From Verrucomicrobiota bacterium JB022 (GTDB taxonomy: Bacteria; Verrucomicrobiota; Verrucomicrobiia; Opitutales; Oceanipulchritudinaceae): 64,000 bases of DNA. The notes under the pieces are model-generated. The model saw only the letters and a program-made list of their open reading frames with translations. It had not been told where the DNA came from and made no database searches. Positions 1 through 64,000 of the stretch are shown one piece after another. The DNA is taken from positions 1-64,000 of the forward strand of contig JAUTCQ010000021.1 of NCBI GenBank assembly GCA_030673845.1. The letters are read 5' to 3'. Every line of letters starts with the position of its first letter. The first letter of the stretch is position 1. The translations under genes were made by a program, and so were the position numbers.

Positions 1-16
1 CACCCTGCTGAAAAAG
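1..16. repeat. IS terminal inverted repeat, left
   Basis: CACCCTGCTGAAAAAG matches the right repeat in inverted orientation over 16 of 16 bases. It may extend beyond the window edge. Confidence 0.85.
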
Positions 17-47
17 TCCTTTTCCGGGGCAGCGGCATAGATAAGCT

Positions 48-1178
48 GTGGGTATGCGCGGTAAGGTGTCGAGACAGTTGGATGCGGTGGCGTTGATCAA
101 CCTGGAGTCGTTGATTCCGGCGAAGCATCCGATCCGCCGGATCAAGCAGCTGGTGGACGCGGTTTTGGTGGAGCTGGAGGATGAGTTCGAGCAGATGTAT
201 GCGGAGCTGGGGCGCCCGTCGATTCCGCCAGAGCGGCTGTTGAAGGCGAAGGTGTTGTGCGCGCTTTACAGCGTGCGTAGTGACCGCCAGTTCTGCGAAC
301 GGCTGCGCTACGACCTGCTTTTCCAGTGGTTTCTGGACCTCAACCCGAGCGAGGGTAGTTTCAACGCGTCGACCTTCTCGAAGAATGCGGATCGACTGCT
401 GCGCCACCATGCCTCGGAGCTGTTTTTGCTGGAAGTGGTGGAGCTGGCGCGCTCGCACGACTGGATCAGCGACGAGCATTTCAGCGTGGACGGCACGTTG
501 ATCGAGGCGTGGGCGAGCATGAAGAGCTTCCGCCCGAAGGATGAAAAGGACGATGAAGGACGCGGCCCCGGCGGCTTTGCGGACTTCAAGGGGCAAAAGC
601 GCTCGAACCAGACCCACGGATCGAAGACTGACCCGGAGGCGAAGCTGCTCAAGAAGAGCGCCGGCAGCGCCGCCCAGCTCTGCTTTGGCGCGCATGCGGT
701 GATGGAAAACCGTCACGGGCTCTGCGTGCTCTTCGACGTGCGTTCGGCGGTCGGCAAAGGCTGCACGGAGCATGAAGTCGCGCTGGAGCAACTCGACGAG
801 CTGACGATGCGCGGCTTTGAGCCTCGCACCGTCGGCGCGGACCGCGGCTACCATAACCAGCAGTTTGTGCGCGCGTGCCGCGAGCGCGAGATCGCCCCGC
901 ACGTGGCGCAGGTCAAGGGCCGCAGGACCCCGGGGCTCGACGGGCGCACCACCCGCCACCCCGGCTATCGTGTCAGCCAACGCATCCGAAAGCGCATCGA
1001 AAACCTCTTCGGTTGGATCAAAACCACCGGTGCCTTCCGCAAAACCCGCTACCGCGGCGTCGAACGCACGCACTTCCAGGCCCAACTCGTCGCCGCCGCC
1101 TGCAACCTCGTGCGCATGGCCAAACTCCTCGCCGACTCCACCAGCGATCCGCCCAGATCCACGCTGGCGGCAGGCTAA
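48..1178 (+). CDS. IS5-family transposase (DDE)
   Basis: This DDE transposase of 376 residues has an N-terminal DUF772-type region (about 20-120) followed by the catalytic core. The likely catalytic triad is visible: D148 in SVDGTLIEAW, D265 in GADRGYH and E318 in RIENLFGWIK. A charged linker (about 160-200) separates the first acidic residue from the rest. The frame is uninterrupted, so the enzyme is probably functional. The start is either GTG at 48 or ATG at 54; the two give almost the same protein. It acts on the terminal inverted repeats of its own element. Confidence 0.92.
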   Translation: MGMRGKVSRQLDAVALINLESLIPAKHPIRRIKQLVDAVLVELEDEFEQMYAELGRPSIPPERLLKAKVLCALYSVRSDRQFCERLRYDLLFQWFLDLNPSEGSFNASTFSKNADRLLRHHASELFLLEVVELARSHDWISDEHFSVDGTLIEAWASMKSFRPKDEKDDEGRGPGGFADFKGQKRSNQTHGSKTDPEAKLLKKSAGSAAQLCFGAHAVMENRHGLCVLFDVRSAVGKGCTEHEVALEQLDELTMRGFEPRTVGADRGYHNQQFVRACREREIAPHVAQVKGRRTPGLDGRTTRHPGYRVSQRIRKRIENLFGWIKTTGAFRKTRYRGVERTHFQAQLVAAACNLVRMAKLLADSTSDPPRSTLAAG

Positions 1179-1298
1179 CGCCGCCGCCCTCGCCCCGCGC
1201 TACCCAAATTACAAGAAAAAGCCCGAAAACCGGGCCAGAGACGCTCCAGCTGTTTCATCGCACGTTACTTGTTACTGCCTCAACCTCTGATCAAAGCG

Positions 1299-1314
1299 CT
1301 TTTTCAGCAGGGTG
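1299..1314. repeat. IS terminal inverted repeat, right
   Basis: CTTTTTCAGCAGGGTG is the exact reverse complement of the first 16 bases of the window. Confidence 0.85.
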
Positions 1315-1991
1315 TTAAAAGCCGAAATGGTGCAAGCTGTATTTAAGAATAGGACCAGAAGACAGGGTTCAACCACCAAGCCTTATTACCCAATCCCATT
1401 GGAACCTGAAAACATCGCCTGCGGCATGTAAAAACATCCTTTGGTTCAGCAAAACACGTGAACGGTTAACATGAAGAATTCAGCATCGAAGCCATCTCCA
1501 TGTGAGGCTATCCACGCGAGCCTCGGGCTCTTTAATCACGGTTTTTTCGGATTCCTTACGGCTGCTCCACTACATCAGTCGGATTCCACTAGGTAATAGC
1601 ATCGCGCGGTCTGTTTTTGCATACATATTGTATCATCCGATTGCATACAAATCCCCATAACAATCGTCCTTATACCTCATAATCAACAGATTAAACTACA
1701 GCAAGCGACAGGCTACCCCTCCAGTCAAACATCACCCAGGAAGGTTCAAAAATTAGCCCCATCTAAGATATGAAAAGCACTCAAGACGTGTAATGCATCA
1801 CTACAGGTCACCATCTTCCCATGCCAAAAATACAACCATCCATGCTTTAAAGCATTGCTTTTAGGTCCAATATCCATAGCTGATAAGCACGTTACAGACT
1901 GACGCTACTCCCCATGCATTGATCGAGCCAAGAATCCCCAAAATTGTCTCCATCAAAATCTGACCCAGTCAGACCACCTACTACCCTAACT
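1315..1991. other. Gene-free, AT-richer region between the IS and the TonB-dependent receptor
   Basis: About 680 bp without a convincing reading frame on either strand, visibly richer in A+T than the rest of the window. It holds a TTGCATACA direct repeat with an internal dyad (1617-1649), a short GAGCC/GGCTC hairpin followed by TTT (1518-1533), and a 14-bp palindrome (1842-1855). It probably contains the promoter and control region of the receptor. Part of it may be sequence displaced by the IS insertion. Confidence 0.6.
1617..1649. promoter_or_regulatory. Direct repeat plus dyad, putative operator
   Basis: TTGCATACA occurs at 1617-1625 and again at 1641-1649, 24 bp apart. The first copy also forms a dyad, ATACA at 1621-1625 with TGTAT at 1629-1633. 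This resembles a regulator binding site, but it is about 345 bp from the receptor start and no regulator gene is adjacent. Confidence 0.35.
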
Positions 1992-4900
1992 ATGTCTACA
2001 TCAAAAAACACCCGCTGGCGCGGTCGTGTATGGCCACTGCTTGGCCAAACGATCCGCCCGTCTCTCGCCCTGTTCACGACCCTCGCCCCCTGCATCGTCT
2101 GGGCGCAACCTGCCACGACTACCGTTACCGGACGGGTTCAAGATGTGGCCACCCGCGAATACCTGAACCGAGCCCGCGTGCAGGTAGAAGGGACCAACAT
2201 CAGCACGCTCACCAACAATTACGGTGAATTCCGCCTCAGCGGTGTGCCGTCGGGCAACGTAAATCTGGTGGTCAGCTCCACGGGCTTTTACCCGGAAACG
2301 GTCGCCGTCGACTCTTCCAGCCCCGAACGCCTCAATGTCAGTTTGCGCAGCATGGCTGCCACCCGGGCAGAAGAGGACGAGGTCTTTGAGCTGGAAGCCT
2401 ACGAAGTACGAGGCGAAAGCGACGCCATCGCCGCCGCTTTGAATGTACAGCGTTACTCTGATACCGCGCGCACGGTGGTCGACTCCGGCGCCTTCGGCAA
2501 TGTAACCGAAGGCAATATCGGTGAGTTCGTGAAATTCCTGCCCGGCATCAGTATCGACTACGTTGCGGCCGACGCTCGCACCATCGAAGTCCGCGGCCTC
2601 GGGGCCAACCTGACGCAGGTTACCGTCGACGGTAACCAGATGGCCAGCGCCTCTTCCAGCAGCTCCAACCGCCAATTTGAGCTGGAGCAAGTGTCGCTCA
2701 ACAACGTAGAGCGCATCGAGGTCATCAAGGTGCCAACAGCCGAGATGCCTGCCAATACGATCGGCGGTCGAGTCAACCTCGTTTCCAAGAGCGCTTTCGA
2801 GCGTGAAGGGCGCGAAGTCAAATACAGCGTCTACCTCAGCGCCAACAGCGAAGAATTCACGCTCAAAAAGACGCCTGGCTGGGGCAACGAGGATCATTAC
2901 AAGATCTGGCCCGGCCTCGATTTCCACTATTCCGACGTCTATATGGACGGGAATCTCGGCCTGATCTTCGCTTACAAGAACAACAACCAATTCAATATTC
3001 AGCAGCGCTCCAATATCCGCTGGGAGTATCCCGAATTCCGCAAGGGCGTGGCAGACCCGATCCCAGTTGTGCGCCGCTACACAGTTCAGGATGGCCCCAA
3101 ATTCACCAACCGGCAATCGGGCAGTGTGAAGGGCGACTATCGCGTGAACGACAATACGGTTCTGTCGGCCAGCCTGCAGTATAACTACTACAGCTCCGAG
3201 TTTCGCAACACCAACATCACCTGGGACACCAACATCGACGAGCGGGCAGACATTACTTCAGGCACTTTGCCCACCGCCACCAGCGTAACTTCTAAGCTGG
3301 GCGGAGGCGATATCGACTACGGCGGCTCTTGGCGCGACAAGTACGGCGATACCGTCCATACCGACTTCGAGCTCAAGCACTTCGGCGACCAGTTCGAGTA
3401 CAAGGTCGGCGGCTTCTACTCGCATGCAACCAACCACTACGATTCGGCCGCCTCGGGCTACGTCGAATCTGCCACGTTGAGCTACGACGTCCCCGGCTAC
3501 ATCACCTTGAGCGGCTATGGTGACACCAATGGGCACTACGACGCCAAGCCTCAGATCAGCGTCACCGACGCCAACGGCAATGAGCTGCCGAACCTGGGAG
3601 CAGGCAGCCTCGACAACTACTTCCTGGACGAAGTAACAGCTTTCCGCGACTTCGACAGCACGGATACCTTCATGGGCGGCAAGGCCGATGGCACGTATTT
3701 CCTCAAGGTTGGTGACGATCGATTGGCGCTGAAAAGCGGCCTGCATTGGCAGCGCCAAAACCGGGATGTTTTCGCTCCACGGACGCGCTTGCTCTATCGG
3801 AACAATACCACAGCGATTGGCGGCCAGTTTCTCAACGAAGTCTACTCGCCGGAAAGCCCGGGCTATGGCCTGCCAGCAATGGCTTGGCCTGATTTTGAGA
3901 AGATCTACGACTTCTACCTGGCCAACCGCGGAGACTTCATCGAAACCCGCGGCTCCACCGATCGATCCGGGGCCAATGCCCAAGAAACGGCCAATGGTGA
4001 TTTCGAGGTCGAGGAATCCATCACCGCCGCCTATGCGATGGCCGAATATAATACGTGGCAGGAGCGCCTCACTTTGGTCGCAGGCGTTCGCTATGAATAC
4101 ACGGATCTTAAGGGAGACGGTCTCGCTTACGATCCAGACCGAGACACCTACGACCCGTATAAATCCGATAATTCCTACGACAACTTTTATCCCAGTGTAG
4201 CCGCCAAACTGGATGTGACAGACAATCTGGTGCTGCGTCTGGCCTATGCCCAGACCATTGGGCGCCCCAACTTCTCTGAGATCATACCGTCAACTGACGT
4301 GGATCTGGAAGAAGAGACGCTCGACCTGACTAACCCTGAGCTTGAGCCCCAGTTCGCGGATAACTTCGACCTGTCCCTCGAATACTATACGCCTTTTGGG
4401 GGCGCGCTTACGCTCGGGCTATTTCACAAGAAGATCGATCAGTACATTGGAACAGCTCCTGTCGATTCGACGCTTGAAAATCTCGAAAGGTTGGGCCTCT
4501 CCGATGCATATGAAGGTTTCACCATCAGTCAAAAGGTGAATCGGGGCGATGCCAAGATCGACGGGATCGAGCTGGGCGCTCAGCTTCCGCTTTCGGGTTT
4601 GGCCGACTTGCCTGGCTGGGCTCAAGGTTTCACCGTCTTCGCCAACGGCACGTTCCTCAAAACGAAGGGCAACTTTGGCTCGGACCGCGAATACGATGAC
4701 CTGGAGGGCTTCATCAAGCGGACTTATAACTTCGGCGTGACCTACGAGATGCACCCTGTCACGGTGCGGGTGAAATATAACCACCGTGGGAAGGAACTCC
4801 TGAACCGGATCTCGGAAATCAACGACGACGGCACCGGCTACAACCTGTTCCAGTACTACGACCCATTTGAGCACGTTGACGTAGACCTTGAATACGCCGC

Positions 4901-5054
4901 CTCGCGTCACGCCACGATCTTCTTCAGCGCGCGCAATATCTTCGGCGACCCGCAAGACCGGGTAAACGAGCTGGAAGATTATGGCCTGAAGATGCTGGAA
5001 CGCCGCGAGGAGTTCGGGGTGCAGATGACGCTGGGCATCAAGGGCACCTTCTAA
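1992..5054 (+). CDS. TonB-dependent outer-membrane receptor
   Basis: An outer-membrane transporter of about 1020 residues that would import a ligand with energy from TonB-ExbBD. From the chosen ATG it has a hydrophobic signal peptide ending near IVWAQ. A carboxypeptidase-regulatory-like domain follows (TVTGRVQD to NLVVSSTGFYP), then an acidic linker containing VFELEAYEV, which sits where Opitutae receptors have their TonB-box-like motif. The plug domain is recognisable by VRGLGANLTQVTVDG. A long beta-barrel ends in a C-terminal Phe (IKGTF), as expected for BAM-dependent assembly. An upstream TTG at 1944 is in frame but would put 16 residues before the signal peptide. No SusD, ExbBD or enzyme gene is adjacent, so the ligand is unknown. 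Confidence 0.88.
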   Translation: MSTSKNTRWRGRVWPLLGQTIRPSLALFTTLAPCIVWAQPATTTVTGRVQDVATREYLNRARVQVEGTNISTLTNNYGEFRLSGVPSGNVNLVVSSTGFYPETVAVDSSSPERLNVSLRSMAATRAEEDEVFELEAYEVRGESDAIAAALNVQRYSDTARTVVDSGAFGNVTEGNIGEFVKFLPGISIDYVAADARTIEVRGLGANLTQVTVDGNQMASASSSSSNRQFELEQVSLNNVERIEVIKVPTAEMPANTIGGRVNLVSKSAFEREGREVKYSVYLSANSEEFTLKKTPGWGNEDHYKIWPGLDFHYSDVYMDGNLGLIFAYKNNNQFNIQQRSNIRWEYPEFRKGVADPIPVVRRYTVQDGPKFTNRQSGSVKGDYRVNDNTVLSASLQYNYYSSEFRNTNITWDTNIDERADITSGTLPTATSVTSKLGGGDIDYGGSWRDKYGDTVHTDFELKHFGDQFEYKVGGFYSHATNHYDSAASGYVESATLSYDVPGYITLSGYGDTNGHYDAKPQISVTDANGNELPNLGAGSLDNYFLDEVTAFRDFDSTDTFMGGKADGTYFLKVGDDRLALKSGLHWQRQNRDVFAPRTRLLYRNNTTAIGGQFLNEVYSPESPGYGLPAMAWPDFEKIYDFYLANRGDFIETRGSTDRSGANAQETANGDFEVEESITAAYAMAEYNTWQERLTLVAGVRYEYTDLKGDGLAYDPDRDTYDPYKSDNSYDNFYPSVAAKLDVTDNLVLRLAYAQTIGRPNFSEIIPSTDVDLEEETLDLTNPELEPQFADNFDLSLEYYTPFGGALTLGLFHKKIDQYIGTAPVDSTLENLERLGLSDAYEGFTISQKVNRGDAKIDGIELGAQLPLSGLADLPGWAQGFTVFANGTFLKTKGNFGSDREYDDLEGFIKRTYNFGVTYEMHPVTVRVKYNHRGKELLNRISEINDDGTGYNLFQYYDPFEHVDVDLEYAASRHATIFFSARNIFGDPQDRVNELEDYGLKMLERREEFGVQMTLGIKGTF

Positions 5055-5070
5055 GCCTTCCATCATTACC

Positions 5071-5103
5071 GAGCGGCATTCTCCCATCGAATGCCGCTCT
5101 TTT
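5071..5103 (+). terminator. Rho-independent terminator after the TonB-dependent receptor
   Basis: A perfect 10-bp stem, GAGCGGCATT/AATGCCGCTC, with a 9-nt loop is followed by TTTT, 16 bp after the receptor stop codon. Confidence 0.85.
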
Positions 5104-5108
5104 GTCCG

Positions 5109-5136
5109 GCTCCTTGAGGGCATGCTTTCAAGGAGC
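5109..5136. other. Second hairpin downstream of the receptor
   Basis: GCTCCTTGA pairs perfectly with TCAAGGAGC (9 bp) just after the terminator. There is no T run. It may be a backup terminator or a remnant repeat. Confidence 0.4.
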
Positions 5137-5281
5137 GCCCGCCGTCGCTGCCGCGCCCAAACGACAAGGATTCAGCGAAAAAGGACGTATGAATGTATCT
5201 GCACGCATGGATACGATCGACAAGGAAGTCTCGGATTCCCCTTGACGCTCGCAGAAGAGGCTCGTTTTAACCAGATACACC

Positions 5282-5308
5282 CCCTCTTGAGCGCAATCCG
5301 CTCGAGGG
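5282..5308 (+). promoter_or_regulatory. 5' leader hairpin upstream of the aminotransferase
   Basis: CCCTC-TT-GAGCG pairs with CGCTCGAGGG around a 5-nt loop, with a two-base bulge. It ends 45 nt before the ATG at 5354. It could be a leader structure or a weak terminator. Apart from this hairpin, nothing else is recognised between 5137 and 5353. Confidence 0.3.
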
Positions 5309-5353
5309 TCTGCCTGTTCGACCTCGATTTACAGAGCATTTACCAAGGTATAC

Positions 5354-6430
5354 ATGAGCTATAAGCTGTTTATCCCCGGTCCTATCGAAGTATCGGCCAA
5401 AACCTACCAGGCCATGACGACCCCGGTCGTCGGGCACCGCAGCGCCGACTTCGTCGCCCTCTACCAAGCCGTGCAGCCCAGCTTGCAGAAGCTGTTCTAC
5501 ACCCAGGATCCGGTTTACCTCTCCACCAGCAGTGCCTGGGGCGTCATGGAAGGCTCCCTGCGCAACCTGTGCCGCAAGAAGGTGCTGAACTGCTGCAGTG
5601 GCGCATTTTCCGACAAGTGGTTTGACGTAGCCCAGCGCTGCGGCAAGCAAGCCAAGGCCTTGCAATACGAATGGGGCACGCCGCTCGACCCGGAAGATAT
5701 CCGCAAGGAGCTTTCGACCGGCGAATACGACGTCATCACCATCATTCACAACGAGACCTCGACCGGCACCATGAACCCGCTGAAGGAGATCATGGAAGTC
5801 CTTCGCGAGTTCCCGGAAGTGATGAGCGTGGTCGACACCGTCAGCTCGTTCTCCGTGCTTCCGATCCTCAAGGACGAATGGGGCATCGACGTGATGCTGA
5901 CCGGCTCGCAAAAGGCCCTCGCCCTGCCCCCCGGCCTCGCCCTTCTCAGCGTGAGCGAGCGTGCGCTGAAGCGTTGCCAGGAGCTGCCCGACCGTGGCTA
6001 CTACTTCGACTTCGAAGAATTCCACAAGAACCACGAGAAGGGCATGACGCCCTCCACTCCGGTGATCCCGCTGATCTACGCCCTGCGCAGCAAGCTGGAA
6101 GACATCGAAGCTGAAGGCGTCGAGAACCGCTACGCCCGCCACGAAAAGCTCAACCAGATGGTCCGCGCCTGGGTGGAGCGCCACGGCCTGTCCCTCTTGC
6201 CGCCCGCAGAGTTTGGCTCCAAGAGCCTCAACTGCGTGAAGAACGACAAGGGCTGGGACCTTTCGCAGCTCAACAAGCTGCTCAAGCAAAAGCACAATTG
6301 CGTGATCGACGGCGGCTACGGCAAGCTGAAGGGCAAGACCTTCCGCATCTCCAACATGGGCGATGAAACGGAAGCCACGATCCAGAAGCTGCTGCAAGAC
6401 CTCGATTCCGTCGTGGCTCAGCTCGGGTAA
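5354..6430 (+). CDS. Class V aminotransferase (alanine/serine-glyoxylate or phosphoserine type)
   Basis: A 358-residue PLP-dependent class V aminotransferase, cytoplasmic and full length for the family. The N-terminal LFIPGPIEV and GHRSADF segments are typical of the alanine-glyoxylate/serine-glyoxylate/SerC-like group. STSSAWGVMEG lies in the phosphate-binding region, VVDTVSSFS supplies the PLP-ring Asp, and GSQKALALPPG carries the Schiff-base Lys. Sequence alone does not decide the substrate. Members of this family act on alanine, serine or phosphoserine, so it may supply the SerC step. It appears to be a single-gene unit with a hairpin in its leader and another after its stop. Confidence 0.82.
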   Translation: MSYKLFIPGPIEVSAKTYQAMTTPVVGHRSADFVALYQAVQPSLQKLFYTQDPVYLSTSSAWGVMEGSLRNLCRKKVLNCCSGAFSDKWFDVAQRCGKQAKALQYEWGTPLDPEDIRKELSTGEYDVITIIHNETSTGTMNPLKEIMEVLREFPEVMSVVDTVSSFSVLPILKDEWGIDVMLTGSQKALALPPGLALLSVSERALKRCQELPDRGYYFDFEEFHKNHEKGMTPSTPVIPLIYALRSKLEDIEAEGVENRYARHEKLNQMVRAWVERHGLSLLPPAEFGSKSLNCVKNDKGWDLSQLNKLLKQKHNCVIDGGYGKLKGKTFRISNMGDETEATIQKLLQDLDSVVAQLG

Positions 6431-6468
6431 TTCCCACTCATAGAATCTATAGTTTGTCCTTCCATAGC

Positions 6469-6496
6469 GAAGCGCGTCCGCCACGGGACGCGCTTC
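6469..6496 (+). terminator. Strong hairpin between the aminotransferase and topB
   Basis: An 11-bp perfect stem, GAAGCGCGTCC/GGACGCGCTTC, has a 6-nt loop and is followed by ATCCTTGTTTT. It may end the aminotransferase transcript. It stops 14 nt before the topB ATG, so it could also limit topB translation. No Shine-Dalgarno sequence is visible in those 14 bases. Confidence 0.6.
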
Positions 6497-6510
6497 ATCC
6501 TTGTTTTATC

Positions 6511-9087
6511 ATGAAGAAATTGGTCATAGCCGAGAAGCCAAGTGTCGCACAAGACATCGCCCGCGCATTGGGTGGATGCAAGAAGGTAGACGATCACTTT
6601 GAAGGAGATGAATACGTGATCGCCGCTGCCGCCGGGCACTTGGTGGAGCTCTTCATGCCCGAAGACATCGACAAGAAGCGCTATGGCTTCTGGCGCCTCA
6701 GCGAGCTGCCCATCATCCCGGGCGACTTCCAGCTCAAGCCCATCGAGGAGAAGCGCAGCAAGGATCGCCTCAAGTATCTGGAGAAGCTGATCAAGCGCAA
6801 GGACGTCACCGAGATCTACAACGCGTGTGACGCCGGGCGCGAGGGGGAGCTGATCTTCACCTACATCTATCAGGTCTCGAACTGCAAGAAGCCATTCCGC
6901 CGCGTCTGGATGCAGTCCATGACCAAGGACTCCATCCGTGAGGCCTTCAACCACCTCCGCAGCGCCGAGCAGATGCAGGGCCTGCAGGATGCCGCCCGCA
7001 GCCGCTCCGAAGCCGACTGGCTGATCGGCATCAACGGCACCCGCGCCATCACCAAGCGCATGTTTGGCCGCGCCCGTCAGGTCGCAACCGTCGGCCGCGT
7101 GCAGACCCCCACCCTTTCCATCGTGCTCCAGCGCGAGCTCGAGATCCGCGCCTTCAAACCGCGCACCTACTGGCGCATCCTCGGCCAGTTCAACGTGACC
7201 GAGGGCGATTACCAGGGCTACTTCCAGAAGGCCGAAACCGTGCGCAAGGACGATACGCACGACAAGGCCGACCGTCTCTGGAAAAAGGAAGAAGCCGAAG
7301 CCGTCGTGGCCGACCTCGCCAAGGCCGCCTGGGCCACCGCCGAAGACACCCGCAAGCGCACCCGCCAAAGCGCGCCCCGTCTGTTCGACCTCACGGCCCT
7401 GCAGCGCGAAGCCAACGGACGCTTCGGTTATTCGGCGAACCACACGCTCCAGATCGCCCAGGCGCTCTACGAAAAGCACAAGGTGCTGACCTACCCGCGC
7501 ACCAGCTCGCGCGCACTGCCGGAAGACTACATTCCCACGGTCAAGCAAACCCTCGGCAGCCTGACAGAAATCTACGGCGATATCGCCGAGCGCGTGCTGA
7601 AGAACAACTGGGTGAAGCCCAACAAGAAGATCTTCAACAACGCACAGGTCACAGACCACTTTGCCATCATCCCGACCGGTCAAAAGCCCGGGAAGCTGCG
7701 CGACGACGAGCAAAAGATCTTCGACTTCGTGGCCCGCCGCTTCATGGCCATTTTCTATCCGCCGGCCGAGTTCGACGAAACCGAGCGCACGACGACCATT
7801 GCCGGTCACAACTTCCGGACCAACGGCAAGGTGCTCGTGGTGCCGGGTTACCTTGAAGTCTATGGCAAGGCCCAGCTCGATCGCTCGCTGCCCGCGCTGA
7901 CCGACCCCGACAAAAACCCGTCGTGGCTGGCCGAGCGCCTGCAAAAGACGGGAGGCGCCGCCCCCAAGGACCAGAAGGCCTACCTCGCCCGCCCCGATGG
8001 TTTCGACCAGGAGGAAGACGAGACCAAGCCGCCGGCCCGCTTCACCGAAGCCACGCTGCTTGCCGCCATGGAAGGCGCAGGCAAGCTGGTCGACGACGAA
8101 GAGTTGGCCGAAGCGATGAAGGAGAAAGGTCTTGGCACCCCGGCCACGCGCGCCTCGATCATCGAGCACTTGCTGCGCGAAAAATACCTCGAGCGCGAAG
8201 GCAAGAACCTCCTTCCCACCGTCAAGGCCGAGAACCTCTTCGACTTCCTCGGCGCCATCAAGGCCGATGCGCTGACCCAACCCAGCCTGACCGGCGAGTG
8301 GGAGTTCAAGCTGCTCGAAATGGAAAAGGGCCAGCTGAGCCGCGGCGAGTTCATGCAGGGCATCGTCAGCCTGACCGAGGCCATTGTGAACCGCACGCGC
8401 GACTTTGAGGAAGAGGACGCCGGCACCAAGGAGACCAAGATCGTCTCCCCGACCGACCAGAAAACCATGGTCGAGACCCTCCGCTTTTACAAAAGCCAGG
8501 ACGACGTGCTGCAAGTCCCCAAGACCATCGGCAACCGCAAGATGACCGAGGAAGAAGTGCAGACCCTCGTCAACGAGCGCGTGGTCGGGCCGCTGGACGG
8601 CTTCCGCTCGAAGGCCGGCAAGCCCTACTCGGCCATGCTGCGCCTCGACGCGATGAACAAGGTGACGTTCGACTTTGGCAATGGGCCCAATCAGGACGGC
8701 GAAGACGGCGAGAGCCTCAACCTCGAAGAACTCAACGTGGTCGGCATCTTCCAGAAAACGGGCGCCAAGGTTTACGAGACGCCGAACGCCTACGCCTGCG
8801 AAAACAGCATCGCCGGTGAGGAGAAGAACGCCTTCCGCATGAGCCGCACCCTACTGGGCAAGGCCATCCCACCGGAGGAAATCGCCAAGCTGCTCAAGGA
8901 TGGCAAGACGGGCCTCATCCAGGGCCTGCGCTCGAACCGCACCAAGCGCCTCTTCGACGCCTTTCTCGTGCTCAAGGACGGTGGCGGTATCGGCTTCGAA
9001 TTCCCGCCCCGCCCGCCGAAGAAAACCGCCGCGAAAAAAGCTGCCAAGAAGGCCTCCCGCAACGCCTCCGAACAAGAAGGCCAATAG
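6511..9087 (+). CDS. topB: DNA topoisomerase III (type IA)
   Basis: A type IA topoisomerase of 858 residues that relaxes and decatenates DNA through a transient 5'-phosphotyrosine link. The N-terminal Toprim domain starts at KLVIAEKPSVAQDIA, with the metal-binding segment CDAGREGELIF. The catalytic tyrosine is Y328 in LTYPRTSSR. The C-terminal third holds topoisomerase repeat domains (GFRSKAGKPYSAML, KTGKTGL-like segments), and a Lys/Ala-rich tail (PKKTAAKKAAKKA) would add non-specific DNA contact. The start is set by homology to MKKLVIAEKPS; an in-frame upstream codon at 6454 would put the 6469 hairpin inside the gene. The gene ends 9 bp before the sulfotransferase-like gene, suggesting co-transcription. 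Confidence 0.92.
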   Translation: MKKLVIAEKPSVAQDIARALGGCKKVDDHFEGDEYVIAAAAGHLVELFMPEDIDKKRYGFWRLSELPIIPGDFQLKPIEEKRSKDRLKYLEKLIKRKDVTEIYNACDAGREGELIFTYIYQVSNCKKPFRRVWMQSMTKDSIREAFNHLRSAEQMQGLQDAARSRSEADWLIGINGTRAITKRMFGRARQVATVGRVQTPTLSIVLQRELEIRAFKPRTYWRILGQFNVTEGDYQGYFQKAETVRKDDTHDKADRLWKKEEAEAVVADLAKAAWATAEDTRKRTRQSAPRLFDLTALQREANGRFGYSANHTLQIAQALYEKHKVLTYPRTSSRALPEDYIPTVKQTLGSLTEIYGDIAERVLKNNWVKPNKKIFNNAQVTDHFAIIPTGQKPGKLRDDEQKIFDFVARRFMAIFYPPAEFDETERTTTIAGHNFRTNGKVLVVPGYLEVYGKAQLDRSLPALTDPDKNPSWLAERLQKTGGAAPKDQKAYLARPDGFDQEEDETKPPARFTEATLLAAMEGAGKLVDDEELAEAMKEKGLGTPATRASIIEHLLREKYLEREGKNLLPTVKAENLFDFLGAIKADALTQPSLTGEWEFKLLEMEKGQLSRGEFMQGIVSLTEAIVNRTRDFEEEDAGTKETKIVSPTDQKTMVETLRFYKSQDDVLQVPKTIGNRKMTEEEVQTLVNERVVGPLDGFRSKAGKPYSAMLRLDAMNKVTFDFGNGPNQDGEDGESLNLEELNVVGIFQKTGAKVYETPNAYACENSIAGEEKNAFRMSRTLLGKAIPPEEIAKLLKDGKTGLIQGLRSNRTKRLFDAFLVLKDGGGIGFEFPPRPPKKTAAKKAAKKASRNASEQEGQ

Positions 9088-9096
9088 CGCCCACCC

Positions 9097-10272
9097 ATGG
9101 AAGACACGGGCTCGCCGTTTCCGCCCCGCCTGCACTTCGTGCACCTGCCGAAGTGCGCGGGCACAGCCCTCTATCAGGCCCTGCTTGAGGCTTGGCAAGT
9201 CGCCCCGGCAGAGGTGCCGCCCTATTTCCCGATGGAGCAGCACCTCTATAGCGTCTACCACCGGCGGCACCCCAATTCCTACGCCGAGGCCGAGGCGGGC
9301 ATGCTGGAGAGCCTGGAAACGCTACTCGGGCTCTACTATGAGGCAGGCTATCGCGTCATCGGAGCGCATCACCCGTTTTCGCCTAACCTCTTCGCGCAAT
9401 TTCGCCAGGAGGTAGTGTCGACCACGGTGCTGCGGGAGCCGCTCGCCCGCATCCGCAGCCATGTGCTCTACAATATCTTCCTCAACCGCAGCGCGGATCC
9501 CGAAACGAAGCGGGCCAAGGACGTCCCCTTCGACGCACTCGCCGAGCTGCAGCGCTATCTCGACAGCGACCGCCTGCCGCACATCGCCGACACCTACGCC
9601 AAGAAGCTGGGCGGAGTCAGCCCCGAGGGCAGCGTTGATTTGAACTTGCGCCGCGCAACCGAACGGGCCTTTGCCGCCATCGACCTGATCGACGTCGTGG
9701 GCCTGCTGGAGCACATGCCCGCGTATTTACAGGCATTGGAGGAACGAACCGGACGGAAGATCCAGATTCGCTCAGCCAACACCACCGCCGAATTTGCCGA
9801 CGATCGCGAACAATACCGCGCCGCCAAGGCCTATCTCGAGCGTCCGGAGATCGACGCCCTGCTCCGCCCCTACATCCAGCAAGACGAAGTCATCTACGCC
9901 TACGCACGCTGGCGCTTGGGCCATGCGGAAACGCCTCCTGTCGAAGCCCTCGAACGCTTGGAGCCCTACCGCGCCTTCTTCGGCTCTTTGCTGCCGATTG
10001 AAGACAGCCGCGTCCCATCGTGGGCCGGCGAAATGGTGCTGGCGACCTTCCCTTGGGTCTTTCACCGCGAGCTGGGCTGGTTGAAGCTGATCGGCCAAGC
10101 AAGCGCCGAAGAGTTTTGGGTTGAGCGGCACGAGTTGGGCGAACTCTGCTTGCGAACCGACACCTATCCGCGCCTCTACCGCAAAGGCACCAACAGTTGG
10201 CTGCTTGCTTCGCCGCCGGGTAGTGGAAACGCCGCTATCTGGGATTTTGCCCGCGAGGCCTGGATTTCGTAA
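9097..10272 (+). CDS. Sulfotransferase-family protein
   Basis: A 391-residue protein with the P-loop-like PAPS-binding signature of sulfotransferases near its N terminus (HLPKCAGTALYQ, residues about 14-25). The likely 3'-phosphate loop is VLREPLARIRSHVLY. Members transfer sulfate from PAPS to sugars, lipids or proteins; the acceptor here is unknown. There is no signal peptide or membrane segment. The C-terminal 130 residues do not match any domain I recognise. The gene follows topB by 9 bp without a visible terminator. No PAPS-synthesis genes are nearby. Confidence 0.68.
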   Translation: MEDTGSPFPPRLHFVHLPKCAGTALYQALLEAWQVAPAEVPPYFPMEQHLYSVYHRRHPNSYAEAEAGMLESLETLLGLYYEAGYRVIGAHHPFSPNLFAQFRQEVVSTTVLREPLARIRSHVLYNIFLNRSADPETKRAKDVPFDALAELQRYLDSDRLPHIADTYAKKLGGVSPEGSVDLNLRRATERAFAAIDLIDVVGLLEHMPAYLQALEERTGRKIQIRSANTTAEFADDREQYRAAKAYLERPEIDALLRPYIQQDEVIYAYARWRLGHAETPPVEALERLEPYRAFFGSLLPIEDSRVPSWAGEMVLATFPWVFHRELGWLKLIGQASAEEFWVERHELGELCLRTDTYPRLYRKGTNSWLLASPPGSGNAAIWDFAREAWIS

Positions 10273-10397
10273 GTTGTCCTTGCCCTACGCTGTTTGTTCT
10301 CGCAGAAAAAGTGGAGCGAAAGCCTTGCCAGCATTAAATCCGCTGCTAATACTCGGCTCGATTTCCATTAGAAACACTCAACATTAGCTAAATACCG

Positions 10398-11432
10398 ATG
10401 CCCATCGCCACTCCCAAACAATTTGCCGCGATGTTGGATGCCGCCCAGCAGGGTGGCTACGCCTACCCGGCGATCAACTGCACCTCGATCGTGACGCTGA
10501 ACGCTGCGATGAAGGCCTTCGCGGACACGAAGTCTGACGGCATCATCCAGTTCTCCACCGGCGCCGGTTCATTCGCCAGCGGCGTGAACCACAAGAACGA
10601 AGCCTTTGGTGTGATCGTGCTCGCCGAAGCCGCCCACCGCCTGGCCGAGCAATACAACGTGCTCATCGGTCTGAATACCGACCACTGCCCGCCCAACAAG
10701 GTCGACAGCTTCATGAAGCCGCTGATCGAAGCCACGGCCAAGCGTCGCGCCAAGGGTGAAAACAACCTCTTCAACAACCACATGCTCGACGCTTCCAACC
10801 TGCCGTTGGAAGAAAATATGGCCCTCTCCAAGGAGCTGATGAAGCTCTGCGCGGCCAACGAGATCGTGCTCGAAGTCGAAGCCGGTGTGGTCGGTGGTGA
10901 AGAAGACGGCGCCGCTGGCAGCCACGACACCCCGCAAGACAAGCTTTACACCACGACCGAAGACATGCTGGCCGTTTACGAAGCGCTGAACCCGCTCGGC
11001 CGCTTCACCTTCGCCGCCACCTTCGGTAACGTGCACGGCCACTACAAGCCCGGCGCCGTGAAGCTGCGCCCCGACATCCTCAAGCAAGGTCAGGATGCCG
11101 TGATGGCCAAGTATGGCAAGGGTGCCGAAATGGACCTCGTGTTCCACGGCGGCTCCGGCTCCCTCCTCTCCGAAATCCGCGAGACCCTCGGCTACGGCGT
11201 GGTGAAGATGAACATCGACACCGACGCGCAATACGCCTTCACCCGCCCCGTGGTCGACCACATCTTCAAGAACTACGACGGTGTGATGAAGATCGACGGC
11301 GAAGTGGGCAACAAGAAGGCCTACGACCCCCGCGGCTACCTCAAGAAGGCCGAAGAAGGCATGGCCGCCCGCATTGCGGAAGGCTGCTCTGACCTCCTCT
11401 CCGTCGGCAAGACCCTGTTCGGCCAAGTGTAA
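10398..11432 (+). CDS. fbaA: Fructose-bisphosphate aldolase, class II (FbaA type)
   Basis: A zinc-dependent aldolase that interconverts fructose 1,6-bisphosphate with DHAP and glyceraldehyde 3-phosphate in glycolysis and gluconeogenesis. Its 344 residues match the class IIa (E. coli FbaA) type. Visible motifs are TDHCPP (D95/H96, substrate and zinc binding), EVEAGVVGGEEDG, GNVHGHYKPG and VFHGGSGS (zinc-ligand histidines), and KMNIDTDAQYAFT. It is a monocistronic-looking gene followed by a good terminator. Cytoplasmic. Confidence 0.95.
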   Translation: MPIATPKQFAAMLDAAQQGGYAYPAINCTSIVTLNAAMKAFADTKSDGIIQFSTGAGSFASGVNHKNEAFGVIVLAEAAHRLAEQYNVLIGLNTDHCPPNKVDSFMKPLIEATAKRRAKGENNLFNNHMLDASNLPLEENMALSKELMKLCAANEIVLEVEAGVVGGEEDGAAGSHDTPQDKLYTTTEDMLAVYEALNPLGRFTFAATFGNVHGHYKPGAVKLRPDILKQGQDAVMAKYGKGAEMDLVFHGGSGSLLSEIRETLGYGVVKMNIDTDAQYAFTRPVVDHIFKNYDGVMKIDGEVGNKKAYDPRGYLKKAEEGMAARIAEGCSDLLSVGKTLFGQV

Positions 11433-11459
11433 GACCGAGACAGCTACGTCTTTTACTGG

Positions 11460-11490
11460 AAGCCCGGTGCCAAAAGCTCCGGGCTTTCTT
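11460..11490 (+). terminator. Rho-independent terminator after fbaA
   Basis: AAGCCCGG pairs with CCGGGCTT (8 bp, 11-nt loop), followed by TCTT, 28 bp after the fbaA stop. Confidence 0.75.
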
Positions 11491-11553
11491 GTGGATGCAT
11501 CTTTCGGCGTTTTCGGCTTTCGCTCCGCCGAGGGCTGCGGCAGACTGCTCTCG

Positions 11554-12174
11554 ATGGCCTTCAATCGAGACCGGAAGTATCCCGCCTACATTTTCGACTG
11601 CGACGGCACTCTCGCCGACTCCATGCCGCTGCACCTGCTCGCATGGAATCATGCGCTGGAGCACGTGAACGCCCCCCTCCGCCTGGAGCGCGACTCGTTC
11701 ATGACGGTAGCCGGCATGGCGCTACAACAGACGATCGACCACTGGAACGAACTCCACGACACCCAGATCGACGGCGAAGTGGTCATCCGGGTGAAAAATG
11801 ACTACGTGCAAAAGCATCTGGCCAAGATTCGTGGTTTTGACGACGCCATCGGCTGGGCCAAGGAGCTGCACGAGCGAGGCGAAAAGCTGGCCGTGGCCTC
11901 TGGCGGCACCCGCGAAGACATCGAATTCACGCTCAAGCATCTTGGCATCCGCCAATATTTCGAAGCCGTGGTGACCGCTGACGACGTCAAGCTCGCCAAG
12001 CCCGAGCCAGACCTCTTCCTCGAAGCCGCCCGCCAACTCGGCGTGCCGCCCGAAGGCTGCCTCGTCTTTGAAGACAGCCTGCTCGGCAAGCGCGCAGCCG
12101 ACGCCTGCGGTATGGATTGCGTCATGGTCGACACCTGGCGCGGCTTCGATCAGACGGGCGAGTTCGCCGAGTAA
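11554..12174 (+). CDS. HAD-superfamily phosphatase, beta-phosphoglucomutase-like
   Basis: A 206-residue HAD subfamily IA hydrolase. Motif I is FDCDGTLADS with the nucleophilic Asp. Motif II is in VASGGTRED, motif III uses the Lys in KLAKPEPDLF, and motif IV is VFEDSLLGKRAA. A helical cap lies between motifs I and II. The family hydrolyses sugar phosphates or mutates beta-glucose 1-phosphate; the substrate is not defined by sequence. The start MAFNRDRKYPAYIFDCDG was chosen because an in-frame extension to 11374 would run through the fbaA 3' end and its terminator. Confidence 0.82.
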   Translation: MAFNRDRKYPAYIFDCDGTLADSMPLHLLAWNHALEHVNAPLRLERDSFMTVAGMALQQTIDHWNELHDTQIDGEVVIRVKNDYVQKHLAKIRGFDDAIGWAKELHERGEKLAVASGGTREDIEFTLKHLGIRQYFEAVVTADDVKLAKPEPDLFLEAARQLGVPPEGCLVFEDSLLGKRAADACGMDCVMVDTWRGFDQTGEFAE

Positions 12175-12201
12175 GGGGTCCGCATTCTTGCGGAAGTTAA
12201 C

Positions 12202-12221
12202 AGGAGGCTTGCGGGCCTCCT
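12202..12221. terminator. Hairpin between the HAD gene and the toxin gene
   Basis: AGGAGGC and GCCTCCT form a 7-bp stem with a 6-nt loop. A second short hairpin (TCCGC/GCGGA, 12179-12194) precedes it. Neither has a T run. They lie between two converging genes and could end either transcript. Confidence 0.45.
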
Positions 12222-12239
12222 CTATCGCCAAGCCCTTGG

Positions 12240-12533
12240 CTATTTTAGCCGGTCCTGCCAATAGCCAGGCCGCCGGCGAGCATGCGCCACCGCGACAATC
12301 AAGACCTCTTCCGGTCGAATCTGGTAGACGAGGGCAAAAGGAAATACGTTGAGGCGGCAGCGTCTAAATCTGCTGAAACACTGAGGCCAGGACTCTGGAA
12401 AACAGAGTATACGCCCGATTGCGTTTTCCAGCTCAGCATAAAAGCGCAGTCCCAACTCTGACTCAATCGAGGCGTAATACTGAGCTGCTTCGACTAGTTC
12501 CTCGCGAGCTGGAGGCAAGAACCGATACTTCAT
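12240..12533 (-). CDS. ParE/RelE-family toxin
   Basis: A 97-residue basic protein of the ParE/RelE toxin superfamily. Diagnostic segments are FLPPAREELVEAAQYYASIE (helix 1-2), the Pro/Arg-rich middle with a FPFALVYQI strand, and the C-terminal AVAHARRRPGYW. Relatives poison DNA gyrase (ParE) or cut ribosome-bound mRNA (RelE); the sequence does not separate the two. Its start overlaps the antitoxin stop by 4 bp, so the two are co-translated with the antitoxin first. Confidence 0.88.
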   Translation of the reverse strand: MKYRFLPPAREELVEAAQYYASIESELGLRFYAELENAIGRILCFPESWPQCFSRFRRCRLNVFPFALVYQIRPEEVLIVAVAHARRRPGYWQDRLK

Positions 12534-12760
12534 CTTCGAAGCTTCGCTCTAAGCTCCCGCATCACGGAGTCACCATCAAGGGCCTCAACTTCTCCACGCT
12601 CGAACGAAGCCAGCCGGTGCTCGCATTCAGCCTCCCAGGCCGACTCAAGATCGGCGGTTTCAGTATTTAAACTGGCGAGGAGCCGATCGGCGAGATGCAC
12701 ACGATCGGCTGCCGAAAGCTCCAAGGCTTGCTGCTCGATGACCTTCAGATCGGTTGCCAC
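12530..12760 (-). CDS. Antitoxin of the addiction-module component family (PF09720-like)
   Basis: A 76-residue acidic protein starting IEQQALELSAADRVHLADRLLASL, the hallmark helix of the putative addiction-module component family (CHP02574). The family is commonly paired with ParE/RelE toxins. The C-terminal half should wrap the toxin. It precedes the toxin and overlaps it by 4 bp, as expected for an operon in which the antitoxin is made first. No DNA-binding motif is obvious, and no operator dyad was identified upstream. Confidence 0.85.
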   Translation of the reverse strand: MATDLKVIEQQALELSAADRVHLADRLLASLNTETADLESAWEAECEHRLASFERGEVEALDGDSVMRELRAKLRR

Positions 12761-12806
12761 AAGAAGAGTGATAAAGATTTTCCGTTCAAAGGCAACATCG
12801 ACTGCC

Positions 12807-13640
12807 TTACGGCAGCCAGGGATACTTCTTGAAGTCGGGCTTGCGCTTTTCGACGTAGGCGCGGTGGCCTTCTTCGCCCTGCTCGGTCAGGTAGTAGAGC
12901 AGCGTGGCGTTTCCGGCCAGCTCCTGCAGGCCTGCCTGCCCGTCGACATCGGCGTTGAAAGCGCTCTTGAGGCAACGGATGGCGAGCGGGCTGTGTTGCA
13001 GGATCTCCTGCGCCCATTTGATGCCTTCCGCCTCCAGCTGGTCGACGGGCACCACCGTGTTGACGAGGCCCATTTCCTTGGCCTCCTGCGCGTTATATTG
13101 ACGGCAGAGATACCAGATCTCGCGGGCCTTCTTCTGCCCTACGATGCGGGCGAGGTAGCTACTGCCAAAGCCGCCGTCGAAGCTGCCCACCTTGGGGCCT
13201 GTCTGGCCAAATACGGCGTTGTCGGCCGCGATCGTCAGGTCGCAGACCACGTGCAGCACGTGCCCGCCACCAATAGCATAGCCTGCCACCAGCGCGATCA
13301 CAACCTTGGGCATGGTACGGATGAGGCGCTGCAGCTCCAGCACGTTGAGACGCGGGACACCGTCCTTGCCGATGTAGCCGCCCTTTTGCTCGCCGCGGAT
13401 CTTCTGGTCGCCACCCGAGCAGAAGGCGTATTTGCCGTCGGTCTGCGGATTCGCGCCCTGCAGCAAGACCACACCGACTGATGTGTCGTCGCGCGCATCG
13501 GTAAAGGCCGCGATCATTTCGGCCACCGTGTCGGGGGTAAAGGCGTTGCGGCGGTGCGGGCGATTGATTGTCACCCGGGCGATGCCGTCGGCCTTCTCGT
13601 AGATAATGTCTTCAAACTCACGGACTTTTTGCCACTGCAT
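12807..13640 (-). CDS. menB: 1,4-dihydroxy-2-naphthoyl-CoA synthase
   Basis: A 277-residue crotonase-fold enzyme that closes the ring of o-succinylbenzoyl-CoA in menaquinone synthesis. MenB-specific features are [11 protein letters not shown] and [16 protein letters not shown]. The oxyanion-hole region is [18 protein letters not shown], followed by [29 protein letters not shown] and the C-terminal [13 protein letters not shown]. Length and ends match MenB, not general enoyl-CoA hydratases. It is the last gene of menF-menD-menB, 12 bp after menD. Confidence 0.95.
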
Positions 13641-13652
13641 GGTGAAAGACGA

Positions 13653-15497
13653 TTACGAATTGGGCTCGTTTGGCAACTCGAAGTCGGCGAAGAGCTTCTG
13701 GCGATAGGCGGCGTCGCGTTTGCGGTCGGTGCAGAGTTCCAACAGACGCACCCCCTGCTTGGGCAGCGTCTCCAGGCGCTTGCGCAACGTCTCCAGATCA
13801 TCGATGCGCTCGTGGCTCACCCCGTAGGCGGTGGCCAGCGCGCCGAGGTTGGCCACTTGGGGCGTGCCCCAAAGCTCCTCGAAATGGTCGGTCTGCTTGG
13901 CGATGGCAAGGTGCTCGAAGATCCCCCCGCCCTGATTGTTGATGCAGACGATCGTCAGGCCGCTGCGGAAATACTTGGACGCCCCCAGCAGGAAGCCATT
14001 CGTATCGTGCAGCAGCGCCAGATCGCCGGTGTAGAGGATCGTGGGCTGCTCCAGCCCAGCGGCGACGCCCAGGGCGGTCGAAAGCGTGCCGTCGATGCCG
14101 TTCGCTCCACGATTGAAGAAGATACGCCGCTGGCGATCCCCTGCCGGCCAGAACCACTCGAAGTCGCGGACTGGCGTCGAGCTGGCCACATAGAGCGCCG
14201 TTCCATCGGGGACGGCCTCGGCCACCGCGCGGGCCACCGTGCCCTCAAAGAGCCAACCCAGCCCGCGCAGATTATCCCGCAGGTAAGCGCGCGCCTGCTT
14301 GTCGGCCCGCATCCAGCGCACCGTAAAGCCCATATCCATCCGCAGGTTCCGGGGCAGATCCCGGGCAAAGGTCTCGATCGTGCAGCGACAGTGCTGCGAA
14401 CGGGCGTGGGCCGCGTCGGCATTGACCGCACCGTCGTCGACGACGACCGTCGGGAGCTGGTGGAGTTGCAACCACTGCCGGAGCGCCTTGCTCGTGGGCA
14501 AATCGCCCAGTTGCAGCACCTGCTGCGGCACAAAGTTGCGGCCTTCGGCATGGCGCAGGATCAAGTCGTAACCCGCGATGACGTTTGGGATCGTCTCAAT
14601 ATGATGGCGCGCCGGGTTGAGGGTGTCGGAAAGCACCGGCCAGTTCGTCTTTTCCGCGATCTGCTTCAGCGCCTGGAGATAGGCCGGCAAGTCCACGGGC
14701 TGAGCGGGGCCGGCAATAATGATGCCGCTGCCGTTCAGCTCCGGAATTTCCGCCTGCACATGGACGCGGGCAGGCGGCTCCACATGCTTCAGCAGGGCGT
14801 CGCGGCGCTCGTTGAAATTGGTCGGCACCGGCTCCAGCGGCTCGCGAAAAGGCACGTTGATGTGCACCGGACCTGCTACCGGATAGCGGCTACGTTCCAC
14901 CGCATGGACGAGCAGGTTACGCCAATAGCGCAGGCTGGCGTCGCCACCCTCGGGGTCGCGCGCTTCGCCATACCAGCGCACATAGTCGCCAAATAGCTTC
15001 ACTTGGTCGATCGTCTGCCCGGCGCGGCAAAAGCGCAGCTCCGCTGGTCGATCAGCCGTCAAAATCACCAGGGGCACCCGGCTCTCGCTGGCTTCGATCA
15101 CCGCCGGCAGGTAATGCGCCGCCGCCGTGCCCGAGGTGCAGACCAGCCCGACCGGCTCTCCGCGGGCACGGGCGAGGCCCAGGGCATAAAAGGCGGCCGA
15201 GCGTTCATCGAGCACCGGCGTGACGATCAAGCCACCCTGCTCGGCAAACGCATGGGTCAGAGGCGTCGAGCGAGAGCCCGGCGAAGCCACTACGTGTGTC
15301 ACTCCGAGGCGGGCCAAGGCAGCGGCGGCGAGCTGCCCCCACACCGTGTTCACCACACGCGGGTCGGTCCCCGGAAGCGAAGGAGGCTTCGCGGGCACCG
15401 GGGTTGGCGGCGGGATCGGCTCGGCGGCCTTCCGCTCTTCCACCGTCAATTCAAGTTGGTCGGATTGCCGGACGGGCTGGGGAGTTACGTCTGCCAC
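13653..15497 (-). CDS. menD: 2-succinyl-5-enolpyruvyl-6-hydroxy-3-cyclohexene-1-carboxylate synthase
   Basis: A 614-residue thiamine-diphosphate enzyme joining isochorismate and 2-oxoglutarate, the first committed menaquinone step. The N-terminal Pyr domain shows VASPGSRSTPLTHAF and CTSGTAAAHYLPAVIEA. The PP domain has the TPP/Mg segment GDLALLHD followed by NNQGGGIFEHL. It carries a Pro-rich N-terminal extension (about residues 24-46, PIPPPTPVPAKPPSLPG) not needed for the fold. The start codon is GTG. It lies 14 bp after menF and 12 bp before menB. Confidence 0.95.
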   Translation of the reverse strand: MADVTPQPVRQSDQLELTVEERKAAEPIPPPTPVPAKPPSLPGTDPRVVNTVWGQLAAAALARLGVTHVVASPGSRSTPLTHAFAEQGGLIVTPVLDERSAAFYALGLARARGEPVGLVCTSGTAAAHYLPAVIEASESRVPLVILTADRPAELRFCRAGQTIDQVKLFGDYVRWYGEARDPEGGDASLRYWRNLLVHAVERSRYPVAGPVHINVPFREPLEPVPTNFNERRDALLKHVEPPARVHVQAEIPELNGSGIIIAGPAQPVDLPAYLQALKQIAEKTNWPVLSDTLNPARHHIETIPNVIAGYDLILRHAEGRNFVPQQVLQLGDLPTSKALRQWLQLHQLPTVVVDDGAVNADAAHARSQHCRCTIETFARDLPRNLRMDMGFTVRWMRADKQARAYLRDNLRGLGWLFEGTVARAVAEAVPDGTALYVASSTPVRDFEWFWPAGDRQRRIFFNRGANGIDGTLSTALGVAAGLEQPTILYTGDLALLHDTNGFLLGASKYFRSGLTIVCINNQGGGIFEHLAIAKQTDHFEELWGTPQVANLGALATAYGVSHERIDDLETLRKRLETLPKQGVRLLELCTDRKRDAAYRQKLFADFELPNEPNS

Positions 15498-15511
15498 GGG
15501 TGAAAATGAGC

Positions 15512-17074
15512 TTACGCGGTAGGCTCCTTAATTTCCAGCCCAGATTGCGGCCCTTCGAGGATTGCCTCCAACAGGGCCTGCATCTTGACCTCCGTTTCGC
15601 GGCGCTCCTTGTCTGGCTCGCTACCGGCGACGATGCCAGCCCCGGCAAACAGGCGCGCGTGCGTATCCTTGACCAGGGCGCTGCGCAGACCGACCACAAA
15701 CTCGCCATTGCCCGCGTGGTCGAACCATCCCACGATGCCCGTGTAGAGGCCGCGCGGGAAGTGCTCCACATCGTGAATGTGGGCCAATGCGCCCTGGCGC
15801 GGCATTCCGCCCACGGCAGGGGTCGGGTGCAGCACGCGCAGCACGTCGAGCAGGTGCAGACTCTCCGGCAAATCGGCGGCAATCGGCGTGCGCAGGTGCT
15901 GGACGTTCGCCAGTTGCACCAGCTCCGGCTCGGGCGCGTAGTCGGCCTCGATCCCGAGCGTCTGCAGGCCGTTGACCAGCTCTTCCACCACCACCTCGTG
16001 CTCGTGGCGGTCTTTGCTGCTCTCCAGGAGGGCTCGCGCCAGAGCAGCGTCCTGGCGGGCATTGGCGCCGCGCGGCTCGCTGCCAGCCAAGGCCTCCGTC
16101 TGCAGCTTACCTTGGCAGATACGCACGAGGCGTTCGGGAGTCGCCCCAATCAGGCTGTGCCCGCTGTCGTTCTCAAACGAAAAGCTGAAGCAGGTCGGGA
16201 AGCGATTGCGCAGGCTGTTGAGCGTCTCCAGCGGTTGCAGCGGACGGGCAAAATGGAGGTCGAGCGCACGCGCCAGCACAACCTTGTCGAGCGTCCCCGC
16301 CTGGATTTCGTCCACCGCGTCCGCCACCAGAGACTCATAGCCCGTTTCGGGGCCCACCTCTGACCGGCGCACCAGCTCGTTCGGGCGAGAGACGGGCGCC
16401 TGCTCGTAATTGAAGGTCATGAACTTCTGGTAGGCCGCCCAGATCTTCTCCGTCAACGCATCAATATCCGCATCGGGGTCGACCCGGCAGTTCGCGACCG
16501 CTGTGTAGGTGTTGCCACGGCGCCCCACCTGCCAGCGAGGCACGAAGAGCGTGGCGGGCTCAAAGTCGCCGTCGAAGCCATCGGGCTCGTAAGGCTCGGG
16601 ATCGCCCTGCCCCGTCTTGCGCTCCTCCGGGCCCGGGAGGTTACCGTTGCCTGCGGTCGGCGGAGGCGGATTCTGCGGGGTCTGCCGCTCAGGGAAAAAG
16701 GTGAAGCCACCGAAAAAGTGCGGCCCGGCAAAGGGCGAGGCCACATCACCGACCGCCACAGTATGCTCCAGCACATCCTCAGCAAAGGCCTTGGCCTGCG
16801 CAAAGCGATCCGTGCCGCTCCAGGTGCCCAGCACCACCGCCTCGGCCCCGGCCAGTGCTTCGTTGCGCTGCGGGTGCTCCAGGTAAAAGTGCAGCTCACC
16901 GGGCTCGTAAATACTCTCCAGCACCGCCAACGGGTCGAGGTGGCGGCAGGTGCGGGAGATGCTGACGAGCTTGAAGTGCTGGTCCGACTCGGCGGCGTCG
17001 CGACAGGCTTCGAGGAACTGACGCAGCTTGTCCTTGTCGGGATCGAGGTGGGCTTCGGTGGGGATCACTTCCAT
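15512..17074 (-). CDS. menF: Isochorismate synthase
   Basis: A 520-residue chorismate-binding enzyme converting chorismate to isochorismate, feeding MenD. The C-terminal chorismate-binding domain is clear: LDKVVLARALDLHF, LIGATPERLVR, EALAGSEPRG, HLRTPIAADLP, PTPAVGGMPRQGAL and the Mg-binding end FAGAGIVAGSEPDKE. A Pro/Gly-rich acidic insertion (about residues 130-170) interrupts the N-terminal half and looks disordered. It is the first gene of the three-gene men operon. The downstream men genes (menH, menC, menE, menA) are not in this window. Confidence 0.92.
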   Translation of the reverse strand: MEVIPTEAHLDPDKDKLRQFLEACRDAAESDQHFKLVSISRTCRHLDPLAVLESIYEPGELHFYLEHPQRNEALAGAEAVVLGTWSGTDRFAQAKAFAEDVLEHTVAVGDVASPFAGPHFFGGFTFFPERQTPQNPPPPTAGNGNLPGPEERKTGQGDPEPYEPDGFDGDFEPATLFVPRWQVGRRGNTYTAVANCRVDPDADIDALTEKIWAAYQKFMTFNYEQAPVSRPNELVRRSEVGPETGYESLVADAVDEIQAGTLDKVVLARALDLHFARPLQPLETLNSLRNRFPTCFSFSFENDSGHSLIGATPERLVRICQGKLQTEALAGSEPRGANARQDAALARALLESSKDRHEHEVVVEELVNGLQTLGIEADYAPEPELVQLANVQHLRTPIAADLPESLHLLDVLRVLHPTPAVGGMPRQGALAHIHDVEHFPRGLYTGIVGWFDHAGNGEFVVGLRSALVKDTHARLFAGAGIVAGSEPDKERRETEVKMQALLEAILEGPQSGLEIKEPTA

Positions 17075-17124
17075 GACTTACCCCACTGTGAGGCCATCCG
17101 CCCTCGACCGCAAGTAGCTGGGGA

Positions 17125-18510
17125 TCAATGTGTGTGCGGGTGCTCGTGGCCGTGCCCATGCTCTTCCGGCATGCCTTCGGCGAAGAACTGGCCTAGAGCG
17201 TCGATCAGGTAGACCGACATGAGCGCCATCTCTTGGCCACTCTGCAGGTTGCGCACCTTCACCTGGCGTTGCTTGACCTCGTCTTCGCCATAGATCAGGG
17301 CAAAGCGTGCTCCGCTTTGAGCCGCCGACTTGAACTGTTTGCCAAAGCCCACGTCCTTGAGCGGGTATTCCACGCTGTAGCCGACGGAACGCAGGCGGTG
17401 GGCGTCGTGCAGGGCCTGCTTGCGCTCCAACTCGCCATTACCCACGACAAGGAAGAGGTCGGGCGCGGTGATGTAGTCCGGCAAAAGGCCCTTGGATTCA
17501 AGCAGGTCGGTAATGGTGACGTCGCCCATGCCAAAGCCGACCGCCGGTAGATCGGTATAGCCGAGCTTCTTTACCAGGTGATCGTAGCGACCGCCCCCAC
17601 AGAGGGCGCGTCCGGTCAACTCACCCTCGGCACCCTTTTCAAAAACTTCGAAGACAAAGCCGGTGTAGTAGGCCAAGCCGCGCACGATCCCGAGGTCGAC
17701 CCGCAGCACGTCGCCAACTTCCAGCGATTCTAGCCAGCTCAGCAGGTTCTTCCACTCGGCCAGGCGGGCGGCCACCGTGTCGGCCAATTCCCCTTCGAGA
17801 GCCAGCCCGCCGAAAAACGCTTGCAGGTCTTCCAGCGAGCGGCAGGCGATCAACTGGCGCGCACGAGCGAGGAAAGCAGCCGCTTCGCCCCCGAAGAAGG
17901 CCGTCAGCTTTTCGACCGCCTCCTTTTCTTCCATGCGCTCCATCTTGTCCACCACACCCAGCACGCCCATGGCATCGTCACCCGTCTTGCCTTGGCTGGC
18001 GAGGAAGTGCAGCCACAGGTTGCGGTCGCTCAAGCGCACGACGAAATCGTTGGGGCCGAGGCCGAAGACGGCGAGGCAGCCCACTGCGGTCGCGATCACC
18101 TCGGCGTCGGCTCCTGCGCCGGGCTCGCCAAAGATGTCGCAATTCAGCTGGTAGTGCGAGCGCAGGCGACCCTTCTGCTGCTTCTCATAACGGAAATTCT
18201 CCGCGATGTTGAACCACTTGATCGGGCGCTTCAGCGAGTTGGCCTGGCTGCCCACCATGCGGGCCAGGGAGGGGGTCAACTCCGGGCGCAAGGCCACTTC
18301 GCGCCCACCTTTGTCGGTAAAGTTGAAGAGCTGGCCCACGATCTCCTCGCCGCTCTTTTGCGTAAACAGCTCCAGCGGCTCCAGCGTCGGGATGTCGTAC
18401 TGCTGGTAGTTGAAGCTGCGCGCCGTCTGCGTCCACAAGCGGAAGATGTGGTTGCGCTTGGCGCAGCGGTCGGGGAAGAAATCGCGAAAACCGGGTAGAG
18501 GCTGGAACAT
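17125..18510 (-). CDS. hisS: Histidine--tRNA ligase, with atypical motif 3 and a His-rich tail
   Basis: A 461-residue class II synthetase that charges tRNA-His. Motif 2 is in FRYEKQQKGRLRSHYQLNCDIFG; the histidine-specific loop is GLAYYTGFVFEV, near ALCGGGRYDHL. Where most HisRS have a GLER-like motif 3 with an invariant Arg, this one reads GFGMGDVTITDLLE (about residues 321-334), without that Arg. A full C-terminal anticodon domain argues against the HisZ paralogue. The last 13 residues contain six histidines alternating with other residues, a likely metal-binding tail. The start FQPLPGFRDFFPD matches the family; an in-frame extension to 18549 has no ATG. Downstream of the HU terminator. Confidence 0.9.
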   Translation of the reverse strand: MFQPLPGFRDFFPDRCAKRNHIFRLWTQTARSFNYQQYDIPTLEPLELFTQKSGEEIVGQLFNFTDKGGREVALRPELTPSLARMVGSQANSLKRPIKWFNIAENFRYEKQQKGRLRSHYQLNCDIFGEPGAGADAEVIATAVGCLAVFGLGPNDFVVRLSDRNLWLHFLASQGKTGDDAMGVLGVVDKMERMEEKEAVEKLTAFFGGEAAAFLARARQLIACRSLEDLQAFFGGLALEGELADTVAARLAEWKNLLSWLESLEVGDVLRVDLGIVRGLAYYTGFVFEVFEKGAEGELTGRALCGGGRYDHLVKKLGYTDLPAVGFGMGDVTITDLLESKGLLPDYITAPDLFLVVGNGELERKQALHDAHRLRSVGYSVEYPLKDVGFGKQFKSAAQSGARFALIYGEDEVKQRQVKVRNLQSGQEMALMSVYLIDALGQFFAEGMPEEHGHGHEHPHTH

Positions 18511-18583
18511 GACGGAAAAGGTGCCAATCGAACGGCTGCGCCCGCACAAGGCAAGCCAAAGCCGGTCGAAGGTTGGGATTATG

Positions 18584-18610
18584 AAAAAAGCCCTGGCGAC
18601 TGCCAGGGCT
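18584..18610 (-). terminator. Rho-independent terminator after the HU/IHF gene
   Basis: A 9-bp perfect stem AGCCCTGGC/GCCAGGGCT with a 4-nt loop is followed, on the minus strand, by a run of six T. It lies 30 bp past the HU-family stop and upstream of hisS. Confidence 0.88.
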
Positions 18611-18640
18611 GTAAAGGGAGCGGAAAGAGCGACTGAGCCC

Positions 18641-18961
18641 CTACTCTTCGGTCGTGATCTGACCTAGGTCGAGATCCTTGAGCTCGGCCTTGAGTTCTTT
18701 GCCGGCCTTGAACTTGATCACCGCCCGTTTGGGGATAATCACGTCTTTTTCCGGCTTGTTGGGGTTGCGTCCGATTCGAGATTTGCGAACTTGTACCTCG
18801 AAGACACCGAAATTGCGCAGCTCGACGTTCCGCCCCTCAGCAAGAGCATCTGCGATTGTGTCCAGTGTGAACTGAACGATTTCACGAACCTCCTTTTGCG
18901 GATAGCCCGTCTTATCGTAGATGCTCAGGACGATATCACGTTTGGTGAGGTTAGCAGCCAT
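18641..18961 (-). CDS. HU/IHF-family DNA-bending protein
   Basis: A 106-residue histone-like protein of the HU/IHF family, somewhat longer than E. coli HU (90 residues). The core is LTKRDIVLSIYDKTG, then VELRNFGVFEV, and the DNA-contacting beta arm RKSRIGRNPNKPEKDVIIPKRAVIKFKAGKEL, with the conserved Arg-Asn-Pro at the arm tip. The acidic C-terminal tail (KDLDLGQITTEE) is extra. The start at 18961 gives the usual MxxLTKRDI N terminus; an in-frame extension upstream is unlikely. It diverges from the ClpX-like gene and is followed by a strong terminator. Confidence 0.9.
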   Translation of the reverse strand: MAANLTKRDIVLSIYDKTGYPQKEVREIVQFTLDTIADALAEGRNVELRNFGVFEVQVRKSRIGRNPNKPEKDVIIPKRAVIKFKAGKELKAELKDLDLGQITTEE

Positions 18962-19011
18962 AGAAGATTCTGTTAGAGGGGTTGCAAGCCAATTTGAAGT
19001 CACTAGTTATC

Positions 19012-19031
19012 TGACACTTGGGAATGTGTCA
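19012..19031. promoter_or_regulatory. Dyad between divergent HU and ClpX-like genes
   Basis: TGACAC and GTGTCA form a 6-bp perfect dyad with an 8-bp spacer, 27 bp upstream of the ClpX-like ATG and 51 bp upstream of the HU start. It is placed to control one or both genes. No regulator is assigned. Confidence 0.35.
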
Positions 19032-19057
19032 AGCCAACCACCGGCTTTTTCCAAAAA

Positions 19058-20671
19058 ATGAGTAAAGACGACAACAAGAACCCGCTGGAAGAATTGCAGG
19101 AGAAACTGCAAGAAGCCATCCGTAGCGGACAAGTCAATTTAAACAGCCCATTTGGTCCAGGATCTTCCTCCGGAGCCACCGCTGGAAGCACCTCTGGAGG
19201 AGCTCCAACGGAGCCTGACGACGATTCGGTGCTGCAGGCCATTCAGGCCTTCAACCGCAAGCCTCGCGAGATTCGAGACTACCTCGACCGCTTCGTGGTC
19301 AAGCAGCAGGAGGCCAAGCGTGTGCTATCGGTCGCCATCTGCGATCACTACAACCACGTACGCCAATGCCTGGAAAACCCGGAGCTGTTGGAGCGCGATT
19401 ATCACAAGCAAAACATCCTCCTGCTCGGGCCCACCGGCGTCGGCAAGACCTACCTGATGCGGACGGCGGCAAAACTGATCGGCGTGCCTTTCGTCAAGGC
19501 CGACGCGACCAAGTTTTCCGAGACGGGCTACGTGGGCAGCGATGTAGAAGACCTCGTGCGCGATCTCTACCGCGCCGCCGGTCGCAACGCCGAACTCGCC
19601 CAATACGGCATCATCTACATCGACGAGATCGACAAGATTGCCAGCTCCAGCAACATGCAGGGCGGCAAGGACGTCTCGGGCCGCGGTGTGCAGATCAACC
19701 TCCTGAAGCTGATGGAAGACGCCGAGGTGCCCCTGACCAGCGCGACCGACATGATGGGCCAGATGCAGGCCATGATGGAGGCGCAGCGTGGCAAGAGCCG
19801 CAAGCGCACGATCAGCACCCGCCACATCCTCTTTATCGTCTCCGGTGCGTTCGATCGCCTGAGCGAGAGCGTAAAAAAGCGCCTGGAGGATACGCCCATC
19901 GGCTTTGGGCGCCCGGTCGAAGAGCCGGACCACGACGACGCCAGCTACCTGCACCGCGTCGAGACCAAGGACTTGATCAAATACGGCTACGAACCGGAGT
20001 TCGTCGGCCGCCTGCCGGTGCGTGTCGCCTGCAACCCGCTGGGCAAAGATGATCTCGTGCAGATCATGACCACCAGCGAAGGCAACATCCTGGAGCAGTA
20101 TCGGCAGGATTTCAAAGGCTATGGGATCGACTTCAAGATCACCAAGGAAGCCCTCGACGCCATTGCCGAACGCGGCCACCACGAGGGAACCGGCGCGCGC
20201 GGCCTGATGACCGTGTTCGAAAAGATCTTCCGCGAATTCAAGTTCGAGCTGCCCAGCACCGGCATTCAGTCCTTCGAAGTCACCCGCGAGACGGTCGAAA
20301 GCCCGCATGAGGCGCTCAAGGCCCTCCTGCGCGACAACGCCCACCTCCAGCGCAGCGTGCTTTGCCGTGAGTTGAAGGCCTTCGCCGAAGACTTTGCCGA
20401 AGTCAACGGGCTCGAAATCTCGTTTGCCAACGAGGCCACCGATGTGCTGGTGGATGCTGCCGTCGATCAGGACAAGACGATCCGTGCGATCTGCGAAGAC
20501 CGCTTCCGCGACTTTGTCCATGGTCTCAAAATCATCGCCCGCAACACCCGGCAGCAGACCTTCGTCATCACCGGCGAAATGGCGCGCAATCCTGACAAGG
20601 AACTGTCGCGCCTCGTGGTGGAGAGCTTCCGCCACCGGGAGCAGCCGGAAGAGCAAAAGCCGGCCGAATAG
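19058..20671 (+). CDS. ClpX-like AAA+ unfoldase without zinc finger, with extended C terminus
   Basis: A 537-residue AAA+ ATPase closest to ClpX. Walker A is GPTGVGKT, Walker B is IIYIDEIDKI, and YVGSDVEDLVRDL and EFVGRLPV match ClpX. An IGF tripeptide (TPIGFGRP) sits where ClpX docks on ClpP, so partnership with ClpP is plausible. The N-terminal C4 zinc-binding domain is absent; instead there is a helix and a Gly/Ser-rich linker (about residues 30-50). The small domain (355-413) seems to be followed by a second similar segment (450-508). True ClpX usually sits next to clpP; here no clpP is nearby, so this may be a second, specialised unfoldase. Confidence 0.82.
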   Translation: MSKDDNKNPLEELQEKLQEAIRSGQVNLNSPFGPGSSSGATAGSTSGGAPTEPDDDSVLQAIQAFNRKPREIRDYLDRFVVKQQEAKRVLSVAICDHYNHVRQCLENPELLERDYHKQNILLLGPTGVGKTYLMRTAAKLIGVPFVKADATKFSETGYVGSDVEDLVRDLYRAAGRNAELAQYGIIYIDEIDKIASSSNMQGGKDVSGRGVQINLLKLMEDAEVPLTSATDMMGQMQAMMEAQRGKSRKRTISTRHILFIVSGAFDRLSESVKKRLEDTPIGFGRPVEEPDHDDASYLHRVETKDLIKYGYEPEFVGRLPVRVACNPLGKDDLVQIMTTSEGNILEQYRQDFKGYGIDFKITKEALDAIAERGHHEGTGARGLMTVFEKIFREFKFELPSTGIQSFEVTRETVESPHEALKALLRDNAHLQRSVLCRELKAFAEDFAEVNGLEISFANEATDVLVDAAVDQDKTIRAICEDRFRDFVHGLKIIARNTRQQTFVITGEMARNPDKELSRLVVESFRHREQPEEQKPAE

Positions 20672-20675
20672 CCCC

Positions 20676-21368
20676 TTACGGGACCATCTCACCCTCAACC
20701 CGGACGTTCCGGATGTTGAGGGTGCGTTCGATCTCCTGCTCGATGTAGAGCGCCTGTTGAGGGCCATCAAGGTTCTTCAGCAGATCCACATCGTCACCCG
20801 AACGCAAGCGGGCCTTGACGTGGTAGCTCCGACTCGTGCCGTTCTTGGTCCGTCGGATCTTTTCCTCGCAATACACCTGCTCGATGTCGCGCGGCTCGTA
20901 TTCCTGATCTCTGCCCATCATAAACTTGAGCGGCGCAGTGCGAATTGTGACTCGACTCGGCTGGAAAGTGATCACTGTCCGGTTCACGAACTTGCAGAGC
21001 GTGAAATAAGTCAGGAACACACCGACCGCGAGGTGGATGACGCCAAAAGCGGCCATCGTCCACTGGCCCTGCGTGATGGCGATACCGTACCACACCGCCA
21101 TGAACCCATCCCAGAACAGCGTAAACATCAGCAGAAACCAGGCGCTGGCCCCCTTCCAGGCGTAAACGAGCGAAAGGCCATCGAAGCCTTCCTGCCAGCT
21201 AAATTGCTTGGGCATCTCGACCGGTTTACGCTCGATCACCGCCTGGCCGCCCACCTGGGTACGGAAGTCGAACACGGCATTGCATTCGTGGCACTTGGCC
21301 AGACCGCTGGTCAGATCCACATTTTCGGCCTTGGTCGGCGCGGCACAGCGAGGGCAGACAACATCCAT
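20676..21368 (-). CDS. Zinc-ribbon membrane protein of unknown function
   Basis: A 230-residue protein beginning with a zinc ribbon (CPRC at residues 5-8 and CHEC about 20 residues on), followed by two hydrophobic segments of membrane-spanning length (about 70-95 and 100-130). A charged cytoplasmic domain follows (about 140-230) with RTKNGTSRSYHVKARL. I do not recognise the family. It converges with the ClpX-like gene, with only 4 bp between stops. The start at the ATG preceding DVVCPRC is chosen because the zinc ribbon begins there. Confidence 0.6.
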   Translation of the reverse strand: MDVVCPRCAAPTKAENVDLTSGLAKCHECNAVFDFRTQVGGQAVIERKPVEMPKQFSWQEGFDGLSLVYAWKGASAWFLLMFTLFWDGFMAVWYGIAITQGQWTMAAFGVIHLAVGVFLTYFTLCKFVNRTVITFQPSRVTIRTAPLKFMMGRDQEYEPRDIEQVYCEEKIRRTKNGTSRSYHVKARLRSGDDVDLLKNLDGPQQALYIEQEIERTLNIRNVRVEGEMVP

Positions 21369-21519
21369 GACGCGCCGCAGCTTAAGGATTGTCGCGCGCA
21401 AGGCAACCACAGGAACCGCCAATCGGCGTCACCGATCTGTAAAAACCCGCAGCGCCCTGCTCAACCGCTCATACGAAATACTTGGCGCGAGAGCCAAAGA
21501 TGCACCATAGTGCCCGCTT

Positions 21520-22284
21520 ATGACGCGACCGACTGCCTTGGTAACCAATGACGACGGGGTCCATTCCATCTTCTTTCAACTGCTGCTGGAGGCACTGACG
21601 CCGCATTTTCGCGTGGTGATCGCAGCGCCCGCACAGGAACAAAGCTGGATCGGCCGCGCCTTCAGCCGGCGCCGCAGCGTCGAGGCCGAAGAGGTGCAGT
21701 TTGGCGAAGCCAAGGGCTGGGCCATCGACGGCACCCCCACCGACTGCGTCAACATCGCCTTGGGCCACCTTCTGCCGGAAAAGCCCGATGTGGTCGTCAG
21801 CGGGATCAACATCGGCTACAACACGAGCATGCCGCTCATCCTCAGCTCCGGCACCCTCGCAGGAGCGATCGAGGGCGCGCACTGGGGCATCCCGGCGATT
21901 GCCGCCTCTCAGGCCTTGCCGGCCGGCGAGTTTCGCGAAGCCGCCCGCAGCGGGGGCAAGCTGCCCGAGGACGGCCTGCGCACCGTCAAGGCCGGCGCAA
22001 AAATCACGGCCAAGCTCGCCCTGGAGATAGCCGGGCGTTGCAATTCGGAACTGCACGTGCATAATCTCAACTTCCCCTACCCCATGCAGGAAGGCACCGA
22101 AGTCGTCGAAACCCGCCCCGCGCGCGTCGAGGCCCGCTGCCTTTTCGGCACCACCCACCCCAACCGTTTTGATTTCGAATACAACCGGCCTCCCGAGCCA
22201 CAGGTAGATCATGCGACCGATCGGGCCGTCGTCCGCCAAGGCCTGGTGAGTCTTTCGATTTTGAACTTTTCGGCGCTCGCTTAG
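21520..22284 (+). CDS. surE: 5'/3'-nucleotidase SurE
   Basis: A 254-residue SurE-family metal-dependent phosphatase that dephosphorylates nucleoside 5'- and 3'-monophosphates. The metal-binding NDDG is at residues 10-13. APAQEQSWIGRAFS matches the conserved Ser loop, IDGTPTDCVNIAL is family-specific, and VVSGINIGYNTS with YSGTVAGA-like LSSGTLAGAIEGA completes the active site. Its usual partner pcm is absent. Single-gene unit in the + orientation. Confidence 0.92.
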   Translation: MTRPTALVTNDDGVHSIFFQLLLEALTPHFRVVIAAPAQEQSWIGRAFSRRRSVEAEEVQFGEAKGWAIDGTPTDCVNIALGHLLPEKPDVVVSGINIGYNTSMPLILSSGTLAGAIEGAHWGIPAIAASQALPAGEFREAARSGGKLPEDGLRTVKAGAKITAKLALEIAGRCNSELHVHNLNFPYPMQEGTEVVETRPARVEARCLFGTTHPNRFDFEYNRPPEPQVDHATDRAVVRQGLVSLSILNFSALA

Positions 22285-22360
22285 TCTTTTAAATTGCCGT
22301 CTTTTAAGGAAGAGCGCTCACGGCGGCCTTTCACGATACAGCACCACTTCAACTCTGATT

Positions 22361-23542
22361 ATGTCCTTGTTCCGATCCCTACGGCTCATCAGCCTGATGG
22401 CCCTTTCCGTTTCTGCGCCCCTTTTGAATGCCCAAGACGTTTCGGCGGAAGACTATCGAGGATTCTGGCTCATTCGGGAAAGTGCGGGCGATAGCTGTGT
22501 GATCAACATCAAGGCAGGCGGCGGGATCTCCGCCTTCTGGACCGGCACCAAGACCAACGACATCATCAAGGGCAAGTGGACGATCGAGGACAACAACCTC
22601 GTCGCACGCTGGGAATCCGGCCTCGTGGAAGTATTTGAGTTTGGCGGCCCCTCCTCCCTCGTCCGCAAGAGCTTCCAAGCCGGGCAACCGTTGACCGCCC
22701 AGCCGATCGACGAAGCCCGTGCGACCCGCCTCGACCCGCGTCAAGTTGGCAGCCTCGCGGCAGGCGGCGGCGCGGCCCCCTCCGGTCCTGCGCCTGCGAG
22801 CACCGGCACGGAGAGCGAGAGCCCGGTGATCGGCGAAGAAGCCACCCCGGCTGCGCCCGCACAGCCTGCCCGGCCCGCGCCTCTGCAGAGCAACTACGTA
22901 GGCTACTGGGAAATACCGCAAAGCAGCGGCGGCTTCATGGGCTTCGGCGGCGGCAGCGACCACTTTTACATCTTCCTCTCCCGCAGCGGCGAAGCCCGTA
23001 CCGCCTTGCGCTCGTGGGACGAATCGCCCGGCTCCACCGGTCGCTGGCACGAAGAAAACGGCCACGCCTACATCGAATGGAGCGGCGGGACCAAGGACAT
23101 CCTGCGCCAGACTTCCGGTGGCAAACTGGAGCTCGCCACGTTTAACCGCAAGCAGGGCTGGAGCGACAAGCCCCGCCAGACCCGCGAAGCCGCCCGCTCT
23201 TCGACTGCCGATGCCGGTCGCCTCTTCAATGCCGGCGAGGTGCAATTCCTCTCCGTCAACGACATCCGCGGTCGCTGGGAGCCGGTAATGGAAAACACCA
23301 GCCTCAAGTCCATCGAGATCGACGGCTGGGGCAAGGCGCGCCGCACCTCCCCCGGCGCGGCAGACATGAAGGGCCAATGGCGCCTCTTCAGCGATTACCT
23401 CGTAATCAACTGGGAAGACGGCTCAAAGGACCTGTTGCGCCCCTCTGCGCGCGGCTTCGTGCGCGAAGTCTATGCGCCGGGCGTGCCGCTGAGCAGCGCC
23501 CCGACCAATCAGGAGATCCTCATTCGCACGAGCGACTCCTGA
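22361..23542 (+). CDS. Secreted protein with three related repeats
   Basis: A 393-residue protein with a clear signal peptide (residues 1-24, ending LLNAQ). The mature part appears to hold three copies of a 75-100 residue unit. Copy 1 begins YRGFWLI, copy 2 YVGYWEI, copy 3 IRGRWEP. Each unit has an aromatic start, a mid-unit G-W or G-R-W, a strand near ARWES, IEWSG or INWED, and ends near VRKSFQAGQPL or VREVYAPGVPL. A Pro/Ala/Gly-rich linker (about 125-165) separates copies 1 and 2. The pattern suggests small beta-barrels like the lipocalin/META type. I know no family for it. It would act in the periplasm or outside the cell. Confidence 0.65.
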   Translation: MSLFRSLRLISLMALSVSAPLLNAQDVSAEDYRGFWLIRESAGDSCVINIKAGGGISAFWTGTKTNDIIKGKWTIEDNNLVARWESGLVEVFEFGGPSSLVRKSFQAGQPLTAQPIDEARATRLDPRQVGSLAAGGGAAPSGPAPASTGTESESPVIGEEATPAAPAQPARPAPLQSNYVGYWEIPQSSGGFMGFGGGSDHFYIFLSRSGEARTALRSWDESPGSTGRWHEENGHAYIEWSGGTKDILRQTSGGKLELATFNRKQGWSDKPRQTREAARSSTADAGRLFNAGEVQFLSVNDIRGRWEPVMENTSLKSIEIDGWGKARRTSPGAADMKGQWRLFSDYLVINWEDGSKDLLRPSARGFVREVYAPGVPLSSAPTNQEILIRTSDS

Positions 23543-23570
23543 TCGAGGCGGAACAGCTTGCTTTTAACAC

Positions 23571-23601
23571 ATGCCGCGAACCTATTCGGTCGCGGCATTT
23601 T
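23571..23601 (+). terminator. Terminator after the three-repeat protein gene
   Basis: ATGCCGCGA/TCGCGGCAT forms a 9-bp stem with a 10-nt loop and is followed by TTT(T) on the + strand. It overlaps the last codons of the converging ATP-grasp-like gene. Confidence 0.7.
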
Positions 23602-24997
23602 CGTCGACCCGGCACGGCAGGAGGGCGGCGTCGCGCATCCCGTGGATGATCTTTTTGTCCGCCGGGCAAAACGTGGCCAGAATGCCCGCCAGCTTCGCCT
23701 GGTCGCCCTCGACGAAGTAATACGGGCACAAGCGCAGGCGACCCTCCATCGGGGCAACGCTGCCATCCTCGCGATAGATGGGGTGGCTCAGCCGCTTGGG
23801 TTTCCGATATTCCTGCAGGATATAAAGGCTCTTGGAGGCCTCGGCAATGGCTTCGCGGATGCCCTCTTCCCACTCCGAGCGCGAAGCATCGCTGCCCAGC
23901 AAGACCGAGCGTGCGCCCCAGGCGTTTTCATGGAAGCCGCTCAGCTTCAGGATCAGATTACGCTCCTTCTGCGAAGCCTCGGCCAACTGCTCCCAGTTAT
24001 AGATCGGGTTTCCCCCGACCGTAGGCGCATCGAGCACGGCATTGGGCGGCAGGTCGACCGGATCCATGATCCAGCCCTGCGGGATGATCTTCTTCAACAG
24101 CTTGAGCGAACGCTTGCTCAGGTTTTCGCGCCAGAAGTCTTGCAAGCGGTGGTGGTGGAAAAGCGCGAGGTTCAGCTTCTCCTCCTGGAAGTGGCGCATT
24201 GGCGGGCTCACCTTCAGCGGCTGCCCCCCTTCGAGCATCTCCTGGATGTAAGGCACCACCGGGATGTTCGGCAGGTCGAAGAGTTCCCAAAAGCGGTAGA
24301 CGATGTCGATCTCTTCCGGGTTGCCGCCGATGTCGGCGCACAGCGTGTCGCCCAGCGGCATGACATCGCTCGGATGGAATGCGTAGACCCGATAGCCGCG
24401 CTTTTGCAGCTCGCTGGCCAGCCAGTCCATCTCCGGCCGATAAGTCGCCGCTTCGTCCGACACCAGAATCGCGATCAAGGGCGACGTCTTCTCCGAACGC
24501 AACGACGACAACGAGCGGTAGAAGGCGTCCAGCATCTCATCCTGACCGCCGATCACCTCGCCCTGCTCGCGATAGAGACGGTTCAGGTAGGCAGTGAGGC
24601 CGATCCCACCCGGCACGGAGTCGATCTCCGTCACCGCAAAGCCGTCGTCGGTCTGCAGGAGGTCGGGCCGGATGACCATGGGCTGCGACTGCCGCAGGTT
24701 GCGGTGGCGGGCATGATTGACGAGCCTTTCCGGCTTGCCGCGGTCGAGGTATTCGGCCACCCAGGGCGTCTTCAGCTCGCGATTGCGCAAGATGTTCTTC
24801 CCTTCCGCAGAACGCTGGTAGAGCAGCTCGACTGCCTTGTAAAATTCAAGGCAGGCTTGGCCAATCTGCTCGATCTGCTGCAACTGCTTGGGGCTCAGCG
24901 GCCAGGCTTCGGGCGAAAGGCGCCAGGTCTTGTCTTCAAAAAGAGACTGGCTCGCGGTAGCTTCACGGATGGCTTGATAAGAAAGAGGCTCAGGCAT
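23582..24997 (-). CDS. ATP-grasp-like protein of unknown function
   Basis: A 471-residue soluble protein. Segments resemble a circularly permuted ATP-grasp enzyme: MVIRPDLLQTDDGFAVTEIDSVPGG early, then LKLSGFHENAWGARSVLLG, LQEYRKPKRL and MEGRLRLCPYYFV near the C terminus. Such enzymes ligate a carboxylate to an amine with ATP, as in glutathionylspermidine synthase or peptide-tail ligases. I cannot name the substrate. It stands alone, converging with the three-repeat secreted protein. The ATG at 24997 gives a compact N terminus. Confidence 0.5.
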   Translation of the reverse strand: MPEPLSYQAIREATASQSLFEDKTWRLSPEAWPLSPKQLQQIEQIGQACLEFYKAVELLYQRSAEGKNILRNRELKTPWVAEYLDRGKPERLVNHARHRNLRQSQPMVIRPDLLQTDDGFAVTEIDSVPGGIGLTAYLNRLYREQGEVIGGQDEMLDAFYRSLSSLRSEKTSPLIAILVSDEAATYRPEMDWLASELQKRGYRVYAFHPSDVMPLGDTLCADIGGNPEEIDIVYRFWELFDLPNIPVVPYIQEMLEGGQPLKVSPPMRHFQEEKLNLALFHHHRLQDFWRENLSKRSLKLLKKIIPQGWIMDPVDLPPNAVLDAPTVGGNPIYNWEQLAEASQKERNLILKLSGFHENAWGARSVLLGSDASRSEWEEGIREAIAEASKSLYILQEYRKPKRLSHPIYREDGSVAPMEGRLRLCPYYFVEGDQAKLAGILATFCPADKKIIHGMRDAALLPCRVDENAATE

Positions 24998-25012
24998 GAC
25001 GTTTCGGACACA

Positions 25013-25032
25013 CAGCAGGTCAATCCCTGCTG
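25013..25032 (-). other. Hairpin between the glycosylase and ATP-grasp-like genes
   Basis: CAGCAGG and CCTGCTG form a 7-bp stem with a 6-nt loop, 66 bp past the glycosylase stop and 15 bp upstream of the ATP-grasp-like ATG. There is no T run. Confidence 0.3.
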
Positions 25033-25097
25033 CACATGGATATAGTTGTGAATCCAGTCTCGCGCAACTCCAAGACCAAATTGTCTACCTGGCAAGG

Positions 25098-25718
25098 TCA
25101 GGTTTTGCGCTGGCTGGCCTGGGTATTGGCGGCAGGCTTCCAGCGGGCGGGCTTCAGGTCGTGCGTCGCCTTCTTCCAGATAAAGCGGAACGGCTTCTCC
25201 ACCCACTCCGCCGCATAGCCGATCCCGATACGCGGCGTCACCAGCACCTCATCATCGGGTACGGGCGGCGCCGCTTCGATCCAAAGCCCGGTAGCGGGAG
25301 TGGCCAGGCTGCCGTTTTGCAGGGCCGTGATCACCATCCCCTTGGTCAGCTTTCCTGGCCCATCCGTCGGTCCAGCGCCCCGTAGCAGCACCGCCGCCGG
25401 GTAGCCATCGCGCTCGCAGACGATGTTGGCCATCCAGTGCACGCCGTAGCACAGGTAAATATACCACGCGCCGGGTGGGCCAAACATCACGCGCGTGCGG
25501 TCCGTCAGGCCCTTGGCGGCGTGGCAGGCCTTGTCGTCCGGCCCCGTATACGCCTCGGTCTCGTGGATCGCCCAGCGCTGGATCGGGGCGCCCGGCCCCT
25601 CCTGGCGGCACAGATAACTACCGATCAACTGGCGGGCGACCGGCAGCGCACCCGCCGCAAAAAAGGCGGGCGGCAATACCTGGCCCGGGGAAAGTGCTTC
25701 TGTTTCGCGACCGATCAT
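25098..25718 (-). CDS. 3-methyladenine DNA glycosylase (AAG/MPG family)
   Basis: A 206-residue base-excision-repair glycosylase of the mammalian AAG/MPG fold. Typical segments are ALPVARQLIGSYLCR, the catalytic Glu region AIHETEAYTGPDDKACHA, the damage-pocket region FGPPGAWYIYLCYGVHWMANIV and AVLLRGAGPT. It removes alkylated purines from DNA. Its ATG overlaps the meaB stop codon by 4 bp (ATGA), so the two genes are translationally coupled; the longer open frame upstream lies inside meaB and is not used. Confidence 0.9.
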   Translation of the reverse strand: MIGRETEALSPGQVLPPAFFAAGALPVARQLIGSYLCRQEGPGAPIQRWAIHETEAYTGPDDKACHAAKGLTDRTRVMFGPPGAWYIYLCYGVHWMANIVCERDGYPAAVLLRGAGPTDGPGKLTKGMVITALQNGSLATPATGLWIEAAPPVPDDEVLVTPRIGIGYAAEWVEKPFRFIWKKATHDLKPARWKPAANTQASQRKT

Positions 25719-26815
25719 TGGTTCCAGAGCGACAGCAGTTCCTCTGCCGCCTGAGCTGCGGGCACTTCGCCTTGTGCGACTTTCTGCCGCAGCCCGACCA
25801 GTCGCCCTTGCACCGATGCATCCCGGAAAAACAGGTCGTGCAGGCCCTCGGTCAGCAACGCATCCATCCACTCGACGCGCTGCCTTTCACGACGACGCTC
25901 AAACTGGCCATTCTCTAGCGTTAACTGGCGAAACTCTTCCACTTTTTGCCAAAGCTCAGGGATGCCCTCACGCGTCAGCGCGGAATACATGACGGCCTTG
26001 GTTTTCCAGCCCTCGGTAGCCGGCGCGAGAAAAGAGAGCACGCGATTAAGCTCCGCCTTGGCCATGCGAGCGCGTTGGAGGTTGTCGCCGTCGGCCTTGT
26101 TGACCGCAATCAGGTCGGCCAGCTCGATAACCCCCTTCTTGATCCCCTGCAACTCGTCACCGGCTCCGGCAATCGAGACGAGCAGGAAAAAGTCGACCAT
26201 CGAGCGTACCGTCACCTCGCTTTGCCCTACCCCGACAGTCTCCAAAATGATGATGTCGCAACCGAAAGCCTCACACAGCAGGAGCGTTTCGCGGGTCTTG
26301 CGGGCCACGCCTCCCAGCGTGCCGCCGTTGGGCGATGGCCGGATAAAGGCGTTGGGGTGGCGCGACAGCTCAACCATGCGCGTCTTGTCGCCCAGGATGC
26401 TGCCCTTGGTGACGGAAGATGAGGGGTCGATCGCCAGCACCGCCAGCCGGTGGCCTTCGTCGCACAGCCATTTGCCAATCGTCTCGATTGTCGTGCTCTT
26501 GCCCGCGCCCGGGACGCCGGTAATGCCGACCCGGACGGAACGCCCCGCATGGGGCAGCAACTGGGCGAGGACTTCTTTGGCCAGCTCGCGGTGGGCGGGA
26601 GCGTTGCTCTCGATCAACGTGATCGCTCGGCCCAGCGTGGTGCGATCGCCCGCCAGGACACCTTTCACGTAATCCTCGACCTGCAGAGTCGGGCGGCGCT
26701 TGACGCTGCGCGTGCGACTGAGGGCCGGCTCCGTCCCGGCGCGGACAAAGCTGTTGAAGCCCTGCTCAGGGCCACCTTCGGCCCACTCGGGGCGGCTGAT
26801 TGCATCCTTGGCCAT
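25715..26815 (-). CDS. meaB: MeaB/ArgK-family G3E GTPase, methylmalonyl-CoA mutase chaperone
   Basis: A 366-residue P-loop GTPase of the MeaB family, which gates cobalamin loading and protects methylmalonyl-CoA mutase. Walker A is GVPGAGKST. Other conserved segments are AIDPSSSVTKGSILGDKTRM, FIRPSPNGGTLGGVA, DIIILETVGVGQSE and AVNKADGDN (guanine specificity). The C-terminal dimerisation helices are present. The start is taken at ATG 26815; an upstream in-frame TTG at 26827 would add four residues. The mutase itself is not in this window. It overlaps the downstream glycosylase by 4 bp. Confidence 0.9.
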   Translation of the reverse strand: MAKDAISRPEWAEGGPEQGFNSFVRAGTEPALSRTRSVKRRPTLQVEDYVKGVLAGDRTTLGRAITLIESNAPAHRELAKEVLAQLLPHAGRSVRVGITGVPGAGKSTTIETIGKWLCDEGHRLAVLAIDPSSSVTKGSILGDKTRMVELSRHPNAFIRPSPNGGTLGGVARKTRETLLLCEAFGCDIIILETVGVGQSEVTVRSMVDFFLLVSIAGAGDELQGIKKGVIELADLIAVNKADGDNLQRARMAKAELNRVLSFLAPATEGWKTKAVMYSALTREGIPELWQKVEEFRQLTLENGQFERRRERQRVEWMDALLTEGLHDLFFRDASVQGRLVGLRQKVAQGEVPAAQAAEELLSLWNQ

Positions 26816-26874
26816 AGCCCCAGCCAATCGTTTCGAATCGCGTCTAACAACAAAAACTTATCGGCCCACGCCTC

Positions 26875-27603
26875 TCAGTCATGGTCGATACGCGTGCCAA
26901 GGCGGTCAAGGGGTTGGCGGGTGCGCCAGCGGTCCATTGCGTCGAGGCAGGTCATCAAGGCCGCGACCTGCCGCTCTTCCGGGTCGAGCCCACGCCCGGA
27001 GGCCATCGCGACGATTTCCTGCGCTTTCTGGTGCCAGCGGCGGAAGGCCTGGCTCACGACAGCTTGGCGAGCCGGGCCGAAGTGAGCACCCGAGTAGCCC
27101 AGAAAACAGACCCCCAGGCAGCGCAAGTCTGGCCAATCGGCTGAGTTGGCTGCGTTCCAGATCCGCTGTTGCAACATCTCGATGACTTGCGGGTTGATCA
27201 ATTGCCAATGCGGCTCCTTGAAGAGGCCGAGGCGGCGGCGCTCCGTCACATGCAGCACGCCCTTGAACTCGAGCCCTTGCGCCACCATTTCGGCCGCCAA
27301 CAGGTTCTCGTGGGTCAAGACCTCCAGCGCCTCTTCCAGTGAAAGAGGAAAGAGCTGGCGGATGCTGCGCTCGATCGAGATCAGCGGCTGGCGCTCCGGC
27401 CAGTCGTCCGGCTGCTCGCGTTGAGCGATCAACTGGCGACGCGGGTCCAGCCCGATGCGCCCACGTAACAAAAGCTCTACCAACCCTGCCACCAGGTACA
27501 CCAAATGATTATCCGCTTCCTTGCGGACGAAATTGGCCTTGGCGTCGAAGGCGCGCAGCAGCAAGACCTCCTCTGGCAGCGTCAGGTATTCAATCGCCAC
27601 CAT
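26875..27603 (-). CDS. GPP34 (GOLPH3)-like protein
   Basis: A 242-residue soluble protein whose pattern resembles the GPP34/GOLPH3 family: LTLPEEVLLL at the N terminus, LVAGLVELLLRGRIGLD, a middle GVLHVTERRRLGLF and the C-terminal helical region. The eukaryotic member binds phosphatidylinositol 4-phosphate at the Golgi; bacterial members are common but mostly uncharacterised. No membrane segment or signal peptide is present. It is 59 bp upstream of the meaB gene on the same strand and could be co-transcribed. Confidence 0.62.
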   Translation of the reverse strand: MVAIEYLTLPEEVLLLRAFDAKANFVRKEADNHLVYLVAGLVELLLRGRIGLDPRRQLIAQREQPDDWPERQPLISIERSIRQLFPLSLEEALEVLTHENLLAAEMVAQGLEFKGVLHVTERRRLGLFKEPHWQLINPQVIEMLQQRIWNAANSADWPDLRCLGVCFLGYSGAHFGPARQAVVSQAFRRWHQKAQEIVAMASGRGLDPEERQVAALMTCLDAMDRWRTRQPLDRLGTRIDHD

Positions 27604-27674
27604 AGGGCCGGAATGCTAGAGAAAAACAGACCGTGAGACAAGGCTGCGCGGATGCAGAGGGTGGAAACAGAAGT

Positions 27675-28178
27675 TTAGGCTTCGAGGCGTTTGAGAGCTT
27701 CCGGGCGATGGTGGATCGACTGGAGGCCGACCGCGCCGTAATCGCCTCGCTCGCAGGCGCTGACAAAGCTCTCGGTATCGGCCTTGAGTTGATCCCAGCG
27801 CTGGCGGATTTCAGTGGCTTCGAGGCGCGAAATCCGCTCGTCGACAGCTGACTGCGTCACCGTCGCGAGCATGTCGGCAAACTCCTGGACGAGCTGGTTC
27901 ATGCATGTGACATAATCGCGGTGCGCCTCATCCTGCACCTCCGGGTTGGCGAGGAAAAAACCGCCCGCCTTGGAAGCCATCCAGCGCGTCACCGCCTGCG
28001 TGCCGCTGACGTCGTCCAGCTGACGCGCGCGATCCAGCGGATTGATGGCTCCGCTGTGTTGCGCATGAGTGGGCTGCGACCATTTGTAGACGAGCGAGAC
28101 GGAGACGCCGAGTTCTTGCGCCAACTCCTTGGGACTACGTTGGGTCAGACACTGCTTGACGATCTCGTGAGACTCCAT
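27675..28178 (-). CDS. CII-like helix-turn-helix regulator
   Basis: A 167-residue protein with an N-terminal HTH (SPKELAQELGVSVSLVYKWSQP, about residues 14-35) of the phage CII-like regulatory family. A mostly helical C-terminal part follows, without known ligands. It is the last gene downstream of the stressosome and kinase block, 60 bp after the second kinase. It is the only DNA-binding protein there and so a candidate output. The ATG before ESHEIVKQC is used; an in-frame extension to 28220 has no support. Similar small regulators stand alone in many Verrucomicrobiota, so the link is uncertain. Confidence 0.62.
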   Translation of the reverse strand: MESHEIVKQCLTQRSPKELAQELGVSVSLVYKWSQPTHAQHSGAINPLDRARQLDDVSGTQAVTRWMASKAGGFFLANPEVQDEAHRDYVTCMNQLVQEFADMLATVTQSAVDERISRLEATEIRQRWDQLKADTESFVSACERGDYGAVGLQSIHHRPEALKRLEA

Positions 28179-28238
28179 GCCCCCTACATAGGAAGCGCGG
28201 AGGCCGCTGGCAAGCACCACGATGGGAGAAGTGAGCCC

Positions 28239-30176
28239 TTACGAGCGCACCAAGTCCGGTTCTTCGAGGGATTTCTCGATCAGATTGATCAGTTGCTCCG
28301 CCCGAAATGGCTTGCCCAGGTAGGTATCGAAGCCCATCGACTCAAAGCGCTCGCGGTCGCCTGGCAGGGAAAAGGCAGTAAAGGCCACCATCACGGTCTT
28401 GTCGTATTCGGGCAACTGGCGCAGCTGCTCCAAGGCATTGATCCCGGTGGTCTCCCCCAGATTGATGTCGAGGAAGACGAGATGGTAGCGCACTTCATTT
28501 GCCCGCTCGAGCGCATCCTCCGCCGTGAGCACAAAATCGATATCGTAACGGTCTTGCAGGAGCAATCGCATCACCTTCACCGTGTGGGCGTTGTCTTCCA
28601 CCACGAGGATCGGGCCTTTTCGCTTGCCCGTGGCACCCGGGATCTTGAGGCCCAGGCCCGTCGACTCCCCCCCAGTGGGCTTCTCGGCCTCGACGCCAAC
28701 AGCCAGAGGCAACGAGACAATGAAGCGGGTGCCTTGATCGACCTCGCTTTGCACCTCGATCCGCCCGTTCATCAGCTGCACCAGCTGGTAGGTAATGGCG
28801 AGCCCCAAGCCGCTGCCCTCATGCCGGCGGTCTTCACCACTCGATTCCTGCTCGAAGGGGCGGAAAAGACGCTCGCGAAACTCAGGCGAAATGCCGCGCC
28901 CAGTATCCTCCACGGTGAAGCGAGCCATCTGCTCCGCCCGCTCGACCTTGATGCAGATGCGGCCGTTTTGCGTAAATTTGATGCTGTTACCCAGCAGGTT
29001 GACGAGGACGCGGTGGAGCGCCGACTGGTCGGCCTCGATCGGCAAGCCATCGTCGCAGCCCTCCAGAGACAATTCGTTCCCGGCATCGCGGGCCTGCAGC
29101 TTCATGATGCTGGCGGTCTCTCGAATCTCCTGGCAGAGATCGACCGGCTTGATGCTGAGCTTCGTCTTTCCACTCTCCAGCCGTGCGAGGTCCAACACGG
29201 AGTTGATCGTCGCGAGCAGGCGCTGGCTGTTGCTGTGCAGCAAGTCCGCCATTTCCTGCAGCTCCAGGTCGGCCTTTTCCTTCAAGATCTCCGCCATGCC
29301 GATGATGCTCGTCAACGGCGTGCGGATTTCATGGCTCATGTTGGAGAGGAAGTTGGACTTGGCGCGACTTGCGGCCTCGGCTTCCTCCTTAGCCACCACC
29401 ATTGCGACTTGGGCCTGCTTCTGCGTGTGGATGTCTGTCGAGCTCGCCACCCAGTAATCCGCCGATTCATTGGCCGAACGCAGCGGAATGACACGGACCA
29501 ACTGCCAGCGGTATTCCCCCTCTGCCGTCCGCAGGCGGTATTCATTGGCAAACTGCTGCTTGTCACGAATCGCCGTGGTCCACTCAGCTTGCAGTGCGCT
29601 ACGATCGTCCGGATGCACGACCTCGTCGATAAACGCTTCCGTCGGGTCTACCTTTAACAAAGCGGCATGCTCGCGCCAGCGGCGGTTGGAGTATGTCACC
29701 TTGCCCTGCTCGTTGAGAATCCAGACAAACTGAGGCAAGGAATCGAGGCACACCTCCCAGCGGTGCGACAGACGGTCGGCCCGTTGTTCTGCCCGACGCA
29801 TACGCAGGAGCGAGTTGACTGTAGCGATCAACTCGCGCGGGCGGATCGGGTCGCGCAAGTAACCATCGGCACCACTTTCGAGGCCTTCGATCACATCGTC
29901 GGAATCCACAAAGGCAGCGGATGTCTGCAAGATCGGGATCGAACTCGTGCGCTCGTGTGCGCGCAGTTGGCGGCACACCTGATAGCCGATCATGTCCGGC
30001 AGCTTTACGTCGAGAATGATCAGGGAGGGGCCACGCTCAGCCAGTTGCAGGCCTTCCTCACCCGTTCCGGCTTCCATCACCACGTATCCGGCGCGTTCCA
30101 GGTAGCGACGGAGCGTATAACGGTTGGTTTCCTGATCGTCGATGATCAGAATCGTATTTTGTTCTTGGCTTAACAT
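28239..30176 (-). CDS. Hybrid histidine kinase REC-PAS-HisKA-HATPase-REC
   Basis: A 645-residue soluble kinase with no membrane segment. Domains: receiver 1 (about 5-122, phospho-acceptor D56), PAS/PAC (about 140-255), HisKA with H282 in SNMSHEIRTPL, HATPase (about 385-505; N box LLGNSIKF, G boxes DTGRGIS and GSGLGLA), and receiver 2 (about 528-640, D570 in VFLDINLG, K622 in LGKP). Receiver 1 lacks the switch Lys: YLRDP has Asp109 where YLxKP is usual, so it may be a constitutive or regulatory domain. It overlaps the preceding kinase gene by 7 bp. It should phosphorylate its own receivers or a partner; no output domain is attached. Confidence 0.92.
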   Translation of the reverse strand: MLSQEQNTILIIDDQETNRYTLRRYLERAGYVVMEAGTGEEGLQLAERGPSLIILDVKLPDMIGYQVCRQLRAHERTSSIPILQTSAAFVDSDDVIEGLESGADGYLRDPIRPRELIATVNSLLRMRRAEQRADRLSHRWEVCLDSLPQFVWILNEQGKVTYSNRRWREHAALLKVDPTEAFIDEVVHPDDRSALQAEWTTAIRDKQQFANEYRLRTAEGEYRWQLVRVIPLRSANESADYWVASSTDIHTQKQAQVAMVVAKEEAEAASRAKSNFLSNMSHEIRTPLTSIIGMAEILKEKADLELQEMADLLHSNSQRLLATINSVLDLARLESGKTKLSIKPVDLCQEIRETASIMKLQARDAGNELSLEGCDDGLPIEADQSALHRVLVNLLGNSIKFTQNGRICIKVERAEQMARFTVEDTGRGISPEFRERLFRPFEQESSGEDRRHEGSGLGLAITYQLVQLMNGRIEVQSEVDQGTRFIVSLPLAVGVEAEKPTGGESTGLGLKIPGATGKRKGPILVVEDNAHTVKVMRLLLQDRYDIDFVLTAEDALERANEVRYHLVFLDINLGETTGINALEQLRQLPEYDKTVMVAFTAFSLPGDRERFESMGFDTYLGKPFRAEQLINLIEKSLEEPDLVRS

Positions 30177-31843
30177 TCGGGCGTGGAAGCGGTTCGTGCC
30201 TTCTGGAGCTGACGTAAAGCATGGTCGAGCGCGAGGTGAGCGGCCTGCGAGTCACCCATCTCCATCTTTTCGAGAAAAACCGGAGCGAAACTTTCTGCAA
30301 TCTCCGAAGGCACGGAATATTGGGACTCTGCACTGTTGATGACAATAGGGACTTTCCGCAACTGAGGATGCGATTTTAGTGCATCCATCACCTCCCAGCC
30401 TGTCATGCGCGGCATTTGCAGGTCAAGCACGACGAGGTCCACGGGCTCGCGCTGCAACAGTTGCCACGCCTCCTGGCCGTCGGGGGCCTCCAGCACTTCG
30501 TCAAACCGCTGACGCAGCAAGTTGGCCAGCCAGTAGCGGTAGGCTTCGTTGTCTTCAGCCAGCAACACACGGTTGGCGGCGAGCGGCTCACCCTCCGGCT
30601 CAAGCTCCTCTGTATCCACCTCCGCGATACCGCTCTCCGGCAGAGCGAGGCGTTGGGTAGGATCGCGCGGCAGATAGAGCGTGAAGCGCGACCCCTGCCC
30701 CAGCACGCTCGAAACCGTCAAGTAGCCGCCCAGCATCTGGGCCAGGCGTTGCGACAACGAGAGACCGAGGCCGGTGCCTTTGGCCCGCTTTTGCAGGTGG
30801 TTCTCGATCTGGATAAATTCTTCGAAGATCCGCTCCAGGTTTTCTCGGGCAATGCCGATGCCTGTATCGCTGACGGAAAAGCGCACCATCTCGGCGTCGT
30901 GCTCAACGGTGAGGCGGACTTCGCCGCGCTCGGTAAATTTCAGCGCGTTGGAAATCAGATTGCGCAGGATTTGGGTCAGCTTGCCGTCGTCGGTCTCCCA
31001 CTTCAGGTCTTGCTGCGGCTCTTCGATCAGCAGCTCCACTTCCGACTGCTGGGCCTGCAGCGGTCGCATGAGCCCTTTCAGGCTCGCAAGCACGGAACGG
31101 AGCGATACCAGGGTATAGTATACCGTGAGCTTGCCCGATTCTGCTTTGGCCAGGTCAAGTAAGTCGTTGACCAGCCCCAGCAGGGTATCGCCCGCGTGCT
31201 GAATCAGCGATACCTGCTTTTCCTGCTCGCTCGTCAGGTCTCCGTCGAAGCGATCGAGCAGCATGCTACTGAGGTTGACGATCGACTTGAGCGGCGTGCG
31301 AAACTCGTGCGTGATGTTGGAGAGGAAGCGCTGCTTCATCTCGGCAGACTGCCGGACGGACTCCGCCTTTGCCTCCAGCTCCGCATACAAGGCCACAACG
31401 CCACGATTGGTTTCCTCAATCTCCCGGTTGAGTTCGGCACTCTCCCGGCGGCGCTGTTTCAACTCGTAGAGCACGTCGAGGCAGCCGCCTGCGTCGAGCG
31501 GCGTATCGAAAATCCGCAACTGAGGGTCAGTCGTCAGCTCCAGCCCGTCTTCGATCAACTGTGTAGACACCGCGAGGCGCTGAGTCTGCTGCCGAAATGA
31601 CTCCAACCATTGCCCCGGCGTCTGCTTGGCCCAGGTTACGCGCACTCCCGGGCGGTTCTTTTCTCCAATGGGCTCCACCCGCAGCTTCAAGCCATCCTGC
31701 AAGCCCAGCTGTAGCAGCTCTTCCAGAATCAGCCCATAACTGACGCGGCTGCCTCCATCGAGCTTCAAACAAGTCAGCACGTCCCGCCATTCCTGCAGGA
31801 AGCGGGGCATCTGATCAGGGCTGTGAAGCTCAGAGTGAGGCAT
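30170..31843 (-). CDS. Hybrid histidine kinase with N-terminal unknown domain, HisKA-HATPase-REC
   Basis: A 557-residue soluble kinase. Residues 1-125 match no domain I recognise and might be a diverged RsbT-like ATPase or sensor. Residues about 125-175 form a coiled coil (ELNREIEETNRGVVALYAELEAKAE), which is typical of kinases in RsbRST operons. HisKA has H179 in SNITHEFRTPL. The HATPase carries ILRNLISNALKF, DTGIGIA and GTGLGLS. The C-terminal receiver has D474 in VVLDLQMP and a Lys in FLEKM. It starts 6 bp after the phosphatase gene and overlaps the next kinase by 7 bp, so both kinases belong to the stressosome operon. Confidence 0.9.
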   Translation of the reverse strand: MPHSELHSPDQMPRFLQEWRDVLTCLKLDGGSRVSYGLILEELLQLGLQDGLKLRVEPIGEKNRPGVRVTWAKQTPGQWLESFRQQTQRLAVSTQLIEDGLELTTDPQLRIFDTPLDAGGCLDVLYELKQRRRESAELNREIEETNRGVVALYAELEAKAESVRQSAEMKQRFLSNITHEFRTPLKSIVNLSSMLLDRFDGDLTSEQEKQVSLIQHAGDTLLGLVNDLLDLAKAESGKLTVYYTLVSLRSVLASLKGLMRPLQAQQSEVELLIEEPQQDLKWETDDGKLTQILRNLISNALKFTERGEVRLTVEHDAEMVRFSVSDTGIGIARENLERIFEEFIQIENHLQKRAKGTGLGLSLSQRLAQMLGGYLTVSSVLGQGSRFTLYLPRDPTQRLALPESGIAEVDTEELEPEGEPLAANRVLLAEDNEAYRYWLANLLRQRFDEVLEAPDGQEAWQLLQREPVDLVVLDLQMPRMTGWEVMDALKSHPQLRKVPIVINSAESQYSVPSEIAESFAPVFLEKMEMGDSQAAHLALDHALRQLQKARTASTPEC

Positions 31844-31849
31844 AGAAGG

Positions 31850-32893
31850 TCATGCCAGCGGAGGGAAGACGAGGACGCCAACGTCGTCGCGACCACGCCC
31901 GAATTGCTTAAAAAGGTATGCGGCTACGATCATGGGATCCTGGTGCCAGAAATCATGCGATGCCGGCAGCTGCCAACGGGATTGCAGGCCGTCGGTGGCC
32001 ATGATGAAGGCCTGATTGGGGTTGAGCCCGTAGGACATCGCAGTGGCGCGGGATTTTTCGACCCCCACGATGCCGTTGGATGTAAGCAGGTGTTTGCTCG
32101 TAGAACGATCGACAATCAACCCTTGGACGTTGCCCAAGCTGCTGAATTCGACATCCCGCTGGCCACGATTGATGCGGGCCAACGCCACCGCAGCCCCACG
32201 AGTCCGGCGCAGTTCGTGGTGCATCTGGTCGATCATCTGCGGCAATGGCTGTCGCGGGTCTTGCTGCGACATGTGCTGAAAACAATCTTGCGCAGCCAAG
32301 ACCGCACGTGCAGCGTCGGGCCCGTGACCCAAGCCGTCTGCCAGGAAGGCGAGCGTAAAATCGGGCATGCGCTGCAGGCTCCAGCCATCTCCGGAGACCT
32401 GCTCGTTGGGATGCGGCACCAGCAGCCCTGCAACGGCCTCGGGCAGTTCACGAGGCTTGGCAGGCTGCTTCGGCTTCCGCCCCAGAAAACGCATCAGGAA
32501 AATGGAGCCCTGTTGAGGCTGGGAAAAGATCGCAAAGTGGTCGCACAAGCGTTTGAGCGCCCCAAGCCCAGTGCCCATGGAGCCGGCGGAGGAGTAGCCG
32601 TCTTGCAGGCAGCGCTCCACATCCACCATGCCAGGCCCGTTGTCGATCGCCAGCACATCAAGCTGGGTGTCGTCTTCCGAAGCGATCGTCTGCGCGACGA
32701 TCATGCCGCGCCCGGCGTGCTTGATGATGTTTCGAGCCGCCTCCTGGACGGTGATCTCGATGCGCGAGACGGTAGAATCGCTGAAGGCGTGGCGTTTTGC
32801 CAGCTCCACTATCTGCCGCCTCGCCCAGCCGACATCGCCTCGCTCCGCCACGGGCTGGCGGGCAATGGCAGTGCCACGAAGCATCATAACCAT
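31850..32893 (-). CDS. RsbT-like ATPase fused to PP2C/SpoIIE-type phosphatase
   Basis: A 347-residue two-domain protein. Residues 15-140 form a GHKL ATPase close to RsbT, with the N box EAARNIIKHA, the G1 motif DNGPGM and GTGLGALKRL. Residues 165-345 form a PP2C domain with metal Asp residues in FLADGLGHG (D186), ATDGLQS and GRDDVGVLV. In stressosome operons RsbX dephosphorylates RsbR and RsbS; the PP2C half fits that role, and the ATPase half could be a second kinase or a docking module. It overlaps rsbT by 10 bp. The first codons hold several in-frame ATGs, so the exact start is uncertain. Confidence 0.88.
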   Translation of the reverse strand: MVMMLRGTAIARQPVAERGDVGWARRQIVELAKRHAFSDSTVSRIEITVQEAARNIIKHAGRGMIVAQTIASEDDTQLDVLAIDNGPGMVDVERCLQDGYSSAGSMGTGLGALKRLCDHFAIFSQPQQGSIFLMRFLGRKPKQPAKPRELPEAVAGLLVPHPNEQVSGDGWSLQRMPDFTLAFLADGLGHGPDAARAVLAAQDCFQHMSQQDPRQPLPQMIDQMHHELRRTRGAAVALARINRGQRDVEFSSLGNVQGLIVDRSTSKHLLTSNGIVGVEKSRATAMSYGLNPNQAFIMATDGLQSRWQLPASHDFWHQDPMIVAAYLFKQFGRGRDDVGVLVFPPLA

Positions 32894-33288
32894 CGCGTAA
32901 TCGCGACCTTGGTACCTGCGCCGGGTGTGGATTGGAGCTCGAACTCATTGCTGAGGCGCTTGGCTCCACCCAACCCCAAGCCTAAGCCTGAGCCGGTCGA
33001 ATACCCATCTTGCAGGGCTTTTTCGATGTTCTCAATGCCGGGCCCTTGGTCGACAATCGTCAGACGAATGCCGGTCCGGGTGTGTTGGGAAATTTTTTCG
33101 ATGGTTGCCATACCTCCGCCTCCATAAATTAGCGCATTACGTGCCAATTCACTGGTGGCGGTGACGAGTTTCGTCTGGTCGATCAACGAAAATCCCAACT
33201 CACTGGCAAGCTTGCGGACAGCTTGGCGGACGTAGACGACATCTGGCTCGGTTGAGATCGGCAACTGAAGGCCGTCATTCCCGCTCAT
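32884..33288 (-). CDS. rsbT: Stressosome serine/threonine kinase RsbT
   Basis: A 134-residue GHKL-type kinase of the RsbT family. ATP-site motifs are ATSELARNALIYG (N box), DQGPGI (G1) and GLGLGLGGAKRL (G2). In known stressosomes RsbT is held in the RsbR-RsbS complex, phosphorylates STAS domains on stress, and then leaves to activate a downstream partner. Here the start lies 14 bp inside rsbS, and the stop overlaps the phosphatase gene by 10 bp. Confidence 0.93.
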   Translation of the reverse strand: MSGNDGLQLPISTEPDVVYVRQAVRKLASELGFSLIDQTKLVTATSELARNALIYGGGGMATIEKISQHTRTGIRLTIVDQGPGIENIEKALQDGYSTGSGLGLGLGGAKRLSNEFELQSTPGAGTKVAITRWL

Positions 33289-33664
33289 CGGTTTCCTCCT
33301 CGCCCCACTCGGCGGGCAATTTGCGCAGAATTCGCATGCCCTGGTCGATATTCAGTGCAGTTTGCACACCACTGAGCGACAAGCCCAGTTCGACCAAGGT
33401 GATTGCAACGGCGGGTTGCATACCGACCACAATGGTGTGGCAGTCCTGAATCCGGGCCATGGCGGAAATGTCGGCCAGCATGCGACCGATGAACGAATCG
33501 ACGATTTCGAGGCCGGAAATGTCGATCAGGACCCCCCGCGCATGGTGGCGGGAGATGTTGTTCGTCAGGTCGTCCTGCAGGCGCATGGCCAGCGCATCGT
33601 CCAGGTCCATTTGGATGGAAACCAGGAGGAACTCTTCGACTCGTAGGATGGGAATCCGATACAT
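33275..33664 (-). CDS. rsbS: Stressosome scaffold protein RsbS (STAS)
   Basis: A 129-residue single STAS domain. The segment VLIDISGLEIVDSFIGR contains S57 in VDSF, which lines up with the RsbS serine phosphorylated by RsbT (S59 in Bacillus subtilis). The IPILRVEEFLLVSIQ start and the GMQPAVAITLVELGL motif are also RsbS-specific. It builds the stressosome core with RsbR and sequesters RsbT. The acidic C-terminal tail (EEETDERE) overlaps the rsbT start by 14 bp. Confidence 0.94.
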   Translation of the reverse strand: MYRIPILRVEEFLLVSIQMDLDDALAMRLQDDLTNNISRHHARGVLIDISGLEIVDSFIGRMLADISAMARIQDCHTIVVGMQPAVAITLVELGLSLSGVQTALNIDQGMRILRKLPAEWGEEETDERE

Positions 33665-33676
33665 GCGTCGCGTGCT

Positions 33677-34549
33677 TTAGATCTCGTCGATCTTCTGGCG
33701 CTTTTTCTTCAGCGCGAGAGCGAAAGCATCGGCCAGCGTGCCCTTGGTCGTGACGTTGCCCAACTCGACGCCGAGGTGGACGATCGTCTGAGCGATCTGC
33801 GGGCGGATGCCGCTGATGATACATTCAGCGCCCATCAGGCGGGCTGCCGTCACCGTCTTCAGCAAGTGCTGGGCGACGAGGGTGTCGACAGCCGGCACAC
33901 CGGTGATGTCGATGATCGCGATGTCGGAACCAGTCGCGACGATCTTTTGCAGCAGGCTCTCCATCACCGTTTGCGTGCGCTCGCTGTCCAGCGTGCCGAT
34001 GACCGGCAGCGCCAGGATGCCCTTCCAGAGGCTTACGACCGGGGTCGAGAGCTCCAGCAAGTCTTGCTGCTGGCGCTGGATAATAGCCTCGCGGGTCGCG
34101 ATAAAGACTTCGGTCGTGTTCAGGCCGAGGCGGTCGAGCAGCATCGTGGACTGCCAGATGTCTTCGAGCAGGGCGACCGTATCGTTGTCGTCGTGGGCCA
34201 GCTTCAGCTCGCGGAAGAGCGGGCGCTTGAGGGAAAAGACAAACGTAGCGGTTTCGGTGGGCGTAAAGCCTTGTTCGCTGCGAGAGCGGGAGAGCTCGTC
34301 GAGCAGGTCGCGCAACTCGTCGTAGGCCGCCGTTTTTTCCGGGTTAACCCCTGCGACCTTGATCGCCTTGCGGAGCAGGTCGAGGAAGCGCGCGGCTTGG
34401 TCGCGCAGTTCGCTTTCGCGGATGAGGCTGAGGAGACGCCCTCCGTCGACTTGCAGCTCAGCGATCCAGGTATCCAGGATGCGGTCGAGGTGCTTTTCGA
34501 TGACGAGGGGGAGGAGAGAATTGGCCGAGTTTTGCGGGGCGGTGGTCAT
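33677..34549 (-). CDS. rsbR: Stressosome sensor RsbR
   Basis: A 290-residue RsbR-family protein. The N-terminal sensory region (about 1-165) is all helical, with no haem or flavin signature that I can identify; it may bind a ligand or partner. The C-terminal STAS domain (about 168-285) has the conserved IIDITGVPAVDTLVAQHLL, with T223 in VDT, the position phosphorylated by RsbT in relatives, and T255 in IAQTIVHLG as a second candidate. It is first in the operon, 12 bp ahead of rsbS, and follows the metallophosphoesterase gene by 62 bp. Confidence 0.93.
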   Translation of the reverse strand: MTTAPQNSANSLLPLVIEKHLDRILDTWIAELQVDGGRLLSLIRESELRDQAARFLDLLRKAIKVAGVNPEKTAAYDELRDLLDELSRSRSEQGFTPTETATFVFSLKRPLFRELKLAHDDNDTVALLEDIWQSTMLLDRLGLNTTEVFIATREAIIQRQQQDLLELSTPVVSLWKGILALPVIGTLDSERTQTVMESLLQKIVATGSDIAIIDITGVPAVDTLVAQHLLKTVTAARLMGAECIISGIRPQIAQTIVHLGVELGNVTTKGTLADAFALALKKKRQKIDEI

Positions 34550-34611
34550 GAGAAAACTGTCTTTTCACATGCCTACCCGTTTTTCGGCCCCACGGGAAGG
34601 GTAAAAGCAGA

Positions 34612-35445
34612 TTATCTCTTCTGCACTTTGTCCAGTCGCCCAGGGTCCTCCATGTGCCTGACTTCGAAAGTGTCTTCCGGCTCCGAGCGAAACGACTGCC
34701 CTTGCCAGATGCGCTTTTCGAGGCCGATGCGATTGCCTTCGAGGCGGATCCAGTTGTAGGCGTTGGGCTCGTTCTTGAGGCGGGTGGAAGTCGCCGTAGC
34801 CGCCTGAATCACCAGGATGCGCTCGACAATCTCATGGTGCGTCAACGCGTGCCCGGAGAAGCCCAGGTGCAAGTGGCCGGAGAGCAGGAGGTCGACCCCG
34901 GCTTCGGCAAAAGCGTGCAGTGCGTCCCGCGCGTTGCCGATGATCCCGCGTTGCGCAGCCGATTCGGGCACCAGAAAGGGGTGATGCGTCACCACGACCT
35001 TAATCTTGTGGCTCGGCACTTCGCGGAAGGTTTCCCGGACCTCCTCCACCTGCCAATCGCTGATCCGCCCGCGCGACCAGTCGGCATAAAAGCCGCCGGG
35101 GCGTGCCGTATTGAGCCCCAGGACGGCACAGTGATCCGTCTCGATAAAGGGGCACATATTGCGTGTCATGTAGCGGCGATAGCGACGCAGCGGTTTGGTG
35201 AAGCGCTCGATCAGGTTCCAGTGCGGCAGGTCGTGGTTGCCCGGCACGAGGATCTGCGGCTGCGGGAGCGTATCAATGAAGGCTTTGGCCGCGGCAAACT
35301 CGCTCTTCTTCGCGCGCTGGGTAAAGTCGCCGCTTATGATCAGGATGTCGGGGCGCTGTCGATTCAGGTCGGCCCGGAGCGATTCGAGCAACTCCGGGCG
35401 TGTAGTACCAAAATGCAGGTCGGAAATGTGTGCGAGTGTAGTCAC
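34612..35445 (-). CDS. Calcineurin-like metallophosphoesterase
   Basis: A 277-residue enzyme of the calcineurin-like (CpdA/YpbG-type) phosphoesterase family. All five metal-binding blocks are present: HISDLHFG, GDFTQ, VPGNHD, VVTHHPFL and SGHLHLG. The substrate may be a cyclic nucleotide, phospholipid or other phosphodiester. The start codon is GTG. It begins 5 bp after the lipid-kinase gene, so the two are probably co-transcribed. It lies just upstream of the stressosome operon on the same strand, but a 62-bp gap with a weak hairpin separates them. Confidence 0.87.
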   Translation of the reverse strand: MTTLAHISDLHFGTTRPELLESLRADLNRQRPDILIISGDFTQRAKKSEFAAAKAFIDTLPQPQILVPGNHDLPHWNLIERFTKPLRRYRRYMTRNMCPFIETDHCAVLGLNTARPGGFYADWSRGRISDWQVEEVRETFREVPSHKIKVVVTHHPFLVPESAAQRGIIGNARDALHAFAEAGVDLLLSGHLHLGFSGHALTHHEIVERILVIQAATATSTRLKNEPNAYNWIRLEGNRIGLEKRIWQGQSFRSEPEDTFEVRHMEDPGRLDKVQKR

Positions 35446-35450
35446 TAGTC

Positions 35451-36410
35451 TTAGGCTTCCTCCGCTTTCAGCTCTGGGCAGGAAGTCTCTGCATCCATTT
35501 GAGGCGAGGTAAGCATGCGTAGGCCGCGAGCTTCGATCGAGTATTTCAGGGGCGCGCGTAACTTCAGGATCTCCCCGTCGGTCATGGTGCGGATCTTGCG
35601 TTTGCGGCGAGGCTGGATCGTGACTTCGCTACTGGCATAGGCCCGAAGGTCGGGCACCTTGTCCCACCAGCCGAGCAGCAAGGCGGCCGTCACGTAAAGC
35701 ATCTGCCAGCGCCCCGGATTGTCGTAAACATAAATGCCGAGCTTGCCCTCATCCAGTGCGCGGCGACGAGGCAACTGCCCGATCACACCGGGCTCGTATT
35801 GATTATTGGAAATCATCAGCAAGCGAGTCCGCAATTCGTGCGTTTCGCCCTCTGCCGTGGTAATTTTGACCCGCAGGAGCGGATAAGTCGCGAGGATCCG
35901 GATGCCGGCTCCGAAAACGCGCAGCCATTTAAGAAAGAAGCCCTGCCCGCGCAAGGATTCCCGACTCTCCGAGATGCGAGGATAGACGCCAAGGACGGAC
36001 ATGCAGGTAAAGGGCTGGCCGTTGACCATCGCGATGTCGATTTCGCGCACCTCGCCTTGCAGCAGGGTTTCCACCGCCTCCTTCCAGTCGTCGGGCAGGT
36101 CAAGGTCCTTGGCCAGCAGGTTCATGGTGCCCAAGGGCAGGATTGCCAGCGTCTTGTCGGTCCCCCGCAGCTTTTCCACGGCGGTGGCAATGGTGCCGTC
36201 GCCGCCGCCGACAAGGATCGTATCAGCCGGGCCTTCGACCGCTTGATCGAGCGCGGGCACCAGATCCGGCCCCTCCACCAGCTTGGCCTCCACCACCCAC
36301 CCCTTTTCTTCAAAGGCTTGCTGGATGTGAGTGGAAACCGCATCGGCATCCATCTGGATCAAGGTGCCAGACCGGCGGTTGAGAATAATCTGGAGGCGCT
36401 TCTCAGGCAT
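35451..36410 (-). CDS. Diacylglycerol/lipid kinase family protein
   Basis: A 319-residue protein of the DAGK catalytic family. The N-terminal LQIILNRRSGT and the nucleotide motif GGGDGTIATAVEKL are diagnostic, followed by LPLGTMNLLAKDL (substrate pocket) and the C-terminal DGEILKLRAPL strand region. It is expected to phosphorylate a lipid such as diacylglycerol or a sphingoid base at the inner membrane. The ATG at 36410 is preferred; an in-frame TTG at 36419 would add three residues. Confidence 0.87.
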   Translation of the reverse strand: MPEKRLQIILNRRSGTLIQMDADAVSTHIQQAFEEKGWVVEAKLVEGPDLVPALDQAVEGPADTILVGGGDGTIATAVEKLRGTDKTLAILPLGTMNLLAKDLDLPDDWKEAVETLLQGEVREIDIAMVNGQPFTCMSVLGVYPRISESRESLRGQGFFLKWLRVFGAGIRILATYPLLRVKITTAEGETHELRTRLLMISNNQYEPGVIGQLPRRRALDEGKLGIYVYDNPGRWQMLYVTAALLLGWWDKVPDLRAYASSEVTIQPRRKRKIRTMTDGEILKLRAPLKYSIEARGLRMLTSPQMDAETSCPELKAEEA

Positions 36411-36497
36411 AGGCTTCAACGAATAGCAGTTGTCGTTCCCTTCTCTTCTTATGTGGCACGGGGCTTGTTACGTCTCAACTCGAACCCGAATTAAACT

Positions 36498-37004
36498 ATG
36501 ACCGATACAACCACACGACTCACCGAATGGCTGAAAGATGCCTATGGCATGGAAAAGGGCTGGATCGATACGCTCGAGCGCCAGGCCAAGCGCCTTGAAA
36601 ACTACCCCTTCTTTGCCGAGAAGACGAATGACCAGGTCGAAGCCTCGAAGCGCTCGGCCGACCGCCTCGCTCAGGCGCTGCAGGACATGGGCGAAAAGCC
36701 GGAAAGTGCCTTCTCTGGCGTCAGCTCGCTCGCGGGCAAGTTCCAGTCGATGATGACGACGACCGCCAGCGATGAAGCCGTCAAATACGTGCTCTCCAAC
36801 TTTGGCTTTGTCCATTTTGCCATTGCTTCCTACGTCTCGCTGCTCGCAACCGCCGACCGCTTCAAGCACGAGAAACTGAAGGCAGTGATCGAGCAAAACC
36901 TCTCCGAAAAACGCGAGTTCGCGGACTTCCTGGCCGACAACGTCCCGGCAGTCACCCTGCGCTTTCTGGAGCGTGAACATGCCGACGCCAAGGCCAAGCG
37001 CTAA
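36498..37004 (+). CDS. DUF892 ferritin-like protein (YciE/YciF-like)
   Basis: A 168-residue helical protein beginning LTEWLKDAYGMEKGWIDTLERQAKRL, the opening helix of the DUF892 (YciF) ferritin-like family. Carboxylates spread over four helices (for example E19, E27 and the EREHAD end) could form a di-metal site. Members are often stress-induced and of unknown function. It is followed by a strong terminator and diverges from the lipid-kinase gene. Confidence 0.78.
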   Translation: MTDTTTRLTEWLKDAYGMEKGWIDTLERQAKRLENYPFFAEKTNDQVEASKRSADRLAQALQDMGEKPESAFSGVSSLAGKFQSMMTTTASDEAVKYVLSNFGFVHFAIASYVSLLATADRFKHEKLKAVIEQNLSEKREFADFLADNVPAVTLRFLEREHADAKAKR

Positions 37005-37026
37005 CCAAGCAGCCTTTTCGTCACGC

Positions 37027-37066
37027 AATAGCCTCTTCCAGCCCAGGAAGGGGCTATTTTTTTTTT
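37027..37066 (+). terminator. Rho-independent terminator after the DUF892 gene
   Basis: AATAGCC pairs with GGCTATT; the stem is extended by CTTCC/GGAAG. A run of nine or more T follows. It is 22 bp past the stop codon. Confidence 0.88.
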
Positions 37067-37082
37067 GCAGCTTGCCCCATGG

Positions 37083-37150
37083 GTTGTAGATCCGCATGCA
37101 GATTGCACTAACGATGCTAGCCGCAAATCTTGCAACCTGTTGTAAATCCG
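37083..37150. promoter_or_regulatory. 12-bp direct repeat upstream of the release-factor-like gene
   Basis: GTTGTAGATCCG at 37083-37094 and GTTGTAAATCCG at 37139-37150 are identical at 11 of 12 positions and 56 bp apart. They lie 55 to 120 bp before the ATG. A regulator site is possible but unproven. Confidence 0.35.
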
Positions 37151-37204
37151 GTGGGTTGGAGCCGCGCACCCGGCTGGCATGTGTTTGGCTAAATGGGCTT
37201 CACC

Positions 37205-38368
37205 ATGAGCGAAATAGAACTATTGCCGGTTGAACTGCTCAAAGAGCAGATCAAGGACCCCGAAACCCGTTTCCCCACCCTCACCCTTGCCATGCCCATG
37301 GCGAAAGCTGGACGCGATACCTTGGGCAACCCGGCACGCCTGAAACATAATCTCCAGCAGATCAAACGCTTTGCCGAAGAAAAGGAGCTCGACCTGCCCA
37401 AGGGTTATTTCGAGCCCTTGGACGGCCTCGTCGACAATTACGACTTCTGGCAACATCAGCGTGCCGGCCTCGGCATCGTGCTGAATGGAGAGAGCCTGAT
37501 CATCGGCGGCCTGCCCTACGAGCCGCAGGAATTCTGGGCCTTTGACCGCTCGATGCGCGTCATGCCCTTCCTGCCGTTGTTCGAGCGCTCGCTCGACGCC
37601 TATGTGCTCCAGCTCTCGAAAGGCCATGTGGTGCTCTACCGCCTGCACAACGAGCAGTTTGAGGAGGTTGAGGTGCCCGATATGCCCGAAAGCCTGAGTG
37701 AGGCCTCCAAGTTCCGTGAGCACCAGGACAACCTGCAGGCGCGCGCCGCCAGCAGCCGGCCAGCGACGGAAGACCCCCGCTTTTATGGCCCCGGCGGTGA
37801 AGAAGAGCACCAGGAGCGCAAGATCAAGGAATTCTTCGACCGCGTGGATGTCGCGGTGCGCAAGCGCATCAACCCGGACAACCTGCCCTTGATCGTCGCG
37901 TGCCTTTCCGAGCACCACGGCGTCTACCAAAAGGCCAATCGCTACCACCAGTTGGTCGACAGCTTTATCGACGGCAACCCCGACGCCCGCAAGCCGACGG
38001 AACTGGCGGAAGCCGCCCGAGAGATTCTCCGCCGCGAGCGTCAGCAGCGCGTAGAACGCCTGGGCGAGCAGATCAACCAGGAGCTGGCCAAGCAGGGCCG
38101 CGGTGAGCAGGACCCGAAAAAGCTGGCTCTCGACGCCCATTTTGGTCGCGTCGAAGCTTGCCTGATCGACCCGAGCTACCAGCGCAGCGCCGAGATCGAC
38201 GCGGAGGCCAATAAGGTCAAGCTACTCAACGGCGAAGTGAAGGCAGACGCTACCGATATTGCCGACTTCATCGCGAAGGAGACTCTGCGCAACAGCGGCC
38301 ACGTCTTTGTGACCGACCCGAGCAACGTGCCGGGCACGCGCCCCTTCGCCGCATTGCTCCGCTATTAG
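37205..38368 (+). CDS. Bacterial archaeo-eukaryotic release-factor-like protein (baeRF)
   Basis: A 387-residue protein whose C-terminal part has the eRF1-domain-3/Pelota-like pattern of the bacterial archaeo-eukaryotic release factor (baeRF) group: VDVAVRKRI, LIVACLSEHHGVYQKAN, and the ending SGHVFVTDPSNVPGTRPFAALLRY. The N-terminal half holds VLNGESLIIGGLPYEP, characteristic of these proteins. Family members are widespread, of unsettled function, and often linked to stress responses or ribosome rescue. The ATG at 37205 (MSEIEL) is preferred to an in-frame ATG four codons upstream. Confidence 0.72.
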   Translation: MSEIELLPVELLKEQIKDPETRFPTLTLAMPMAKAGRDTLGNPARLKHNLQQIKRFAEEKELDLPKGYFEPLDGLVDNYDFWQHQRAGLGIVLNGESLIIGGLPYEPQEFWAFDRSMRVMPFLPLFERSLDAYVLQLSKGHVVLYRLHNEQFEEVEVPDMPESLSEASKFREHQDNLQARAASSRPATEDPRFYGPGGEEEHQERKIKEFFDRVDVAVRKRINPDNLPLIVACLSEHHGVYQKANRYHQLVDSFIDGNPDARKPTELAEAAREILRRERQQRVERLGEQINQELAKQGRGEQDPKKLALDAHFGRVEACLIDPSYQRSAEIDAEANKVKLLNGEVKADATDIADFIAKETLRNSGHVFVTDPSNVPGTRPFAALLRY

Positions 38369-38413
38369 CAGAGCTGACTTGTCAACCGCAGCGCCCTGCC
38401 TTATGCACATCGT

Positions 38414-38950
38414 ATGGCAGTGGCGCTTGTATTAACAATCCTTGGACCCGACCGGGCAGGCCTGGTGGAAGAACTGGCCGCCTTGATCACCTCCTGCGAC
38501 GGCAACTGGCTCGACAGCCGCATGAGCCACCTTGGTGGCCAGTTTGCAGGCATCCTGCGCATCACCGTGGCGCCGGGACGCCAGCCTGAGCTTGAAGACG
38601 GGTTTGCACGGCTACGCAAGGCCGGGCTGCAGATCTCCGTGCAGCCCGATGAAGCCGATACCGCCCCCGTGATGCGGAAGAGCTTCAAGATTGAGCTGAC
38701 GGGGCAAGACCACCCGGGCATTGTCCGCGATTTGACCCAGGTGCTAGCCCAGCACGAGGGCAACATCGAAGAACTCTCGACCTGGACGGAAAGTGCCCCT
38801 TGGTCGGGCGATACGCTGTTTTGCGCCCACGTGGAAGCGCGCGTGCCGTCGGAGCTGCCGTCGGCCGAGCTGCGGGAAGCCCTCGAAGGCATTGCCTCCG
38901 ATCTGATGGTGGACATCAAGGTAGGCACGCCGGCGCCCACCTCGGCCTAA
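38414..38950 (+). CDS. GcvR-like protein with two ACT domains
   Basis: A 178-residue protein with two ACT domains. The first (2-75) starts ALVLTILGPDRAGLVEELA; the second (about 93-170) contains KIELTGQDHPGIVRDLTQVLA. GcvR in E. coli is a glycine-responsive regulator of the glycine cleavage operon. ACT domains bind amino acids, so it is likely a sensor, not an enzyme. No gcv genes are adjacent. It lies 45 bp downstream of the release-factor-like gene and may be co-transcribed. Confidence 0.8.
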   Translation: MAVALVLTILGPDRAGLVEELAALITSCDGNWLDSRMSHLGGQFAGILRITVAPGRQPELEDGFARLRKAGLQISVQPDEADTAPVMRKSFKIELTGQDHPGIVRDLTQVLAQHEGNIEELSTWTESAPWSGDTLFCAHVEARVPSELPSAELREALEGIASDLMVDIKVGTPAPTSA

Positions 38951-39081
38951 GCAAAAAAGCTTTGTGTCTGCCGCACCACTTGCATGAGGGCGGCAGACGC
39001 TTGCTGCGGGGTCAACCTCGGCTGAGCGGCAGCGGGAAGAGATGCCGGTTTCGGCGGGAGAGAGATTGGCGTTGCGGCCAT
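38947..39081 (-). CDS. Possible small protein of 44 residues
   Basis: An ATG-initiated frame encodes a 44-residue protein rich in Ala and Pro with a Gln-rich C terminus (ending QTQSFFA). It overlaps the last codons of the GcvR-like gene on the opposite strand. It has no recognisable domain and only a weak AGGGA purine stretch upstream. It may be spurious. Confidence 0.2.
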   Translation of the reverse strand: MAATPISLPPKPASLPAAAQPRLTPQQASAALMQVVRQTQSFFA

Positions 39082-39125
39082 GAGCCCAAGCTATCCCTTT
39101 TTACATCTCTTTACCAACGCCCTCA

Positions 39126-39150
39126 GGACCGGCGGCAAAGCGACCGGTCC
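39126..39150 (-). terminator. Hairpin downstream of glnS
   Basis: GGACCGG and CCGGTCC form a 7-bp stem with an 11-nt loop about 33 bp past the glnS stop, on the minus strand. There is no T run. Confidence 0.35.
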
Positions 39151-39182
39151 ATCGGTTCAAAGACGGGGTGAAGCGAAGAGGC

Positions 39183-40847
39183 CTAACCCTTTTTGCTCCA
39201 GCTATCCTTAAGCGATACCGTGCGGTTCCAGACCCACTTGTCGGGTGTAGAATCCAGGTCGACGCAATAGTAGCCTTTGCGCTCAAACTGGACGATGTCC
39301 CCCATCCCGTGCTTCGCCAGCTCCGGCTCGCCATAGCACTGGATCACCTGCAGCGAATCCGGGTTCAGGTTGTCGAGGAAGGTCTTACCCTCTTCCAGAT
39401 CTTCCGGGTCATCGCTGAGGAAGAGGTGGTCATACAGACGGCACTCGAAGGGCACATTTTCGGTCGCGCTAACCCAGTGGATCGTGCCCTTGACCTTGCG
39501 GTTGTCGGGCGTACTGCCGCCACGGCTCTCGGGGTCGAACTCCGCCTCCAGCTCCACGATATTGCCGTCGGCATCCTTGATCACCTTGGTGCAGGTGATG
39601 TAGCAGGCGTAGCGCAGGCGCACCTCCTGCCCCGGTGCGAGGCGGAAGTACTTCTTGGGCGGGTCTTCCATGAAGTCGTCGCGGTCGATATAAATCTCGC
39701 GCGTCAACGGCACCTTGCGCGTGCCGAAAGACTCGTCGCCCGGGTGATTCGGGCCTTCATACCATTCGGTTTCGCCCTCGGGGAAGTTCGTGATCGTGAC
39801 CTTTACCGGATCGAGCACGGCCATCCGGCGCGGCGCCCGATTCTCGAGGTCTTGACGCAGGCAGTGCTCCAGCAACGCAAACTCCGTGCGGCTGTTGTAC
39901 TTCGTCACCCCAACCCGGGCCATAAATTCCTTGATCGATTCGGGCGTGTAGCCACGGCGCCGCATCCCGCGCAAGGTCGGCATCCGCGGATCGTCCCAGC
40001 CATTGACGTGGTTTTCCTCGATCAGCTGGCGCAGCTTGCGCTTGGTCACGATCGTGCGGGTCAGGTTGAGCCGCGCGAATTCGATCTGGCGCGAGGGAAA
40101 GATGCCGAGTTGCTCGATGAACCAGTTGTAGAGCGGACGGTGATCCTCGAACTCCAGCGAGCAAAGGCTGTGTGTGACTTCTTCCAGCGAATCGCTCTGC
40201 CCGTGCGTGTAGTCGTAGGTCGGGTAGATGCACCAGGTGTCGCCCGTGCGGTGGTGATGCTGGCGGATGATGCGGTACATCACCGGGTCGCGCAGGTTCA
40301 TGTTGGGGCTCGCCATGTCGATCTTGGCGCGCAAGACGCGGCTGCCGTCCGGGAACTCGCCCGCGCGCATGCGCTGGAACAAGTCGAGGTTTTCCTCCGG
40401 CGAGCGGTCACGATAGGGGCTCGGCTTGCCCGCCTCGGTCAGGTTGCCCCGGCTGGCGCGGATTTCCTCACCCGTCTGGTCGTCCACATAAGCGAGGCCG
40501 CGCTTGATCAAGTCACAGGCCCACGCGAAGAGCTGCTCAAAGTAATCGGAGGCGTAGCACTCGCGGTCCCACGTCCAGCCGAGCCAGGCGATGTCTTCCT
40601 TGATCGCGTCGACAAACTCCGTCTCTTCCTTCACCGGGTTGGTGTCGTCGAAACGCAGGTTGACCTTGCCGCCAAACTCGCGCGCAAGACCAAAGTCGAT
40701 CGTGATGGCCTTGGCGTGGCCGATGTGCAAATAGCCGTTGGGCTCGGGCGGGAACCGGGTCTGGGTCGCCTGGTGCTTGCCGCTCGCGAGGTCTTCGGCG
40801 ATGATATCGCGGATAAAGTTACTGGGCTTTTTGTCTTCGTCGGCCAT
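39183..40847 (-). CDS. glnS: Glutamine--tRNA ligase
   Basis: A 554-residue class I synthetase with GlnRS-specific segments. HIGH motif YLHIGHAK (about 39-46) follows [19 protein letters not shown] is the GlnRS/GluRS glutamine-binding region. The KMSKS counterpart is VTKRKL, preceding [14 protein letters not shown]. The C-terminal anticodon beta-barrel is present, ending LKDSWSKKG. The tRNA-Gln direct-charging route makes the GatCAB-dependent route unnecessary for glutamine. A 170-bp gap separates it from lpxB. Confidence 0.93.
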
Positions 40848-41017
40848 GGGAATCTCTACAGCGTTGCGGATTGATCGGCGTCGTCAACCGGAATGAGACA
40901 TTAGCGCCCTGCGAATGCAGAATCTACTGAAATACGATCTGCATGCGGAAGCCGCCACCTGGCAGACGCTTACCGATGGACGGGGCTGATAGGGATCATC
41001 GGATCCCGGCGTGCGGG

Positions 41018-42178
41018 CTACCCCATCAACGCCGCGATCCGCTGGGCCGCACTTTCGCCGCGCTCCTGAGTCAGCGCAGCGCGAAGATCGGCCGCATCCT
41101 GCTGGGCCCGCGCAACGCGTGACGGGCTCTGCAGGGCCAGAAGCTCGCGCACGAGCCGTGCCGGTTGCGCCTGACCCTGGATAAACTCCGGATACATCGG
41201 ACGGTCGAGAATCAGGTTCATCATGCCGAGGTAGCGGATTTTGACCACCCGACGCCCGATACAGTACGTGACGGGGTGCGCGCGATAAAGAATCGCACCC
41301 GGCAGGCCCGCCAACGCGCAAGCGAGCGACATCGTGCCCGAGCTGGTCAAGACTGCGCGCCCTGCGACCGGCTCGCCACTGGCCGCAAAGTCGACGTTGC
41401 CCTGCAGCGCGGGCTGTGCCGCCAGCATTTCCTCCATCAGCGCCTTGAGCGCGTCTTCGGCATAAATCACGGTGAAGCGCAGCGATGGATCTTCCTTGAT
41501 CGCCGCAGCCGCCGTTTGCAGCAGCGTGGGGAAAATGCGCTGCACCGGCTGGCGACGACTGCCCGGCAACAACAGCACAGGCGCCTGCGCATCGTAATCT
41601 ACCGGGCTCACGTGGTCGGGCTCGACAAAGGGGTGCCCCACGAACTTCACCGGCAGGCTCGTATCGGCGTAGGTATCGACCTCAAATGGGAAAATCACGC
41701 CCAGCTCGTCGAGCTGCTCGGCCATGGTAAAGCGGCGGTGCGCCTTCCAGGCCCAGATTTGCGGGCTTACGTAGAAGTAGGTCGCCACGTCTCCCCCGCC
41801 CTTGCGGCTGAGCCCGCGCTCCTTCAGCTGCTTGGCCAGTCGCAGGTTGAACCCCGGGTAATCGACAAAGACGACCACCTTGGGCCGGTGACGCTCGATC
41901 CAGGCCAGTGTTTCATCGAAAAGCTGCTTGAAAAAGCTGTAGTGCTTCAGCACCTCGACCAGGCCCACTACGCTGTGTGCCGTGAGGTCGAACAACAGCC
42001 CTGCCCCGGCCTTCTGCAGTTGCGGTCCGCCGAGGGCAGCGACGGATACGTCTGGGCGGATCGACTGCAGCTCGCGCACGAGCCGGGCGGCGTGTTGGTC
42101 GCCCGAGTGCTCACCGGCGACGATCAGCACATCGGCCCCGGCCACCTGGGCGGAAAGAAGAGGCGCAGAATCTGGCAT
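41018..42178 (-). CDS. lpxB: Lipid-A-disaccharide synthase
   Basis: A 386-residue GT19 enzyme that joins UDP-2,3-diacylglucosamine and lipid X in lipid A synthesis, at the inner membrane. The N-terminal DVLIVAGEHSGDQHAARLV is the family signature, and VVFVDYPGFNLRLAKQLKE, HPFVEPD and VLLPGSRRQPVQRIFP follow. The C-terminal SGTMSLACALAGLPGAILYRAHPVTYCIGRR carries the donor-binding motifs. It shows that the cell makes lipid A, so it has an outer membrane. It starts 10 bp after the Gfo/Idh gene. Confidence 0.93.
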   Translation of the reverse strand: MPDSAPLLSAQVAGADVLIVAGEHSGDQHAARLVRELQSIRPDVSVAALGGPQLQKAGAGLLFDLTAHSVVGLVEVLKHYSFFKQLFDETLAWIERHRPKVVVFVDYPGFNLRLAKQLKERGLSRKGGGDVATYFYVSPQIWAWKAHRRFTMAEQLDELGVIFPFEVDTYADTSLPVKFVGHPFVEPDHVSPVDYDAQAPVLLLPGSRRQPVQRIFPTLLQTAAAAIKEDPSLRFTVIYAEDALKALMEEMLAAQPALQGNVDFAASGEPVAGRAVLTSSGTMSLACALAGLPGAILYRAHPVTYCIGRRVVKIRYLGMMNLILDRPMYPEFIQGQAQPARLVRELLALQSPSRVARAQQDAADLRAALTQERGESAAQRIAALMG

Positions 42179-42188
42179 CGAGGGCGTG

Positions 42189-43139
42189 CTAGCGCTTCCA
42201 ACCCGAGCGAATCAGGTCGGTGATGTGGATGGCGACTTCGAGGGCGGTCTTGCCCATGTCGCCGGAAAATTTGGGGTCGCCCGCCTTGCGCACGGTCTCA
42301 GCAAACGAGGCCAGCTCCAGCTTGAGCGGCTCGTCACGCTCAATCGGGATATCCTGCTTGTCCAGCGCCACCCCCTGCTTGCGGATCAGGTGGCCGCTCT
42401 GCTCCATGAAATTGAGCGAAAGGTAGGTCTCAGGCTGGAAGACGCGAATTTCGCGCACCTTCTTGAGGCTCACGCGGCTGGTGTTGAGGTTGGCGACGCA
42501 GCCGTTTTCGAAGACGAGGCGCGCGTTGGCGATGTCTTCATGGGCCGTCAGCACATTCACGCCCACCGCCTCGACACGCTCCAGCGGGCTCTTGACCAGC
42601 TCCAGAATGATGCCGATGTCGTGGATCATCAGGTCGAGCACTACGCCGACGTCGGTGCCGCGAGGCGTGAAGGGCGCAAGGCGCTCCGCCGTGATGAAGC
42701 GGGGATCGTGCACGTTTTCCTCCAGGAAGCTCATCACCGGGTTGAAGTGCTCGATGTGGCCCACCTGCACGATGCGGTTGGCAGCCTTGGCGGCGGCGAG
42801 CACTTCTTCGGCCTCCTGCAGGCTGGCGCAGATCGGCTTTTCGATCAGCAAGTGGCAGCCCTGGGCCAGCAGCGGCAGGGCGATGTCGCGGTGCAGGTTG
42901 GTCGGCACGACCACGCTGACGGCGTCGCAGGCCGCACCCAGCTCTTCGATGCTGGTGTAGACTCGCCCCCCGTGGCGCTCGGCAATCTCGGCCGCACGCT
43001 CGGGGCTGGCATCGTAGATCCCCACCAGCTCGACCTCCGGCAAGGCACCGTAGAGGCGGGCATGGTGTTGGCCGAGCGAGCCGACACCCACCACGCCACA
43101 TTTTACTTTCGTCTCGGAAGCCTGCGCTTGCTCCATCAT
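42189..43139 (-). CDS. Gfo/Idh/MocA-family oxidoreductase next to lpxB
   Basis: A 316-residue NAD(P)-dependent oxidoreductase. The Rossmann signature is CGVVGVGSLGQHHARL; EKPICASLQEAEEV carries the conserved Lys, and HIEHFNPVMSFL with DLMIHDIGIILELV is the substrate region. In many bacteria a Gfo/Idh gene lies directly before lpxB, and in some (GnnA) it oxidises UDP-GlcNAc at C3 for 2,3-diamino lipid A; the partner aminotransferase GnnB is not seen here. Two adjacent in-frame ATGs (43139 and 43136) begin the protein. It is 10 bp before lpxB, so co-transcription is very likely. Confidence 0.85.
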   Translation of the reverse strand: MMEQAQASETKVKCGVVGVGSLGQHHARLYGALPEVELVGIYDASPERAAEIAERHGGRVYTSIEELGAACDAVSVVVPTNLHRDIALPLLAQGCHLLIEKPICASLQEAEEVLAAAKAANRIVQVGHIEHFNPVMSFLEENVHDPRFITAERLAPFTPRGTDVGVVLDLMIHDIGIILELVKSPLERVEAVGVNVLTAHEDIANARLVFENGCVANLNTSRVSLKKVREIRVFQPETYLSLNFMEQSGHLIRKQGVALDKQDIPIERDEPLKLELASFAETVRKAGDPKFSGDMGKTALEVAIHITDLIRSGWKR

Positions 43140-43185
43140 GGGCTCGCAGTATGGGCCGAGTGGGGCGAAGGGCAAGCGCGCGCTT

Positions 43186-44547
43186 TTACAAGCGCACCGT
43201 CTGCTCGATGAACTGGCGGATCGTCTCGGCCTGCGCGGGCAACTCGTTGCGGTGCAGCTGGCGGGCCTTGAGTTCTTCCAGCGCCGGCGCGGTCGGCTCG
43301 GAGCCGATGGCCTGCTGCAGCGTGTCCGGGAACTTCGCCGGGTGGGCTGTGCCGAGCACGACGCTCGTCATCGCCGGGTCGAGATCGACAAAACCCGTGG
43401 CCGTGTGCGGATCCACGATATAGCCGTAGCGGCGGTAGACGTCGGCAATGATGCGCTCGATATCGCCATCGGTAGCCTTGGAGGCGCGGAAGGTATCGCG
43501 CTCGAAGGCTTCAAAGGTGTAGCGGCCAGTCGCCTTGAAGGTCTGCATGATCTCTTTCACGCGGGCCGTATCGCCCTTTTCGTGAAAGTAGATGAAGCGC
43601 TCGAAGTTGCTGGCCACCTGGATGTCCATGCTCGGGGCATGGCTCGGCTGGACGGAATCGACCTCGTAGCGGCCCGTCTCGAAGAGGCGGTAGAGGATGT
43701 CGTTCTGGTTGGTGGCGACGCAGAAGCGCCTGACCGGCAGGCCCATCTTCTGGGTCATCCAACCGGCGAGAATGTTGCCGAAGTTACCCGTCGGCACCAC
43801 AAATTCCACGTTTTCGCGCGCCTTGGCCGGCAGCTGGAACCACGCGGCATAATAATAGACGCACTGCGCCATCACCCGCGCGAGGTTGATCGAGTTGATC
43901 GCGCTGAGGTTGTAGCGCTGCTTCAGCTCCAGATCGCCAAAGAGGTCCTTCACGATGGCCTGGCAATCGTCGAAGGTGCCATCGACCGCGATCGGGTGGA
44001 CGTTGGGGGCGCCCGTGCAGGCCATCTGCCGCTCCTGCAGCGGTGCCACGCCGTTGCGCGGGTAGAGGATGAAAATGTTGACGCCTTCCTTGCCCAGCAG
44101 GCCGTGGATGGCGGCCGAGCCGGTGTCGCCACTTGTCGCGCCGAGCACATTGATCGGCTTGCCTGTGCGGCGGATCTGCTCCTCATAGAGGTTACCCAAG
44201 AGCTGCAGCGCAAAATCCTTGAAGGCCAGCGTGGGGCCGTGGAACAGCTCGAGCACGAAGGTCTTCGGGTCGAGGCGGACCAGCGGAGCCACCTTGGAAT
44301 GATCGAAGGTCGCGTAGCTGCGGCGAATGCGGTCGCGCAGCACCTCGGGCGCGAGGTCGGTCGCGAAATAGCGGAAAAACGCCTCGCACAACTCCGGGTA
44401 GGTCAACCGAGACCAGGCATCGAGCTCCCCGCTGAGGTCGGGGAAAGATTCGGGCAGCAGCAGGCCGCCGTCCGGGGCGAGCCCGGTGGCCACCGCTTCG
44501 GAAAAACCCATGGGCTCCGTAGCACCACGCGTGGAGATGTAACGCAT
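43186..44547 (-). CDS. thrC: Threonine synthase
   Basis: A 453-residue PLP enzyme making L-threonine from O-phosphohomoserine. The N-terminal MRYISTRG and GLAPDGGLLLPE are the bacterial (type 1) signature. The PLP lysine is in PTLAFKDFALQLLGN, and GATSGDTGSAAIHGL binds the phosphate. PTGNFGNILAGWM follows. The start at MRYISTRG is chosen because extension upstream to 44595 would add an unconserved sequence. It sits 46 bp upstream of the oxidoreductase gene. Confidence 0.94.
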   Translation of the reverse strand: MRYISTRGATEPMGFSEAVATGLAPDGGLLLPESFPDLSGELDAWSRLTYPELCEAFFRYFATDLAPEVLRDRIRRSYATFDHSKVAPLVRLDPKTFVLELFHGPTLAFKDFALQLLGNLYEEQIRRTGKPINVLGATSGDTGSAAIHGLLGKEGVNIFILYPRNGVAPLQERQMACTGAPNVHPIAVDGTFDDCQAIVKDLFGDLELKQRYNLSAINSINLARVMAQCVYYYAAWFQLPAKARENVEFVVPTGNFGNILAGWMTQKMGLPVRRFCVATNQNDILYRLFETGRYEVDSVQPSHAPSMDIQVASNFERFIYFHEKGDTARVKEIMQTFKATGRYTFEAFERDTFRASKATDGDIERIIADVYRRYGYIVDPHTATGFVDLDPAMTSVVLGTAHPAKFPDTLQQAIGSEPTAPALEELKARQLHRNELPAQAETIRQFIEQTVRL

Positions 44548-44602
44548 CGGCCCAGCAGACAAGGGCGTAGGCCATGAGTCAAGTTTCGCGAGCAATGCGG
44601 CG

Positions 44603-45061
44603 CTAGTTGGCCACGGCCTCCCAGCGGATATGCGATTCGCGTTGCGCCAAATTGTAGTCGCGCTCCTTCAGGGTCTCGCCCAGCTCCTGGTCGACCTTGA
44701 AGATATGCTGCACGATCCACGCCTCGCTCGCACGGTGCAGCATCTGCAGGCGCTCCAGCGAGGGGCCCTCCTGCCGCCATGCCTCGCGAAAGCTGTTGAA
44801 CTCGCGCAAAAAGATGGCGTGCTCGCGCTTGTTCTTCTCTGCATTGGGGCAGCGGTGGATCTCCATGCACGATTCCTCGCAGGCGAAGTGAATGCGCACA
44901 TACACGCCCAGAGAGCGGATCAGGTTTTCCACCATAGGCGTGTCACACTCACGAAGGCGCAGTAGGCCTTCAAGGTCGTTCAAATACGCAAAAAGCGACT
45001 TGTGTTGCTCGTCGACACGGGGGTGCCCCGTGGTATAGCGATCGTTCCAGACCAGACTCAT
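44603..45061 (-). CDS. Bacteriohemerythrin with one missing iron-ligand histidine
   Basis: A 152-residue four-helix hemerythrin. Expected di-iron ligands are present as H20 (VDEQHKSLF), H58 and E62 (IHFACEE), H81 (REHAIF), H119 and D124 (HIFKVD). The ligand normally four residues before H81 reads Asn77 (KNKREH), so one histidine is absent. Extra Cys residues (C61, C65, C71) surround the site. Bacteriohemerythrins bind O2, sense oxygen or protect iron. The protein is soluble and single-domain. Confidence 0.85.
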   Translation of the reverse strand: MSLVWNDRYTTGHPRVDEQHKSLFAYLNDLEGLLRLRECDTPMVENLIRSLGVYVRIHFACEESCMEIHRCPNAEKNKREHAIFLREFNSFREAWRQEGPSLERLQMLHRASEAWIVQHIFKVDQELGETLKERDYNLAQRESHIRWEAVAN

Positions 45062-45242
45062 GACAGATACAGCGTTGTCGGTGCGCCTTGAGAATAAGCA
45101 GCCGAAAACGCAGTATTGAAGTCCTTACCCCAGAGCAACGTGATTAACAGTTTTGGTTCACGACCCTAACAGCAGCAGTAATGATTGCCCTCAAAGTTGC
45201 CTCGGGGGGAATAAAGAGGTGCACGCAGCTGGCCGGTTGCTT

Positions 45243-45271
45243 TTGACACGGCGAAGGGTGCTGGCCTAAAT
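45243..45271 (+). promoter_or_regulatory. Possible promoter before the lipoprotein gene
   Basis: TTGACA at 45243-45248 is followed, 17 bp on, by CTAAAT at 45266-45271. The -10 element is weak, and it ends only 7 bp before the ATG, so the mRNA would be nearly leaderless. Nothing else is recognised in the gap from 45062. Confidence 0.3.
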
Positions 45272-45278
45272 CCACCGC

Positions 45279-45911
45279 ATGCAGCTCTGGAAATCGATCC
45301 CCGCCCTGGCCTTGACGGTGCTTCTGGGCGGTTGCGGCGACGGTAGCCCCGACGCCGTCACCTACCGCGTCCCCACCGAAGAAGCACCCCCACCCCCCTC
45401 AAACAGCGGAATGCCGCGCGCGCCCTTTGCCGCCAACGCAGGCAGCGACATGGATAACATGGCCGCCCAGACACTTCCCGAAGGTGCGATCAATACCGGT
45501 GGTCACGACCCCCGCTGGCAGGCCCCCTCCCACTGGGAAGAAGCGCCCGCTTCCAATGTCCGCCGCGCCAGCTATGTCGTGCGTGGAGAAGGCGGTGAGG
45601 CCGATATGTCGGTCACCTCCTTCCCCGGCGATGTGGGCGGCGACCTGGCCAATGTCAACCGCTGGCGCCGACAGCTGAATCTGGCGCCGATCAATGCGAA
45701 CCAACTGGCGCAGGCGCTGCAGCCGATGGTCGTCGACGGCGAGCAGTCCAAGTATGTCGAGATTTTCGAAGCGGGCGAACAGGCGACCATTGCCGCCATC
45801 GTCCCGCACCACGGCAACACCTGGTTCTTCAAGCTGACGGGGCCAAACGCCCTCGTTGCACGCGAGCGCGAAGCCTTCAAGGCCTACGTCCAATCCACCC
45901 GCTTCCACTGA
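45279..45911 (+). CDS. Putative lipoprotein of unknown function
   Basis: A 210-residue protein with a lipoprotein signal peptide whose lipobox is LLGGC (Cys19). A Pro/Ser-rich linker follows to about residue 60. The rest, with HDPRWQAPSHWEEAP, RASYVVRG and NVNRWRRQLNLAP, resembles no family I know. It precedes a small membrane protein and the cytochrome c biogenesis genes on the same strand, suggesting an envelope role linked to respiration. Confidence 0.65.
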   Translation: MQLWKSIPALALTVLLGGCGDGSPDAVTYRVPTEEAPPPPSNSGMPRAPFAANAGSDMDNMAAQTLPEGAINTGGHDPRWQAPSHWEEAPASNVRRASYVVRGEGGEADMSVTSFPGDVGGDLANVNRWRRQLNLAPINANQLAQALQPMVVDGEQSKYVEIFEAGEQATIAAIVPHHGNTWFFKLTGPNALVAREREAFKAYVQSTRFH

Positions 45912-45915
45912 GCCC

Positions 45916-46185
45916 ATGCCCCGTAAATCTTCTTTATCTCCTCTGCTGAACAGCATCGGGCTGGGCGGCCTGATCCTCTCCCTTTGCGGCGCCCTCACCC
46001 TGATCGGCAACGTGAGCGGGATCGCAGGCAATACCCAGCATTTCGTGCCCGTCGTCACCCGCGATGACCTGCCAGGCTTGATGATCTCTACGGCCTTTTT
46101 CGCCGTGTTGGCCCTGCTGCCTACTTTCGTGAAGCCGCCGCAAAAATCGCCCGCCGAAAAGCCTGCGGCGGAGCCCTCGCGCTAA
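45916..46185 (+). CDS. Small membrane protein, two predicted helices
   Basis: An 89-residue protein with two hydrophobic segments (about 14-32 and 50-68) and a Pro/Lys-rich tail. It starts 4 bp after the lipoprotein stop, so it is co-transcribed with it. Its function is unknown; the position next to ResB and CcsA suggests a small factor in cytochrome c assembly. Confidence 0.6.
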   Translation: MPRKSSLSPLLNSIGLGGLILSLCGALTLIGNVSGIAGNTQHFVPVVTRDDLPGLMISTAFFAVLALLPTFVKPPQKSPAEKPAAEPSR

Positions 46186-46308
46186 AAGCGATCGAAAGCT
46201 CTGCATATAGATCGCGATTTACCTTGGAATAAATTCCTTTTAGCTGCGTTCATAGCGCCAGTTCCATTTCCTTAAGCGGGTGTCGTCTGCCCGCCTTCCC
46301 ATCCTGAC

Positions 46309-47547
46309 GTGAAACCACTGCTCAAGTTTTTCAGCTCCCTCCAACTGACCGTCATCCTGCTGATCGCCAGCGTGGCCTTGGTCTTCTTCGGCACCCTCGA
46401 CCAAGCCCGCTACGGCATCTACCAGGCTCAGCATCAATATTTCGAGCACGTAGTGGCGCTCTGGCACTACCCGGAGCAATGGCCGGCGGCCGATGTGCTC
46501 GGCTGGCTCCAGTTGCCGATCCCTGGGGGCTACCTCATCGGCCCGCTGCTGATCGTCAACCTGATCTGCGCGCACTTCCGCTACTTCCGGGCGAGCTGGA
46601 AGAAGCTGGGCATCGTGCTGATCCACTCCGGCGTCACCCTGCTGCTGATTGGTCAGCTCTGGACCCAGATCAAGCAGGACGAGTATTTCCTGTGGCTCAA
46701 CGAAGGCACGCAGAAGAATTTCGTGGAGCACTTTTACGACAACGAAATCGTCGTGATCGAAAAGGACGTGAACGGTCAGGACCTCGTCACCGCATGGCCA
46801 GTCAAGCCGCTCAGCTTCCGCGACCGCCCGGTGCTGCGCTCGTCTACCCTGCCCTTCCATGTGCAGGTGCTCGAATACTTTCCCAACGCCATCGTCCAAT
46901 CCCGAGCCATGACGCCTGAAGGAGCCAGTGACGCCGCTCAGTTTTATCAGGTGGACCGCGGGATCGTGAGCGAGCGCGACCTGACGGTGCTGCCCGCCCG
47001 TGTCAGCTACCAGCAGGGCGCGGAAAACTGGGGCACGGCTATCGTGGAGCTGCAAGGCCCCGGAGGACAGCCGCTCGGTCGCTGGGTCGTCTCGGAAGCC
47101 TTCCGCCAAGAGCGCCCCATGATCATGTGGTTCCCGCCCCAGGTCTTCGAATACAACGGCAAAACCTACGAGATCGCCCTGCGCAAGGAGCGCCAATACC
47201 TGCCCGCGTCCATCGAGCTGGTCGACTTCTCGCACGACCGCTACCCGGGCACCGAAGTCCCCTACAACTTCTCCAGCGACGTGCGCATCCATGAAGAGGG
47301 CCGCGACCACGCTCGCGACGCCCGTATCTACATGAACCACCCGCTGCGCTACGAAGGCCTGACCTTCTACCAGGCCTCCTTTGCCGATGCCGACACCGCT
47401 TCGATGTTCCAGGTGGTGCGCAACCCGGCTCAGGCCATCCCCTACATCTCCTGCATCCTCGTCACCATCGGCCTGCTCTTCCAGTTCATCCTGGGTCTCT
47501 TCCAGGGCGTCATCCGTCGTCGCAAAACCGAGACCTCCCAAGCATGA
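46309..47547 (+). CDS. ResB/Ccs1-like cytochrome c biogenesis protein
   Basis: A 412-residue membrane protein of the ResB family, starting with GTG. It has a first helix at 10-30 (LTVILLIASVALVFFGTL), a second at about 75-90, a third at about 98-115 (LGIVLIHSGVTLLLIGQLW), a large periplasmic beta-rich domain, and a last helix near the C terminus (ISCILVTIGLLFQFILGLF). ResB and CcsA form the System II complex that moves haem and attaches it to apocytochrome c. Its stop overlaps the CcsA start by 4 bp. Confidence 0.85.
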   Translation: MKPLLKFFSSLQLTVILLIASVALVFFGTLDQARYGIYQAQHQYFEHVVALWHYPEQWPAADVLGWLQLPIPGGYLIGPLLIVNLICAHFRYFRASWKKLGIVLIHSGVTLLLIGQLWTQIKQDEYFLWLNEGTQKNFVEHFYDNEIVVIEKDVNGQDLVTAWPVKPLSFRDRPVLRSSTLPFHVQVLEYFPNAIVQSRAMTPEGASDAAQFYQVDRGIVSERDLTVLPARVSYQQGAENWGTAIVELQGPGGQPLGRWVVSEAFRQERPMIMWFPPQVFEYNGKTYEIALRKERQYLPASIELVDFSHDRYPGTEVPYNFSSDVRIHEEGRDHARDARIYMNHPLRYEGLTFYQASFADADTASMFQVVRNPAQAIPYISCILVTIGLLFQFILGLFQGVIRRRKTETSQA

Positions 47548-49439
47548 AGTTCTCCGCCCGTTACATTTTTTACGCCCTGCTGGCCCTGCTCATCGGTAGC
47601 TTGCTCTGGCGGCAGTTCCGCCCCACCAACTACCATACCGAGATCAACCTGACAGGGCTCGGGGCCCTGCCCGTGCAAGCCAGCGGCCGCATCATGCCGA
47701 TCGACAGCGTGGCACGGATCAACCTCCTCCTGATCGCGCAGAAGGACCACTACCAAAACGCCGAAGGCGAACGCCGCGAGGCGCTCAACTGGCTGGCCGA
47801 CCTGTGGTTCGACCCGGCCGCAGCCGCCCAGGCCCCCATTTTCCGGATCGACCACCCGGACATTAAGGACATCCTCCACGCCGAAAGCGAAAAGAAGAAA
47901 TACTTCTCGCTGATGGAACTGATGCCCCACCTCCAGACGCTGGAGGAACAATTCCAACTGATCGACCCCGAGCCGACCAAGCGCGACCCTTATCAAAGCG
48001 CTTTGTCCAAGCTGCACACGGCCCTTTCGATCTACGACGGCCTCGCGGATCAAGTCGTGGCCTCGCCCCTGAGCCAGGAAGTCTCCACGGCGGAAGCCAC
48101 CTACGACTTCATTGCCGGCCTCGGCAAAGCGGTCGAACAGCCGCCGGAAGACCCGATGATGGCGGAGCAGCTCAACCAGATCCGCCGCGACCTGCAGGTG
48201 TTCTACAGCCAGCAGGCCCGGGCCAACATGATCCAACCCTTCCCGTCGAAGCAAGGCGCGAGCGCCCCCATCGAGCGCCAGAGCAACGTGCCCTCCGCTG
48301 CCGACGTGCAGGCCGACAGCTGGCGCAGCCTCCCCGGCATTCTGCTCGCCACCCTCGAAGGCGAGCGCATGCCCGCCACCCTGCGCCAGTGGGCCATCCT
48401 CGCCCACGCCTACCGCAACGGCCACATCGAGCAGTTCGACATGCAGGTGAAGCTGCTGAACGACCAGTATCACGAGCGGCTCGCGGGGCTCGACCACAAG
48501 GTGCGCTTCGAGATGTTCCTCAACCAGCTGAACCCGTTCCTGTTCAGTGAGATCGTCTACATCCTCGCCTTCCTGCTCGCTGCCCTCAGCTGGATCTTTG
48601 CGCCCAAGACGCTGCGCCCGGCCGCCTACATCCTGATGATTTTGGCCTTCCTGATGCACACCTACGGCCTCGGCGGGCGGATCTACATTCAGGAGCGCCC
48701 CCCGGTCACCACGCTGTATTCGTCCGCCATCTTCATCGGCTGGTTTGTCATTCTGCTCTGCTGGCTGATCGAAGACCGCTTCCGCTACGGCTTTGCCACC
48801 GCCGCCGGCTCCGCCATCGGCTACGCCACGCTGATCATTGCCGCCCACCTGATGAAGCAGGAAGGCGACACCATGGGCGTCATGCGCGCGGTGCTCGATA
48901 GCAACTTCTGGCTGGCTACCCACGTGCCCACCGTGACGATCGGCTACTCCGCCACCTTCCTCGCAGGTTTCCTCGGCATCATTTACCTCCTGCTCGCGCG
49001 CATTCCCAACGGCATGAACAAAGACGCCGAAAAGGCCTTGCGCGGTATGGTCTACGGCACCACCTGCTTTGCCCTGCTCTTCAGCTTTGTCGGCACTGTG
49101 CTCGGCGGTATCTGGGCCGACCAGAGCTGGGGGCGCTTCTGGGGTTGGGACCCGAAAGAAAACGGGGCACTCATGATCGTGCTCTGGGGCGCCGCTATGC
49201 TGCACGCCCGCTGGGGTCGCGTAATCGGGCCCACCGGCTTTATGCAGATGGCCCTCGTGGGCAACATCATCACCGCCTGGAGCTGGTTCGGCACCAACAT
49301 GCTCGGCATCGGCCTGCACAGCTACGGCTTTATGGACAAGGCTTTCTATGCGCTGATGGGCTTCATCCTGAGCCAACTGCTGCTGATCGTCATCGCGGCG
49401 GTCATTCCTCCCCGACCGGAGTTGCCGGAGCGCCTGTAA
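47544..49439 (+). CDS. CcsA/ResC-family cytochrome c biogenesis protein with N-terminal extension
   Basis: A 631-residue membrane protein. The C-terminal 300 residues carry the CcsA core with several helices, the haem-handling WWD motif (WGRFWGWDPKENGALM) and flanking histidines (MLHARWG, YGLGG region). The first 330 residues, after one N-terminal helix, form an additional soluble region that is not part of a basic CcsA. It overlaps the ResB gene by 4 bp (ATGA), so both are translated together. A terminator follows. Confidence 0.88.
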   Translation: MKFSARYIFYALLALLIGSLLWRQFRPTNYHTEINLTGLGALPVQASGRIMPIDSVARINLLLIAQKDHYQNAEGERREALNWLADLWFDPAAAAQAPIFRIDHPDIKDILHAESEKKKYFSLMELMPHLQTLEEQFQLIDPEPTKRDPYQSALSKLHTALSIYDGLADQVVASPLSQEVSTAEATYDFIAGLGKAVEQPPEDPMMAEQLNQIRRDLQVFYSQQARANMIQPFPSKQGASAPIERQSNVPSAADVQADSWRSLPGILLATLEGERMPATLRQWAILAHAYRNGHIEQFDMQVKLLNDQYHERLAGLDHKVRFEMFLNQLNPFLFSEIVYILAFLLAALSWIFAPKTLRPAAYILMILAFLMHTYGLGGRIYIQERPPVTTLYSSAIFIGWFVILLCWLIEDRFRYGFATAAGSAIGYATLIIAAHLMKQEGDTMGVMRAVLDSNFWLATHVPTVTIGYSATFLAGFLGIIYLLLARIPNGMNKDAEKALRGMVYGTTCFALLFSFVGTVLGGIWADQSWGRFWGWDPKENGALMIVLWGAAMLHARWGRVIGPTGFMQMALVGNIITAWSWFGTNMLGIGLHSYGFMDKAFYALMGFILSQLLLIVIAAVIPPRPELPERL

Positions 49440-49459
49440 AAAGCCCATTCCACCCAAAA

Positions 49460-49489
49460 ACGAAGAAGTCAGCCTTCTTCGTTTTTTTT
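49460..49489 (+). terminator. Rho-independent terminator after ccsA
   Basis: ACGAAGAAG pairs with CTTCTTCGT (9 bp, short loop), followed by seven T. It separates the cytochrome c operon from lexA. Confidence 0.9.
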
Positions 49490-49509
49490 GCCTCCATAGA
49501 TGCTCTTTT

Positions 49510-49554
49510 GCATACGCTAAACATCTTGACACTGCAGAGATGTTTACGTATACA
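49510..49554 (+). promoter_or_regulatory. lexA promoter inside a large dyad, probable LexA operator
   Basis: A consensus promoter, TTGACA (49526-49531), 17 bp, then TATACA (49549-49554), overlaps an inverted repeat. Inner arms TAAACATCT (49518-49526) and AGATGTTTA (49538-49546) are perfect over 9 bp with an 11-bp spacer. Outer arms GCATACG and CGTATAC extend it, with a one-base bulge and one mismatch. A repressor bound here would block both promoter elements, as expected for an autoregulated LexA. Only 10 bp separate the -10 box from the lexA ATG. Confidence 0.8.
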
Positions 49555-49564
49555 AAGCATCACT

Positions 49565-50200
49565 ATGAAGGACCTGACCTACCGGCAACAGGAGGTGCTC
49601 GGCTACATCCAGATCCACATGCGGGATCATGGGACGTGGCCCAGCTTCCGCGAGATCGAGCAACACTTCGGTTTCAAGAGCACCAATGCCGTGATGGGTC
49701 ATATTCGCGCCCTGGAGCGCAAGGGCTACATCAGCCGCGTGCCCGGCCAGGCGCGGACCTTCCGCATCAACCTCGCCCTCGATGACGAGGAGCAGCCGGT
49801 AGAGGCGGTGGACGTAGTGGAGATCCCCATCTACGGGCACATCGCTGCGGGCTACCCCGACGGCGTGGAGCCAGCCGGCGAGATCGGGCGTCTGCAGATC
49901 GATATCGACACGGCGGGCATCCGCCGCAGCCGCCGCTGCTTCGCACTCAAGGTGCGCGGCGAAAGCATGATCGACGCCGGCATCCTTGACGGCGACACCG
50001 TTATCATCGAGCAATCGCCGCCCCGCCATCTCGATATCGTAGCGGCGCTGATCGACGGCGAGACGACGCTCAAGCGCTTCATCGCGCCCGCAGGCCGCGC
50101 GCCCTACCTGAAGGCAGAAAACCGGAACTACCCGGAGCTCTACCCTGTCTCTGAGCTCGTCGTCCAAGGCGTCGCGAAGGCCATCGTCCGCAACCTTTAG
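49565..50200 (+). CDS. lexA: SOS repressor LexA
   Basis: A 211-residue repressor-protease. The N-terminal winged helix begins MKDLTYRQQEVLGYI, with recognition helix region FKSTNAVMGHIRALERKGYI. The self-cleavage site is A95-G96 in HIAAGYPDG; the catalytic dyad is S134 (RGESMID) and K170 (TTLKRF). The ATG at 49565 matches the LexA start; a longer open frame begins inside ccsA and is not used. The transcript predicted from the promoter would have almost no 5' leader. The DNA methyltransferase follows by 15 bp, so it may be SOS-induced with lexA. Confidence 0.95.
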   Translation: MKDLTYRQQEVLGYIQIHMRDHGTWPSFREIEQHFGFKSTNAVMGHIRALERKGYISRVPGQARTFRINLALDDEEQPVEAVDVVEIPIYGHIAAGYPDGVEPAGEIGRLQIDIDTAGIRRSRRCFALKVRGESMIDAGILDGDTVIIEQSPPRHLDIVAALIDGETTLKRFIAPAGRAPYLKAENRNYPELYPVSELVVQGVAKAIVRNL

Positions 50201-50215
50201 CCAGCCCCTGCGGCC

Positions 50216-51163
50216 ATGGGAAAAGTCCGTGCCCCCCGCAACCGCACCTTGACCCTGAGTGCGGCTGATCGCGAGCGTTTACAACCTCAGCTACTGAAGC
50301 CAGAGGCGCTGGCGTCTACGTTGCAGCCCGGCATCGTGCAGGCCGAGTTTGAGCAAGTGGTGCCGCACCTGCCGGAGGCCTCCTTCGACCTGCTGATTCT
50401 CGACCCACCCTATAACCTCGCCAAGAGCTTTAACGGGCAGAAATTCGCCCGCAAGCAGGCGCCCGCCTATACCGAGTGGCTGGAAATCATCCTGCAACCG
50501 CTGCTTCCCCTGCTCAAGCCGACCGCGACCGCCTATATTTGCGGCGATTGGCTGACCTCACACTCGATATTCGAGGTAGCCAGCCGCCATCTGCACGTGC
50601 GCAACCGCATTACCTGGGAGCGGGAAAAAGGTCGTGGCGCCCTCCAGAACTGGAAGAACTGCACCGAAGACATCTGGTTTTGCACCTGCGGGCCGGACTA
50701 CTATTTTGACGTGGAGGCCGTGAAGCTGCGCCGCCGCGTGATGGCCCCCTACCGCAATGACGAAGGCCAGCCGAAGGACTGGAACCGCTCGGCCGAAGGC
50801 AATTACCGCGACACCTACCCCTCCAACATCTGGACCGACATCACCATCCCCTTCTGGTCGATGCCGGAAAATACCGATCACCCGACCCAGAAGAGCGAAA
50901 AGCTGCTCGCCAAGCTGCTGCTTGCCAGCTGCCCGCCCGACGGCTGGGTGCTCGACCCCTTCCTCGGCAGCGGCACCACGGCGGTCGTCGGCCACAAGCT
51001 CGAGCGCAAGGTGCTGGGCATCGAGCGCGATCTCGAATACGCCCTGCTGGCCCAGAAACGACTGGAGCTTGCCCAGACCCAACCGGGGATTCAGGGCTAT
51101 TCCGATCAGGTTTTTTGGGAGCGCAACAGCCAGCCTCCCCAAAAACGCATCTCCGGGTCTTGA
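50216..51163 (+). CDS. Orphan DNA methyltransferase (beta class, adenine-N6 or cytosine-N4)
   Basis: A 315-residue SAM-dependent methyltransferase. Motif IV, DPPYNL, comes early (about 62-67), the target-recognition region follows, and the SAM-binding motif FLGSGTTAVVGHKL lies near the C terminus (about 253-266), the order of the beta class. DPPY allows N6-adenine or N4-cytosine methylation. No restriction enzyme is adjacent. It lies 15 bp after lexA without a terminator and is probably co-transcribed. The recognition site is unknown. Confidence 0.88.
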   Translation: MGKVRAPRNRTLTLSAADRERLQPQLLKPEALASTLQPGIVQAEFEQVVPHLPEASFDLLILDPPYNLAKSFNGQKFARKQAPAYTEWLEIILQPLLPLLKPTATAYICGDWLTSHSIFEVASRHLHVRNRITWEREKGRGALQNWKNCTEDIWFCTCGPDYYFDVEAVKLRRRVMAPYRNDEGQPKDWNRSAEGNYRDTYPSNIWTDITIPFWSMPENTDHPTQKSEKLLAKLLLASCPPDGWVLDPFLGSGTTAVVGHKLERKVLGIERDLEYALLAQKRLELAQTQPGIQGYSDQVFWERNSQPPQKRISGS

Positions 51164-51192
51164 GAATCCACCGGAGCCGGTCAATTTGCCAC

Positions 51193-51627
51193 ATGGCCTC
51201 TACCACGCCCCCCGCTCCGGTTACCCGCTTAGCCCACACTTGTATCCGCACATCCAATCTCAGCACCACTCACCGCTTTTACTGCGACGTGCTCGGGATG
51301 GAGCACCTGTTCGACTTTTTCCGCGCCGGCGAGGTTGTCGGCTCGTATTTCAAGATCACCGAAGGCCAATACATCGAGGTCTTTTACGAGCCCCGAATCG
51401 AGACCGATTCCGGTTCGCACGTGCTCTTCCACTTTTGCCTGGAATGTGCGGACATCCACGCTACCCGGCAAAAGCTCGTCGATGCCGGCTACAAACCCGA
51501 AGAAATCAAGCTCGGCAAGGACCAGACCTACCAGTTTTGGGTGACCGACCCGAACGGCATGCGCGTCGAATTCCAGCAATACACCCCCAGTAGCAGCCAG
51601 TTTACAGGGCAAGCAGTGGTCTGGTAA
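51193..51627 (+). CDS. VOC-family (glyoxalase-like) protein
   Basis: A 144-residue protein of the vicinal-oxygen-chelate fold. The opening ARLAHTCIRTSNLSTTHRFYCDVLGM is the first beta-alpha-beta unit; VLFHFCLECADI and FWVTDPNGMRVEFQQYTP form the second. Metal-ligand candidates are H16 and the C-terminal Glu in RVEF. Members act as glyoxalases, dioxygenases or resistance proteins; the substrate is unknown. The start is at ATG 51193, because upstream codons would overlap the methyltransferase end. Confidence 0.82.
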   Translation: MASTTPPAPVTRLAHTCIRTSNLSTTHRFYCDVLGMEHLFDFFRAGEVVGSYFKITEGQYIEVFYEPRIETDSGSHVLFHFCLECADIHATRQKLVDAGYKPEEIKLGKDQTYQFWVTDPNGMRVEFQQYTPSSSQFTGQAVVW

Positions 51628-51647
51628 AAGCCACGATGCCCTGCCAG

Positions 51648-51695
51648 CCGCGCCCCGAACAGCCAAACCATGACAAAAGGCCGTTCGGGGCGCGG
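51648..51695. other. Long hairpin downstream of the VOC gene
   Basis: CCGCGCCCCGAAC (51648-51660) pairs perfectly with GTTCGGGGCGCGG (51683-51695); three further pairs follow one mismatch. There is no T run, so it is a poor intrinsic terminator; it may be a repeat-type element. No gene is recognised from 51628 to 51877. Confidence 0.5.
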
Positions 51696-51877
51696 GAGAC
51701 ATGGGAAAATCAACCGGCGCGACAAGATTCTGGATTACAAGTTACCCCCTTGGCTGTCGAGCTTTTATTCTGAATTGCAGAGTTTTTATAATATTGAATG
51801 AGAGGATACTCTGTTTTGCAGAAAGCAGCGACAAAGGACTTTACCTCTGCAATCGCACGTCACAAGATAGCGCCGAC

Positions 51878-52522
51878 ATGGACTCCTTGCAGATCCGCCA
51901 GGCTATCCGCGAAGTGCAATCGCTGAAACAGGCGATCGTTGAGAAGCAGCGCTTTCGCGGTTATTCCGGGCGCGCCCGCGCACTCGGCGGCGGGATCGCA
52001 CTCGGCGCAGCCCTCGGCCTCACGCTCCTGGCCCCACTGGCGACGCCAGAGCGCATCTTCGCCGTTTGGGGCGTGGTGTTCGTCCTCGCCGCCAGCCTCA
52101 ACTACGGCGCCCTGTGCTACTGGTTGGCCCGTGGCCGAGAGCCCCTGCTTTCGCGTCGTGTGCCCCAGCTGCTGGAAACCTGCACTATCTGGCTGACCGC
52201 AGGCGTTATCTCCCTTGCACTCTGGCTGCAGGGCGAGGCCGACCTGCTTTACGGCCTGTGGATGATGCTCTTCGGCCTCGCGCAAATCTTCAACCGCCAC
52301 CACCTGCCACGCGGGATCGGGCTTCTGGGTGCTTACTACCTGCTTTGCGGCGGGCTTTGCCTGTGGTGGGCCGACGGCATTTTCGCTCGCCCGTTGGCAA
52401 TGGGGGCAGTCTTCTTCGTCGGTGAATTTGCCGGCGGCCTGATCTTCCATGTAAACGGAGACCTCAAGCGCCTCCGCGATTTTTTCCGCTTTGAACCGAC
52501 CCGCAAGGAGGTGTTGTCGTGA
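51878..52522 (+). CDS. Multi-pass membrane protein of unknown function
   Basis: A 214-residue protein with an N-terminal coiled-coil-like region (IRQAIREVQSLKQAIVEKQ) followed by about six hydrophobic segments, including ALGGGIALGAALGLTLLAPL, IFAVWGVVFVLAASLNYG and LGAYYLLCGGLCLWW. It overlaps the next gene by 4 bp (GTGA). The pairing of such a protein with a winged-helix regulator is common in Bacteria; function is unknown. The ATG at 51878 is used; the upstream frame has no support. Confidence 0.68.
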   Translation: MDSLQIRQAIREVQSLKQAIVEKQRFRGYSGRARALGGGIALGAALGLTLLAPLATPERIFAVWGVVFVLAASLNYGALCYWLARGREPLLSRRVPQLLETCTIWLTAGVISLALWLQGEADLLYGLWMMLFGLAQIFNRHHLPRGIGLLGAYYLLCGGLCLWWADGIFARPLAMGAVFFVGEFAGGLIFHVNGDLKRLRDFFRFEPTRKEVLS

Positions 52523-52899
52523 ACCAAGACCTGCCCCACCAAAAGCTGGAACGCCATTTCCATGAGCCGGCCCGCCTGGCGATCCTGTGCCGCCTCATCC
52601 GCGAGCCCGACGGCATCGCCTTTCCTCGCCTGCGCGAAGAGCTCGACCTGACCTTCGGCAACCTCGACCGTCACCTCAAGGTGCTGCACGACGCCCATGT
52701 GATCGAGACTGAAAAGGTGCCCGCCAAGCGCCGCCCGCAGAGTATCATCCGCCTGACCGAGCAGGGGCGCGCGGAGTTTCTCCAATATCTCGACCACCTC
52801 GAGCGCATGCTGCAGGAAGCCGCCGAAGCCCGACAGGCCTTGGGCTCCCATCGCATAGCTCCCGGCACATCGGCCCTGCCGGAGCCACGCCCGGCCTAA
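52519..52899 (+). CDS. Winged-helix transcriptional regulator
   Basis: A 126-residue DNA-binding protein starting with GTG, preceded by a strong AAGGAGG site. The wHTH spans about 16-80: EPARLAILCRLIREP, FPRLREELDLTFGNLDRHLKVLHDAHVIE, then the wing with RRPQSIIRLTEQG. It belongs to the HTH_34/ArsR-MarR-like group. Overlap with the membrane protein gene indicates translational coupling and joint regulation. Its C terminus converges with the AraC gene. Confidence 0.82.
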   Translation: MNQDLPHQKLERHFHEPARLAILCRLIREPDGIAFPRLREELDLTFGNLDRHLKVLHDAHVIETEKVPAKRRPQSIIRLTEQGRAEFLQYLDHLERMLQEAAEARQALGSHRIAPGTSALPEPRPA

Positions 52900-53777
52900 G
52901 ACCACCGCACCATCGTATCGTCGCCGCCTTGCCGCATTTGAGCAGGCGAGAGCCCCGTGTGCCGCTTGAACACGCGGCTGAAGTGATAGGGGTTTTTGAA
53001 GCCGAGGCGAAAGCTGACATCCTTGACCAGCATTGGCGTATTCAGGAGTAGCCGGCGCGCCTGCCGAATCTTGTGCTCGTCGAAGGCGCGGGCGGGCGGT
53101 GCGCCCATCCAGCGCGTACAGAGCTCCGTCAGCTGACGACGGCTGAGATGCATCGCCTGCGCCATCTCCTCCACGCTCAAATCACGCTGCTCCGCGGCCC
53201 TGAAGATCCGCCCCAGGCGCCTGCAAAAGTCCTGACCAGCCGTGTGCTGCTGAAAACGTGGCGACAGCGCCTCCACCGGCAGCTTGCGCACGATCCGCCA
53301 AAGCAGCGCCTCCACCAGGCAATCCTGCACCTCCGCCGCGTGAGCCGCGTTGCCCTCCGCCTCCTCTACCAGCGTCTCCAGCCATGCCGCCTCGTCCGTA
53401 AACGGCTCGCGACACACCTGCAGGGTCGACGGAATGTCGCGGGCAAAAAGTGTAAAAGCGTTCACCGCATCGTCGTAAAACTCGAAATGCAGCACCAGAT
53501 GCCGATCCCCTTTACGGAAATGGTCCTGATGCCAGTCGCCCGGCTGGATCACAAGCAGCTGATCGGGCTGCAGCACCACTTCGCCCCCATTGACCGTGCA
53601 GCTGTAGGGTGTATGGCGCGCCAGCACCACCTCGTAGTAGCGCATGTGCTGATGCAGCGGGAACTCAAAGTCCGCATCGACGTGCACATGGTGCAAATCC
53701 CGATAGCGCGGCCGCAGGGGCAAGGCCGTCGTGCCTCCTTCCGCCCGTGGAAAAGCCTGCGCCCGAAAAGTCATCAT
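52896..53777 (-). CDS. AraC-family transcriptional regulator
   Basis: A 293-residue regulator. The N-terminal half is a cupin-type sugar-sensing domain (HHVHVDADFEFPLHQHMRYYEVVLAR, LLVIQPGDWHQDHF). The C-terminal half is an AraC domain with two HTH units: LSVEEMAQAMHLSRRQLTELCTRWMGAPPARAFDEHKI and MLVKDVSFRLGFKNPYHFSRVFKRHTGLSPAQMRQ. It diverges from the beta-mannosidase gene and probably controls it in response to a sugar. Two adjacent ATGs (53777 and 53774) lie inside a palindrome. Confidence 0.88.
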   Translation of the reverse strand: MMTFRAQAFPRAEGGTTALPLRPRYRDLHHVHVDADFEFPLHQHMRYYEVVLARHTPYSCTVNGGEVVLQPDQLLVIQPGDWHQDHFRKGDRHLVLHFEFYDDAVNAFTLFARDIPSTLQVCREPFTDEAAWLETLVEEAEGNAAHAAEVQDCLVEALLWRIVRKLPVEALSPRFQQHTAGQDFCRRLGRIFRAAEQRDLSVEEMAQAMHLSRRQLTELCTRWMGAPPARAFDEHKIRQARRLLLNTPMLVKDVSFRLGFKNPYHFSRVFKRHTGLSPAQMRQGGDDTMVRWS

Positions 53778-53789
53778 GCGAGCATGATG
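53772..53789. promoter_or_regulatory. Perfect dyad over the araC-type start codon
   Basis: CATCATGC, two bases, then GCATGATG: an 8-bp perfect inverted repeat covering the AraC-type start codons. It may be an autoregulatory operator or a chance consequence of CATCAT. It is placed about 107 bp from the mannosidase ATG. Confidence 0.35.
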
Positions 53790-53895
53790 CCCCAGTGTCG
53801 GACAGGCAAGCCCCGTCGCTGCCCAAAGAGATATGTCCTCCGCCCGCGCAGGCATTTACCGCCGCTTCCGCATAGCGCATAATGGTATGCACCTT

Positions 53896-56358
53896 ATGAA
53901 AACCCTTTCCCTGTCGGGCGACTGGACCCTGCACCTTGCCACCGAAAACGACCCCCTGCCCGCCCGCGTCCCGGGCTGCGTCCACCTCGACCTCCTACGC
54001 GCCGGTCGCATCGAAGACCCTTTTTATCGCGACCGCGAGCAAGCATACGGCTGGGTCTCCGATCAGGATTGGAGCTACCGCCGCGAATTTACCATCGCTG
54101 CGGATTTCCTCGACCAGCCTCAGGTGCGACTCCGGGCGGAAGGCCTCGACACCTTTGCCGAAGTCCGCGTCAACGGCACGCCAGTTGCCCAAACGGACAA
54201 CATGTTCCGCACCTGGGAGTTTGACGTAAAGCACCTCCTGAAGCCTGGACAAAACGACATCGAGGTCCGCTTCACCTCGCCCACCGACTACATTCGCGCA
54301 CGACAACAGGAGCACTTCCTTTGGCACACCGGCATCGACCACCACCGCATCAGTGGCGGCAACTGGGTGCGCAAGGAGCAGTGCCAATTCGGCTGGGATT
54401 GGGGCCCGATGCTACCGACGATGGGCATCTGGCGCGAGCTTTCGCTGGTCGCCTTTACCAGCCGCTTGGGAGACGTGCACACCCAGCAGATCCATCGCGA
54501 AGGCCGCGTAGAGCTGAGCCTGGCCGCGGAAGTCGAGCACGCCCAGCCGGGTCAACAGGTGGTCGCCAAGCTGAGCCTGCGGGGCCAAGCGGTGACTGAG
54601 GTTACGCTGCAGGATGGTAGCGGCACCCTTACGGTAGATCACCCGGAACTGTGGTGGCCCAACGATCTGGGCGCTCAACCGCTTTACGACATGGAGGTCA
54701 CGCTACGGCAGGGCGGCCAAACTATTGACCGATGTCACCAGCGCCTCGGCCTGCGCACGCTCGAGCTGGTGCGCGAGAAGGACGAATGGGGTGAGTCTTT
54801 TTGCTTTGCGGCCAACGGGCGTCGTTTTTTTGCCAAAGGCGCAAATTGGATCCCCGCCGACTCCTTCGATGGGCGCATCACCCGCGAAGACCTGCGCGAC
54901 CTGCTCGAAAGCGCCCGCGCCGCCCACATGAACTGCATCCGCGTATGGGGCGGCGGCAAATATGAGTGCGACGCCTTTTACGAGCTGTGCGATGAGCTGG
55001 GCATCTGCGTGTGGCAAGACTTCATGTTTGCCTGCTCGGCCTACCCGGCACACGTCCCCGCATTCCGCGCAAGCGTCCAGGCCGAAGCTGAAGACAATGT
55101 GCGACGCCTGCGCCACCACGCCTGCCTTGCGCTCTGGTGCGGCAACAACGAGCTGGAGCAGATCCCCGGGATCGTAGGCGATGAGCCCGGCACGATGAAC
55201 TGGGCCGACTACTGCACCCTCTTCGACGACCTGCTCGGCGAAGTCGTCACGCGGCTCGACCCCGTCCGTGCCTATTGGCCATCGAGCGAACACAGCCCCA
55301 TCGGCGACCGCGCCGCCCCCGCCTCGACCGACCCGCGCTGGGGCGACGCCCACCTCTGGAAGGTGTGGCACGGGCGCGAGCCTTTCGAATGGTACCGCAC
55401 CGCCTTTCACCGCTTCTGCAGCGAATTCGGCTTCCAGAGCTTCCCCGAGCCCCGCACCGTCGCCACCTACACCGAGCCACGCGACCGCAACATCACCAGC
55501 TATGTGATGGAACTCCACCAGCGCAGCCCCATCGGGAACAGCGCGATCATGGACTACGGGCTCAGCTGGTTCCGCCTGCCCGTGGGCTTCGACGCCACGC
55601 TCTGGCTTTCGCAGATCATCCAGGTGCTTGGCATCCAATATGCCGTCGAACACTGGCGGCGTAACATGCCGCGCTGCATGGGCGCGATCTATTGGCAGCT
55701 CAACGACTGCTGGCCTGTCGCAAGCTGGGCGTCCATCGACTATCTGCACCGCTGGAAGGCCCTGCACTACGCTGCTCGCCGCTTCTTCGCGCCCGTGATG
55801 CTCTCGACGGTCGAAGACCTGAAGGCGCAGTCCGTCGAAGTCCACCTGAGCAACGACTACGCACAGGCCCAGGAGGGCCATATCCACTGGCAACTGACGA
55901 CCACTAGCGGCGAGGTAATCGAACAAGGACACCGCTCGGCCCAGATCGACGGCAACGCCAGCGCGCGCATTTTTACGCTCGATGCGGCGGCAGCACTGGC
56001 CAAACACGGGCCGCGCGACGTGATCGCATGGTTCAGCCTCGAGATCGGCGAACGGGTCGTATCGCGCAGCCTCGCGCTGTTTGCCCGGCCCAAGCACATG
56101 GACTTGCCGGACCCGAAGCTCCAGTTGACCACCAAAGTGGAGGGCGACCGCATCACCGCCACCGTTTCTGCCGAAAAACCGGCTCTTTGGACGTGGCTAA
56201 CCCACCCGGCGGCGGACATCCGCTGGGACGACAGCTTCACGCATCTCAGCGCGGGCGAAACACGCGTCTTTACCGGGAGGATCCGCGAGCAGGAGCCAAG
56301 CTTCGACGCAAGTGAATTGCGGGCGCTAAGCCTTTACGATACCTATCAGGAGGCATGA
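53896..56358 (+). CDS. Beta-mannosidase, glycoside hydrolase family 2
   Basis: An 820-residue cytoplasmic enzyme (no signal peptide) of GH2. It has an N-terminal sugar-binding jelly roll starting SLSGDWTLHL, an Ig-like domain, and a TIM barrel carrying the general acid/base E419 in LWCGNNELEQ and the nucleophile E510 in FCSEFGFQSFPE. The length, YWPSSEHSP and the WDWGP segment match beta-mannosidases. It would release mannose from short beta-mannosides taken into the cell. It is the first gene of a glycan cluster and diverges from the AraC regulator. Confidence 0.9.
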   Translation: MKTLSLSGDWTLHLATENDPLPARVPGCVHLDLLRAGRIEDPFYRDREQAYGWVSDQDWSYRREFTIAADFLDQPQVRLRAEGLDTFAEVRVNGTPVAQTDNMFRTWEFDVKHLLKPGQNDIEVRFTSPTDYIRARQQEHFLWHTGIDHHRISGGNWVRKEQCQFGWDWGPMLPTMGIWRELSLVAFTSRLGDVHTQQIHREGRVELSLAAEVEHAQPGQQVVAKLSLRGQAVTEVTLQDGSGTLTVDHPELWWPNDLGAQPLYDMEVTLRQGGQTIDRCHQRLGLRTLELVREKDEWGESFCFAANGRRFFAKGANWIPADSFDGRITREDLRDLLESARAAHMNCIRVWGGGKYECDAFYELCDELGICVWQDFMFACSAYPAHVPAFRASVQAEAEDNVRRLRHHACLALWCGNNELEQIPGIVGDEPGTMNWADYCTLFDDLLGEVVTRLDPVRAYWPSSEHSPIGDRAAPASTDPRWGDAHLWKVWHGREPFEWYRTAFHRFCSEFGFQSFPEPRTVATYTEPRDRNITSYVMELHQRSPIGNSAIMDYGLSWFRLPVGFDATLWLSQIIQVLGIQYAVEHWRRNMPRCMGAIYWQLNDCWPVASWASIDYLHRWKALHYAARRFFAPVMLSTVEDLKAQSVEVHLSNDYAQAQEGHIHWQLTTTSGEVIEQGHRSAQIDGNASARIFTLDAAAALAKHGPRDVIAWFSLEIGERVVSRSLALFARPKHMDLPDPKLQLTTKVEGDRITATVSAEKPALWTWLTHPAADIRWDDSFTHLSAGETRVFTGRIREQEPSFDASELRALSLYDTYQEA

Positions 56359-56448
56359 GGTAAACGGTACACCGAGGTCAGGATTGTCTTAGCACCTCAA
56401 TCGGCTCGAAAGTGGGGGTGGTCCCGCGTGACAAACCTACCCCCTCCG

Positions 56449-58320
56449 ATGATGTTTCCCTTTTTCGCCCGACGGATACTCCCCCTATTCACCTTTGCCA
56501 CGACTGTGCTCTGCGCCCAGAACACGATCCGCTGGCAGAGCCCCAATGGTCAGCTTACAGCAACGCTGGAGCTGGCTAGCGACAGCCGACCGCATTGGAG
56601 CTTGCAGGCCGGCAACAAGGCGATCCTGCTGCCGGCCCCGATAGGGATCACCTTGGGCGGGGTCGACCTCGGGGCGGATTCCGAACTGGTGAAGGTTCAA
56701 CCGACCTCCGGTGAAGACGTGGTGGCCGCAACGGGAGTAGCCCAGGCCGCTTCAGTGGCATGGCAGGGACGAACCCTGGAGCTGCGTCACCAGCCTGATG
56801 GCCGGATTTGGACGCTGGAAACCCGGCTTTTTGACGATGGCTTTGCCTGGCGATACCGATTGGAACAAACTGAAAATCAGGAAGTAAACGGCGAGGTGAG
56901 CAGCTTCAAGCTACCGCCTCAAAGCCAGGTGTGGGTGGCGGAACGCCCCAATGACTGGAAGCTGAAGTCGTATGCGGGCTATTGGATGCAAGTCCCGGTT
57001 GAAGATTTGGCCACCTTTTCGCCGGTCGGCCCAGTCCAAGGTCCGCCGCTCGTGGCGGAGTTGCCCGGCGGTGGCTTTGCACTTTTGACGGAAGCGGCCT
57101 TAGCGGATTACAGCGGCATGCGCCTCAAAGCACAGCAAGATGGCCGCTTACAGGCTGATTTTGCGCCCTTTCGTGCAGACGGTCCGCTCGTGACCCCTTG
57201 GCGTGTGGCTCTCTATGCGCAGGATCTCAATACGCTGGTGAACCAACGGGTCATTCCCGCACTCAACCCGGCTCCCGATCCCGCCTTGTTTGTCGATCTC
57301 TCCTGGATCCATTACGGCAAGGCGGCATGGCGCTGGTGGAGCTCAGGCACCGGGACCCCCGCTGAAGAGCGGGAATTTATCGACTACGCGGCCAAACTGG
57401 GCTTTGCGTATTCACTGGTCGACGATGGCTGGAAGGATTGGGAGCAGCCGTGGGCGCAAATCGCCGAGTTGGCAGCGTATGGGAAAGACCAAGGCGTGCA
57501 TTTGCTGATCTGGCGAGATTACAAAGACTTAGCTGATCCAAGCAACGACTACGAAGCTTTGACATATTTTATCGACAAAGCCGCAAAAGCCGAGGTTGCC
57601 GGATTGAAAATAGATTTTTTCAATGCAGAATCCAAGGATCGCATCGACTTTGAACAACGCGCCCTGAAGGAGGCGGCTCGCCGCCAACTGGTCGTCATTT
57701 TCCATGGCATCCAAAAGCCGACCGGTGAAGCCCGAACCTTCCCGAACGAAGTCACACGCGAAGGTATTCGCGGCATCGAACTGAACAAGATGGCAGAGGG
57801 GCCGCTGACCGCAGAACACAACACCGCGCTGCCTTTCACCCGGCTGGTCGTCGGCGCTGGAGACTATACACCGATCGCATTTTCCAAACCGGGACCAACT
57901 ACTTGGGCGCACCAGGTCGCCACCCTTGTTGCCTTTACCTCGCCTGTGCAAGTGATCGCGGAGCATCCCCGCATGTTGCTGGAAGACGAACGCACCGCGC
58001 CCGCCTTGCCCTTCATCCGCGACGTGCCCACGGTATGGGACGAAACGCGCGTCCTGCCCGGCAGCAAAATCGGTAAACTGGCAGCATTGGCGCGCCGCAG
58101 TGGTGACCAGTGGTGGCTGGCCGTGCTCAACAATCAGCCGCTGGAATGGCCGCTCGATCTCTCTTTCCTTGGGGACGGTGCGTATGAAGCACATGTGCTG
58201 CGAAGCCCTCAGCCGAACGCCTTGAGTGCTGAATCGCATGCCGCAACGCCCAATTGGCGACCGACCTTTTCACTGCAGCAAGGCGACGGCCTTGTGATCC
58301 GCTTCATTCCAGCCCGATAA
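56449..58320 (+). CDS. Secreted GH97 alpha-glucosidase or alpha-galactosidase
   Basis: A 623-residue enzyme with a signal peptide (ending TTVLCAQ) of family GH97. The N-terminal beta-sandwich starts IRWQSPNGQL; the catalytic barrel includes FSYSLVDDGW-like FAYSLVDDGWKDWEQP, LLIWRDYKD, GLKIDFFNAESKDR and VIFHGIQKPTGE. Retention of D389 in GLKIDFF, the nucleophile position of the retaining (alpha-galactosidase) subgroup, suggests retaining chemistry; inverting SusB-type members lack it. Substrate preference between glucose and galactose cannot be settled by eye. The next gene follows by 5 bp. Confidence 0.8.
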   Translation: MMFPFFARRILPLFTFATTVLCAQNTIRWQSPNGQLTATLELASDSRPHWSLQAGNKAILLPAPIGITLGGVDLGADSELVKVQPTSGEDVVAATGVAQAASVAWQGRTLELRHQPDGRIWTLETRLFDDGFAWRYRLEQTENQEVNGEVSSFKLPPQSQVWVAERPNDWKLKSYAGYWMQVPVEDLATFSPVGPVQGPPLVAELPGGGFALLTEAALADYSGMRLKAQQDGRLQADFAPFRADGPLVTPWRVALYAQDLNTLVNQRVIPALNPAPDPALFVDLSWIHYGKAAWRWWSSGTGTPAEEREFIDYAAKLGFAYSLVDDGWKDWEQPWAQIAELAAYGKDQGVHLLIWRDYKDLADPSNDYEALTYFIDKAAKAEVAGLKIDFFNAESKDRIDFEQRALKEAARRQLVVIFHGIQKPTGEARTFPNEVTREGIRGIELNKMAEGPLTAEHNTALPFTRLVVGAGDYTPIAFSKPGPTTWAHQVATLVAFTSPVQVIAEHPRMLLEDERTAPALPFIRDVPTVWDETRVLPGSKIGKLAALARRSGDQWWLAVLNNQPLEWPLDLSFLGDGAYEAHVLRSPQPNALSAESHAATPNWRPTFSLQQGDGLVIRFIPAR

Positions 58321-58325
58321 AGACC

Positions 58326-60884
58326 ATGAAGTGGCTCATATTTTGCCTCGCGGCAGCGCCCTTGGCCGCCGAAACGCTCGTGCTCGAAGACTCCGCTTGC
58401 CGCCTCAGTTGGGAAGAGTCGTCCCAAGGGTGGCAACTGGTCGAAGTGGCCCTGAAGACTGCAGCGGGCGAAATCAACGCACCCGCCAGCAGTGGCGCCC
58501 AGTCGGTTATATTCTCCGCCGAGGAACCTTCGCAGGAGTCCAGACCATTTTATTTGTCAAAGAACGACAGGCCATTCCCAGAGCCCATCTACCGCTACAA
58601 CATCGCGAAATGGCAGCAGGCTACGACCCCGGTAGCGCTCAACGAAGCGGGTGAGCACTGGAGTTTCTGGCCAGCAACGGCCGATTTGATGCCGGATGGA
58701 AGCCTGCACACTCGGGCCACCTCTGATCAGGCGACCGTCACCACCCATTGGCAACTGGATCCTTCCTTCCCGGGCGACGTAGTGGTAACGCAGACGCTGA
58801 CCGCACGACGCAGCGGCTACTTCTCTCAAAGCACGCCCACGCTCTTTACCGCCAAGCCGGATCAACTGGCCTGGGCGACCGTGCCGGGCTATTTCCAAGG
58901 CGATACGGTCAACGAAAACCTGGTGGAATCGCTGGTTTACGGTCACGGCTTGCCTGCGCTGCCTGTTCTGGCGCGCGAAAGAGGCACGTCGTCACTGACG
59001 TCGATCCAAACAGTCAAGAACGGCCTCACCCTGGCCGTAACCGCAGCGCCGGGCACAGCGGCTGACCCTTGGCCGCAGGACCGAGCGCAGCGGGCCATCT
59101 GGAAGCTCGGTCTCTCGCACCGCAACCGGCAAGGCGCGCTGGCACCAACGCTTTATCACCCGGTATTGGGCGAGGAGGGTTCCTTTCTGAAGACTGGCGA
59201 GTCGGTCACTTTTACCTTCCGCTATAGCCTGAGCGATGGAGACTGGTACCGAGCCTTGCAACATGTGGCACGTGACATTTACCGCCTACCTGACTTTCTG
59301 GAGCTGAAACAACCGCAGACTTCCTTGAGCGAGCGCCTGATCGAACTACACGAATACGTGGTCGACGACGAAACATCGATGTGGCGGACCGAAGAGTTTG
59401 GAGGACTCAAAATCGGCGCGCAAGCCTACCTCGGCGGCGTCGTCCGCTCGGATCGCGATGCGATGAAAAACTCGGACTACGGAGCGATGTGGATGCTCGC
59501 CAATTTGACCCAAGATCCGCGCCTGACGGAAGACCGGCTGCCATTTGCGCGCAACTTCAAGCTCGCCCAGCAACAGATTGAGGGTGGATTTTTCCAAGGC
59601 GCTGCGCTTGGACAATATTTTCTTTCAAAGAGCCGACGCTTCACCGAAGAATGGGGGGACTATATCGAGCCGGTGGCGTTGACCTACTACATGCTACTCG
59701 ATCTCGGCAACATCCTGCTGATCACCCCAGGAGATGCCGAACTGAGGGACCGCGTCCGCCTGGCTGCGGACCGGCTGCTCGCCTGGCAACACGAAGACGG
59801 CCATTGGGAAGTTGCTTACGATCATGAAACCGAGCAGCCGCTCTTTACCGCTACGCCCGACTATCGACCCACTTTCTACGGCTTGCTGGTCGCCTACCGC
59901 CTGCTAGGCGATGAACGTTACCTGAAGGGGGCCGAACAGGGTGCGCAATGGTTGATCGAGCACGCAGTGGCTCATGGGCGCTTCCTCGGGGTATGCGGCG
60001 ACAACCGTTTCGCTCCGGATTTCGCCACCGCTCAAATCGCCCAAGGGCTGCTCGACCTCTACGAGCTGACCGCAAACGAGGATTACCTGCAGGCGGCCAT
60101 CCAGACGGCGCGATTTTACACGACGGCCATCTTCACCCACCCACGCGCGACGACGGTGACGAAGGAGGTGAAAGGCGAAGAGGTGCCGGACTGGGCGATC
60201 AATCAGACCGGGCTCAGCTTCGAGCATGGCGGCTCCATCGGCTCGGCCGCGACGGAGGGCCCGATCTTGCTGGCGAGCCACGCGGGGCTTTTCATCCGCA
60301 TGGCCGAAATAACGGGCGACACCTATCTGGTAGAGCTTGCCCGCGCCGCTACGCTCGCACGCGATGCTTTTGTAAACAAAGAGACGCAAGTTGCTTCCTA
60401 TTACTGGGTTGCCATGAATAGAGGCGCAGGCCCCTACCCTCACCACGGCTGGTGGCAGATCGGCTGGATCACGGATTACCTGATCTCCGAAGCTTCTTAC
60501 CGGACGCATGGCGCAGTTCGCTTTCCGCGCGGTTTCATGACGCCCAAGGTCGGCCCGCATGCGTGCTACGGCTTTGCCCCGGGCGAGATTTTCGGACAGC
60601 CTGCACAGTTGGCTTGGCTCGACCTCGATATAGGCAACGCGGCGGTCGATTACGTAGCGGCAGAGGCGCCAGACGGCTCATGCAGCTATGTGATTCTGCT
60701 GAACCAGTCCCCACAGGTGCAGGAGGTGAAGGCAGATTTACCCCAACAGCTCAAGACCAAGAAGGGGCTTGATTTGCAACATGTTACCATTCTCGATTCA
60801 ACGAACCCTCCGGAGCCTGCCGAGCGCAGCCTCCGCCTGCCTGCTTGGGGCGCGCGCATCGTAAGACTCGATTGGGAGCGCTAG
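58326..60884 (+). CDS. Secreted protein with probable (alpha/alpha)6-barrel domain, putative glycan-active enzyme
   Basis: An 852-residue protein with a signal peptide (MKWLIFCLAAAPLAAE). It has an N-terminal beta-rich region (about 20-310), a long helical middle (about 340-720) with the six-hairpin toroid look, including LLAWQHEDGHWEVAYDHETEQP and ALTYYMLLDLGNILL, and a C-terminal beta-rich tail. Aromatic and acidic clusters (HHGWWQIGW, FEHGGS) suggest a sugar-binding groove. I cannot assign a CAZy family. It lies 5 bp after the GH97 gene, so it is co-expressed with it and probably acts on the same glycan. Confidence 0.6.
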   Translation: MKWLIFCLAAAPLAAETLVLEDSACRLSWEESSQGWQLVEVALKTAAGEINAPASSGAQSVIFSAEEPSQESRPFYLSKNDRPFPEPIYRYNIAKWQQATTPVALNEAGEHWSFWPATADLMPDGSLHTRATSDQATVTTHWQLDPSFPGDVVVTQTLTARRSGYFSQSTPTLFTAKPDQLAWATVPGYFQGDTVNENLVESLVYGHGLPALPVLARERGTSSLTSIQTVKNGLTLAVTAAPGTAADPWPQDRAQRAIWKLGLSHRNRQGALAPTLYHPVLGEEGSFLKTGESVTFTFRYSLSDGDWYRALQHVARDIYRLPDFLELKQPQTSLSERLIELHEYVVDDETSMWRTEEFGGLKIGAQAYLGGVVRSDRDAMKNSDYGAMWMLANLTQDPRLTEDRLPFARNFKLAQQQIEGGFFQGAALGQYFLSKSRRFTEEWGDYIEPVALTYYMLLDLGNILLITPGDAELRDRVRLAADRLLAWQHEDGHWEVAYDHETEQPLFTATPDYRPTFYGLLVAYRLLGDERYLKGAEQGAQWLIEHAVAHGRFLGVCGDNRFAPDFATAQIAQGLLDLYELTANEDYLQAAIQTARFYTTAIFTHPRATTVTKEVKGEEVPDWAINQTGLSFEHGGSIGSAATEGPILLASHAGLFIRMAEITGDTYLVELARAATLARDAFVNKETQVASYYWVAMNRGAGPYPHHGWWQIGWITDYLISEASYRTHGAVRFPRGFMTPKVGPHACYGFAPGEIFGQPAQLAWLDLDIGNAAVDYVAAEAPDGSCSYVILLNQSPQVQEVKADLPQQLKTKKGLDLQHVTILDSTNPPEPAERSLRLPAWGARIVRLDWER

Positions 60885-60961
60885 GCCGCCGGACCGTCCG
60901 AACGCGGCGAAGTTGCCTCCTTCGCTTAAGAGATGAGATTCGCCACCTCATTACCCATGAA

Positions 60962-60993
60962 AATGACTTTGCCCCTGCGGTCCAAAAGTCATT
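60962..60993. promoter_or_regulatory. Inverted repeat upstream of sucC
   Basis: AATGACTTT (60962-60970) and AAAGTCATT (60985-60993) are perfect 9-bp inverted repeats with a 14-bp spacer, 57 bp before the sucC ATG. They may form a regulator site or a leader hairpin. Nothing else is recognised in the gap from 60885. Confidence 0.4.
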
Positions 60994-61050
60994 GTCTTCC
61001 CAGAACAGTCTGTTTAGCTGAGAATTCAGCTCAAAAGCACCCCTTTCCTC

Positions 61051-62250
<1,200 letters not shown>

Positions 62251-62284
62251 GCCACCACCTGCAAACTTCTACCTTTTCAACACC

Positions 62285-63163
62285 ATGTCTATTTTGGTTG
62301 GTAAAGACACCCGCGTGGTCGGCCAAGGCATCACCGGTAATTTCGGCAGCCTGCACGCCCGCAAGAACATCGAATACGGCACGAACTACGTCGCCGCGGT
62401 CACGCCTGGCAAGGGCGGCCAGAAGTTCGAAGACAAGCTCCCGATCTACGACACCGTAGCGCAAGCCGTGGAGAAGGAAGGCGCCAATACCAGCGTCATC
62501 TTTGTGCCCCCGCCTTTCGCGGCCGACTCGATCCTCGAAGCGATCGAAGCCGGGATCGAGCTCGTCATCTGCATCACCGAGGGTATCCCGGTGCGCGATA
62601 TGGCGATCGTGAAGGACGCCCTCAAGAAGGCGCCCAAGACCCGCCTGATCGGGCCCAACTGCCCCGGCATCATGACGCCCGGCCAGTGCAACATCGGCAT
62701 CATGCCCGGCTACATCGCGACCCCCGGCAAGGTGGGCGTCGTCAGCCGCTCCGGCACGCTGACCTATGAGGCCGTGTATCAACTCACGACCCGCGGCCAC
62801 GGCCAGAGCACCTGCATCGGCATCGGCGGTGACCCGATCAACGGCACCAGCCACCTCGACGCCGTCCGCATGTTCAACGAAGACCCGGACACCGACGCGA
62901 TCATCATGATCGGCGAAATCGGGGGCAGCGCCGAAGAAGAAGCCGCCGCCTACATCAAGCAATACGTGAAGAAGCCGGTCGCCGCCTTTATCGCTGGCAC
63001 GACCGCGCCTCCTGGCCGTCGCATGGGCCACGCCGGCGCCATCGTCAGCGGCAGCAGCGGCTCGGCCGAGACCAAGATCGCAGCGCTCAAGGATGCTGGC
63101 ATCGCCGTGGCGGCCACGCCCAGCGAAATCGCCGACACCCTGCTCAAGATCTACCACGGCTAA
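62285..63163 (+). CDS. sucD: Succinate--CoA ligase, alpha subunit
   Basis: A 292-residue alpha subunit that binds CoA and carries the phosphorylated histidine in [12 protein letters not shown] (about residue 247). The N-terminal CoA-binding Rossmann domain starts [45 protein letters not shown] and SRSGTLTYE are conserved. It is co-transcribed with sucC and ends at a strong terminator. Confidence 0.95.
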
Positions 63164-63191
63164 GAGCGGGCGCTCCGCGTCCTCCTTTTCG

Positions 63192-63224
63192 CCCCGCTGC
63201 GCCTATGCGCTGCGGGGCTTTTTC
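63192..63224 (+). terminator. Rho-independent terminator after sucD
   Basis: GCCCCGCTGCGC pairs with GCGCTGCGGGGC (12 bp, one T-T mismatch, CTAT loop), followed by TTTTT, 28 bp past the sucD stop. Confidence 0.9.
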
Positions 63225-63310
63225 GTGTTGCGGCGCAGCGGCTTGCAAGCGGCCAACCGGCGCGTTTTTCGGTTGTCGTCGGTCGAATCACGCGTCCAAA
63301 TAGAGGGCTT

Positions 63311-64000
63311 ATGCAGTTCGCGAAATACCACGCTTTGGGCAACGATTATCTGGTGCTTCCGATGGAACAGGCGGAGGAAGCCACGCTCACGCCAGCCTTC
63401 GTCGAGCGCGTGTGCCACCGCAATTTCGGCTTGGGCTCCGATGGGATCCTGTATGGCCCCCTGCCCTCCGAGGTGGCCGATTTCGGACTGCGGATTTTCA
63501 ACCCCGATGGCAGCGAAGCCGAGAAAAGCGGCAACGGCCTGCGGATTTTTTGCCGCTTCCTGCTCGACATCAAGAGCGTGGAGGTGGGCCGCGAGTTCAG
63601 CATCGAGACCAAGGGCGGCGTGGTGCAGTGCCAGATCCGTGAAGACGGGTTGATCAAGGTCGAGATGGGCCAGGTGAGCTTCCACTCGTCGAAAATCCCC
63701 GTCGCGGGCAGCCCGCGCGAAGTGCTCGACGAGCCGATCACGCTTGGTGGCAAGGAATACCGCTACTACGCCGCAACCATCGGCAACCCCCACTGTGTGT
63801 TGCCGCGCGATGAAATTTCCGCCCGTGAGACGAAAGAGCTGGGCCCGATCCTCGAAAAGGACGCCCGCTTCCCCAACCGCACCAACGTGCAGTTCCTCAA
63901 GGTGATCGACCGCGAAAACATCCAGATCGAGATCTGGGAGCGCGGCGCGGGCTATACCCTCGCCTCGGGCAGCAGCTCCAGCGCGGCCGGTGCCGTCGCC
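63311..64000 (+). CDS. dapF: Diaminopimelate epimerase, partial at window edge, both catalytic Cys read as Ser
   Basis: The first 230 residues of a DapF homologue; the gene runs past the window end. MQFAKYHALGNDYLVLP, RNFGLGSDGILYG, FRIFNPDGSEAEKSGNG-like segment, TIGNPHCVL and ERGAGYTLASGS follow the family order. DapF interconverts LL- and meso-diaminopimelate for lysine and peptidoglycan by a two-cysteine mechanism. Here the first catalytic Cys (in CGNGxR) reads Ser73 (KSGNGLRIF) and the second (ACGSG) reads Ser219 (ASGSSS). A nearby Cys81 does not sit at the catalytic position. It is a diverged subfamily or has a different chemistry. Confidence 0.82.
   Translation, partial: MQFAKYHALGNDYLVLPMEQAEEATLTPAFVERVCHRNFGLGSDGILYGPLPSEVADFGLRIFNPDGSEAEKSGNGLRIFCRFLLDIKSVEVGREFSIETKGGVVQCQIREDGLIKVEMGQVSFHSSKIPVAGSPREVLDEPITLGGKEYRYYAATIGNPHCVLPRDEISARETKELGPILEKDARFPNRTNVQFLKVIDRENIQIEIWERGAGYTLASGSSSSAAGAVA

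Follow-up and report, generated by a model that had tools for sequence, protein, structure and literature searches.

Introduction

In Bacillus subtilis and other Gram-positive bacteria, the LexA box is GAAC-N4-GTTC (PMC3323433). The boxes at recA, imuA and dinB in the genome studied here, as well as those in the lexA promoters of its relatives, share the half-sites, the spacing and the register of the B. subtilis-type box. However, the outer bases here are T and A (TGAAC...GTTCA), and the copy at lexA in this genus is degenerate. A second described system is M. tuberculosis, where lexA is leaderless, i.e., transcription starts at, or directly beside, the start codon (PMC2897130). The layout at our locus is similar, but here it is read from promoter spacing only.

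LexA motifs vary between phyla. For the Verrucomicrobia, Erill et al. 2016 reportedly describe the motif TGTTC-N4-GAACA, and tandem boxes in lexA promoters are said by the same authors to create the other register between them. Our locus belongs to the same phylum and has this other register between tandem boxes, at 49541-49554. In contrast, the SOS genes tested in this order have boxes in the opposite register, TGAAC-N4-GTTCA. A limited literature search found no paper on the LexA boxes of this order, although one may exist. A genus in which recA, imuA and dinB still have the ancestral box but the lexA promoter has been rebuilt raises the question whether such a change starts at autoregulation.

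Results and discussion

The lexA gene and its neighbours

The window, i.e., the whole stretch of 64,000 nucleotides that was analysed, contains lexA at 49565..50200 on the plus strand, with the ATG at 49565. The gene encodes 211 amino acids with a LexA DNA-binding domain and an S24 peptidase, and both PF01726 and PF00717 were found, as in a full-length LexA. In a profile search, residues 1-211 match TIGR00498 with 150.3 bits, against a curated cut-off of 110.95. The motifs AAGYP (from residue 94, with the Ala-Gly), GESM (from 132) and TLKRF (from 168), which we take to be those of cleavage and catalysis, are all present, and the protein may undergo RecA-stimulated self-cleavage. STNAVMGH, from residue 39, is presumably the DNA recognition helix. 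Genomes of Opitutales and Puniceicoccales, within the Verrucomicrobiota, contain the closest relatives of this LexA.

Between lexA and the upstream ResB/CcsA-type genes lies a hairpin, AAAAACGAAGAAG TCAGC CTTCTTCGTTTTT, followed by TTT (49456..49486, plus strand). It was missed by the automated terminator rule but is a likely terminator of the upstream genes, which argues that lexA has its own promoter. Downstream, 15 bp after lexA, starts a gene that a domain search identifies as an N6/N4 DNA methylase (50216..51163, plus strand) and that is probably co-transcribed with lexA. Of the 74 lexA loci examined, only those from this genus (two genomes) have a methylase gene next to lexA, and this gene may therefore be co-induced with lexA.

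A conserved promoter with a short predicted leader

The consensus promoter TTGACA-17-TATACA that the sequence-only reading had placed before lexA is confirmed on the plus strand, with the -35 hexamer TTGACA at 49526..49531 and the -10 hexamer TATACA at 49549..49554, separated by 17 bp. A simple promoter scan reported nothing at the lexA promoter because its rule demands a T at the end of the -10. The gap of 10 bases between the -10 and the ATG, from which a leader of only a few bases had been predicted, is also as described.

For comparison, 73 lexA promoters were gathered, of which 65 are distinct in their last 60 bp. The set leaves out loci truncated at the start (L076), L078-L080, those from L083 onward (mostly distant groups) and a partial match (L214). 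TTGAC lies 30-60 bp upstream of the start in 61 of the 65, the exceptions being L038, L047, L208 and L212. When the -10 position is assumed from a 17-bp spacer, 50 of these 61 promoters leave 9 or 10 bases before the ATG, so that a near-leaderless lexA appears to be a family trait. From this geometry, conserved in the relatives, the start point can be predicted and the lexA mRNA is expected to be near-leaderless.

The LexA box of the lineage

In nearly all relatives, TGAAC-N4-GTTCA lies inside the spacer between the -35 and -10 of lexA. Allowing one change, a TGAAC half is present at offset 6-9 from TTGAC in 59 of the 61 promoters, and the two exceptions are the promoter studied here and that of its sister species. 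By hand count, the best TGAAC-N4-GTTCA box has at most one mismatch in 43/61. The same box precedes SOS genes in the genome studied here: imuA, which from the reading of the sequences heads an imuA-imuB-dnaE2 group, has the perfect palindrome TGAACGGGTGTTCA (C21:257735-257748), recA has TGAACACGTGAACA overlapping TGAACAAACTGACA (C13:264191-264212), and dinB has TGAACATTCGAATA (C6:92928-92941). Further, relatives with canonical boxes have the same recognition helix.

The sequence-only reading had suggested that this lineage may have a different LexA operator. Because its own SOS genes and the lexA genes of its relatives carry TGAAC-N4-GTTCA, and the helix is the same, the operator does not appear to be new; as judged from the sequences, the lineage has a box of the GAAC-N4-GTTC type of Gram-positives. 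The same reading had found GAAC-N4-GTTC not obvious, which is correct at lexA, where only weak sites occur, but not for the genome, where strong boxes stand before recA, imuA and dinB. The absence of a clear box at lexA thus reflects local decay.

A box model trained only on the lexA boxes of the relatives was used to score other genes. With a threshold score of 11, a site is found upstream of 19 out of 22 recA genes and all four imuA genes, compared with 1 of 14 main dnaE genes, used as control, and 1 of 63,987 positions within the window. The recA count excludes L115 and L117 as duplicates of L217 and L221; the three misses are two Cerasicoccus loci, which score 9.1 and have a visible TGAACA box, and L223, where the locus ends at the contig end. 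In the IMS set, which mixes dinB and imuB, 8/20 reach the threshold. Four of six second dnaE genes do so, including that of this genome (L158, 11.8), where the match is the end of a dispersed repeat and unconvincing as a box.

In the wider class, for the 30 recA loci with the best recA scores among 57 genomes, only the two loci of this order's family f11 were judged to have a clear TGAACA box, and TGTTC-N4-GAACA is not confirmed upstream of recA. In family f13, also of this order, one recA locus (L237) has a site with two mismatches that is an equally good match to either register; no box with fewer than three mismatches is seen at the remaining three. TGAAC-N4-GTTCA may thus not hold at recA across the whole order. 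For Opitutales genomes, it provides a box definition that would be overlooked if other motifs were expected.

In 13 of the related lexA promoters (L062, L064, L066, L067, L069-L075, L077 and L082), a full GAAC-N4-GTTC (GAACATNCGTTCA) is found near the start as a second box, so that lexA is preceded by two LexA boxes in tandem. One of these loci, L082, is labelled Akkermansia muciniphila; its lexA and promoter match freshwater Opitutae, and the assembly is probably mislabelled or mixed.

A probably eroded self-operator

The remnant of the spacer box, box A (49533..49546, plus strand), reads TGCAG-AGAT-GTTTA where the family has TGAAC-N4-GTTCA. It stands at the position aligned in the 61 promoters, contains the right arm of the dyad discussed below, and scores 4.7. 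Its left half is lost in the genus, being TGCAG here and TGTTG in the sister species; GTTTA/GTATA, the right half, and TATAC, the -10 half, remain at the family box positions. Box 0 (49518..49531, plus strand, TAAAC-ATCT-TGACA) lies over the -35, contains the left arm of the dyad and is genus-specific; its score of 5.8 is reached by 11/63,987 window positions. The weak box B (49549..49562, plus strand, TATAC-AAAG-CATCA) covers the -10 and the predicted start point. Finally, the near-palindrome TGTTTACGTATACA (49541..49554, plus strand) combines the right half of box A with the left half of box B; in the sister species, it is the perfect TGTATACGTATACA.

The model of the relatives' boxes finds four overlapping weak LexA-box-like sites here, at 49518, 49533, 49541 and 49549. 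In shuffles with both hexamers fixed, weak sites cluster as highly in 0.04% of 20,000 cases for this promoter and 0.06% for that of the sister species, given a threshold of 2.5 bits that was picked after the scores were seen. The best single-site score is unconvincing against the shuffles (P 0.03-0.07). With the one-strand model, the best sites score 4.7-5.8 versus 11.6-19.5 in the relatives, i.e., the promoter has no self-box of normal strength. As no site at lexA falls within the relatives' range, LexA may bind too weakly to have an effect.

The genus comparison consists of two genomes, i.e., one sister species. From the left arm to the ATG (49518-49564), 44 of 47 positions are identical between the two, compared with 501 of 633 (79%) in the lexA coding sequence, and identity drops to background level upstream of 49518. 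That the conserved block begins at the left arm argues for constraint on this arm in the genus. A 37-bp element was found in 2 of the 273 genomes of the order, both of this genus, and is absent from the other 271.

Proposed evolution of the lexA promoter

The lexA promoter very probably carries a LexA autoregulatory site. We suggest, as a reasonably probable explanation, that it is a weak, multi-site, LexA-autoregulated and near-leaderless promoter, whose spacer box was eroded in one genus. The ancestral layout would have been TTGACA-n-[TGAAC-N4-GTTCA]-nn-TAWACA, with one LexA dimer in the spacer and a second, weaker box over the -10. The genus could then have lost the left half of the spacer box by decay, so that a row of weak half-sites akin to TGAAC/GTTCA was left or gained: TAAAC before the -35, GTTTA in the spacer and TATAC at the -10. 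LexA, with its helix unchanged, would still bind this promoter, although more weakly, perhaps as two adjacent dimers with centres 15-16 bp apart. Bound LexA would block RNA polymerase at the -35 and -10 hexamers. Repression of lexA would then be lifted early in the SOS response, while strong boxes remain at recA, imuA and dinB.

The chief rival of this weak-operator explanation is loss of lexA autoregulation in the genus. The conserved 47 bp would then be a strong constitutive promoter together with the site of another factor, and the half-sites would have no function. The weak scores at lexA, next to strong boxes at recA, imuA and dinB, fit such a loss, and so does the left arm upstream of the -35, whose novelty and conservation would be expected of a new regulator site or promoter element. 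However, loss leaves unexplained why four weak LexA-like sites cluster beyond the shuffles and why GTTTA/GTATA and TATAC are retained where the family has its boxes, and we consider it unlikely.

It can also be speculated, with similar reservation, that we see an operator turnover in progress, where the strong self-operator has been lost in favour of a new overlapping set of weak sites including TGTWTACGTATACA, with the rest of the regulon unchanged. If true, this would be a snapshot of a LexA motif change that begins at the promoter of lexA itself; if the sites at lexA are merely weak, it is ordinary promoter drift.

A further proposal is that the lexA operator is now TGTWTACGTATACA, in the opposite register (GTWTA-N2-TATAC facing outward) and recognised by the same LexA. 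It is similar to the motif TGTTC-N4-GAACA reported for Verrucomicrobia, and the palindrome is near-perfect here and perfect in the sister species, where the change in the right arm improves it and breaks the dyad. In a symmetric model of all sites, it is also the top site of this promoter (7.08, compared with 6.96 for box 0) and scores 9.21 in the sister species. However, recA, imuA and dinB of the same genome are in the TGAAC-N4-GTTCA register, and part of the palindrome is explained by the -10 alone, because its TATACA is also one of the halves. A genome scan with TGTTTACGTATACA, allowing up to three mismatches, gave 71 matches against 51 for the reversed control, so there is no clear enrichment and the matches are diffuse; among the matches listed, the only SOS-linked place besides lexA is the recA promoter. 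This makes a switch of register at lexA rather improbable.

The dyad

The perfect 9-bp inverted arms first noticed at this promoter, TAAACATCT (49518-49526) and AGATGTTTA (49538-49546), are present with a loop of 11 bases and overlap the lexA promoter. The outer arms had been described as matching too; instead, GCATACGC and CGTATAC pair only with a shift of one base and have not been preserved in the sister species. The dyad joins TAAAC, the outer half of box 0, to GTTTA, the right half of box A, and this spacing, TAAAC-N19-GTTTA, is compatible with no single LexA dimer. In the sister species, the right arm is mutated to AGATGTATA; the single base that differs breaks the dyad but perfects TGTATACGTATACA.

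When the local 160 bp were resampled 2000 times with a first-order Markov model, 0.85% of the resamples contained a perfect 9-bp inverted repeat with a loop of 3-30. The window holds 36 such repeats, overlaps counted, against 13.4 expected, and the dyad alone is therefore only mildly unusual. Recurrence before other SOS genes, a test proposed beforehand, was not found: with up to three mismatches the dyad occurs at one place per genome, at lexA only, in both genomes of the genus, and the reversed-pattern control likewise gives one place. Both the number of such repeats in the window and the equally frequent control would suit a dyad that arose by chance in A+T-rich promoter DNA, but the left arm is kept in the sister species though all sequence further upstream has diverged, which makes chance very unlikely.

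Genome scans and a dispersed repeat

A genome scan with TGAACNNNNGTTCA, allowing two mismatches, gave 688 matches against 638 for the control, dominated by chance and the dispersed repeat. Two further exact palindromes were not counted as SOS sites; one, at C1:62861, is in an open reading frame, and the other, at C15:12632, has an ABC transporter gene on one side and a ribosomal protein gene on the other, as named from their sequences.

The repeat itself is a largely palindromic element of ~110-170 bp that starts with GAACAGGAGTTAA, ends with TTAACTCCTGTTC and recurs in the genome, with copies at L188:1350-1515 (G000:C2:34468-34630), C15:261865, C20:103312 and C21:255400. Its ends are LexA-box-like with one mismatch, and one copy lies directly before dnaE2 (L158).

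What the first reader, a model, noticed from the sequence alone, without database searches (positions are those of the whole stretch)
63311..64000. DapF homologue with both catalytic cysteines replaced by serine
The codons read AGC at residue 73 (KSGNGLR, where family members have CGNGxR) and TCG at residue 219 (LASGS, where they have ACGSG). DapF needs two thiols acting as base and acid. Replacement of both is not a random single mutation and suggests a distinct subfamily with altered chemistry or substrate, or loss of the epimerase step if another enzyme supplies meso-DAP.
Basis: partly seen in the sequence, partly recalled or inferred. Interest (0 to 1): 0.65.

Follow-up and report, generated by a model that had tools for sequence, protein, structure and literature searches.

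The report
Serine-serine form of DAP epimerase
In this bacterium and many relatives, the only copy of an enzyme needed for cell-wall and lysine synthesis has serine in place of both cysteines that textbooks call essential; the genomes suggest it still does the job, with chemistry that nobody appears to have tested.

Summary
The gene (window 63311-64000, ending at 64153 outside the window) encodes a 280-aa DapF with Ser73 (AGC) and Ser219 (TCG) exactly where DapF has its two catalytic cysteines. It is not a sequencing error, pseudogene or paralogue of a normal DapF. It belongs to one deep clade. All 139 members that I aligned, plus 31 loci read later (a few the same genes), carry both serines and none is mixed. 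The clade is found in Verrucomicrobiota and at least six other phyla.

In the class sample nearly every genome has one DapF; no Ser/Ser genome had a second. The two types replace each other within one order and one genus, beside the same LL-DAP aminotransferase in the order. The genome has DapL, a LysA homologue and MurE (DNPR motif), and no detectable Ddh. All known DAP-binding residues are kept; dN/dS is about 0.1. Best explanation: a working LL-DAP epimerase with a Ser/Ser acid-base pair. 'Loss of the epimerase step' is disfavoured; 'distinct subfamily with altered chemistry' is supported.

No enzyme activity could be tested. Cys-to-Ser mutants of related enzymes are crippled, and DAP in related Opitutaceae is scarce with its isomer unknown, so activity needs a bench test.

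The parts
63311..64000 (+). dapF, Ser/Ser type; residues 1-230 of 280; the gene continues to 64153 on contig C21 (L002:5312-6154)
   Evidence: TIGR00652 203.5 bits for the window part; 238 bits for the full length (cut-off 114.65)
63527..63529 (+). Ser73 codon AGC, replacing the first catalytic Cys
63965..63967 (+). Ser219 codon TCG, replacing the second catalytic Cys
63524..63526 (+). Lys72, next to Ser73: invariant in the Ser/Ser clade (one degenerate exception, L196), never Lys in the Cys/Cys set (Met 42 of 43, Asn 1)
63191..63223 (+). probable intrinsic terminator after sucD (hairpin followed by TTTTT), suggesting that dapF is transcribed apart from sucCD
   Evidence: -24.5 kcal/mol, z -5.3; the consensus scan listed only a weaker hairpin at 63168-63182 and no promoter

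Best explanation
The gene encodes the cell's only diaminopimelate epimerase. It converts LL-DAP, made by DapL, to meso-DAP for LysA (lysine) and MurE (peptidoglycan). Instead of the Cys thiolate/thiol pair it uses two serine hydroxyls, Ser73 and Ser219, at the N-termini of the two active-site helices: one takes the alpha proton, the other returns a proton on the opposite face. Shown here: both serines are invariant, the residues known to bind DAP are all kept, the predicted fold and helix starts are those of DapF, the gene is the sole DapF, and the type swaps with Cys/Cys DapF between related genomes. Inferred: activity on LL-DAP, the acid-base role of the serines, and any help from clade-specific residues such as Lys72 (possibly lowering the pKa of Ser73), Tyr215 and Ser222.
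For: Sole DapF in the genome. DapL 576 bits, LysA homologue 269 bits, MurE 490 bits with a DNPR motif, no Ddh. Class survey: 263 of 286 genomes have a DapF, nearly all exactly one match (one genome, G091, showed two), and the Ser/Ser genomes have exactly one. Cys/Cys is the sole DapF in genus g40 and genome G052 of the same order, and genus g49 holds both types in different species. Those Opitutales keep DapL whichever DapF they carry. In a cyanobacterial isolate one Ser/Ser copy lies 48 bp downstream of a lysA (464 bits, over cut-off). Residues matching Anabaena Asn13, Asn66, Gly76, Asn77, Asn164, Asn197, Glu215, Arg216 and Gly225 are identical, Thr226 is Ser (residue list from PMC12039745). 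AlphaFold2 pLDDT 96.5; helices start at residues 74 and 220; nearest PDB entries are DAP epimerases, TM 0.88. dN 0.081, dS 0.83 against the same-genus copy. Precedent in the same fold: a natural Ser/Cys 4-hydroxyproline epimerase is active, and Ser is the catalytic residue in a Ser/Thr dehydratase (PMC4113996).
Against: Cys-to-Ser mutants of related enzymes turn over far more slowly (HisR, PMC11602996) and such mutations are said to hinder catalysis in DapF (PMC12039745). Cys-to-Ala mutants of the chlamydial DapF fail to complement a D-Glu auxotroph (PMC5885031). Some Ser/Ser genomes outside the class also hold a Cys/Cys DapF, so there it is not the only candidate epimerase. In Opitutaceae (Lacunisphaera, Opitutus) DAP is about tenfold lower than in E. 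coli, DL-DAP was not seen by TLC in Lacunisphaera, and the GC/MS result is given as DAP without isomer (PMC5303756). The LysA homologue is below the TIGR01048 cut-off throughout the sampled order. No assay was possible.
Confidence: 0.74

Rival explanations
1. It is an epimerase or racemase of a different amino acid (a DapF-fold racemase such as HisR, CntK or O-ureidoserine racemase), and meso-DAP comes from an unrecognised enzyme.
For: A DapF-fold protein annotated as DapF has turned out to act on histidine (PMC11602996). In several other phyla the Ser/Ser copy coexists with a Cys/Cys DapF, as an added function would.
Against: All residues that hold the distal amino-carboxylate end of DAP are kept (Asn64, Asn159, Asn192, Glu210, Arg211). 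One-for-one exchange with Cys/Cys DapF in genomes that keep DapL. lysA lies next to one copy in a cyanobacterium. All 38 members scanned match only DapF models.
Confidence: 0.13
2. It is a catalytically dead or very weak DapF kept for binding or regulation; these bacteria use LL-DAP in the wall, or meso-DAP comes from a non-homologous epimerase.
For: Laboratory Cys-to-Ser mutants are poor catalysts (PMC11602996, PMC12039745). Wall DAP is scarce and its isomer unproven in Opitutaceae (PMC5303756). Two MurE homologues in the genome. E. coli DapF has a non-catalytic role with RppH (PMC4227774; title and start of abstract only).
Against: LysA acts on meso-DAP (established knowledge) and a LysA homologue is kept, of the same score range in G052, which has Cys/Cys DapF. 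Both serines are strictly kept across AGY and TCN codon blocks with no drift to Ala or Gly. Low dN/dS. A dead protein should not take the place of the real enzyme one for one.
Confidence: 0.1
3. Sequencing error, pseudogene or paralogue beside a normal DapF.
For: None found.
Against: Invariant in independent assemblies including single-contig genomes; only one DapF in the genome; intact 280-aa frame.
Confidence: 0.01

Closest known systems
DapF, diaminopimelate epimerase (EC 5.1.1.7; TIGR00652, PF01678), nearest solved: Anabaena 9mro, P. aeruginosa 8qzy, E. coli 4ijz
   Same: Fold, length, DAP-binding residues, His161 and Glu210 (counterparts called essential in PMC5885031), helix starts at both catalytic positions, pathway setting
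   Different: Both catalytic Cys are Ser; Lys72, Ile79, Tyr215, Ser222 replace Met, Cys, Glu, Gly of most of the Cys/Cys set; 25-36% identity to Cys/Cys DapFs
Proline racemase superfamily with natural Ser: 4HypE (Ser/Cys) and t3HypD (Ser/Thr), PMC4113996
   Same: Same fold superfamily; Ser as catalytic residue at the first position
   Different: At most one Ser; the partner is Cys (epimerase) or Thr (dehydratase); substrates are prolines; about 16% identity
Laboratory Cys-to-Ser mutants: DapF C73S and C217S structures (2q9h, 2q9j), F. nucleatum HisR C67S/C209S (PMC11602996)
   Same: Ser at the same positions
   Different: Single engineered changes in an enzyme tuned for Cys (HisR turnover greatly reduced); here both are natural and accompanied by clade-specific neighbours
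Chlamydial-type DapF (PMC5885031) and the Cys/Cys DapF of other Verrucomicrobiota
   Same: Same family and same pathway slot
   Different: Cys/Cys; Val in place of the Asn159-equivalent in 39 of 43 of the set here

Membership tests
DapF (TIGR00652 equivalog) | Score over the curated cut-off along the full length | tested here: met
   238 bits against 114.65, residues 1-270 of 280; 38 of 38 clade members match
DapF (TIGR00652 equivalog) | Two catalytic cysteines (CGNGxR and ACGTG) | tested here: not met
   Ser73 and Ser219, invariant in the clade
DapF (TIGR00652 equivalog) | DAP-binding residues (N13, N66, N77, N164, N197, E215, R216 of Anabaena) | tested here: met
   invariant in the clade alignment
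DapF (TIGR00652 equivalog) | DapF fold with the catalytic residues at the starts of two helices | tested here: met
   secondary structure and fold match only, coordinates not available for distances
DapF (TIGR00652 equivalog) | Place in a DAP pathway (LL-DAP source, LysA, MurE) | tested here: met
   the LysA homologue is below its curated cut-off
DapF (TIGR00652 equivalog) | Epimerisation of LL-DAP | not testable with these tools
   needs an assay
Bifunctional DapF/glutamate racemase (NF038284) | Score over cut-off 350 | tested here: not met
   70.6 bits

The most novel reading that the evidence does not exclude
Probability: 0.6. Interest if true: 0.82.

Novelty: new variant of a known kind. 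Interest (0 to 1): 0.7.

Why it matters
DapF is the textbook two-thiol epimerase and an antibacterial target; inhibitors such as aziridino-DAP bind the cysteines covalently (PMC12039745). A natural form without either thiol would show that the reaction does not need sulfur, would be expected to escape such inhibitors and the disulfide redox switch seen in C. glutamicum DapF (PMC5296763), and gives a sharp test of how an enzyme takes a very weakly acidic alpha proton with a hydroxyl. The NCBI family model calls these proteins DapF by score alone. It also bears on the disputed cell wall of Verrucomicrobia subdivision 4, earlier described as lacking DAP (PMC5303756).

Tried and rejected
Neighbouring Cys as a displaced catalytic residue: none near either site; Cys35 is shared with Cys/Cys DapF, and Cys162 also occurs at that place in canonical Anabaena DapF. 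Second DapF in the genome: none above cut-off; the other PF01678 hits (best 14.6 bits) are noise. Ddh: absent. Operon with sucCD: a strong terminator-like hairpin lies between. Gene neighbourhood across phyla: no conserved neighbour outside close relatives; only one lysA link found. A KTGNG pattern hit in G352 (L232) has no DapF similarity and was dropped as chance. Literature searches found no report of a natural Ser/Ser DapF, but the library holds open-licence papers only. Activity data for the H. influenzae C73S and C217S mutants were not available in the library. One neighbour Pfam call failed on coordinates.

Full report
Observation. The reading frame starts at 63311 (ATG) and runs off the window; contig C21 completes it at 64153, giving 280 residues. 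It scores 238 bits to TIGR00652 DapF (cut-off 114.65) over nearly its whole length. Codon 73 is AGC and codon 219 is TCG. Aligned to the Anabaena DapF structure 9mro, these fall exactly on Cys75 and Cys224. No cysteine stands at a neighbouring position.

Not an error. The 80 best relatives found in GTDB genome contigs are all Ser/Ser. A later set of 31 loci was also Ser/Ser, a few of them re-reading genes already counted. A tree of 149 distinct proteins puts all Ser/Ser sequences on one side of one branch (SH-aLRT 100), so one origin is the simplest reading. The members come from records labelled Verrucomicrobiota, Thermodesulfobacteriota/Deltaproteobacteria, Planctomycetota, Chloroflexi, Armatimonadota, Cyanobacteria and Pseudomonadota. 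Many are metagenome bins, whose labels can be wrong, but Dulcicalothrix desertica PCC 7102 and the complete genomes of Adhaeretor mobilis and Verrucomicrobia bacterium IMCC26134 are among them.

Selection. At both positions serine is written with AGY and with TCN codons, in all four combinations. These blocks are not one base apart, so serine has been kept through codon-block changes. Against the same-genus copy (88% identity) dN is 0.081 and dS 0.83.

Only DapF, and exchangeable. The genome has one PF01678 protein above cut-off. In a class sample of 286 genomes, 263 have a DapF and nearly all have exactly one match; G091 showed two. The 56 genomes with the KSGNG(L/I)RIF pattern have exactly one each. 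Most of the own order is Ser/Ser, but genus g40 (three genomes) and genome G052 carry Cys/Cys as their only DapF. In another family, genus g49 has Cys/Cys in two species and Ser/Ser in a third. Ser/Ser and Cys/Cys Opitutales alike keep DapL. One-for-one replacement downstream of the same enzyme is what two forms of one enzyme would show. The genomes are related, so these are a few events, not hundreds of independent ones.

Pathway. DapL (576 bits) and MurE (490 bits, DNPR motif) are present, Ddh is not found, and a LysA homologue is present at 269 bits, below the TIGR01048 cut-off of 297.9 as in every sampled relative with a hit. That LysA type is also found in G052 with Cys/Cys DapF, so it does not track the serine form. 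Published work on Opitutaceae lists the DAP aminotransferase pathway including DapF in Lacunisphaera limnophila, finds DAP by GC/MS in that genus and in Opitutus at roughly a tenth of the E. coli level, and could not see DL-DAP by TLC in Lacunisphaera (PMC5303756). That these strains carry the Ser/Ser form is inferred from the order-wide survey, not read from their named sequences.

Outside the class. Of 30 genomes of clade members searched, 21 had a single DapF match. The others had further matches; the extra copies that could be typed carried Cys, except that Dulcicalothrix has one Cys/Cys and two Ser/Ser genes. One of its Ser/Ser genes lies 48 bp downstream of a lysA scoring 464 bits, which points to DAP as the substrate even in a paralogue.

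Structure and mechanism. AlphaFold2 gives a confident model (pLDDT 96.5, pTM 0.92) with helices beginning at residues 74 and 220, right after each serine. The nearest solved structures are DAP epimerases (TM about 0.88). The DAP-contacting positions taken from PMC12039745 are all kept, Thr226 as Ser, as are His161 and Glu210, whose counterparts PMC5885031 calls essential. The clade has its own fixed residues: Lys72, Ile79, Tyr215, Ser222. Precedent exists in the same fold for one serine: a Ser/Cys 4-hydroxyproline epimerase and a Ser/Thr dehydratase (PMC4113996). Against it, engineered Cys-to-Ser changes cripple a relative (HisR, PMC11602996) and are said to hinder DapF (PMC12039745).

Verdict. 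A real, conserved Ser/Ser subfamily of DapF that most likely keeps the LL-DAP epimerase role. It meets every DapF feature tested except the two cysteines. By sequence it is a DapF-family member that fails the textbook active-site rule, so I call it a new variant. I found no earlier report in the open literature held, which is not proof that none exists.

Noticed in passing
G000:C16:75268-76656 and G000:C17:57906-59297: Two MurE homologues (490 and 436 bits, 34% identical, both with a DNPR motif); two copies are common in the own family but not in the rest of the order sampled. Role of the second is unknown.
   Followed up: partly
G000:C13:48830-50056 (L201): The LysA homologue scores below the curated TIGR01048 cut-off in this genome and in all sampled relatives with a hit, Ser/Ser or Cys/Cys DapF alike.
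   Followed up: partly
L139-L168, L179, L183, L186, L193: The Cys/Cys DapF of Verrucomicrobiota has Val where DapF has the Asn159-equivalent that binds the distal carboxylate, as chlamydial DapF does (V145 in PMC5885031).
   Followed up: no
L196 (G051:C9:7065-7856): A 0.9-Mb genome of the same order with no strong DapL hit and no LysA or MurE hit keeps a fast-evolving Ser/Ser DapF that has lost Lys72 (EISGNGVRIF).
   Followed up: no
G286, G331, G201, G233, G306 (same order), G083 (same class): Genomes of at least 95% estimated completeness with no DapF match at all; how they make meso-DAP was not examined.
   Followed up: no
window 53833-58320: Neighbouring glycoside hydrolases: GH2 beta-mannosidase-like (53833-56358) and GH97 (56428-58320).
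   Followed up: yes
window 58254-60884: 876-aa protein with only sub-threshold GH88/GH127 matches, next to the two glycoside hydrolases.
   Followed up: no
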